A stretch of DNA of 25,934 nt from a virus: IMG/VR virus record IMGVR_UViG_3300028800_000288, positions 1-25,934 of that record. One strand, 5' to 3'. The notes beneath the pieces are model-generated. The model had not been told where the DNA came from. It saw nothing but the letters and a program-made list of their open reading frames with translations, and searched no databases. The translations under genes were made by a program, and so were the position numbers. This document shows positions 1-25,934 of this stretch, in pieces. The number at the start of each line of letters is the position of its first letter. Positions within the stretch are counted from its first letter, which is position 1.

Positions 1-753
1 ATGTTCCTGGTCGAGGCGGCCGAACGCGTCGCCGCGGTGAAGGACGTCATGGTCGGCGACATGCCAGGCGACAACACGTCTGGCATCACCACGCTGGCCG
101 TCATCGAGCAGGGCCTGAAGGTCTTCAGCGCGATCTACAAGAGGATCCACCGGTCCCTCGGCTACGAGTTCCGCAAGCTGTACCGCCTCAATCGCATTCA
201 CCTCGCCGCCGAGCAGGGCTTCGGCAAGAACAAGAACTGGGAGATCATCAAGCGGGAGGACTACGAGCTCGGCAGCGGCGTCGAGCCGATCAGCGACCCG
301 CAGATGGTCACCGACATGCAGCGCATGGGCCGCGCGCAGTTCATGCTGACCTTCAAGGACGATCCGCGGTGCGACGGCCAAAAGATCATGGTCGAGGCCT
401 GGAAGGCGGCGATGATCCCCAATCCGGACAGTTTCCTGGCCAAGAATCCGTCTCCGCCGCCGCAGGTCGCGCTCAAGTCCCGCGAACTCGACATCCGTGA
501 GAAACGCGAAATGACCGATCTTGCCTTGCGTGCCAGCCACGATAAGGCAATGATGATCCGAGAAGTGGCGCAAGCCGAGTTGTATCTGGCGCAAGCACGC
601 AAGCTGGACAACGATGCGCAACTGGACTGGGTAGAGCAACACCTGGCAGGCTTGAAGGTACAGATCGATGCCCTCGGTGCCATCACCGACGCAAACCAAG
701 CCGCAGCAGGTGCGGGCGACGGAGCAGCAGGAGGTTCCCCAAATCCTGGGTGA
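1..753 (+). CDS. portal protein, C-terminal part (gene starts upstream)
   Basis: This reads as the C-terminal 250 residues of a podovirus portal, the dodecameric ring through which DNA enters and leaves the head. The stretch around residues 18-65, with GDMPGDNTSG, then EQGLKVFSAIYKRIHRSLG and a following KLYRLN, has the pattern I associate with the stem/crown region of large podoviral portals. After about residue 150 it becomes helical and charged with an Ala/Gly-rich tail, as portal C-termini often do. The frame is open to the first base, and a complete portal is normally two to three times longer. The ATG at base 1 is therefore probably an internal Met and the gene enters from outside the window. 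Its neighbours (scaffold and coat downstream) fit. The exact portal family is inferred. Confidence 0.72.
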   Translation: MFLVEAAERVAAVKDVMVGDMPGDNTSGITTLAVIEQGLKVFSAIYKRIHRSLGYEFRKLYRLNRIHLAAEQGFGKNKNWEIIKREDYELGSGVEPISDPQMVTDMQRMGRAQFMLTFKDDPRCDGQKIMVEAWKAAMIPNPDSFLAKNPSPPPQVALKSRELDIREKREMTDLALRASHDKAMMIREVAQAELYLAQARKLDNDAQLDWVEQHLAGLKVQIDALGAITDANQAAAGAGDGAAGGSPNPG

Positions 754-1042
754 ACTGGCTCCCGAACAGTTCGCAGCATGGCGGCATCACCCGGTAACCA
801 AGCTGGTATTCGACCACTATCTGGTGGATTTCCGCGCCAATCTTGAGCGTGGCATCCTCAATAGCTGGCTCGCTGCCAAGCTGACCCTCCAAGCCGAGCA
901 GGAGTCGAAGGGGTACATTCTGGCCAGTCACATGGTCCAGGGCCTCACGCTCGATAAGATCCTCGCGTTCTACAATATGCCGATCGGCGATGCCGTAGGT
1001 GCCAATCTGCGCAGGCCGGCGCCGAACGCGGCGGGCTACTGA
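668..1042 (+). CDS. hypothetical 124-aa protein between portal and scaffold
   Basis: Unrecognised protein of 124 residues. The first 20 residues are Gln/Pro/Thr-rich and look disordered. The remainder (about 29-110) is predicted helical with aromatic anchors (AAWRHHPVTKLVFDHYLVDF). It overlaps the portal end by 86 bases; the ATG at 668 is preceded by GAAGG about nine bases upstream, and a GTG at 710 is a weaker alternative start. The stop overlaps the next start as TGATG, so the genes are probably translationally coupled. Small helical proteins next to the portal are common in podoviruses and are usually left as hypothetical. No catalytic motif is visible. Confidence 0.7.
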   Translation: MPSVPSPTQTKPQQVRATEQQEVPQILGELAPEQFAAWRHHPVTKLVFDHYLVDFRANLERGILNSWLAAKLTLQAEQESKGYILASHMVQGLTLDKILAFYNMPIGDAVGANLRRPAPNAAGY

Positions 1043-1143
1043 TGCGCGCGCCTCTCCCGCCAGATGGCCGAATCGCGATCGGCGTGCTGCTTGGCACCGT
1101 GTTCTGGATCGTCGTGCTGGTGCTGCTGTGGAGGTGGCTTTGA
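1042..1143 (+). CDS. 33-aa single-span membrane peptide
   Basis: A short reading frame coding for MRAPLPPDGRIAIGVLLGTV followed by FWIVVLVLLWRWL. Residues about 11-31 form one hydrophobic transmembrane helix with Trp at the membrane edge and an Arg-containing, proline-rich N-terminus. The start overlaps the upstream stop (TGATG). Its own stop overlaps a TTG start of the next gene, so it fits exactly into the chain of coupled genes and covers a stretch otherwise lacking a gene. It could be a small inner-membrane factor or a holin-like peptide, but nothing in the sequence decides. Its short length makes the call less certain than its neighbours. Confidence 0.55.
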   Translation: MRAPLPPDGRIAIGVLLGTVFWIVVLVLLWRWL

Positions 1144-1616
1144 CGCTTGCTGAGGCCATCCTGATCATCGAGAACAAGTTCATCGTCCACCACGAGGTGG
1201 GTTACCCGATCCAGTCCTACGACCAGCAGGACAAGGCGATCGACACCGGGGCGGTCAATGCGTCCATGGCACCGTGCGGCGAGCCCTACGTCACCATCAC
1301 CAGCGGCGGCCTGAAAGAGCACGGCGACCAGATCGCCATGTGGTTCGCCAGCGAGTCGAAGGCGGTCTACGAGTGGCACCTGTTCGTGCTGGACTATGCC
1401 GCCGAGGTAGCGCCGGGCGACGAATGGATGAGCCTGCACCTATACTGGCGGCAGCCGCCTGAGTTCACCATGCGGGACTATGTCGCGGTCGACCAGGCTG
1501 CCATCCTTCAGGCGCATCCGGAGCGCGGCGATGAGATCATTCTGCACCTCGGCACGGTATGGAGCCGGCTGCTGATCACCAAAACCAGACCCGACGGGAG
1601 CGTTGCTGATGGCTGA
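1140..1616 (+). CDS. hypothetical 158-aa protein, TTG start
   Basis: Unrecognised soluble protein. The frame is open further upstream, but those residues are an Arg-rich read of other genes. The TTG at 1140 has a clear GGAGG at 1130-1134 with five bases of spacing, and it overlaps the preceding stop (TTGA), so I chose it. From TTG the product begins with TLAEAILIIENKFIVHHEVG, a credible folded N-terminus. The middle holds GGLKEHGDQIAMWFASESKA and YEWHLFVLDY, an alternating beta/alpha pattern rich in Trp and acidic residues. There are no membrane segments and no catalytic motif I can name. The context is the head-assembly operon. Confidence 0.65.
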   Translation: MTLAEAILIIENKFIVHHEVGYPIQSYDQQDKAIDTGAVNASMAPCGEPYVTITSGGLKEHGDQIAMWFASESKAVYEWHLFVLDYAAEVAPGDEWMSLHLYWRQPPEFTMRDYVAVDQAAILQAHPERGDEIILHLGTVWSRLLITKTRPDGSVADG

Positions 1617-1800
1617 AAAGTGGACAGCGTGCGCCACACCTGGGCCGGAGTTGGTGGCTGAGATCGTCGGTAAAGAGGTGACCCTGACAATGCGGTTCGC
1701 CTCGCACTATGAAGCGATCGAGTTCTACGACAAATGCGTGCAATCCTGTCGAGCAGGGAACTTCACGCTGGAGCTTGGAGTGAAAACGAATGGCCGATGA
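1609..1800 (+). CDS. hypothetical 63-aa protein
   Basis: Small protein beginning MAEKWTACATPGPELVAEIV. It looks like one compact alpha/beta unit: a strand with VTLTMRFASHY, then a helix with EAIEFYDKCVQSC. Three cysteines are present. The ATG at 1609 has GGGAG at 1596-1600, eight bases away, so it is preferred over the upstream TTG at 1603. It overlaps the previous stop by eight bases and overlaps the next gene start (1790) by eleven. The tight packing supports it being real, but function is unknown. Confidence 0.6.
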   Translation: MAEKWTACATPGPELVAEIVGKEVTLTMRFASHYEAIEFYDKCVQSCRAGNFTLELGVKTNGR

Positions 1801-2260
1801 CGAACTGACCTTCGCGAGCGGTGCCAATGATCAGATGACCGAGCGCGGCATGTCGAACCAGTTCGGCAGCTACACCATGGCGCAGTACGACGGCACCAAT
1901 AGGTGTGGCTGGCAGCCGTTGTGCGACAAGGTGCTGGTGCTCGCTGACCAGCCGGCTCCCTCGCTGAACTGGACCGATGCCGATGGTAAGGCGATTGAGT
2001 TCGTGCTGACCGACAAGACGCAGGAGGATGCCGGCTTCGCCGCCATCACCGGCGTGCTGGTGGCCGTCGGTCCGCAGGCGTTCGCCTACGATTCGCACCG
2101 CGTGGTGCACTGGGAAGGCAAGCGGCCGCAACCCGGCGACCGGGTGACGTTCCGCAAGTATGCCGGCCAGATGTACACCGGGCGCGATGGCCTCGGTTAC
2201 CGCATCATGGAGGATCGGCTGATCGACGCGGTCGAGGTGGCTGACGTGCCTCCGGAGTAG
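1790..2260 (+). CDS. phage GroES/Cpn10-like co-chaperonin
   Basis: Co-chaperonins cap the GroEL folding chamber; phage versions (T4 gp31 is the classic case) help fold the coat protein. The Cpn10 landmarks appear in order. PLCDKVLVL at 43-51 matches the PLxDRVxV strand. A mobile-loop region at 52-86 contains FVLT at 71-74, resembling the GroEL-binding IVL tripeptide. GVLVAVG is at 88-94, PGDRVTFRKYAG at 115-126, and YRIMEDRLIDAVE at 137-149. At 156 residues it is longer than GroES (about 97) because of a roughly 40-residue N-terminal extension and a longer middle segment. The ATG at 1790 follows TTGGAGTG. Its place just before scaffold and coat suits a capsid-folding role, which is inferred. 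Confidence 0.8.
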   Translation: MADDELTFASGANDQMTERGMSNQFGSYTMAQYDGTNRCGWQPLCDKVLVLADQPAPSLNWTDADGKAIEFVLTDKTQEDAGFAAITGVLVAVGPQAFAYDSHRVVHWEGKRPQPGDRVTFRKYAGQMYTGRDGLGYRIMEDRLIDAVEVADVPPE

Positions 2261-2310
2261 CATTTCCGTGCCCTGATCGCGTCACCGCAGATGCAGTCAG
2301 GAGTGGTTGA

Positions 2311-3315
2311 ATGTCTGGTACTGAGCAGCGTACCGTTGAAGGCGAAGGCGGCGGCAACGCCGGTGGCGCCGGCGAGGGTGATCCCGAAACCCGGGCCCGT
2401 GCGTTAGGCTGGCGCCCGAAAGAGCAGTTCACCGGAGATCCGGAGCGCTGGCTGCCAGCCGAGCAGTTCCTGCAGCGCGGCTACGAAAGCCCGGGCATGA
2501 TGCGGCAGAACCTGCATCGGCTGACCGACGAGATCACTGCGGTCCGCAACCAGAACCTCGAACTACGCCAGCGCGTCGACGAATCTGTGCAGGTGGTGAC
2601 CGATCTGACCGGCCTCGTGCGCACCGCCGACAAGCGGGCCTACGACAAGGCGCGGCAAGAGTTGCTCGCCGAACGTGAAAAGGCGGTGCAGACCGGCGAC
2701 ACCGATGCCTTCAACAAGGTCGATGGCAACCTGCGGGAACTGGAAAAGACGGCACCGGTCGAACCGACACGCGCCGCTCCGGATCCCACCAAGCCGCTTC
2801 CCCACCAGCCGACACCCACCGGTCAGCCGGGCAACATGCCAGCCGAAGTGCGAGCCTTCTACGGCCGCAACGCTTGGTACAACAGCGGGATGCACACGGA
2901 ACTGGCTCGGGAGGCCGATGCCATCCATGTAGGGCTGCTCAACACCCGGAAGGACCTGAACCTTGAACAGAACCTCGCCGAAGTGGAGCGGCGCATCCAG
3001 CAGTTCTTCCCGCAGTTATGGGCTGCCGCGAACGGTCGCACCACGATGCCGAACAATGGCGATGGTGGCGACGGTGGGGGCGGTGGCCGGGCGGCGGACA
3101 CCAGGCGGGACGTTGTGAGCGACGTCAGCCCGAGCGGCGGTGGCGGAGGTGCGACCCGCCGCGGAGACCGCAACGCGCGGAACTGGGACAATATGCCGCA
3201 GGAATCGAAGGTGGCTTACGCCCGATACGCCAAGCAGCTTGAGGGCAAAGGGCAACCGCTGACGAAGGAAGAGTGGTCCCAAACCTACTGGGAACAGTTT
3301 GAGGAGACTGTGTGA
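2311..3315 (+). CDS. capsid scaffold-like protein
   Basis: The architecture is that of a phage scaffold, the internal protein that guides procapsid assembly. It has an acidic, Gly-rich N-terminus (1-28), a segment with ARALGWRPKEQFTGDPERW, and a long highly charged helical region (about 65-150) likely to form coiled coil. A Pro-rich linker, a second helical block (about 175-235) and a Gly/Asn/Asp-rich disordered stretch (about 245-290) follow. The C-terminus is basic and ends in KEEWSQTYWEQFEETV, comparable with the coat-binding helix-turn-helix end of P22-type scaffolds. There are no cysteines or enzyme motifs. A strong AGGAGTGG lies upstream of ATG 2311, and the stop overlaps the next start (TGATG). 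The scaffold call is by architecture and position, not by a diagnostic motif. Confidence 0.7.
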   Translation: MSGTEQRTVEGEGGGNAGGAGEGDPETRARALGWRPKEQFTGDPERWLPAEQFLQRGYESPGMMRQNLHRLTDEITAVRNQNLELRQRVDESVQVVTDLTGLVRTADKRAYDKARQELLAEREKAVQTGDTDAFNKVDGNLRELEKTAPVEPTRAAPDPTKPLPHQPTPTGQPGNMPAEVRAFYGRNAWYNSGMHTELAREADAIHVGLLNTRKDLNLEQNLAEVERRIQQFFPQLWAAANGRTTMPNNGDGGDGGGGGRAADTRRDVVSDVSPSGGGGGATRRGDRNARNWDNMPQESKVAYARYAKQLEGKGQPLTKEEWSQTYWEQFEETV

Positions 3316-3929
3316 TGGCATTGCGCGACATGATCGCAGGCGAGACCAACGATGCGCGGACGGCGGCAACCAGCGCTGCCCTCGGCCGGTCGACCACCGG
3401 CTTCTCTGGCCGGCACACCGAAATGCCAGAGCCTCTCGCCGGGCGCTTCGTCGAGGCACCACGAGTCGCCCGAATCGGGGGCGATGAATCCGTCCAGCAA
3501 CAGCAGTTCGCTGATCAGCCGCCCCTGCCGCGCCGTCCCGCACCGCAGGAAGGCGAGCGCGTTCCCTTCGAGGATGCCGAACTCAAAATGGCCTGGCCGT
3601 CCCGCCCGGGATACCGCCGATACTGGTTCAACGACGTTCCAGGGCGCATCATGCGGGCCAAGCGGGCCGGCTATACCCACGTCATTGACAGCGACACCGG
3701 GGGCAACGCGGAGGTCATTTCCGACAAAACCATCCAGGGCGGCCGAAAAAGCTACTTGATGGAACTGCCAATGCCGTTGTATCAGCAAGATATGGCTCGC
3801 AACGCTGCTCGTGTGCAGGCGGGCCTCGACCAGATCCGATCAGGCCAAGCAGGCCCCGGCGCTGGTGACAACCGCTACATCCCAAGCACCGGGATTAGCA
3901 TCACTCACGGGGTAGGCAACCGCCGCTAG
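3315..3929 (+). CDS. conserved-looking phage head-region protein, 204 aa
   Basis: Function unknown. Residues 1-75 are low-complexity (Thr/Ala/Arg/Gln/Pro). A compact central domain (about 88-145) contains MAWPSRPGYRRYWFNDVPGR, then IMRAKRAGYTHV, a pattern I have seen in hypothetical proteins encoded between scaffold and coat in podoviruses. A helical, basic C-terminal part follows (about 150-204). I start at ATG 3315 rather than GTG 3312 because ATG is directly coupled to the scaffold stop (TGATG). It could be a minor head protein or assembly factor. No enzyme residues stand out. Confidence 0.65.
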   Translation: MALRDMIAGETNDARTAATSAALGRSTTGFSGRHTEMPEPLAGRFVEAPRVARIGGDESVQQQQFADQPPLPRRPAPQEGERVPFEDAELKMAWPSRPGYRRYWFNDVPGRIMRAKRAGYTHVIDSDTGGNAEVISDKTIQGGRKSYLMELPMPLYQQDMARNAARVQAGLDQIRSGQAGPGAGDNRYIPSTGISITHGVGNRR

Positions 3930-4017
3930 GCACAGTCCAGCGCGTCAGGAGCTTTCCCACCCCGTTTCCTGTCGCTCCCGTCGGAACAGCATCTCCCCCA
4001 GAGCGAAACGCAGCCAA

Positions 4018-4035
4018 GAGGCTCTTCTGAGCCTC
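4018..4035 (+). terminator. hairpin in the gap before the coat genes, possible weak terminator or processing site
   Basis: GAGGCTC, loop TTCT, then GAGCCTC: a perfect 7-bp stem with a four-base loop. It sits in the 146-base gap between 3929 and 4076 and is followed by a pyrimidine-rich run (about 4036-4055, including CTTTCCCTTTTC) rather than a clean T tract. A leaky terminator or RNA processing site before the most highly expressed genes is a familiar phage arrangement, but activity here is inferred. The rest of the gap shows no reading frame I would support. A second small stem (CGGG 4062-4065 with CCCG 4072-4075) abuts the ATG at 4076. Confidence 0.4.
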
Positions 4036-4075
4036 CTCGGCGCTTTCCCTTTTCAACATCCCGGGGGCTATCCCG

Positions 4076-4699
4076 ATGGCCAATGCGAACACCCCTTTTG
4101 GGCTGCGGCCCATTTCGTATATGTCCGGCGCTCCATGGGGCGGTGCCGCGCGCACGTACTATGTGCCGGTCGGCAATTCGACCGCGCTCTACTTCGGTGA
4201 CCCGGTCAATCTCGTGGCGGCATCCTCGGACGGCAACGGCATTCCGACCGCTGAGATCGCGACGGGTGGGTCGGCACATCAGATCCTCGGCTCCTTCGTC
4301 GGCATCTCGAACAACGCCGGCCTCGCCACCATCCCGCTGCTCCAGAGCCAGACCCCCTATCTCGCGGCCGGGCAGGCGGCGTACATCTACGTCACCGACG
4401 ATCCGTTCCTGCTCTACGAGGTCCAGGAAGACTCGGTCGGCGGCTCCATCACCTCTGACAACGCTTCCAGCGCCAACGCGAACCTGATCGCCGGCGCTGG
4501 CAGCACCGCCACCTCCGAATCCGGGTGGCTGCTCGACAGCTCCACTGTCGGCCACGGCGGCAGCGATCCGACCTTGCAGGTCCGCATCATCCAGGCCCTG
4601 CAACAGGTCGACAACGCGATCGGCAACTATTGCAAGTGGCTGGTCAAGATCAACCAGGGCGTCTCCGCCTTCACCAACCCGAACTCGGGCGGGACCTGA
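4076..4699 (+). CDS. probable capsid-associated structural protein, 207 aa
   Basis: The product starts MANANTPFGLRPISYMSGAP and is beta-rich, with many Gly, Ser and Thr. Motifs I associate with a virion-protein family coded just before coat genes include APWGGAARTYYVPV near the N-terminus and DDPFLLYEVQED near residue 110. Near the C-terminus are an LDSS and a hydrophobic end with NYCKWLVKINQG. A head-decoration or capsid-stabilising role is plausible by position and composition, but not proven. It is preceded by a 146-base gap with a hairpin, so it may head its own transcript with the coat gene. The Shine-Dalgarno match (GGGGGC) is poor. Confidence 0.65.
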   Translation: MANANTPFGLRPISYMSGAPWGGAARTYYVPVGNSTALYFGDPVNLVAASSDGNGIPTAEIATGGSAHQILGSFVGISNNAGLATIPLLQSQTPYLAAGQAAYIYVTDDPFLLYEVQEDSVGGSITSDNASSANANLIAGAGSTATSESGWLLDSSTVGHGGSDPTLQVRIIQALQQVDNAIGNYCKWLVKINQGVSAFTNPNSGGT

Positions 4700-4742
4700 T
4701 CGCGGCCGGATAGCGGTCAGCACTGAAACATAGGAGAGCGGT

Positions 4743-5651
4743 ATGCCCGTGATCACAACCGGAAGTCATCCTAAGGCACTTTGGCCCGGGATTCGGGCCT
4801 GGTGGGGACGCAGCTACAGCGAGCACGTCCCCGAGTATCCGGACCTGTTCGAGATCGACACTTCGGACAAAGCCTACGAAGAGGAACCGGAGATCACTGG
4901 GTTCGGCCTGGCGCCGGTGAAGCCGCAGGGTCAGCAGATCTTCTACGACACCGAGGTCCAGGGACCCGTCTCGCGCTTCACGCATGTGGCCTACGCGCTC
5001 GGGTTCATCGTGACGTTTGAGGAACTGAGGGACGATCTGTACGAGGTGGTGGCCAAGCGGCGCGCGCAGCAGCTTGCGTTCTCCATGCGACAGACCAAGG
5101 AAAACGTGCTGTCGGCCGTCTACAATCAGGGCTTCAACAGCAGCTTCCCTGGCGCCGACGGCGTGTCACTGTTCTCGGCATCGCACCCGACCCTCTCAGG
5201 CAATCAGTCGAACCTGCTGACGGTGGCCGCCGACATCTCCGAACTCGCGATCGAGGACATGGTCATCCAGATTATGAACATGACCAACAACCGCGGGCTG
5301 AAGATCAGCGGTCTACCTCTCTCGCTGAACGTGTCGACCAGCCAGTGGTTCGAGGCCAATCGCATCTACCACTCGATCCTGCAGAACGACACGGCGAACA
5401 ACGCCATCAACGTGCTGCGGGCGACCGGCGCCTTCCCGAAGGGCATCAAGGTCAACCACTACTTCTCGTCGGCGACGGCCTGGTTCATCCGCACGAACAT
5501 CCCCCGCGGGATGCAGTACTTCGAGCGCGACAAGATCACCTTTGATCAGGACAACGATTTCGACACAAAGAACGCGAAGGCAGCCTGCTACGAGCGTTAT
5601 TCGGCCTTCTGGGCCGATTGGCGCGGTGCCTTCGGAACGCCCGGCGTCTGA
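4743..5651 (+). CDS. major capsid protein, Mu gpT-like (HK97 fold)
   Basis: This forms the head shell. At 302 residues it is close to Mu gpT in size. Its N-terminal half has the expected pattern: TDKAYEEEPEITGFG (about 40-54), QQIFYDTEVQGPVSRFTHV, then AYALGFIVTFEELRDDLYE. These are the strands and helix that I recall preceding the spine helix in this group. LFSASHPTLSGNQSN follows near residue 142, and a P-domain-like region sits in the second half (GLPLSLNVSTSQW, KGIKVNHYFSSATAWF). A strong AGGAGAG precedes ATG 4743. Scaffold upstream and position support the call. HK97 fold is inferred from family resemblance. Confidence 0.82.
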   Translation: MPVITTGSHPKALWPGIRAWWGRSYSEHVPEYPDLFEIDTSDKAYEEEPEITGFGLAPVKPQGQQIFYDTEVQGPVSRFTHVAYALGFIVTFEELRDDLYEVVAKRRAQQLAFSMRQTKENVLSAVYNQGFNSSFPGADGVSLFSASHPTLSGNQSNLLTVAADISELAIEDMVIQIMNMTNNRGLKISGLPLSLNVSTSQWFEANRIYHSILQNDTANNAINVLRATGAFPKGIKVNHYFSSATAWFIRTNIPRGMQYFERDKITFDQDNDFDTKNAKAACYERYSAFWADWRGAFGTPGV

Positions 5652-5747
5652 CGCTCGAGGTGTTCATCGCCGGCGGCAATGGTGCCGTCGGCTATCCCGG
5701 CGCCGCTGGCTTCGGCCGGCGGCATCCTTTTGGGGAAGGACTGATCC

Positions 5748-5990
5748 ATGGCTGAGAAAGAGGGCGGACACGGCGCCGAGCACAAGATGGCTGAGGTGCA
5801 CGTCCACCATCACCATCACCACCACCACGCTGGCGGCAAGAAGGCCGCGATGCACGAGGGTGGCAAGAAGCATCACGGCGAGTCCAAGGCCGAGCACAAG
5901 ATGGCTGGCCGGAAGGGCGGTAAGGCGGAGGCTCGCAAGAAGGAGCACCGCAAGGCCGAACACAAGAAGGCCGAGCACAAGAAGAAGTAG
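5748..5990 (+). CDS. His/Lys-rich protein with natural octahistidine run
   Basis: An 80-residue protein with about 18 His and 18 Lys. Residues 20-27 are eight consecutive His, preceded by VHV and coded by mixed CAC/CAT codons. AEHKMA occurs twice (10-15 and 48-53), and KAEHKK occurs twice in tandem at the C-terminus (69-74 and 74-79), which ends in KKK. A strong GGAAGGA upstream of ATG 5748 argues for real, efficient translation directly after the coat gene. The composition suggests metal (Ni/Zn/Cu) and/or nucleic-acid binding, possibly packed in the head; function is inference only. The 96 bases between coat and this gene hold one 31-codon GTG frame (5660-5755) without a ribosome site, which I do not call. 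Confidence 0.75.
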   Translation: MAEKEGGHGAEHKMAEVHVHHHHHHHHAGGKKAAMHEGGKKHHGESKAEHKMAGRKGGKAEARKKEHRKAEHKKAEHKKK

Positions 5991-5991
5991 G

Positions 5992-6011
5992 CCAACGCAT
6001 TTTTGCGTCGG
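5992..6011 (+). terminator. hairpin with T-rich loop after the His-rich gene
   Basis: CCAACGCA, loop TTTT, TGCGTCGG: seven pairs plus one A/C mismatch, starting two bases after the stop codon of the His-rich gene. No T tract follows (CTGAATATCC), so it is a poor intrinsic terminator. It may instead be an mRNA-stability or processing hairpin that separates the coat transcript from the accessory block. Call made from shape only. Confidence 0.3.
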
Positions 6012-6051
6012 CTGAATATCCCTTGCTGATCGGCGGATCATTGCGCATTCT

Positions 6052-6071
6052 CCGCTGCACCAGAGCAGCGG
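6052..6071 (+). promoter_or_regulatory. hairpin abutting the start codon at 6075
   Basis: CCGCTGC, loop ACCAGA, GCAGCGG: a perfect 7-bp, six-GC stem ending three bases before ATG 6075. It would mask the ribosome-binding region of the first gene of the 6075-6718 pair, and there is no good Shine-Dalgarno outside it. Translational repression by structure is an inference. Confidence 0.4.
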
Positions 6072-6074
6072 TGG

Positions 6075-6470
6075 ATGGGTTCGATGTATGTGTTGAGGCT
6101 GGACTACAAGAACGGCAGGCGGTCCGAGTATGTCTGGGCGAACGGTCCGGACGGCGGTCTCGGCCAGGCCAAGGCCAATTACGACGTCGCGAAGGACTGC
6201 ATGGCGCGCGGCGCCTTTGGGTCCATCACGGATGAGGCTGGCCGTGAGGCCGGCGTCCGCGGCACCGAACTGATCTCCGTCGAGCTTGGTGACCCGGCGA
6301 TCGAGGCGCAGGTCGGCTACCTGCTCCAGGGCGAGCTGCAGGCCGTGCACGCGAAGTATGGTCCGCCTCCTGCTCCTGCACGGGAGCAGCAAGGGCAGTG
6401 GCCACCGGCGCCGGTGGAGGACAACGGCTACCAGCCCGCGATCGGCGGTGGTCCAAGGTTCGCCGCGTGA
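6075..6470 (+). CDS. hypothetical 131-aa protein coupled to the sponge candidate
   Basis: Unrecognised. Residues 1-95 look like one small alpha/beta domain beginning MGSMYVLRLDYKNGRRSEYV, then a helix (GQAKANYDVAKDCMARGAFG), a beta strand with ELISVELGD and a final helix (EAQVGYLLQGELQAVHAKY). The last 35 residues are Pro/Gln/Gly-rich and probably disordered. An in-frame ATG at 6084 is a possible alternative start. The stop overlaps the ATG of the next gene (TGATG at 6468-6472), so the two should be translated together. That pairing makes a shared accessory role possible but does not prove it. Confidence 0.65.
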   Translation: MGSMYVLRLDYKNGRRSEYVWANGPDGGLGQAKANYDVAKDCMARGAFGSITDEAGREAGVRGTELISVELGDPAIEAQVGYLLQGELQAVHAKYGPPPAPAREQQGQWPPAPVEDNGYQPAIGGGPRFAA

Positions 6471-6718
6471 TGGCCACGCATGAAGGACTGCCGGTCGCCG
6501 GCTACCATTCGCAGAATGATTCAGCGATCGAACTGGTCAACAAGAACAAGGTGATCGAGGAGCAGGTGCTGCGCATCATCGACGCTGCGCAGAAGAACGG
6601 CTTCGGTGATCCTCGGTGGCTGGCCATCGCGCGCACTGACATCGAGAAAGCGTTCATGGCACTGAACCGGGCGATCTTTCAGCCGGGCCGGATCAAGCTG
6701 CCAGGGGATCCTGACTGA
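6470..6718 (+). CDS. Acb2/Tad1-type hairpin protein, candidate cyclic-nucleotide sponge (anti-CBASS/anti-Thoeris)
   Basis: An 82-residue protein matching my recollection of the Acb2/Tad1 hairpin-domain family: small helical phage proteins that oligomerise and sequester signalling nucleotides made by CBASS (cyclic di/trinucleotides) or Thoeris (gcADPR) defence. Visible features are GY at 11-12, N24 and K27 spaced as in the family's GY...N..K signature, a long first helix (about 18-42), then DPRWLAIARTDIEKAFMALN and RAIFQP (47-72), the family's hallmark second helix. Y12 and K27 align by spacing with the Y11/K26 nucleotide-binding pair I recall from Acb2 of phage PaMx33. The upstream in-frame extension is a read of the previous gene; ATG 6470 is coupled to its stop. 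Family membership is fairly sure; ligand and activity are inferred. Confidence 0.8.
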   Translation: MATHEGLPVAGYHSQNDSAIELVNKNKVIEEQVLRIIDAAQKNGFGDPRWLAIARTDIEKAFMALNRAIFQPGRIKLPGDPD

Positions 6719-6739
6719 CCAATTTGGAAAGGTGTGAAA

Positions 6740-7015
6740 ATGACGGCAACGATCAACGTGACGGCCAATGGCCACGGTAGCTTCACGATTTCCGGCAACA
6801 CCGGGATCGCGGCGGCAACCATGGTCGGGCTCAGCTTGTCCTACGTCGGCGGTGTGAATGACGGCAAGACTGGCCCAAGTGTGGTCCTGGCGACGGATAC
6901 CAGTGGCAATTACACATGGACCACGCTGACCCCAAGCGGGACCATGCAAGCGAACTTGTTCCCGATGCAGCCGAGCAACGCCGAGGTATCGAGCGCGCCG
7001 CCGTTCCACACCTGA
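6740..7015 (+). CDS. small beta-rich hypothetical protein, 91 aa
   Basis: The product MTATINVTANGHGSFTISGN... alternates hydrophobic and Thr/Ser/Gly residues and should fold as beta strands. It has no Cys and no membrane segment, and ends in a Pro-rich tail. ATG 6740 has GGAAAGG seven bases upstream, so I prefer it to the GTG at 6734. Its composition resembles other small virion-surface proteins nearby, so a minor structural or decoration protein is likely, but it is not identified. Confidence 0.65.
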   Translation: MTATINVTANGHGSFTISGNTGIAAATMVGLSLSYVGGVNDGKTGPSVVLATDTSGNYTWTTLTPSGTMQANLFPMQPSNAEVSSAPPFHT

Positions 7016-7044
7016 AGTCTCGCTTGCTGCCTTCCTGACATTCC

Positions 7045-7158
7045 GCCTATGGTGCGCATGCGCGAGAGCAGCCGCGTTCCCTCCCCTTGTGTCCCAAGCG
7101 TGGGTAAGCGTCGGTGCGAATCCGGCGGGCACTGCACCGGAGTACGCGCACCATGGGC
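7045..7158 (+). promoter_or_regulatory. predicted multi-branched structured RNA closing over the start codon of the beta-helix gene
   Basis: The 137-base gap between 7015 and 7153 holds nested complementary segments. P1 pairs 7045-7057 (GCCTATGGTGCGC) with 7146-7158 (GCGCACCATGGGC): 13 pairs, one T/G, and it contains the ATG at 7153. Inside are CGCG 7061-7064 with CGCG 7073-7076, CCCA 7093-7096 with TGGG 7101-7104, and either CGGTGC 7112-7117 with GCACCG 7134-7139, or a T-arm-like stem 7110-7114/7122-7126 with the seven-base loop TGCGAAT. P1 would hide the start codon and the weak CGGAG site, so a riboswitch-like or timing control of translation is possible. The ligand, if any, is unknown. 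Confidence 0.45.
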
Positions 7159-8094
7159 TTCACCAATTTCCCCAACGGCATCACCTCGCTTGGCATCCCG
7201 ACCTTTGGCACGGGCGGCATCCCTCCGTTCACCGGCAATTACTTCTTCGTCGAGGAGGTGACGACTGCCGGCGTTGCGGCCGGACAGGGCACCGCGCAGT
7301 CGCCGTTCAACACGCTGGACCAGGCGCTCGCACAGTGCGTTGCCGGCAACAACGATGTGGTGTTCCTGATCGGCACCGTGCACGTCACGGCGACGGTGGC
7401 CTGGAGCAAGAACAACACGCACCTGATCGGCCTGTGCGCGCCATCCGATAATGACCGGGCCCGCATCTCCGCCTCGGGCGCCACCGTCTTCACGCCGCTG
7501 GTCAATGTCACCGCGTCCGGTTGCATCTTCATGGACATTGCGACGTTCCATGGCTTCGCCAACGCATCGGCGCAGATCTGCTGGGCTGAGGCCGGGGGCC
7601 GGAACTTCTACCAGGGCTGCCAGTTCCTCGGCATGGGCAATGCGACCGCAGCGGCGCAGACCGGCGGCCGTTCGCTGACCATCGCGGGGAGCGGCGAGAA
7701 CAAGTTCTACGACTGCACGATCGGCCTGGACACGATTTCCCGTGGCGTGGCGAATGCCTCGCTCGAGCTGTTGTCGGCGACGCCGCGAAACGTCATGCGC
7801 GGGTGCATCTTCCAGATGCTGGCGAGCGCCAGCACGCCGCTGCACATCACCGTCGGCTCTGGCGGCATGGATCGCTACCTGCTGTTGGACAAGTGCTCGA
7901 TGATCAACTGCGTGGACTCTGGTGGCAGCACGATCTCGGCGGCCATTGTCGCGAACGCGTCTGCTGGCGGCACTGTGCTGGTGCAGGACGGCTTCAGCGT
8001 CGGGGCCACTGCGATTGCGACCACCGGGCCGGTCCGCGGCACCGGCAACATCCCGACGGCCACCACCTCCGGCATTGCCATCGCGCTGACCTGA
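7153..8094 (+). CDS. beta-helix-like virion protein, probable fibre or spike
   Basis: A 313-residue protein starting MGFTNFPNGITSLGIPTFGT, a short virion-attachment-like head. Repeated short strands rich in Gly, Asn, Ala and Cys follow, in the style of a right-handed parallel beta-helix (for example NFYQGCQFLGMGNATA and ENKFYDCTIGLDTISRG, each a strand-turn with an aromatic or Cys ladder). The C-terminus is a Thr/Ala/Gly-rich beta end. No clear pectate-lyase, glycosidase or deacetylase triad is visible, so an enzymatic depolymerase role cannot be asserted. In-frame upstream codons exist, but ATG 7153 is preferred because homologous-looking proteins start this way and CGGAG lies ten bases upstream. 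Translation may be controlled by the predicted RNA fold around the start. Confidence 0.65.
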   Translation: MGFTNFPNGITSLGIPTFGTGGIPPFTGNYFFVEEVTTAGVAAGQGTAQSPFNTLDQALAQCVAGNNDVVFLIGTVHVTATVAWSKNNTHLIGLCAPSDNDRARISASGATVFTPLVNVTASGCIFMDIATFHGFANASAQICWAEAGGRNFYQGCQFLGMGNATAAAQTGGRSLTIAGSGENKFYDCTIGLDTISRGVANASLELLSATPRNVMRGCIFQMLASASTPLHITVGSGGMDRYLLLDKCSMINCVDSGGSTISAAIVANASAGGTVLVQDGFSVGATAIATTGPVRGTGNIPTATTSGIAIALT

Positions 8095-8116
8095 TAGCCG
8101 GATAGGAGGCGAAGAC

Positions 8117-8425
8117 ATGCGTCCTGTCACGATCACCGTCACGAACACGGGCACGTCGGCGCCTGTGATGATGGACGCGCTCGCGTGCCCGTTCAACGTG
8201 GGGATCGGGTGCGTCATCTCTGGTGCACCGGTCTACAACGTCGAGCACTCCTTTGAGTATCCGCCGGCGAACTGGTTCATCAATGCCAATATCAACGGCG
8301 GCACGATCAGCGCGGACACCAACTATATGTTCCCGGTTCGGGCGATTCGACTGCATATCACCGGCGTCGGCAATGCCACCGACAGCGTCACCATGACGAT
8401 CCTGCAGGGCAGCAACTCGGGGTAA
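8117..8425 (+). CDS. small beta-rich virion-type protein, 102 aa
   Basis: Begins MRPVTITVTNTGTSAPVMMD and is beta-rich throughout, with a conserved-looking middle (YNVEHSFEYPPANWFINANI) and a C-terminal strand pattern VRAIRLHITGVGNATDSVTM typical of small phage virion beta proteins that measure a mean field or decoration value. An excellent AGGAGG lies at 8104-8109 before ATG 8117, suggesting high expression. One base separates its stop from the next gene. A virion role is inferred. Confidence 0.65.
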   Translation: MRPVTITVTNTGTSAPVMMDALACPFNVGIGCVISGAPVYNVEHSFEYPPANWFINANINGGTISADTNYMFPVRAIRLHITGVGNATDSVTMTILQGSNSG

Positions 8426-8426
8426 C

Positions 8427-8783
8427 ATGACAAGCTCCGTAACCCTCACCGGCTCCGGAGTCTCGCTTCTTGGTGTCGGCGTCGCGCTTGGTGGCGAGGA
8501 CGTGCCGCTCGGGACGCTGGTCATTTCGCCGGAGCCTGCGGCCGCTCCTGCCAGTTCGACGCTGCTTGTGCTTGGCGTCTACGCGGTGGCAGCGCCATCT
8601 GGCGTGACCGGCAAGTGGAATCCAGGCAACATTTCATCGACGGTCACTGGTTTCTCTACCGGCATACAGAATACTTGGTCGGCGACGTTCTCCACGCCGG
8701 CGGCTGGGACCTATACGCTCACGGTTACAGGGACGGGCTCCAATACGGGAACGGCGACCAGCACGCCTGTGGTGATAAGCTGA
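8427..8783 (+). CDS. Ig-like beta protein, 118 aa
   Basis: Residues about 38-118 look like a bacterial Ig-like beta sandwich, with YAVAAPSGVTGKWNPGN followed by TWSATFSTPAAGTYTLTVTG. A short beta head comes first (MTSSVTLTGSGVSLLGVGVA). Ig-like domains on phage particles usually decorate the capsid or tail and bind weakly to cell-surface or environmental glycans. It has no start-site motif of note, but sits one base after the previous stop and overlaps the next start as TGATG. Confidence 0.62.
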   Translation: MTSSVTLTGSGVSLLGVGVALGGEDVPLGTLVISPEPAAAPASSTLLVLGVYAVAAPSGVTGKWNPGNISSTVTGFSTGIQNTWSATFSTPAAGTYTLTVTGTGSNTGTATSTPVVIS

Positions 8784-9322
8784 TGGCAGACGACCGCCAT
8801 TATGTGCCAGGCGACAACTATATTTTGGACGATTTAAGCGGGTTCAAAATTCGTGCCCGTAAGGCGCGCATCATTCCTGGCGGACAGACTGGCAAACTGG
8901 CGGTAGCGCCATCCAGGTGGGAGCCGCAGCAACCGCAGGATTTCGTCCGTGGCGTACGGGACGATCAGACCGTCGCTCTGTCCCGGCCGCGGCAGGTCAA
9001 TCAGTTCACGCTGGTCGGGACAACGGTAGCGGCGCCCTCGGCGCGCGGCACGCGGTTCATAACGGTGGCGAGCAGCGCGGGCTTCACTGCGGGCAACGTG
9101 ATCCAGATCATGCTGGACAGCGGCGTGAACTTCCTGACGGCCATCGCGGCGATCAACGGGAACGTCTTCACGATCCCGCAGAATTTGCCATTTTCGGTGG
9201 GCAGCCTGTACGGGGATCCGATCGAGAACAGCGTGCTTCTGCGGAAGGACCTGGTGCTGCCGGTGGTGTTCGTGCTCGGTGAGCCCGGGCAGGACATCTT
9301 TGGGTTCAACGTGCTCGGATGA
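8783..9322 (+). CDS. virion-associated protein with the LDxGxxF beta domain, 179 aa
   Basis: The N-terminal part (1-75) contains the sequence QQPQDFVRGVRDDQTVALSR, seen in hypothetical phage structural proteins. Residues about 80-148 form a small beta domain with VASSAGFTAGNVIQIMLDSG followed by FLTAIAAINGN and LP. That domain recurs in the gp4-like protein (12606) and the gp10-like protein (13622) of this window. The upstream in-frame extension to 8615 is a shadow of the Ig-like gene; ATG 8783 is coupled to the upstream stop (TGATG). A role on or near the tail is inferred from the shared domain. Confidence 0.65.
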   Translation: MADDRHYVPGDNYILDDLSGFKIRARKARIIPGGQTGKLAVAPSRWEPQQPQDFVRGVRDDQTVALSRPRQVNQFTLVGTTVAAPSARGTRFITVASSAGFTAGNVIQIMLDSGVNFLTAIAAINGNVFTIPQNLPFSVGSLYGDPIENSVLLRKDLVLPVVFVLGEPGQDIFGFNVLG

Positions 9323-10020
9323 CAAACTTCGTCGACGGCGAGACGCTTACTGCGGTTGACCTGAATGCAGCCTTTGCCGGCGTCACGCCTCCGTCATCTG
9401 ACCTTTTGGGCGGCACCGGATCGGCCTTTGTCCCGATCGTGGTTGGGTCTGGCCTCGTACTGTCGGGGAGCACGCTGACCGCGACGGGCGGCTTGATCAG
9501 CTTTGGCAACGGGCTTGTCGAAAGCAGCAACACCGTGTCGGTGCGTGCCGGTGTCGGTCTGGATTTCAGTGGCAATACGCTGATCGCCAACTGGCAAGAG
9601 GGGCCTGTCGCCAGTTTTGCCAATGGCGTCACGGTCGATGCTGGCACACTGAAGGTCCAGTGGAGCGCTGGCACCGTCATTGCGATCGGGACAGGCCTGT
9701 CTTCGTCTGGGGGCACCCTGACGGTTACCGGGGGCACCGGTAGTGTCACGTCTGTCGTTGCTGGCTCTGGCCTTGCTGGGGGCACAATCACGACGGCTGG
9801 TACTGTCAGTATCGCCGCGATCACGGCGACCAGTCTGTTCGGCAATGCGGGGACTGTTGCGGCGGTGCCGGCTGCGGTTGCGATCGGAAGCGGGTTGTCC
9901 CTCTCAACAGGTGGCACGCTGACAGCGACCGGGTCTGGTGGCTCTGTCACCAGTGTCATCACGAGTGCGTCGCCATACCTAACCGCAGGGACAATCACTT
10001 CGGCCGGGACGATTACGTAG
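9319..10020 (+). CDS. tail fibre, N-terminal part, ending at an in-frame TAG
   Basis: Begins MTNFVDGETLTAVDLNAAFA, a common opening of phage tail-fibre proteins, and continues as a long run of Gly/Thr/Ser-rich strands with repeats such as GSVTSVVAGSGLAGGTITTA, typical of trimeric fibrous shafts. Translation stops at TAG 10018-10020, but the same frame continues uninterrupted to 11283 with the same repeat style. The codon opposite TAG in the internal duplicate copy is GCG (Ala). The gene therefore most likely specifies one 654-residue fibre, and the TAG is a mutation, a sequencing error or a leaky stop. TAG ends several other genes here, so it is not globally recoded. Confidence 0.72.
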   Translation: MTNFVDGETLTAVDLNAAFAGVTPPSSDLLGGTGSAFVPIVVGSGLVLSGSTLTATGGLISFGNGLVESSNTVSVRAGVGLDFSGNTLIANWQEGPVASFANGVTVDAGTLKVQWSAGTVIAIGTGLSSSGGTLTVTGGTGSVTSVVAGSGLAGGTITTAGTVSIAAITATSLFGNAGTVAAVPAAVAIGSGLSLSTGGTLTATGSGGSVTSVITSASPYLTAGTITSAGTIT

Positions 10021-10161
10021 GCCTCCGCAGCGGCTTCGACGCTGATCGGGAATGCAACCACGGCTAGTGCGGTGCCCACGGCCGTCCCTATTGGGTCTGG
10101 ATTGGCTTTCAGTAGTGGGACTCTGACGGCCACCGGTTCTGGCGGCTCGGTGACCAAGGTG
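9877..10161 (+). repeat. fibre internal duplication, copy A (contains the TAG)
   Basis: This 95-codon segment aligns without gaps to 10480-10764 at an offset of 603 bases. In an 87-base stretch I compared (9931-10017) about 22 bases differ, nearly all at third codon positions, with a single Ile/Val change. The protein is thus conserved while the DNA has drifted. Confidence 0.8.
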
Positions 10162-11283
10162 TCTACGGCGACGCCAATCGCCGGCGGTGACATCACCACG
10201 GCAGGCACCATCAGCTTGAACAGTGGCGCCGGGTTGCACGTCACCAGCGGGACGCTCCTGGCGGACTGGAGCGGCGGCACGGTTACCTCGGTCGGCACCG
10301 GGCTTGCCATAACGAGCGGCACGATCGCTGCTACGGGCACGGCTGGCGTGTCGTCCGTCGTCGCTGGCACCGGGCTGTCAGGCGGAACCATCACCAGCAC
10401 CGGCACAGTGGCGCTGGCGACGCGCACGGCCAGCACGCTGATGGGTAACCCGGGGACTGCGGCGGCCACGCCGAGCGACGTAGCGATCGGGTCTGGGCTT
10501 TCCCTTTCGACTGCCGGAACGCTGACAGCAACCGGCAGCGGAGGTTCTGTCACCAGCGTTGTAACGAGTGCATCGCCCTATCTGACTGCGGGCACGATCA
10601 CCTCGGCTGGCACGATCACGGCGGCATCTGCCGCGGCGAGCACTCTGATCGGCAATGCCACAACAGCAAGTGCTGTTCCTACCGCTGTGCCAATCGGTTC
10701 CGGCCTCGCGTTCACCAGCGGCACCCTCACGGCGACAGGATCGGGCGGCACGGTCACCTCGGTGGTTTCTGGGGCTGGTCTGCATGCAGGCACGATCACC
10801 ACGTCTGGCACCCTGCTGGCGGACTGGAATGGCGGGACCGTGGCGGCCCTGGCGACCGGTCTGTCGATCTCCTCGAGCACGTTGACGCCCCAGTGGCAGG
10901 CAGGCTCGGCGTCCACGCTGGGCGGCGCTCTGGCCATCAACAGCGGCACCATCAGTCCGCAGAACCAGGGCACACTCACGCTCTCCGGCACCACGACGGG
11001 TACGATCAATCCGTCCGGCGTCGACAGCTTCTTGGTCAACAACGGGACGGCCGCTGGCACCATCGCGATTTCACCGGGTTTTCAGGGGCAGCGACTGCGT
11101 GTCGAAATCAAGCAGGGTGCGACGGCGCACACGATCACGTTCACCAGCACGGTCAGCTTTGGCACCACGGTGACCAGCTACACTGCGACGAACACCGCCA
11201 GTGCGCGTGATCTCTGCCAGCTGTTTTGTGTCGATGGGACGAGTTGGGCATTCGCCGCAGTGAGCCAAGGATTCACGATATGA
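10072..11283 (+). CDS. tail fibre, C-terminal part (same frame as 9319-10020)
   Basis: The frame runs directly on from the TAG at 10018. The first possible start is GTG 10072, which has no ribosome site, so independent translation is doubtful. It carries further GTxTSV...GTITSAGT repeats, then a non-repetitive C-terminal domain (about 320-403) with GFQGQRLRVEIKQGATAHTI and AFAAVSQGFTI, of the kind that ends tail fibres and trimerises or binds receptor. If the TAG is read through it completes a 654-residue fibre; if not, the particle would lack the fibre tip. Its stop overlaps the next ATG (ATGA). Confidence 0.65.
   Translation: MPTAVPIGSGLAFSSGTLTATGSGGSVTKVSTATPIAGGDITTAGTISLNSGAGLHVTSGTLLADWSGGTVTSVGTGLAITSGTIAATGTAGVSSVVAGTGLSGGTITSTGTVALATRTASTLMGNPGTAAATPSDVAIGSGLSLSTAGTLTATGSGGSVTSVVTSASPYLTAGTITSAGTITAASAAASTLIGNATTASAVPTAVPIGSGLAFTSGTLTATGSGGTVTSVVSGAGLHAGTITTSGTLLADWNGGTVAALATGLSISSSTLTPQWQAGSASTLGGALAINSGTISPQNQGTLTLSGTTTGTINPSGVDSFLVNNGTAAGTIAISPGFQGQRLRVEIKQGATAHTITFTSTVSFGTTVTSYTATNTASARDLCQLFCVDGTSWAFAAVSQGFTI
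10480..10764 (+). repeat. fibre internal duplication, copy B
   Basis: Partner of 9877-10161. It has GCG at 10621-10623 where copy A has TAG, then the same ASAAASTLIGNATTASAVPT protein sequence with different codons. Confidence 0.8.
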
Positions 11284-11783
11284 CGGACTTTCTCAATGAA
11301 CCGGGCACAAACGGTTTAATTCAAGCTAAGTTCAGTTTGATGACGACTGAATTAAATACGCTGAGTAACGGAGCAGTGGTAACTAGCAGCGTTAATGGCT
11401 CATCGGGCGTGTTTACACAGACGAATTGGAGCAATGCGGCGTGGGGTGGGATGCAATTCTCATCCGGTGGGGCTTTTACGCCAACGGCGGGCGGTCTTCT
11501 TGCTGTGTGGTTTCTTCTATCGGAAGATGGCGGTTCGACTTTTGAGGCATTGATCTCTTCGGCATCGACAACCATCCCGGCATTGGGGCGGCCTCCGGAC
11601 GTTATCATTCCGACATACGAAGGCGGCGCCGCGTGGGCTTCGGGGAATATTCGTGCGGCGCAAGGCCGGTATTTCAAGACCCCCTGGGAGACCCACAAGA
11701 TCGTCGTGCAGAACCTGTCCGGCGTGTCGTTGCCGTCGTCGGGCAATGTGCTGAGCGCAACCGGCATGGCAATCAAGTACTAG
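11280..11783 (+). CDS. fibre-associated phage protein, 167 aa
   Basis: Begins MTDFLNEPGTNGLIQAKFSL, with a helical start, then a beta-rich body with GGAFTPTAGGLLAVWFLLSE, DGGSTFEALISSAS and a C-terminal strand (KIVVQNLSGVSLPSSGN). I recognise the pattern from hypothetical proteins that follow tail-fibre genes in several podoviruses, so a fibre-tip or adaptor protein is likely. The ATG overlaps the fibre stop (ATGA). The first part is visibly less GC-rich than the upstream genes, marking the start of the AT-rich patch. Confidence 0.65.
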   Translation: MTDFLNEPGTNGLIQAKFSLMTTELNTLSNGAVVTSSVNGSSGVFTQTNWSNAAWGGMQFSSGGAFTPTAGGLLAVWFLLSEDGGSTFEALISSASTTIPALGRPPDVIIPTYEGGAAWASGNIRAAQGRYFKTPWETHKIVVQNLSGVSLPSSGNVLSATGMAIKY

Positions 11784-11795
11784 GTATTTTGATTC

Positions 11796-12605
11796 ATGCA
11801 ACTGCCAATCATAGGTCGGCGTGGCTGGTATCCAGGGGGAACCTGGAGGCTGAACCGTGGCCATCCTCTGGCTGCGGGGATAACCTGCGCTTGGGTTCCG
11901 ACTGGACGTTATACGGGCAGTTTGGTTGGAACCAATACCGTTGTAGAAAGCCTACCAGGAAACCCTATTTTTGGTGGATTTGCTTTCACACCGAAGGGCT
12001 TTGGGCGTCAATTTGGTCAAAATCAAGGACCTACAATAACAATAGGGTCAACTGCTCAATTATTTTCGTCCACGGCTGCAACTATACTCATAATTCGCAG
12101 GGTATGGCCGGGTTCTGGTAGCTCTGTCCCGTTGGGTTTCAACACAGCCACGGTGGCACAAACGGTTCATTGTTGGCTGCCGTTTAGTGACAACACCGTG
12201 TATTGGGACTTTGGCGGACAATCAGGTTCCAATCGTATAACTTATACGCCGAGCCCCGCTATTGATACTACGGTTGCTGATACATGGGTTTTCTCAGCAG
12301 GATCAAACGGCTCCTCTATTTGGCAGAACGGTATTCAAAGAGCGAGTCAAGGCAGCTCTATTAGTGCCACTTTATCCAGCAGCAATCTTTACGGCTTGAT
12401 CACTAATACCAAAGATACTATAACTGGCGTAATTGTCGCGAATTTATGCTATACGTGGAATAGACAATTATCACCAAGTGAAATTGCTGCTATATCAAAT
12501 GATCCGTGGCAGATTTTAGATAGCACGGATGATGATCTTGCTTCTATGCTGACGGGGCCTCTGGTGAGCAACAGCCAGATGGCTGGGATGCTCTTCGGGG
12601 GATAG
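11796..12605 (+). CDS. lectin-like (concanavalin/LamG jelly-roll) virion protein
   Basis: A 269-residue protein whose C-terminal CYTWNRQLSPSEIAAISNDP then WQIL (about 223-246) is the hallmark closing strand and helix of phage concanavalin-like jelly-roll proteins. The opening LNRGHPLAAGITCAWVPTGR is also typical. Such proteins usually bind surface sugars as receptor-binding or fibre-tip proteins. The base composition is the lowest in GC of the window (23 of 60 bases in 12361-12420), unlike the next gene (41 of 60 in 13381-13440), which suggests recent transfer. The start ATG 11796 has no strong ribosome site. Confidence 0.7.
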   Translation: MQLPIIGRRGWYPGGTWRLNRGHPLAAGITCAWVPTGRYTGSLVGTNTVVESLPGNPIFGGFAFTPKGFGRQFGQNQGPTITIGSTAQLFSSTAATILIIRRVWPGSGSSVPLGFNTATVAQTVHCWLPFSDNTVYWDFGGQSGSNRITYTPSPAIDTTVADTWVFSAGSNGSSIWQNGIQRASQGSSISATLSSSNLYGLITNTKDTITGVIVANLCYTWNRQLSPSEIAAISNDPWQILDSTDDDLASMLTGPLVSNSQMAGMLFGG

Positions 12606-13613
12606 ATGGCAGCCACAAGCACCTCTGGCACGTACTCGTACAGCGCTTCCGTCATCAACATCCTGACGGCATCGCTCAGGCTTGCACAGATCATCGGCGA
12701 CGAAGAAACGCCGACCGGCGCGCAGTTGCAGAACGGCTTCGATGCCTTCTCCGCGATGGTGGCCGGCTGGAGCGCGGCGCAGATCCATGTGTGGTGCGAG
12801 GAGGAGATGATCCTCTTCCCGCAGCCTGGTCAGGTGCTCTACAGCCTTGGTCCGGTGAGCACCGATCACGCGACGCTGTTCAATGGCCTGGCACAGACCA
12901 CGCTTGCGACCAACGCAGCGGCCGCTGCAACCGTGTTGGCTCTGACGTCGGCCGCGGGCATTGCTGATGGCGATCATATCGGTGTGCAGCTTGATGCCGG
13001 CACGAACTTCTGGACCACCGTCGATGGTGCGCCGAGCGGCAACAACGTGACGCTTTTCGATGAACTGCCAAGCGCGGCAACCGCGCCTGCTTTGGTGTTC
13101 GCCTACACGACGCCGCTCATGCGACCGCTCCGGATGATGGGGTATCGGCGGTACTCGCTGACGTCGGCCGTGGCCTCGCGCTACGACGTGCCTATGACGA
13201 TCTGGGCTCGGCTGGACTATCAGGCGCAACCGAACAAGTACACGCCTGGCGTGATCACCGCTGCCTTCTTCGATCCGCAGCAAGGGGAGGGGGAGTACAC
13301 GTTCCCGACCGCCCAACTGAATCTGTGGCCTTCGCCGGCGGACTACACCTATGCCTTCCGCGGCACGATCCAGCGGCCGATCCAGGATCTTGGCTCGCTC
13401 GCCAGCATCCCGGACTTCCCGGTCGAGTGGAACGCGGCGCTGAAATGGAACCTCGCCATGGAGATCGGACCGCAGTACGGCACCACCACCGAGCAACTGT
13501 CGATCATCGATAAGCAGGCCACGCGCTGGTACAGCTTGGCGTCGCAGTGGGACCGGGAGCCGGAGTCCGTGCTGTTCGGGGTCGCTATGCAGCCGGGCTA
13601 CAGAACGCGCTAG
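12606..13613 (+). CDS. P22 gp4-like tail accessory factor / neck protein
   Basis: P22 gp4 binds under the portal after packaging and starts building the neck. The helical core fits: SVINILTASLRLAQIIGDEE, TPTGAQLQNGFDAFSAMVAG, then a beta part with GQVLYSLG, PLRMMGYRRYSL, a TIWARLDYQ strand, a PTAQLNLWPSP segment, and a terminal helix with FPVEWNAALKWNLAMEIGPQ. At 335 residues it is about twice P22 gp4 because of an extra beta domain at about 98-167, shared with 8783 and 13622. The ATG follows the upstream stop directly, with GGGGG as a weak ribosome site. The gp10-like gene comes next, as expected. Confidence 0.78.
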   Translation: MAATSTSGTYSYSASVINILTASLRLAQIIGDEETPTGAQLQNGFDAFSAMVAGWSAAQIHVWCEEEMILFPQPGQVLYSLGPVSTDHATLFNGLAQTTLATNAAAAATVLALTSAAGIADGDHIGVQLDAGTNFWTTVDGAPSGNNVTLFDELPSAATAPALVFAYTTPLMRPLRMMGYRRYSLTSAVASRYDVPMTIWARLDYQAQPNKYTPGVITAAFFDPQQGEGEYTFPTAQLNLWPSPADYTYAFRGTIQRPIQDLGSLASIPDFPVEWNAALKWNLAMEIGPQYGTTTEQLSIIDKQATRWYSLASQWDREPESVLFGVAMQPGYRTR

Positions 13614-13621
13614 GGTAGCGC

Positions 13622-14821
13622 ATGCCAGAGATCCAGTTCGCCGCGCAGGCCTACCAGACACGCTCGGCGCAGCTCCTGTCGCAGCAGTGCATCAACGCGT
13701 TCGTCGAGCCAACGCCGAAGGAAGGCAAGACGCAGCTTCCGGTCTACGGCATCCCTGGCCTGACGCTGTTCTCGCGCCAGGGCGGTGGACCGATCCTCGG
13801 CATGCACGTCTTTGATGTGCTGGACCTGGTGTTCGTCATGTCAGGTCCGGAGCTTTGGTCCGTGACCGACCAGGGGACGTCCACGCTGATCGGCACCACA
13901 AACCTCGGCGGCAGCCTGGTATCGATGGCCGACAATGGCCAGCAGCTCGTGATGGTCGACGGCGGGGCGGGTTGGGTTTACCAGCCTGGCGGCCTCAACA
14001 TCGTCTCGACTTTTACCGCCGTCGCCGGAGACACGGACATCGCGGTCAACCTCACGGGTGGTGTCGGCAACGGCGATACGCTTATCATTCCGCTGGACAA
14101 CGGCGCGACGTTCACCACCACCTCGTCTCAGGCCACCGGACCTGGGTTTACCACCACGTTGGCGTTGAATGATGCCCTTCCGAGCACGGTCACTGCCGGG
14201 GCGGTGATCAAAGACCCGGCGAACGTATTGGCGCAGATTGTCGCACCAGCATTCAAGCCGGCGAGCACGGTCCAGTATTTTGACGGTTACTTCGTCTTCG
14301 ATGCGGCTGGCACCAGGCAATTCTTCATCTCGTCCATCAATGACGGAACGCAGTACAGCGACCTGGATTTTGCAACTGCAACCGCATCGAGCGACGTTGT
14401 CAGGGCGGTGCTGGTCTACCATGAGCAGTTGCTGATTTTATGCACGTATCACACCGAGGTCTGGTGGGACACCGGCAACGTCAACTTCCCATTCCAGCGC
14501 TACGATGCGGCGCTGATCGCCCGCGGCTTGGCCAATCCGTGGTGCGTCACCTCCGAGGACAATACCGTCTTCTGGATGGGTGACGATGGCATCTTCTATC
14601 GGCTGAACGGGTTTGTGCCGGAGCGCGTCAGCACCTTCGCGATGGAGCATGCGTGGGCGCAGTATCCGAACAAGTTCCTGGACAGCTCGTGTTTCACGCT
14701 GGATCAGGAAGGCCACAAGTTCATCGTGGTGAACTTCCCGAGCGGGCCGGCCACATGGTGTTACGACATTTCCACCAAACTGTGGCATGAGCGCGTGAGT
14801 TGGGGAACGCGGTGGGTGTGA
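13622..14821 (+). CDS. P22 gp10-like tail hub protein, N-terminal part
   Basis: gp10 forms the hub beneath gp4 that plugs the channel. Seen here: QQCINAFVEPTPKEGK at 21-36, GIPGLTLF at 43-50, VSMADNGQQLVMVDG at 100-114, VQYFDGYFVF at 217-226, EVWWDTGNVNFPFQR, VFWMGDDGIFYRLNG, and near the end FIVVNFPSGPATWCYD with LWHERVSWG. The recognisable pattern stops there, at TGA 14819-14821, and the missing C-terminal gp10 region appears at the end of the next reading frame. The next frame is in phase, so this TGA is the only break. Residues 135-200 are an inserted LDxGxxF-type beta domain. Confidence 0.8.
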   Translation: MPEIQFAAQAYQTRSAQLLSQQCINAFVEPTPKEGKTQLPVYGIPGLTLFSRQGGGPILGMHVFDVLDLVFVMSGPELWSVTDQGTSTLIGTTNLGGSLVSMADNGQQLVMVDGGAGWVYQPGGLNIVSTFTAVAGDTDIAVNLTGGVGNGDTLIIPLDNGATFTTTSSQATGPGFTTTLALNDALPSTVTAGAVIKDPANVLAQIVAPAFKPASTVQYFDGYFVFDAAGTRQFFISSINDGTQYSDLDFATATASSDVVRAVLVYHEQLLILCTYHTEVWWDTGNVNFPFQRYDAALIARGLANPWCVTSEDNTVFWMGDDGIFYRLNGFVPERVSTFAMEHAWAQYPNKFLDSSCFTLDQEGHKFIVVNFPSGPATWCYDISTKLWHERVSWGTRWV

Positions 14822-14827
14822 GGCATC

Positions 14828-16351
14828 ATGGGGTACGATCTCAATTCTCTGCTGCTGAATCCATCTCCGGCCACGGAGTCGCTGATTTCGATCAATGGCC
14901 TGTCGCCGCCCAATGAGACGTTCCCGAGTTCCTTTACGACGTTCCTGCTTAGCGGATGGTTTTGGCCTGATGGCAACAGTGCCACGCCTCGATTTTCGGC
15001 GGTGTCTGTTGCAGCAGGAACCTCGTTTTTTTACGGGTTCACGTTCGTTCTTGATCCCGGCCCCGGCACCGCAACGCTGACAACTGGCAATGGGTCGGCG
15101 GTAGCTGCCAGCAGCAATGTTGTAAACTTTACCACACCGACGATCTCTTTCGACACCTGGCTCAATGTGTTGTGTTCGGTCAATGTGGCCACAAGCACTG
15201 CGCAGCTTTACATTCAGGACGTGGCCGCGACGGTCTCGTCTCATTCCTGGGTGCAGGGATCGGTTCATTCAGATAGCGGGGCGCTCGCCGGTGTAGCCGG
15301 CCAGACATCGCTCGATCTTATGTGCATTGGCGACATTTACATGGCTGCCACTGCATCGTTCTTTGATCTGTCGGTTGTGGCGAACCGGCGCAAGTTCATC
15401 GATGAGTTTGGTTTTCCGGTCGATCTCGGCACGGCAGCCAGCAGCCCAACCGGTGCGGCGCCGCAGATTTACCTGTCGATCCGCACGCCGGGCGCAGCGT
15501 CGGAAATGCTGACCAATCGCGGGACAGGAGGCGCCGACTTTATTACAAATCCGATCTCCAGTCCCACTGTCATCGGAACGTGCGTCGAGCTTCCGCTCCC
15601 TCCTGTTCTGCTCTCGTGCGGCGCCCACACGGCGACCAGTACGACGTTCGTGTGGGAACCAAATCCATTCGGGGGGACGCCGGATCATTACAACCTGATC
15701 TACAGGAAAGAGGGCGACGTCGACTGGATTTATGCCAGTAATTTGGCCACCACAAGTTACACGGCGACCGGCCTTGAAATGAACGCTGTTTATGAGTGGC
15801 AGGTAGCTGCTCTTCGTGACAATAATCCAAGCGACTTCACGTCCAGCAGCTTCTGTTCTACGGGCACGATCCTGCCGGTACAGCCGGTGCCGAACTCGCT
15901 CCTGCGCTGGCGCGGGCAGGTTGGGGTGAACTGGAAGGGCATGGCGCTGGTCGGCGATGCGTTCGATGGCGTAGTCGGCCTGAGCGACTTCGCCAATTTC
16001 ACTGAGTACGGGAACACGATGCAGTTCCTGGTCACCACCCCGCCGTTGCACGAGGACCGCAAGCGCATCTTCGTGCCGAGGTTCGAGATCGAGGTTGAAG
16101 CTGGACAGGGACTGCCGGATGATCCTGCGATGGGCGGTACTATCCTGTTGGACTGGAGCAAGGATGGCGGCGTTACATGGTCGACGCTGGTGCCGCCGCG
16201 GTCGATGGGGGCGATCGGCGAATACATCAAGCGGCTTCGGTGGCTGAACCTTGGCAACAGCCGCACTTGGGTCTTTCGGCTCCGTTGCAGTGATCCAATC
16301 CGTCGGTACATCATCGGCACCTATCTGGATCAATGGAAGGGCATCGGCTGA
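14828..16351 (+). CDS. LamG-like + Fn3 + gp10 C-terminal domain fusion
   Basis: A 507-residue mosaic. Residues about 15-205 look like a LamG/concanavalin sandwich (FDTWLNVLCSVNVATSTAQL, with a later WSF-like beta pattern). Residues about 257-345 are a fibronectin type III domain (TTFVWEPNPFGGTPDHYNLI, YTATGLEMNAVYEWQVAA). Residues about 358-507 are the C-terminal gp10 region: WRGQVGVNWKGMALVGDAFD, NFTEYGNTMQ, RKRIFVPRFEIEVEAGQG, LLDWSKDGGVTWS, ending in SDPIRRYIIGTYLDQWKG. It lies six bases after, and in the same frame as, the gp10 N-terminal part. TGAGG before ATG 14828 could serve reinitiation. It presumably assembles with 13622 into one hub that displays lectin and Fn3 domains. Confidence 0.75.
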   Translation: MGYDLNSLLLNPSPATESLISINGLSPPNETFPSSFTTFLLSGWFWPDGNSATPRFSAVSVAAGTSFFYGFTFVLDPGPGTATLTTGNGSAVAASSNVVNFTTPTISFDTWLNVLCSVNVATSTAQLYIQDVAATVSSHSWVQGSVHSDSGALAGVAGQTSLDLMCIGDIYMAATASFFDLSVVANRRKFIDEFGFPVDLGTAASSPTGAAPQIYLSIRTPGAASEMLTNRGTGGADFITNPISSPTVIGTCVELPLPPVLLSCGAHTATSTTFVWEPNPFGGTPDHYNLIYRKEGDVDWIYASNLATTSYTATGLEMNAVYEWQVAALRDNNPSDFTSSSFCSTGTILPVQPVPNSLLRWRGQVGVNWKGMALVGDAFDGVVGLSDFANFTEYGNTMQFLVTTPPLHEDRKRIFVPRFEIEVEAGQGLPDDPAMGGTILLDWSKDGGVTWSTLVPPRSMGAIGEYIKRLRWLNLGNSRTWVFRLRCSDPIRRYIIGTYLDQWKGIG

Positions 16352-16725
16352 TGTCTAGCACGACGGGCTTTCAGGCGCCGACGGAGCTCACGCCGGCAAC
16401 GGGTGACCAGCCGATCTCCGCGCCGGATGGCCGTCCTACGTTCTACATGCTGTCATGGATGCAGCGCATCCAGTCGTTCCTCGGGCAGCCAGGCGGCTCC
16501 GGAGGCGGCGGCGCAGGCGGTGTGACGGTGTCAGAGCAGATCAGCATCCTTAACAGTGAGATCGCATCACTCTCCGCGCAGGTGGCGTTACCGGCCGCCG
16601 CGCAGAACCGCAAGAGCAGCATCACTGCGGAGGAGGTATTGGCCATGATGACGAATGCGCCGTCTCTTGCTGTGTCGCCGGCGACGATCGCCGCATTTCG
16701 CGCGCAAATTTGGTTCGGCAACTGA
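16351..16725 (+). CDS. hypothetical 124-aa virion-type protein
   Basis: Starts MSSTTGFQAPTELTPATGDQ; the six residues before this ATG belong to the upstream gene. The N-terminal 35 residues end in PTFYMLSWMQRIQSFLGQ, a short amphipathic element seen in small podoviral tail-region proteins. A Gly-rich linker (about 48-60) and a coiled-coil-like helix (VSEQISILNSEIASLSAQV) follow, then a last helix. It is coupled to both neighbours by TGATG. It may be a trimeric adaptor; function is not known. Confidence 0.62.
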   Translation: MSSTTGFQAPTELTPATGDQPISAPDGRPTFYMLSWMQRIQSFLGQPGGSGGGGAGGVTVSEQISILNSEIASLSAQVALPAAAQNRKSSITAEEVLAMMTNAPSLAVSPATIAAFRAQIWFGN

Positions 16726-17441
16726 TGGCGATTCTTGACGCTACAACGAAGTCGCTTCGGATCATCCTCGGCGAGGCCAAGGGAACACTGGACTGCGACA
16801 TTGTCGCGTTCTGGGGGGCGCAGACCGGCACCGGTTTCCAGCCTGCCTCGAACGACTTGGTGTCGAACGGGACGACGGCCGTCACGGTGGTGCCTGCACC
16901 AGGCGCTGGCGAGCAGCGGCAGGTCAACGAGGTGCGGCTCTTCAACAACGACACGATCACGCACAACGTCACCCTGCAGTTCGACAATGGCGGCACGATC
17001 AGGGTGCTTGAGGCGACGCCGATCGCGGCCGGCGGCGAATTTCTCTACACGCCGACAAGGATCAATGAGCAATCGACTGCCAGGCCCGTCTATCTGGCGA
17101 ATGCAGTCAGCAATGCGGTCACGCTGACCGGAACCTCGCAGGCTGGCGCACTTCCGATCGTGGCCGGCGATACATTCATCTCCAGCACGCCGACCAACAC
17201 TGGCGCGGTAATGCCACCGATCGGCACCGTGGTTGCGACCGGAACCGTCCAGATAGGCACTGGTCTGCGGATATGGAACGCGGGCGCACATACCGGCACC
17301 ATCTACGGCAATGGCGCGCAAACCATCGACACGATCGCTGGAACGATCGGCGTGCCACTTTCGGCTGGCAACCGGGCGCTGTTCGTTGCCAACTCTGCCA
17401 CCACCTGGATCTCGGCGCTTCTCGGCACAATTAGTTCCTGA
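16725..17441 (+). CDS. virion structural protein, 238 aa, beta-rich
   Basis: Begins MAILDATTKSLRIILGEAKG, an opening I associate with small structural proteins of podoviral tails. Residues about 65-115 (RQVNEVRLFNNDTITHNVTL) resemble the beta fold also seen in the 17512 gene. The C-terminal half is again beta-rich, with GTVVATGTVQIGTGLRIW and a Gly/Asn-rich strand ladder. ATG 16725 is coupled to the upstream stop. It probably sits in the tail or attaches a fibre; this is inference from context. Confidence 0.65.
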   Translation: MAILDATTKSLRIILGEAKGTLDCDIVAFWGAQTGTGFQPASNDLVSNGTTAVTVVPAPGAGEQRQVNEVRLFNNDTITHNVTLQFDNGGTIRVLEATPIAAGGEFLYTPTRINEQSTARPVYLANAVSNAVTLTGTSQAGALPIVAGDTFISSTPTNTGAVMPPIGTVVATGTVQIGTGLRIWNAGAHTGTIYGNGAQTIDTIAGTIGVPLSAGNRALFVANSATTWISALLGTISS

Positions 17442-17457
17442 AAGCCTTCGCGCTTGT

Positions 17458-17511
17458 CCCGCTGCGCAATAATCAGGTAGGGTCGGCAGCGACGGGGCAT
17501 AGCAGAGCCCC
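17458..17511 (+). promoter_or_regulatory. inverted repeats in the 70-base gap before 17512
   Basis: Two alternative stems share bases. CCC 17458-17460 plus GCTGC 17461-17465 pair with GCAGC 17486-17490 and GGG 17494-17496 around a three-base bulge. GGGGC 17494-17498 pairs with GCCCC 17507-17511, ending at the ATG. They cannot both form, which is the shape of a switch, but such short GC stems also arise by chance in GC-rich DNA. Confidence 0.25.
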
Positions 17512-17886
17512 ATGTTTGCAAGCCGCGAGCATGGAATCACGCATGTGTCTTCGCCGATCCAGTCCCTCCTCATTGGGCAACTCTCGACGGGTCCGATCCT
17601 GCTGTACACGTCGGCGACCGGCGTTTGGACACAGATCAGCAAGGTCACCTGCCTCAACACAGACTCGGTTTCCAGGACTGTGACCTTCTGGGTGACCACT
17701 TCGGCAGTCAGCCCGACGGACCCTTTCCTCACTACCGATGCGCAGGGGATACTGCCTGGAGGCACGTTCAATAGCCCGAATGAAGTGGGTGTTGTGCTCA
17801 ATCCTGGGTATTCGATCTGGGGCGCTGCCTCCGCTCCCGCCGTGATAAACTGCAACATCTCTGGCGTGCTGACGGTGTCATCGTGA
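17512..17886 (+). CDS. small beta-sandwich virion protein, 124 aa
   Basis: The product begins MFASREHGITHVSSPIQSLL. The core SKVTCLNTDSVSRTVTFWVT, then NEVGVVLNPGYSIWGAASAP and a final strand ISGVLTVSS, matches the short beta fold seen in many phage virion proteins and resembles part of the 238-aa protein upstream. The start is ATG 17512, with no strong ribosome site and a possible masking stem. The stop overlaps the next gene's GTG start (GTGA). Confidence 0.62.
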   Translation: MFASREHGITHVSSPIQSLLIGQLSTGPILLYTSATGVWTQISKVTCLNTDSVSRTVTFWVTTSAVSPTDPFLTTDAQGILPGGTFNSPNEVGVVLNPGYSIWGAASAPAVINCNISGVLTVSS

Positions 17887-18440
17887 AGCACTTCAGACTC
17901 CTGCGCAGCGGCTTCGATGTTGGGCCGGTGGTCGAGCAGCTCGCGGCGCACCCGGAACTCTGGGACCAGTACCCCGCGCGCACGGCATTGGCCGGATCGC
18001 CGCACGTCGAGACGTCGGACATCTGGCTGCGGTTTCGGGATCAAGGCGAACTCGTCAGGCGCGAGGACTACGGCACGCCACACTTCGCGGTGTTCTATCC
18101 TGCGTGGTATGCGCTGCCGGCCGCGCACGCGATCGTCTTCCGACTGATGGCTGAGGTGAAGGCCGTCTACCTGGGCGGCATCCTGATCACGCGCATCCCG
18201 GCCGGGGCGTGCGTGCGACCGCATCATGACCGTGGCTCCTGGCACGCCGAGTACCTGAACACGAAGGTCTACGTCGTGCTGAAGGCGAACGATCAGTGCA
18301 CCAACTGGTGCGAGGATGAGCGCGTGATCATGCGACCAGGCGACGCTTGGGAGTTCGAGAACCTCCGAACGCACGGCGTCATCAACGATGGCGACACTGA
18401 GCGTCTGGCGCTGATCGTCACCATGAGGTGCGAGCCATGA
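17883..18440 (+). CDS. 2-oxoglutarate/Fe(II) dioxygenase, AspH-type
   Basis: These enzymes hydroxylate amino-acid side chains or other substrates using Fe(II), O2 and 2-oxoglutarate. The aspartyl/asparaginyl hydroxylase-like double-stranded beta-helix pattern is present: ILITRIPAGACVRPHHDRGS (100-119) contains the HxD metal pair H114/D116. The distal metal His is H164 in NLRTHGVINDG, and R174 (ERLALIVTMR) is placed to bind the co-substrate. GDAWEFEN at 153-160 is the expected strand before the distal His. It starts at GTG 17883, coupled to the previous stop. Such oxygenases are found in phages without known substrates; modification of a virion or cell-surface protein is a guess. Confidence 0.75.
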   Translation: MKHFRLLRSGFDVGPVVEQLAAHPELWDQYPARTALAGSPHVETSDIWLRFRDQGELVRREDYGTPHFAVFYPAWYALPAAHAIVFRLMAEVKAVYLGGILITRIPAGACVRPHHDRGSWHAEYLNTKVYVVLKANDQCTNWCEDERVIMRPGDAWEFENLRTHGVINDGDTERLALIVTMRCEP

Positions 18441-18826
18441 GTGACATGCCAGCAGGCCTATATGCGTGGGCAGAGCATGCCGCGCGCCTGAAGACGGCTG
18501 ATGAGCAGCCGCCGAACGTCGAGATCAAGATGTGCCCTGGCCTGTTCGTGAAGCAGATGGGGCCTCTGAAGAACGGCTACGTGGTGCCCCAGCACTCTCA
18601 CGCGCACGCGCACCTGTCGATGCTGGCGGTCGGCGCGGTCTACGTGTGGAAGGATGGCAAGCCGCTCGGTCGCTTCGATGCACCGACCGGTATCCTGATC
18701 GAGGCCGGCGCCAAGCACACATTCGCGGCACTGGTCGATGGCACGCTGCTCTACTGCATCCATGTCGTGGATGAAAACGGTGAACCGAAAGTCGTAGCCG
18801 AGCACCAGATTGCGGGGAGCGTGTAA
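18437..18826 (+). CDS. cupin-fold metal-binding protein
   Basis: A 129-residue protein with a cupin signature. GYVVPQHSHAHAHLSMLAVG (47-66) carries H53, H55, H57 and H59 like motif 1, and GILIEAGAKHTFAAL (85-99) with H94 matches motif 2, giving a likely Fe/Mn/Zn site. ATG 18437 has GAGGTG at 18425-18430 six bases upstream and overlaps the oxygenase stop (ATGA), so the two are co-translated. Cupins range from dioxygenases and sugar isomerases to sugar-binding proteins, so the exact role is open. Its pairing with the oxygenase suggests a shared chemistry. Confidence 0.7.
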   Translation: MSDMPAGLYAWAEHAARLKTADEQPPNVEIKMCPGLFVKQMGPLKNGYVVPQHSHAHAHLSMLAVGAVYVWKDGKPLGRFDAPTGILIEAGAKHTFAALVDGTLLYCIHVVDENGEPKVVAEHQIAGSV

Positions 18827-19623
18827 TGCCCTTCGGCGCTGTGGGAGCTGCTATCGGCGGTATCGGTTCGATCATCGGCGGCATTCAGAGTTCCAACGCG
18901 GCGAAGTCGTCCGCGAACGCGCAGAGTGCGGAGTTTCAAAAGTCGATCGATTTCACGCAAGGCGTCTACAACCAGGGGCAGACAAACCTCAATCCGTTCA
19001 TCGGCGCGGGCACCTCGGCCCTGCAATCGCTGCTCGGATTCTATGGGTTGCCCGGCGGTAACGCGAGCGGTGCCAGCCAAGGCTTCAGTCAATTCCAGCA
19101 AACGCCGTTCTACCAATTCCCGCTCCAGCAAAGCACGTTGGCGACGAACCGAGCGCTCGCCGCGTCGGGCTTGATCGGATCCGGTGGGCAACTCCGTGAC
19201 CTGTCGCAACTGAACGCTGGCTACGCAAGCCAGGGCCTGACGGGATACCTCGGTGGCTTGGGCGGACTGGTGACCGGCGGCCAGGGCGCTGCGCAGTCTC
19301 TGCTGACAGGCGGCAACAATGCAGCGAACAACCTGCTGCAGGGCTACACCGGACAGGGCAACGCGCAGGCGGCCGGTATCGTCGGCTCGAACAATGCGTT
19401 GCAAAAAGGCATTCAGAGCGGCTTGACCCCGCTCACCAACTCGCTTTTCGGCGCTCCGAACACGACTGGTACCGGCTATGCTGGAGGCTCGGTCCCGGGC
19501 ACTGGCGGCTTCATCGGCAACAACGGGCTGATCGGCAAGATTACTGGATTGCTGAGCGGCGGCGGGGGCGGTAGCGCCGATGGAGGCTCGCCGTTTGGCG
19601 GCTCCTTCAGCGAGTACGGCTGA
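18826..19623 (+). CDS. P22 gp7-like DNA ejection / internal virion protein
   Basis: Starts MPFGAVGAAIGGIGSIIGGI, a Gly/Ala membrane-active helix, then QSSNAAKSSANAQSAEFQKS and a long Gly/Gln/Asn-rich helical body with PFYQFPLQQSTLATNRALAA and GLIGSGGQLRDLSQLNAGYA. This is the pattern I associate with gp7-like or T7 gp14-like ejection proteins that leave the head to help form the trans-envelope channel. A Gly-rich C-terminus follows. ATG 18826 overlaps the cupin stop (TAATG), and the stop overlaps the next start (TGATG). Family call is by composition and order. Confidence 0.65.
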   Translation: MPFGAVGAAIGGIGSIIGGIQSSNAAKSSANAQSAEFQKSIDFTQGVYNQGQTNLNPFIGAGTSALQSLLGFYGLPGGNASGASQGFSQFQQTPFYQFPLQQSTLATNRALAASGLIGSGGQLRDLSQLNAGYASQGLTGYLGGLGGLVTGGQGAAQSLLTGGNNAANNLLQGYTGQGNAQAAGIVGSNNALQKGIQSGLTPLTNSLFGAPNTTGTGYAGGSVPGTGGFIGNNGLIGKITGLLSGGGGGSADGGSPFGGSFSEYG

Positions 19624-21809
19624 TGAGCGGCACACTTATCCCCACCATGGTGCAGCCGGCCAATCCGTGGATTGGGGCATCGCAGTTCTACAAGTCGCAG
19701 GCGGATGCGTTGGCGCCGGCGGCCGCGGCTGCTGGCATCGGCAAAACGCAGGCGGAAACGGGCGAAACAACAGCCCGGGCCGGGTTGATCGGGGCCCAAA
19801 CGACGGGCGCCAATATCCAGAACACGCTTGGCGGTCTGAACCTGCAACTCCAGGCGCCGATAATCCAACAGCAGATCGACGCTATCAGGGGAGCGAACCA
19901 ACAGCAGGTGAGCCTGCCGTGGGCACCGCTGCAGTCCGCCGCTCCTGGTGCAGCATCGGGTGGGCAAGGCGGGGGCGCTCCTGGTCCTGGCGCTCCTGCG
20001 GGCTACCTCAGCGGCGGCGGGGGTGGTGGCGCGGCAGCCGCGCCTCCTCCGGTCACCACTGGCGCTGATGGCGTGATGGTCCCTGGCATGGGCATACCGA
20101 TGCCTCGGCAGTGGTACATCGGCTATGTCCAGGCACAGGACAAGCCGGCCGCGCTCAAGCAAATCGCAGATAGCCGGAAAGCCCTGATCTCTCAAATGGT
20201 CCAGGGGACCATGGGGCAGAACGGCCAGGTCGATCCTCAGTTGTGGAATCAGGCGGTCGAGCAGGCCTACAACTCGGGCCTGATCACCAGCACGGATGCG
20301 TGGAACTACTATCAGCATCCCGAGCGGGCGACGAACGCGGTCAACGCGAACCTACCGGCGGGTGACCTGCCTGCCGTACGAGCCGCGCAAGCCGGTGCGA
20401 CCAAAGGCGCGGAGGTCGGCGTCGAGAACCAGAACACGCTCGAATCGAAGACGATCGAGACGTCACCTGGCATCTACCAGCCGGTCACCAAAACCCGTGC
20501 GCAGTGGTTGCAGGATGGCCAGTCCTCGCTGCCGGTGGTCACGCCGACTACCGTGGCGCAAGCACTGACCGGAACTGAGCGTAGCGGTCCCAATGCAGTC
20601 AGCCAGAAAGGGGCGCGTGGCACGAGGCAGATCGAGCCCGGCACATTTCAGCGATACGCGCTTCCTGGTGAGAGTTTCGATCGAGAGGCTGATCGGGTAC
20701 GAGCGTCGGACCGGGCGATCGATGATCTTTGGCGGAAGTACCCGAACGATCCGCAAAGGGTAGCTGTTGGCTACTTTTCTGGCCCGGGCAATGTTGCGCC
20801 GCCGGGGAGCTCGACGCCATGGGTCAATAATAACAACGATGGCAACATGGACGTGTCGCAGTACGTCCAGCGGTTCAATAAGAAGCTCGCCGGCGTTACC
20901 GGTGCCGCTGGAGGAGGAGGTGGCGGCGCAGGGAATGGTGGACCAACGGCTGGGGCTGCCGCGGTCGGGCCGCCGACGCCGACCAAAGGCCAGGAAACTG
21001 GCATGACCAATGACTTGAACATGGTCAAGGATGATCGGAATACGGTGCAGGACACGCAAACCAGCGCGCTTCGGGCCCAGTCAGCGATGTTCAATATTTA
21101 CGATGCTCTAAAGACGCTGCCGGCGACAGGATCGGGGACTGGCGCTTTTGCCGCCCAACGAATGGCGGCGGCAAATGTTATCGCCACGATAGCGCCGGAT
21201 TGGGCGCAAAAGTTCATGGCGGCCACAACCAATATTGATCCGACCAAAGTATCGGATATGCAGCGCTTGTACAAGGAGCTTTATACGAACACCGTCGGCG
21301 CAGAGACGTCTGGTCTGCCAGGGGCACGCTATGGTGCGATGCTGACGAAGTTCTTCCAGGACGCGACGCCGAACATCAACATGCAGGGTCCAGCGATTAA
21401 GGAAATGCTGAACATGATGTTGGTCGGTCAGCAGATGGTGCGGGACTACAGTCAGGGGGCCGCTGGTCATTTCAACAATTCGTATGGTGCTTGGCGTGCT
21501 GATCCTCTTAGCAATCAGTACACGCCAATGACTAACTTCGATGAGAAGTGGACCGCGCCGGGTGCAGTGAGTGCGCCGAACGTCTACGAAGGGGCGTCTC
21601 TCCTATTGAATGGTCGCGGATATGGCGACTGGTCCAAGGGCATGTCGCCTGAACAGCAGACCGAAGCTGTGCGTGTGGCGCACCGTGCGGATCCAGCATG
21701 GCGTCCGGTCCGTGGGCAGGGCAACTCGGCGCCGGCGGCTCCTGCTCCAGCCGCGCCGCCGCCTGCGGTTCCTCCTGCTGGGGTGACGGCCAATGCCGCC
21801 CCTGGATAG
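19623..21809 (+). CDS. internal virion protein with lytic transglycosylase (SLT) domain
   Basis: A 728-residue ejection protein. The N-terminus (1-100) is Ala/Gln-rich helical, followed by a Gly/Pro linker. A soluble lytic transglycosylase-like domain lies at about 310-395: GTERSGPNAVSQKGARGTRQ holds the catalytic Glu (E319), and VAVGYFSGPGNV is the closing GPG motif of the fold. The domain cuts peptidoglycan as the proteins are ejected, opening a local path for DNA. The rest (about 470-700) is helical with no motif I can name, then a Pro/Ala-rich tail. ATG 19623 is coupled to the gp7-like stop; its own end overlaps the next gene by 17 bases. Confidence 0.78.
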   Translation: MSGTLIPTMVQPANPWIGASQFYKSQADALAPAAAAAGIGKTQAETGETTARAGLIGAQTTGANIQNTLGGLNLQLQAPIIQQQIDAIRGANQQQVSLPWAPLQSAAPGAASGGQGGGAPGPGAPAGYLSGGGGGGAAAAPPPVTTGADGVMVPGMGIPMPRQWYIGYVQAQDKPAALKQIADSRKALISQMVQGTMGQNGQVDPQLWNQAVEQAYNSGLITSTDAWNYYQHPERATNAVNANLPAGDLPAVRAAQAGATKGAEVGVENQNTLESKTIETSPGIYQPVTKTRAQWLQDGQSSLPVVTPTTVAQALTGTERSGPNAVSQKGARGTRQIEPGTFQRYALPGESFDREADRVRASDRAIDDLWRKYPNDPQRVAVGYFSGPGNVAPPGSSTPWVNNNNDGNMDVSQYVQRFNKKLAGVTGAAGGGGGGAGNGGPTAGAAAVGPPTPTKGQETGMTNDLNMVKDDRNTVQDTQTSALRAQSAMFNIYDALKTLPATGSGTGAFAAQRMAAANVIATIAPDWAQKFMAATTNIDPTKVSDMQRLYKELYTNTVGAETSGLPGARYGAMLTKFFQDATPNINMQGPAIKEMLNMMLVGQQMVRDYSQGAAGHFNNSYGAWRADPLSNQYTPMTNFDEKWTAPGAVSAPNVYEGASLLLNGRGYGDWSKGMSPEQQTEAVRVAHRADPAWRPVRGQGNSAPAAPAPAAPPPAVPPAGVTANAAPG

Positions 21810-24800
21810 CGCTGCGGCCGCGCCGTTCGATCCCCTCGCCGCTGCTGGATTCTCGCAAGGCTCGGACGGCGCCTACCAGCCACCGGCGGCCGGACCGACG
21901 CAACAGCCAAGCCTCGTACCGGTCTACGGTCCGAACGGCCAGTGGATCGGCTACCAGCGTCCGTCTGGGTGGTCACCACCGGCCACCTCGCCTGAAGGGC
22001 AGTCTGGTGGTGGTGCGGCCACGCCTCCTCCAACGCCGCCTCCGCCGAATGCCGCGCCTACTGGTGTGGTGCCAGCGGCCGCGCCAACGGCTGGCGCCCC
22101 TCCTGCGAGCATCGAAGTCAGCCGCGGCGCTCCTCCGCCTCCGGCTTTTGATCCACTGGCGGCCGCTGGCTTTCAGCAGGCGCCGACGGGCGCGTATCTT
22201 GCTCCTGGCGAGCAGCCTCCCGCCGCGGCTTCTACAGAGCAGGCCGCGAAGCAGCTACCTGGGCAGGAGTTGAAGAACACCCCCTGGTACGAGCCGTTGG
22301 TGTCGAACATCAAAGGCGCGATCGGCTCACTCGAGCACGGTATGAGTATGGGCCTTGATGAGATCGTCGATCCCATCATCCCGGCGATCGTCTCGGCGCA
22401 GCGCACCGGCAAGCCTTTCACTCAGGCCTACGATGAAGAGGTGGCGAAGCAGCGTGTGCCGCGCACCGAGTTCCAGGCGGAGCATCCTGTTGCGGCGACT
22501 GCCCTCACCATGGCTGGTCAGGTGCCGGCGATGGTCGAAACCTCGCCGCTGTTCGGCACGGCCGGCCCTGGGGCATCCTTGGCATCGAAGGCAGCGACGC
22601 TCGGGCGCAACGTGGGCGCCTCCACGGCGGTCGGTGGTGGCACCGGCTTCACCATGACGGATGGCGACCTGGCGGCACGCTCGCGTGGCGCGGGCGAGGG
22701 TGCAGCGATCGGTGCTGCGCTCGGGCCTGTGGGCGACGTTGTTACAGGCATAGGCCGGGCTGTGGGCAGTCCCATGAAGGCGATTGGACCGCTGATCAAC
22801 CCGGATGCTGCCGGTAAGCGTGCGGCCGGGCAGGTGCTGCGCGAGGCGGCTGGCACTCCTGCTCCTGTGATGCAGCCGTCGCCTACGGCCGGGGTATCAC
22901 TGAACGCTCCGCAGGCATCTGGCAATCTCGGCTTGGCGTCGCTGTTGGACACGCTCAATGCCGGCGACGTGCCCGGCATGAAAGCCGAGCAGAGCGCACA
23001 GAACCAAGGGCTTCTGGCGGCGGTTCCCAGGTCGACTGCTGCGGCTACCGCTGGCGGACCGGAGCCGGCTGCTGCGGCGGCGTCAGCGAAGGTCGAGAAT
23101 GCGGTTCGTGCGGCGGGGGACATCATCAAAACGGAGGAGCGGCGCGTCTGGAATACGCCGGCGCTGACGGATCCGAACGGCGTCTCCTCGCAAACGGCAA
23201 AGGACATGGTCGAGGCTGAGGTCCGCCGCATGATGCGGGAGGAGCCTGGCCTCGCTGACGTGCTGCACGATCCTGCCTTGATGCGCGTGCTGAAGGATCT
23301 GGCTGCGAAGCCGGAGAAGCTGGCGGCCAATCAGCTCAACGGCATCTCCAGCCGACTGCGCTCGCTCGCGCGTGATCCCAACAGCCCGGGCGATGTGAAG
23401 CTGGTCGCCACGCGACTGGCCAACGCCGTGCAGGAAGGCATCTGGAATGCGCCGGAGGTGGCAGGCCGCGCGCCGGTCCAGGCCAGCCAAGCGGGCGCTC
23501 CGGCTGCGCCAGCACCAACGCCTCCCGTGTCTCCAACGCAGGCTGCGATCACGGCCGGGAAAGCTCCGCGACGTCCCGAGACCCTCGTGCAGTTCCTGAC
23601 GCGCAAAGGTGGCGTCCAGCCTGACCCTGATCTCCTGGCCGCCGGTGCCGACACGTACCACCACCGGGCGGGTGGCAGGCTGATCAACAAGAACGGGATG
23701 ACCGTCCACGAGGCGCGCGAGGCTGCACGCGACGAGGGCTTCCCGTTGGGCAATGACGATCACGAACTGCGCAATGCGGTGGCTGAGGAGTTGTCGGGGC
23801 GTCCCATGCACAGGACGAACGACGCCAGCGACGTCGAGTTCTGGCGGCATGCTGATGCAGAGACGGCCGAACAGGAACGGCGCATGGCGCAAGGCCACGC
23901 TGCGGCGGCTGAGGCGGCGGCGCAGAACGGGGTGCGGCTGACACCCGAAGCGCAGGAGCATGCTGCCAGCCTCCTGGCGAACGACCCTGACATGCACCCG
24001 GAGGAGGCTGTTCGGCAGGCGGTGCAGGAGCAGGAGGACCGCGAGCTCGGGCAGAACGCGCAGCGCTCCGCCATGGGGCAGCCAGGTGTGCCGCTCGGCT
24101 CCTACACGCCGCCGCTGGGGACGCAGCAACTGGCGGAGGGTGTTCCGCCAAATCCGCAACTGGTCCGCGATCTGAAGGCTGCACGCGCGTTCACGCAGCG
24201 CGAGCACGAGATCATGGGGCACGCGTCGTTCGATAACATCCTGCGGCGCAACAGTCAGGGCAACGAGACCGGCGTCACCGGCACCGGCATGGCGCGCTTT
24301 TTCGACTTCGCCAACGGCGTCGAGAAACCCGGGGCGATCAGCAACGTCACGAAGTTCCTGGATGACATCCGCTCCGAGTGGCTGAGGCTCAACAACGCCA
24401 GTGGCACGAGGTTCGATCCGGCAACCGTGGCTCCCGTCATGCAGGATTTGGTCGATGGCACGCGGGATTACATCATGTCCAAGATGCTCGGACGTGTGTC
24501 GAGCAATGAACTGGACATGCAAGGCTCGCGGATGATCAACGCGGCGCAAATGTCGAAGTGGATCGAGACGAACCGCAACCTGCTGGAGCGGGCCGGCGTC
24601 TTCACTCCGTCGCAACTCGACGCGCTCGATAAGTTGGCGGAGACCGGACGGATGATCCAGCGCGGCTACAGCCTGGGAAAGGGCAACGGTTCACCGACGT
24701 TCACCCGGCTACTGGGCAAGTCGTGGCTTGATGCGTTCCTGTCGCCGGTGGTGTCCGCGATCACTGGTGCTGGCATCGGCGGAGCGATCGGCGGCGTGGT

Positions 24801-25098
24801 AGGCGATACCAGCCTCGGCGTCATACTCGGGGCGGAGAGTGGTGCGCTTGGGGCGCAGATCCTCCAGCGCCTCTACTCGGCCCCGCGCGCCGCCGCGATG
24901 GAATGGCTCAACCGCGGCATCCGTGATCCCCAGATCGCCGAGGATCTGATGAAGGCGGCCACGCCGAAGAGCGCCTCGCGGTTCTCGCCGGCGACAAAGC
25001 AGTGGCTGCGGTCCGCCTTGGCACTTCAGCCGGTCGCCGAAGCAGCCAGGCAGTTCGGCGTGCCAGCCAATCAGCAACAGCCGGAGGCAGTCCAATGA
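21793..25098 (+). CDS. large internal virion (ejection) protein, 1101 aa
   Basis: The largest gene in the window. It has a Pro/Ala-rich, probably disordered N-terminus carrying the motif FDPLAAAGF followed by GAY twice (12-28 and 119-135). A long mostly helical body contains Ala-rich and charged segments (KVENAVRAAGDIIKTEERRV, VEAEVRRMMREEPGLADVL). Near the C-terminus a Gly-rich hydrophobic span (about 984-1025, AITGAGIGGAIGGVVGDTSL) could insert in a membrane. It fits the third ejection protein of podoviruses (as P22 gp16/gp20 or T7 gp16 do after smaller partners). No enzyme motif was recognised. The start overlaps the previous gene by 17 bases; the stop overlaps the next ATG. Confidence 0.62.
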   Translation: MPPLDSAAAAPFDPLAAAGFSQGSDGAYQPPAAGPTQQPSLVPVYGPNGQWIGYQRPSGWSPPATSPEGQSGGGAATPPPTPPPPNAAPTGVVPAAAPTAGAPPASIEVSRGAPPPPAFDPLAAAGFQQAPTGAYLAPGEQPPAAASTEQAAKQLPGQELKNTPWYEPLVSNIKGAIGSLEHGMSMGLDEIVDPIIPAIVSAQRTGKPFTQAYDEEVAKQRVPRTEFQAEHPVAATALTMAGQVPAMVETSPLFGTAGPGASLASKAATLGRNVGASTAVGGGTGFTMTDGDLAARSRGAGEGAAIGAALGPVGDVVTGIGRAVGSPMKAIGPLINPDAAGKRAAGQVLREAAGTPAPVMQPSPTAGVSLNAPQASGNLGLASLLDTLNAGDVPGMKAEQSAQNQGLLAAVPRSTAAATAGGPEPAAAAASAKVENAVRAAGDIIKTEERRVWNTPALTDPNGVSSQTAKDMVEAEVRRMMREEPGLADVLHDPALMRVLKDLAAKPEKLAANQLNGISSRLRSLARDPNSPGDVKLVATRLANAVQEGIWNAPEVAGRAPVQASQAGAPAAPAPTPPVSPTQAAITAGKAPRRPETLVQFLTRKGGVQPDPDLLAAGADTYHHRAGGRLINKNGMTVHEAREAARDEGFPLGNDDHELRNAVAEELSGRPMHRTNDASDVEFWRHADAETAEQERRMAQGHAAAAEAAAQNGVRLTPEAQEHAASLLANDPDMHPEEAVRQAVQEQEDRELGQNAQRSAMGQPGVPLGSYTPPLGTQQLAEGVPPNPQLVRDLKAARAFTQREHEIMGHASFDNILRRNSQGNETGVTGTGMARFFDFANGVEKPGAISNVTKFLDDIRSEWLRLNNASGTRFDPATVAPVMQDLVDGTRDYIMSKMLGRVSSNELDMQGSRMINAAQMSKWIETNRNLLERAGVFTPSQLDALDKLAETGRMIQRGYSLGKGNGSPTFTRLLGKSWLDAFLSPVVSAITGAGIGGAIGGVVGDTSLGVILGAESGALGAQILQRLYSAPRAAAMEWLNRGIRDPQIAEDLMKAATPKSASRFSPATKQWLRSALALQPVAEAARQFGVPANQQQPEAVQ

Positions 25099-25271
25099 GC
25101 AGACCGTCGTTCAAGATGGTGAAGCCGAAGCTGCCGAAGTCGAACACGCTGGCCAAGGGCATGCGGGAGGCCGGTGTCACCTCGTCGTTTGCCTACCATC
25201 CCCCGACGCGTGAGGTGTTCGCGCCGGCGAAGCTGCACCGGCCGAAGGGTGGCAAGGGGCCGCACAACTGA
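25095..25271 (+). CDS. small basic protein, 58 aa
   Basis: MSRPSFKMVKPKLPKSNTLA then a short helix and KLHRPKGGKGPHN: very basic and Pro-rich, probably mostly unstructured. The ATG overlaps the previous stop (ATGA). Longer upstream extension in this frame is a read of the 1101-aa gene. Its position between ejection and fibre genes suggests a small virion or assembly factor; not identified. Confidence 0.55.
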   Translation: MSRPSFKMVKPKLPKSNTLAKGMREAGVTSSFAYHPPTREVFAPAKLHRPKGGKGPHN

Positions 25272-25282
25272 GGAGCTGAGCG

Positions 25283-25934
25283 ATGGCTGCCGTCGGCACG
25301 AGATTCGATACAACCAACGTCTTCTATGTCGATGCCAACGGCGTGCCAGGTGCGCGGTATCGCCTGTTCTTCTATGCAACGGGGACCACCACGCCGCAGG
25401 CGACTTATAGCGATGTCACTCTCTCGACACCGAACGCCAATCCGGTAGAGGCCGATGCCAACGGCTACTTCGGCAACATCTTCCTGATCCCGTCGAACGC
25501 CTATCGCGTCGATCTCTACAACGCGGCGACGACCGACAATCCGACCGGCGTGCAGATTTGGTCGTTGGACCCTGTCGGTCCCGCAGCAGGCGGTGCGCCG
25601 TCGAACACGGCTGGCATCATTGGGGAGGTCAGAGCGTTCGCCGGTCCGGCTGAGAACGTGCCGGCACAATGGTATCTCTGCTACGGCCAGGCGGTCAGCC
25701 GCTCCACCTTCGTCAGTCTCTTCAACGTAATCGGCACGACGTGGGGCATCGGCGATGGGACCACCACGTTCAATCTGCCTGACCTACGCGGCCGCATGCT
25801 GATCGGCAAGGACGATATGGGCGGCAGTGCGGCGAACCGGGTGACGAACGGGGTCAGCGGCATCACTGGCAATACGCTCGGCGCTGCTGGCGGCAACCAG
25901 AACTCTCAGGCGCATACGCACACGTTCAACGATC
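25283..25934 (+). CDS. tail-collar (phage tail fibre) protein, cut by window end
   Basis: 217 codons are visible and the frame is still open at the last base. The N-terminal part (1-100) is a fibre-attachment-like domain (YVDANGVPGARYRLFFYATG, VEADANGYFGNIFL). Then GEVRAFAGPAENVPAQWYLC, YGQAVSRSTFVSLFNVIGTT, WGIGDGTTTFNLPDLRGRML match the phage tail collar domain (about 112-175), found in short tail fibres and receptor-binding proteins. A HTHTF sequence is reached at the edge. AGGAG lies before ATG 25283, with 8 bases of spacing. The C-terminus with receptor specificity is outside the window. Confidence 0.8.
   Translation, partial: MAAVGTRFDTTNVFYVDANGVPGARYRLFFYATGTTTPQATYSDVTLSTPNANPVEADANGYFGNIFLIPSNAYRVDLYNAATTDNPTGVQIWSLDPVGPAAGGAPSNTAGIIGEVRAFAGPAENVPAQWYLCYGQAVSRSTFVSLFNVIGTTWGIGDGTTTFNLPDLRGRMLIGKDDMGGSAANRVTNGVSGITGNTLGAAGGNQNSQAHTHTFND

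Follow-up and report, generated by a model that had tools for sequence, protein, structure and literature searches.

The window (the whole stretch of DNA analysed, one IMG/VR virus record of 25,934 bases) carries an acb2-type gene that encodes an 82-aa protein (Table 1). The initial annotation had placed this gene between coat and fibre genes, and a position after the coat gene and ahead of further structural genes is borne out, with a major capsid protein (MCP) gene found upstream of it. The gene immediately preceding acb2 encodes a 131-aa protein, and the TGA stop codon of this gene shares its A with the acb2 ATG. The TGATG overlap is thus present as had been claimed, making translational coupling of the two genes plausible. 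Scans of IMG/VR with the single acb2 product, and with the 131-aa product, returned one near-identical contig only. Because contig L007 repeats the junction of capsid gene, 131-aa gene and acb2 with 99.96% identity over 4,503 bases, the arrangement is not an assembly artefact.

The window phage is podovirus-type. It encodes a gp7-like DNA ejection protein, and the relatives of its capsid protein include a Podoviridae record and phages of Roseobacter, Pelagibacter, Caulobacter and Alcaligenes. An 80-aa Lys/His-rich protein encoded between the MCP and 131-aa genes contains a run of eight histidines (HVHHHHHHHH), an odd natural His-tag; a run of 8-10 histidines is also kept downstream of the capsid gene in three relatives (L134, L139 and L145). 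A GroES-like co-chaperonin gene lies in the structural cluster, and the same position is annotated as GroES in relatives L208-L210. The probable fibre gene is repeat-rich and is interrupted by a single in-frame TAG with the frame open on both sides, for which a nonsense change, a sequencing error and recoding are candidate explanations. An aspartyl/asparaginyl beta-hydroxylase-like protein is encoded in the late cluster by a gene that overlaps the next one, and a homologous pair is found in L054.

Table 1. Features of the window
Feature	Position	Strand	Basis
GroES-like co-chaperonin gene	1790..2260		Pfam Cpn10 E 0.006, below cut-off
Major capsid protein gene	4743..5651	+	Pfam Phage_capsid_4 E 4.5e-8, phrog_371; relatives annotated major capsid protein
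80-aa Lys/His-rich protein	5748..5990		
131-aa late-module gene, neighbour not partner of acb2	6075..6470	+	Homologues downstream of MCP gene in 16/83 relatives
TGATG stop/start overlap of acb2 with upstream gene	6468..6472	+	Read directly
acb2-type gene, 82 aa, predicted cyclic-nucleotide sponge by homology	6470..6718	+	Pfam, PDB profile search, AlphaFold2/Foldseek, residue conservation
93-aa gene after acb2	6734..7015	+	ORF list
326-aa late gene, downstream edge of slot	7114..8094	+	Homologue directly after 131-aa homologue in L134 and L145
Probable fibre gene	9319..11283		
In-frame TAG in probable fibre gene	10018..10020		
Aspartyl/asparaginyl beta-hydroxylase-like protein	17883..18440		PF05118 E 2e-9
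gp7-like DNA ejection protein	18826		phrog_598

Family, fold and pocket residues of the 82-aa protein

The 82-aa translation, read directly from the ORF, contains the motifs DPRWLAIARTDIEKAFMALN-RAIFQP quoted in the initial annotation, with Y12, N24 and K27 at the positions claimed there. Membership in the Acb2/Tad1 hairpin family, also proposed there, is upheld by both sequence and fold. The Pfam hairpin family PF24729 matched the protein over the full length of the profile (1-58/58) and far above chance (E-value: 4.1e-17; 62.6 bits, cut-off 27), and 14 control genomes gave no match. No NCBIfam model matched the protein. A phmmer search of PDB with the protein itself found Acb2 (p26) at 7e-5, and a profile built from 18 phage relatives (A1) found 8h2j (2.9e-26), 8ixz (8.6e-26) and T4 Vs.4 7uq2 (5e-14), with nothing apart from Acb2 and Vs.4 at E < 0.1.

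With an 81-row alignment (A4) as input, AlphaFold2 predicted an Acb2 hairpin of two long helices (17-42 and 48-70) and nothing else, with a pLDDT of 89.7. When this model was compared with PDB using Foldseek, the top eight matches, each with a probability of 1.00, were without exception chains of Acb2 or Vs.4 (TM 0.63-0.73, E-values of 1.5e-3 to 1.1e-2). Such modest E-values reflect the small size of the protein, and the next match, with an E-value of 0.94, is clearly set apart from these eight. A weak AlphaFold model built from the single sequence had Vs.4 as its best fold match (E-value: 0.81). At 82 aa, the protein falls within the range of Acb2 (about 75-95 aa, no beta domain), and its modelled, hairpin-only architecture is that of Acb2. 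Based on sequence and fold, it is confirmed as a member of the Acb2 family, a kind of protein that is already known.

Compared with Acb2 of Pseudomonas phages (p26; 8h2j, 8h2x and 8ixz), the window protein has the same hairpin fold (TM about 0.73 over the query), the same Y/N/K pocket residues and RWLAI..T motif, and no extra domain. It differs in that identity is about 27-30%, the helix 1-2 insert is shorter, there are private invariant residues, and the C-terminus is an xRIxLPxD tail, whereas Pseudomonas-phage Acb2 ends at QPDSF. T4 Acb2 (Vs.4; 7uq2) has the same fold and, like the window protein, an FQP motif near the C-terminus, but the two are 28% identical across the region matched by fold. 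Two genes of Rhodobacter capsulatus phages, RcapMu gene 44 and RcWaterboi gene 42, are 53-54% identical to the window gene and belong to the same branch (the alpha branch, which centres on Alphaproteobacteria and is separated in the tree by a long branch from the gammaproteobacterial-phage Acb2 clade). Unlike the podovirus-type window phage, these phages are Mu-like, and their genes, which have the capsid region on one side and Mu gp36 on the other, are annotated as hypothetical proteins only; the RcapMu record already remarks "similar to cyclic-nucleotide binding domain".

The residue spacing noted in the initial annotation holds in alignment: Y12 and K27 align with chain positions Y11 and K26 of Pseudomonas-phage Acb2 8h2j, which we take to be nucleotide-pocket residues. 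In T4 Acb2, the counterparts of Y12 and T56 are Y8 and T68 (the 7uq2 chain numbering is one higher); there, Y8A is binding-deficient and T68M reduces affinity (PMC12657230). Across 119 alpha-branch sequences, conservation is 98% for Y12, 93% for N24, 99% for K27, 97% for R49, 92% for T56 and 100% for R67. Ten further residues (L7, P8, Q15, E30, E31, R35, E59, N66, F70 and R74) are 96-100% kept in these sequences and not conserved in eight gamma-clade sequences. The residue set common to both clades argues for the same binding mode; the private residue set, taken with the long branch, may leave room for another ligand preference.

The protein could be a sponge that prefers a different defence signal (gcADPR of Thoeris or another nucleotide), with a pocket reshaped by the invariant residues of the alpha branch. 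The hairpin domain in Pfam and the sponge principle are common to Acb2 and Tad1 (Thoeris anti-defence 1), and Tad1 binds cyclic nucleotides too (PMC12043709). In Tad1, however, an N-terminal beta sheet precedes the helices (PMC12043709), and this domain is absent from the window protein. No Tad1 chain was found among the PDB profile matches up to E 10 or among the 50 Foldseek matches listed, and the residues of the Acb2 pocket are retained. With the beta domain missing and the searches giving Acb2 and Vs.4 only, the anti-Thoeris function put forward in the initial annotation is not supported, and we consider a preferred ligand other than that of Acb2 to be unlikely.

Occurrence and placement of acb2

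When 83 loci with a related capsid protein were scanned using the acb2 family profile, an acb2-type gene was found in one (L134) within the stretches examined. In this relative, in which the capsid is 88% identical to that of the window, acb2 precedes the capsid gene by about 3 kb, shows 52% identity to the window acb2 and is flanked by a GroES-like gene (the counterpart of that in the window, which it follows) and a homologue of window gene 2311. In another close relative (L129; capsid 92% identical), acb2 is absent from the entire 55-kb record. L134 and L145 both have, in this order, the capsid gene, the His-rich gene, the 131-aa homologue and the 326-aa homologue (an additional ORF precedes the His-rich gene in L134), and no acb2 gene separates the 131-aa from the 326-aa homologue. 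This junction is an empty site, and the corresponding interval of the window is occupied by acb2 and the 93-aa gene together; no homologue of the 93-aa gene was found at this site in relatives. In a tree with few columns, the window acb2 is sister to that of L020 (100/88) and not to that of L134, and the L020 contig has no homologue of other window genes in the 8.4 kb examined. The simplest reading is that the window and L134 genes were acquired separately. As it is present or absent among close relatives, acb2 is cargo, not core, in this phage type.

A search of IMG/VR with an alpha-branch profile, relying on just two conserved peptide patterns, found at least 280 related contigs, of which 80 were kept. 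In GTDB species genomes, the same profile found 28 loci, nearly all in Alphaproteobacteria. The bacterial genomes over the cut-off numbered 6 of 385 and 7 of 369 in the two classes sampled, each count including the seed genome, and prevalence is low and alike in these two classes. A Mu-like capsid gene is nearby in 39 of 125 acb2 loci (assigned to this family from the records of RcapMu and RcWaterboi and from the Pfam family Mu gp36), and another 18 or so are near terminase/portal-type genes. By heuristic gene calls, the remaining loci are often beside DNA polymerase or other replication genes and some are beside portal/head genes; acb2 is therefore also carried away from the capsid gene.

To avoid selecting on acb2, Mu-like loci were drawn by the RcapMu capsid protein, giving 64 with gp36 detected downstream. 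An acb2 gene was present in 18 of the 64, in each case after the capsid gene and before gp36 with no change of strand, and both states were seen among Mu-like capsids that are 66-83% identical. The Mu-like capsid-gp36 interval is a fixed, optional cargo slot for acb2, and in the window, which represents an unrelated type of phage, the gene is similarly placed beside the capsid gene.

Such placement inside a structural cluster, here and behind the MCP gene in many Mu-like phages, could also suggest that the protein serves the head-tail module, either in the virion or during assembly, having kept the hairpin fold and lost nucleotide binding. This is very unlikely because the gene is dispensable: it is absent from 82 of the 83 capsid relatives (in the stretches examined) and from 46 of the 64 Mu-like loci. 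Relatives also occur beside replication genes, and the pocket residues are conserved.

The initial annotation had further suggested, from the TGATG coupling, that the 131-aa gene and acb2 form a single anti-defence module. Of the 83 capsid-relative loci, however, 16 have a member of the 131-aa family behind the capsid gene, so that this gene belongs to the late module of the phage, and none of the 16 has acb2 in the slot behind the 131-aa homologue. L134 does carry both genes, yet some 5 kb separates them, and no detectable homologue of the 131-aa gene was found in any of the 125 acb2 loci. The partner reading is largely refuted by this occurrence without acb2, and we find it scarcely credible.

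Several acb2 loci contain other small genes or longer versions of the protein. An apparent double acb2 in seven loci was considered as duplication and rejected, because the second entry is either a spurious ORF or some other small gene. In Mu-like phages L036, L098 and L115, a small protein (MTTKVTVxANHGWPVDV...DLLVHEVQP) is encoded directly ahead of acb2, about 200 bases upstream; in L114, L118 and L228 it shares an open frame with acb2 (a possible fusion), and in L222 it is present without acb2. In Rhizobium phage RHph_X2_26 (L003), a gene annotated as TIR domain-containing (7444-8249; DUF1937/DUF4406 by Pfam) is directly upstream of the acb2-type gene. Caulobacter phage Jess A (L005, 7704-8270) encodes a 188-aa version in which an N-terminal extension of roughly 100 aa, matching no known family, precedes the hairpin; Rhizobium phages likewise have N-terminal extensions.

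Predicted function and timing

By analogy with characterized Acb2, which sequesters cyclic nucleotides and does not degrade them (PMC12043709), the product of the window gene is most probably a sponge for the cyclic di- and trinucleotides that serve as CBASS signals, carried as cargo of the late cluster. By homology, packing of the long helices of the 82-aa chains would give a compact hexamer, with cyclic dinucleotides held in inter-chain pockets around Y12, N24, K27 and T56 and cyclic trinucleotides held in the central channel. With these signals sequestered, CBASS effectors would stay off.

Because acb2 is inserted in the late (capsid) cluster, it is probably produced together with the capsid; promoter evidence for late acb2 expression was looked for and not found. 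Phages deleted for acb2 evade CBASS via mutation of the capsid gene, and the wild-type capsid gene alone triggered no CBASS toxicity (PMC10419184). One Thoeris sensor recognises the major head protein (PMC12043709). With the sponge encoded close to the capsid, antidote and trigger would be coupled, and the use of a capsid-side slot by phages of two unrelated types is consistent with an antidote timed to capsid synthesis. We tentatively suggest, as a possibility only, that the alpha branch is a distinct sponge subfamily that has been placed repeatedly in the late cluster just behind the capsid gene, supplying the antidote in step with a protein that would trigger the defence on being made or assembled, and that has its own ligand range as a result of its extra invariant residues.

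A recent study describes Acb2 as relatively rare and confined to particular groups of phages (PMC11722364), and a review tally lists 239 phages, with the hosts named being mainly enteric bacteria, Pseudomonas and Vibrio (PMC12043709). The number of related IMG/VR contigs and the genome matches centred on Alphaproteobacteria indicate that the family is wider than in these accounts. While the kind of sponge is itself ordinary, what merits attention here is the size of the little-studied alpha branch and the recurrent capsid-side slot. As this slot is occupied or empty among close relatives, it can be tested whether the sponge is expressed late and in step with the capsid, and RcapMu gene 44 in Rhodobacter capsulatus, a laboratory host, would be a ready test case for this timing.

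Follow-up and report, generated by a model that had tools for sequence, protein, structure and literature searches.

A gp10-type phage tail hub probably made of two chains, the second of which carries exchangeable modules

Introduction

In short-tailed phages, the β-propeller of gp10-type hubs and nozzle proteins counts among the conserved parts, and it forms the lining of the DNA channel. T7 gp12, SU10 gp17 and the muzzle protein gp44 of phicrAss001 share the same propeller-plus-platform plan, with extra domains inserted in the chain. Structural reports describe tip domains and a fibre dock inserted in the chain of such nozzle- or muzzle-type proteins (PMC9509320, PMC6702177, PMC10172136). 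In the SU10 nozzle, the outermost propeller-closing strand comes from the C-terminal side, the extra domains lie between blades 2 and 3, and blade 1 bears the fibre dock as an extension (PMC9509320). In T7 gp12, likewise a single chain, the fibre dock links the propeller with the platform (PMC6702177).

Here we analyze a stretch of viral DNA of 25,934 nucleotides (hereafter the window; IMG/VR virus record IMGVR_UViG_3300028800_000288, 25.9 kb, positions 1 to 25,934, our record G000), two pieces of which, taken together, share a sequence profile and a predicted fold with the hub family of P22 gp10, also termed head closure Hc3 or “needle head/nozzle” (phrog_578, Pfam PF11134; Pan3, Pam1, Sf6). 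The matched solved gp10-type hubs are one chain, whereas the hub of the window is encoded by two genes with a module between the hub pieces. Likewise, nozzle proteins keep their insertions within one chain, whereas in the window the break in the chain coincides with the insertion, and a separate gene encodes the piece that bears the module. We consider it likely that these genes encode a two-chain gp10-type hub with exchangeable front modules on chain 2. The receptor-binding proteins of Klebsiella phages reportedly combine a conserved virion-binding part with outer domains that are swapped. Phage receptor-binding proteins of this anchor-plus-exchangeable-domain type resemble the present case in the conserved anchor and the swapped outer domains, but the anchor here would itself be built into the hub of the DNA channel as one of its structural pieces. 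In full-text searches of open-licence literature, judged by titles and the openings of abstracts, we found no report of a split gp10, Hc3 or nozzle gene, and the excerpts of PMC9509320, PMC6702177, PMC10172136 and PMC10386132 report no two-gene hub; the split arrangement is provisionally new within the known hub family.

Two open reading frames encode the hub of the window

ORF calling placed ORF1 at 13622-14821 (+ strand, 399 residues) and ORF2 at 14828-16351 (+ strand, 507 residues). The TGA ending ORF1 (14819-14821, + strand) is followed by six bases and the ATG of ORF2 at 14828 in identical phase, so that the two frames joined through the TGA would give 909 residues. In profile searches, residues 3-394 of ORF1 match positions 5-326 of phrog_578 (E 9.7e-72), and residues 360-498 of ORF2 match positions 331-465 (E 2.9e-24). 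The two matches are consecutive, without overlap and far above chance, and the full length of this 486-position family is covered by both chains combined but by neither singly. The first-pass annotation had reported the same coordinates, single TGA, gap, phase and joined length, and had placed the N-terminal part of gp10 in the first ORF and its C-terminal part at the end of the second; all of this is confirmed, including the alignment of the C-terminal residues of ORF2 with the gp10 C-terminus. The one-chain organisation usual for Hc3 members, a matter of gene layout and not of homology, is thus broken in the window, whose hub is a two-chain variant homologous to the family.

Chain 1 (13622-14821, + strand) comprises the N-terminal strand region and most of the β-propeller, as defined by phrog_578 and superposition on P22 gp10, and ends with ...LWHERVSWGTRWV directly before the stop. 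An internal insert at residues about 130-205 (14009-14236, + strand) is absent from distant single-chain relatives, in which the match of the A1 profile, built from seven N-terminal hub parts (N-parts), skips from about 130 to about 205. As placed by reading without superposition, the insert would sit about where other nozzle proteins bear tip domains. A GAGG at 14820-14823 (+ strand), the candidate ribosome-binding site of ORF2 as judged from the sequence, overlaps the stop codon of chain 1.

Chain 2 (14828-16351, + strand) consists of a LamG-like (concanavalin A-like) module (14828-15595, + strand), a fibronectin type III (Fn3) domain (residues 252-349; 15581-15874, + strand) and the hub C-terminal part (C-part; residues 352-507; 15881-16348, + strand). 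The Fn3 domain matches PF00041 (E 5.2e-7, 30.2 bits versus a cut-off of 25), and residues 252-349 adopt an Fn3 fold in the predicted model, with a Z score of up to 14.5 against Fn3 chains. The first 256 residues of ORF2 matched zero Pfam families at E<=1, and hence did not reach the cut-off of Laminin_G_3 (PF13385), which was passed by three of the six same-family relatives scanned (L126, L130 and L132). We label the domain “LamG-like” only, because its own Pfam match is absent while relatives pass PF13385. Its homologues, identified with the A7 alignment and searches, occur in L002, L035, L003, L124 and other loci. Of the insertion content proposed earlier, the Fn3 domain therefore stands on its own match, whereas the LamG-like assignment holds through relatives. 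The next gene (16333-16725, + strand) overlaps the end of ORF2, in keeping with tight gene packing, and the overlap suggests coupled translation. The hub lies within a podovirus-type structural block: upstream are genes resembling those for the portal (E 8.9e-5) and the major head protein (E 3.2e-9), and downstream is a gene of the DNA-ejection family phrog_598 (E 3.4e-27).

Predicted fold of the joined pieces

We modeled the two pieces jointly as an artificial single chain, the read-through window, with 53 aligned rows including single-chain relatives. The predicted model shows that each piece fits the gp10 fold; assembly from separate chains lies beyond its reach. The pLDDT is mostly >85 for residues 1-390 of ORF1 and mostly 80-94 for the hub part of ORF2, but <50 over most of the insert between these two hub pieces, the fold of which we leave uninterpreted. 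The model superimposes as a whole onto the Pan3 hub with a Z score of 41.0 (433 of 445 residues, 2.1 Å) and onto P22 gp10, across the propeller and barrel fold, with a Z score of 38.5 (442 of 471 residues, 2.2 Å), followed by Pam1 (Z 36.3) and Sf6 (Z 35.7); the Foldseek TMt is 0.90 for Pan3 and 0.81 for P22 (8eap). The matches to phicrAss001 (Z 26.1) and SU10 (Z 25.0) are weaker, as are those to other nozzle proteins, and the T7 nozzle was found by Foldseek with an E of 1.1e-6.

Single propellers of unrelated proteins can be aligned with model residues 44 to about 791, corresponding to ORF1 residue 44 to ORF2 residue 389. Since these propeller-only matches reach about 791, the propeller includes the first 30-35 or so residues of the ORF2 hub part. 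From the model, we infer that chain 2 closes the propeller with its last strands and provides the outer C-terminal barrel (“platform”). When ORF2 was folded alone, the mean pLDDT was only 54.9 and that of the hub part mostly 35-58, whereas the Fn3 matches remained clear; the low confidence may reflect the requirement for a partner, or a shallower alignment. No statement on the LamG-like fold is drawn from this model.

Split hubs are conserved among relatives

A scan of IMG/VR virus contigs with the N-part of the window gave 28 loci, and the A1 alignment gave 90 confirmed loci, 80 of which were kept; the C-part (A2) and the LamG family (A7) as queries yielded 14 and 20 loci, respectively. ORF2 had served as the first query for close relatives of the insert, with five pattern matches and none confirmed; the A2 and A7 profile scans worked later. 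After all loci had been mapped with the profiles and identical sequences discarded, 85 distinct N-parts remained. In 53 of them the N- and C-parts lie in one frame, in 19 they lie in different ORFs, and 13 have no C-part in the contig. Among these 13, ten N-parts reach the contig end, L101 is undecided, and L044 and L046 stop at the site of the window with a new start right after the stop, their contigs ending 874 and 624 bases further on, respectively.

The main tree comprises 80 of the 85 N-parts, omitting the fragments L013, L029 and L105, the near-copy fragment L045, and L055. The window falls into a clade of 17 rows (15 split, in addition to L044 and L046) with support of 100/100, across which the two-ORF state is kept. 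Its sister group of eight rows (97/89) contains seven single-chain members and one cut by the contig end. Split hubs outside the window clade are L073, L079 and L103. In a second, quicker tree of 78 rows, to which L122, L124, L136 and L137 were added and from which 11 of the 85 rows were omitted, the split L124 groups with the single-chain L122, and L136 and L137 fall outside the main clade. The split label changes at least five times on well-supported branches of this tree, by a parsimony count that possibly includes losses. The pattern fits one origin of the split at the base of the window clade and further origins elsewhere.

Both pieces are conserved. Compared with the window, the C-part is 57-70% identical in the four other A2 members, and chain 1 is 64-73% identical in the six other A1 members. 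Change in chain 1 tracks change in the chain 2 hub part (r 0.85 over 91 pairs), a correlation that shared ancestry alone also yields. Moreover, we searched 24 records with phrog_578, namely that of the window, 20 others that are split or likely split, and three single-chain controls. No complete Hc3 gene was found elsewhere in a split record, within the bounds that the window record spans only 25.9 kb, that seven split records span 51 to 72 kb, and that many of the metagenomic virus contigs are fragments; an intact gp10 gene at another site, which would have argued against the earlier reading, was accordingly not found in these largely fragmentary records. The split records give separate N and C matches, except G013 (L044) and G018 (L073), which give the first part only. 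The controls G021 and G022 give one-piece matches (2-472 and 2-473, respectively), and G023, which has a large internal insert, gives two pieces.

These data bear on an alternative that we regard as unlikely, in which chain 1 forms the functional hub by itself and chain 2 acts apart from it as a tail fibre-like protein anchored by the old hub C-part. Chain 2 indeed moves, duplicates and swaps its modules like the gene of a receptor-binding protein, and L116 has two copies. However, the conservation of its C-terminal part is similar to that of chain 1, and profile searches found no second copy of the missing strands and barrel in the split records, the two genes of L116 excepted. We thus favor a hub completed by chain 2.

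A search of 50,697 phage records gave 41 with an N-part match and 35 with a C-part match. Each of the 35 also appears among the 40 N-part matches listed, and in each the N and C matches, at their listed positions, overlap or lie within about 160 bases; a wide split was not found among these isolated-phage records at the sensitivity of the profile search. Acetobacter phage phiAX1, considered as a cultured example since its match ran into an annotated carbohydrate enzyme, was rejected: its Hc3 is one 479-codon gene, and the carbohydrate enzyme is the preceding gene. No isolated phage gave a near DNA match to the window. Searches for proviruses in genome contigs gave 42 and 16 pattern matches with none confirmed, hence the host was not found.

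The junction between the two chains

As the first-pass annotation had suggested, we compared the junction across related phages. Chain 1 stops at the same place in the 17 contigs of the clade examined for this, but the stop codon varies: TGA in 11, TAG in five and TAA in one. The last residue is V in 17/17 contigs, preceded by W in 14/17; two of the contigs, L045 and L046, nearly duplicate L002 and L047, respectively. A conserved end with a variable stop codon fits a genuine protein end.

What follows the stop is far less uniform. Where the hub-part gene starts within 500 bases downstream of chain 1, the stop-to-start distance ranges from -1 to +469 bases. Five of these 12 pairs are in phase 0 (the window, L031, L035, L036 and L043), five in phase 1 (L002, L042, L047, L065 and L070) and two in phase 2 (L004 and L012); L042 has an additional open frame inside the gap. 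In L003, the stop is missing at the junction; chain 1 runs on into a LamG-like domain before a stop, and the C-part is its own gene. In L006, as in L007-L010 with the identical N-part, the order is reversed, the C-part gene being upstream and separated from chain 1 by another gene, and in L011/L116 two C-part genes lie about 3 and 7 kb downstream of chain 1.

The first-pass annotation had offered partial readthrough of the TGA as an alternative, giving a mixture of short and 909-residue hubs. The window itself would permit it, as would L035 and L043, since these three of the 15 split clade members have a single in-frame stop between the coding parts (TGA, TAG and TAA, respectively). Programmed readthrough would call for a conserved in-phase arrangement, which the clade does not have: seven of the 12 downstream pairs are out of phase, and in two of the five in-phase pairs, L031 and L036, another in-frame stop precedes the start. 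In addition, the second gene of L006 lies upstream, the stop type varies, and ORF2 has its own ATG with GAGG just upstream. Phase, distance, gene order, the second stops and the fusion in L003 all favor separate chains over readthrough as a rule, and we regard readthrough as very improbable. At first sight, a lone stop between in-phase frames resembles an artefact of sequencing or assembly, or gene decay, but this reading can be dismissed, because relatives from independent metagenomes have the same break with varied stops and frames, and with both parts intact and conserved.

Exchangeable modules of chain 2

In the two-chain hub that we propose, chain 2 is the variable partner. The stretch ahead of the hub part has 351 residues in the window and ranges from 7 to 704 residues across the second genes. 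All-against-all comparison grouped the LamG-like modules of the window, L002, L045, L035, L003 and L124, in addition to the second LamG half of L136 and L137, into one family, and those of L006, L031 and L036 into a second. Fn3 domains are common to the window, L002, L045, L006 and L116, whereas the modules of L004, L012, L047, L065, L070 and others have no detectable relation. In L073, chain 1 is followed by a separate open frame of >300 residues and then by the hub part.

Two pairs of strains point to exchange of modules at this site. L109 and L110 are 95.6% identical across 12.2 kb. In 100-base steps, identity averages 97% outside the module, with a few other steps at 71-89%, but drops to 64-87% within it; at the protein level, the LamG, Fn3 and hub parts are 71%, 85% and 100% identical, respectively. 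L031 and L036 show the opposite pattern, with module DNA 95-100% identical between flanks of 55-88%. At the resolution of these 100-base steps, the edges of exchange coincide with the stop/start junction and the point where the hub part begins. Both pairs are most simply read as a swap of the module as a cassette. The divergent island of L109/L110 could instead reflect fast divergence, but L031/L036 favors exchange. Judging from their kind, position and exchange, the modules probably bind receptors.

The locus had been read at first as the invasion of a conserved hub by one carbohydrate-binding module. That part of the reading does not hold, as the site carries many differing modules and splits recur in other lineages, whereas the two-chain hub with inserted modules proposed alongside it is backed by the relatives, the fold and the strain comparisons.

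Tandem second chains and divided modules

In two loci the division is more elaborate. Chain 1 of L136 contains the N-part together with two first halves, one of the C-part and one of a LamG domain (A7 positions 19-144). The best BLAST match of this half-LamG is the LamG of L003 (E 3.5e-5), and its counterpart in L137 gives 8e-8, both in a small database. Two genes follow, each combining a different front with the second LamG half, which covers A7 from about position 149-157 onwards, and with A2 positions 81-156, the remaining half of the C-part. L137 shares the plan of L136 (L136:1499-6508; L137:3206-7112). The tails of these genes are 79.8% and 81.7% alike within the same slot, but 63-67% between slots. 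A 383-residue module, 86% identical, occurs in the third gene of L136 and in the second gene of L137, so the module has moved between slots. Of other rearrangements, L124 has a gene with LamG and the last hub part upstream of its N gene, and in L116 (5404-8271) the first C-part gene has an Fn3 domain inside the hub part, about where L136 and L137 split.

These cases raise the tentative possibility, which we hold as less than even, of a slot-based combinatorial hub, in which the C-part is a portable plug with interchangeable receptor-binding modules that closes the propeller from a separate chain. If so, the tandem plugs of L116, L136 and L137 would let one virion, or the virions of one clone, carry different modules on the same hub, which would then be a split-protein system for host-range variation. 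The tandem and slot-swapping cases lift the arrangement above a curiosity.

Proposed assembly of the two-chain hub

We propose that a hub of the P22 gp10 type is made here as two polypeptides. Chain 1 would contribute the N-terminal strands and nearly the whole β-propeller, and the end of chain 2 the propeller-closing strands and a C-terminal barrel that, by analogy with the SU10 and T7 nozzles, would contact the adaptor ring. The front of chain 2 would hold the exchangeable domains, LamG-like and Fn3 in the window, and each of the presumed six hub positions would display one module on the tail exterior. We infer that the two chains co-assemble in the virion, and that they are translated one after the other, probably by coupled re-initiation rather than readthrough. 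The split would allow the module-bearing gene to be replaced, moved or duplicated while the propeller around the DNA channel is left untouched.

If the closing strands routinely come from a second chain, a core part of the channel would double as an exchangeable plug for surface domains. Such an architecture would offer a testable route to changed tail display with an unaltered channel, in addition to a natural example of a propeller completed by another chain. The split also explains why gene callers would report a truncated hub next to an unknown lectin-like protein.

Other features of the hub region

Residues 433-498 of ORF2 (window 16124-16321) match the final 65 of the 595 positions of phrog_19101 (E 9.6e-14); this family, of unknown function, may represent a further hub piece with modules among known phages. 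A weak relative of the chain 1 insert (14009-14236) is present in the preceding gene (12606-13613; A1 match of 20.2 bits); the pairing of insert and upstream gene recurs in many relatives, and does so twice within one gene in L006. The gene after chain 1 in L006 (L006:7239-9230) starts like the post-hub gene of relatives and continues as a long repetitive, fibre-like protein, which is cut by the contig end. In L103, chain 1 and the second chain are separated by a long open frame (L103:8937-9633; about 230 residues) that resembles a coiled coil by eye, and the second chain consists of repeats that resemble kelch repeats by eye. Finally, a large protein encoded at 19623-21809 of the window has a weak transglycosylase SLT match just below the cut-off (E 3.4e-4), and is probably an ejected wall-degrading protein.
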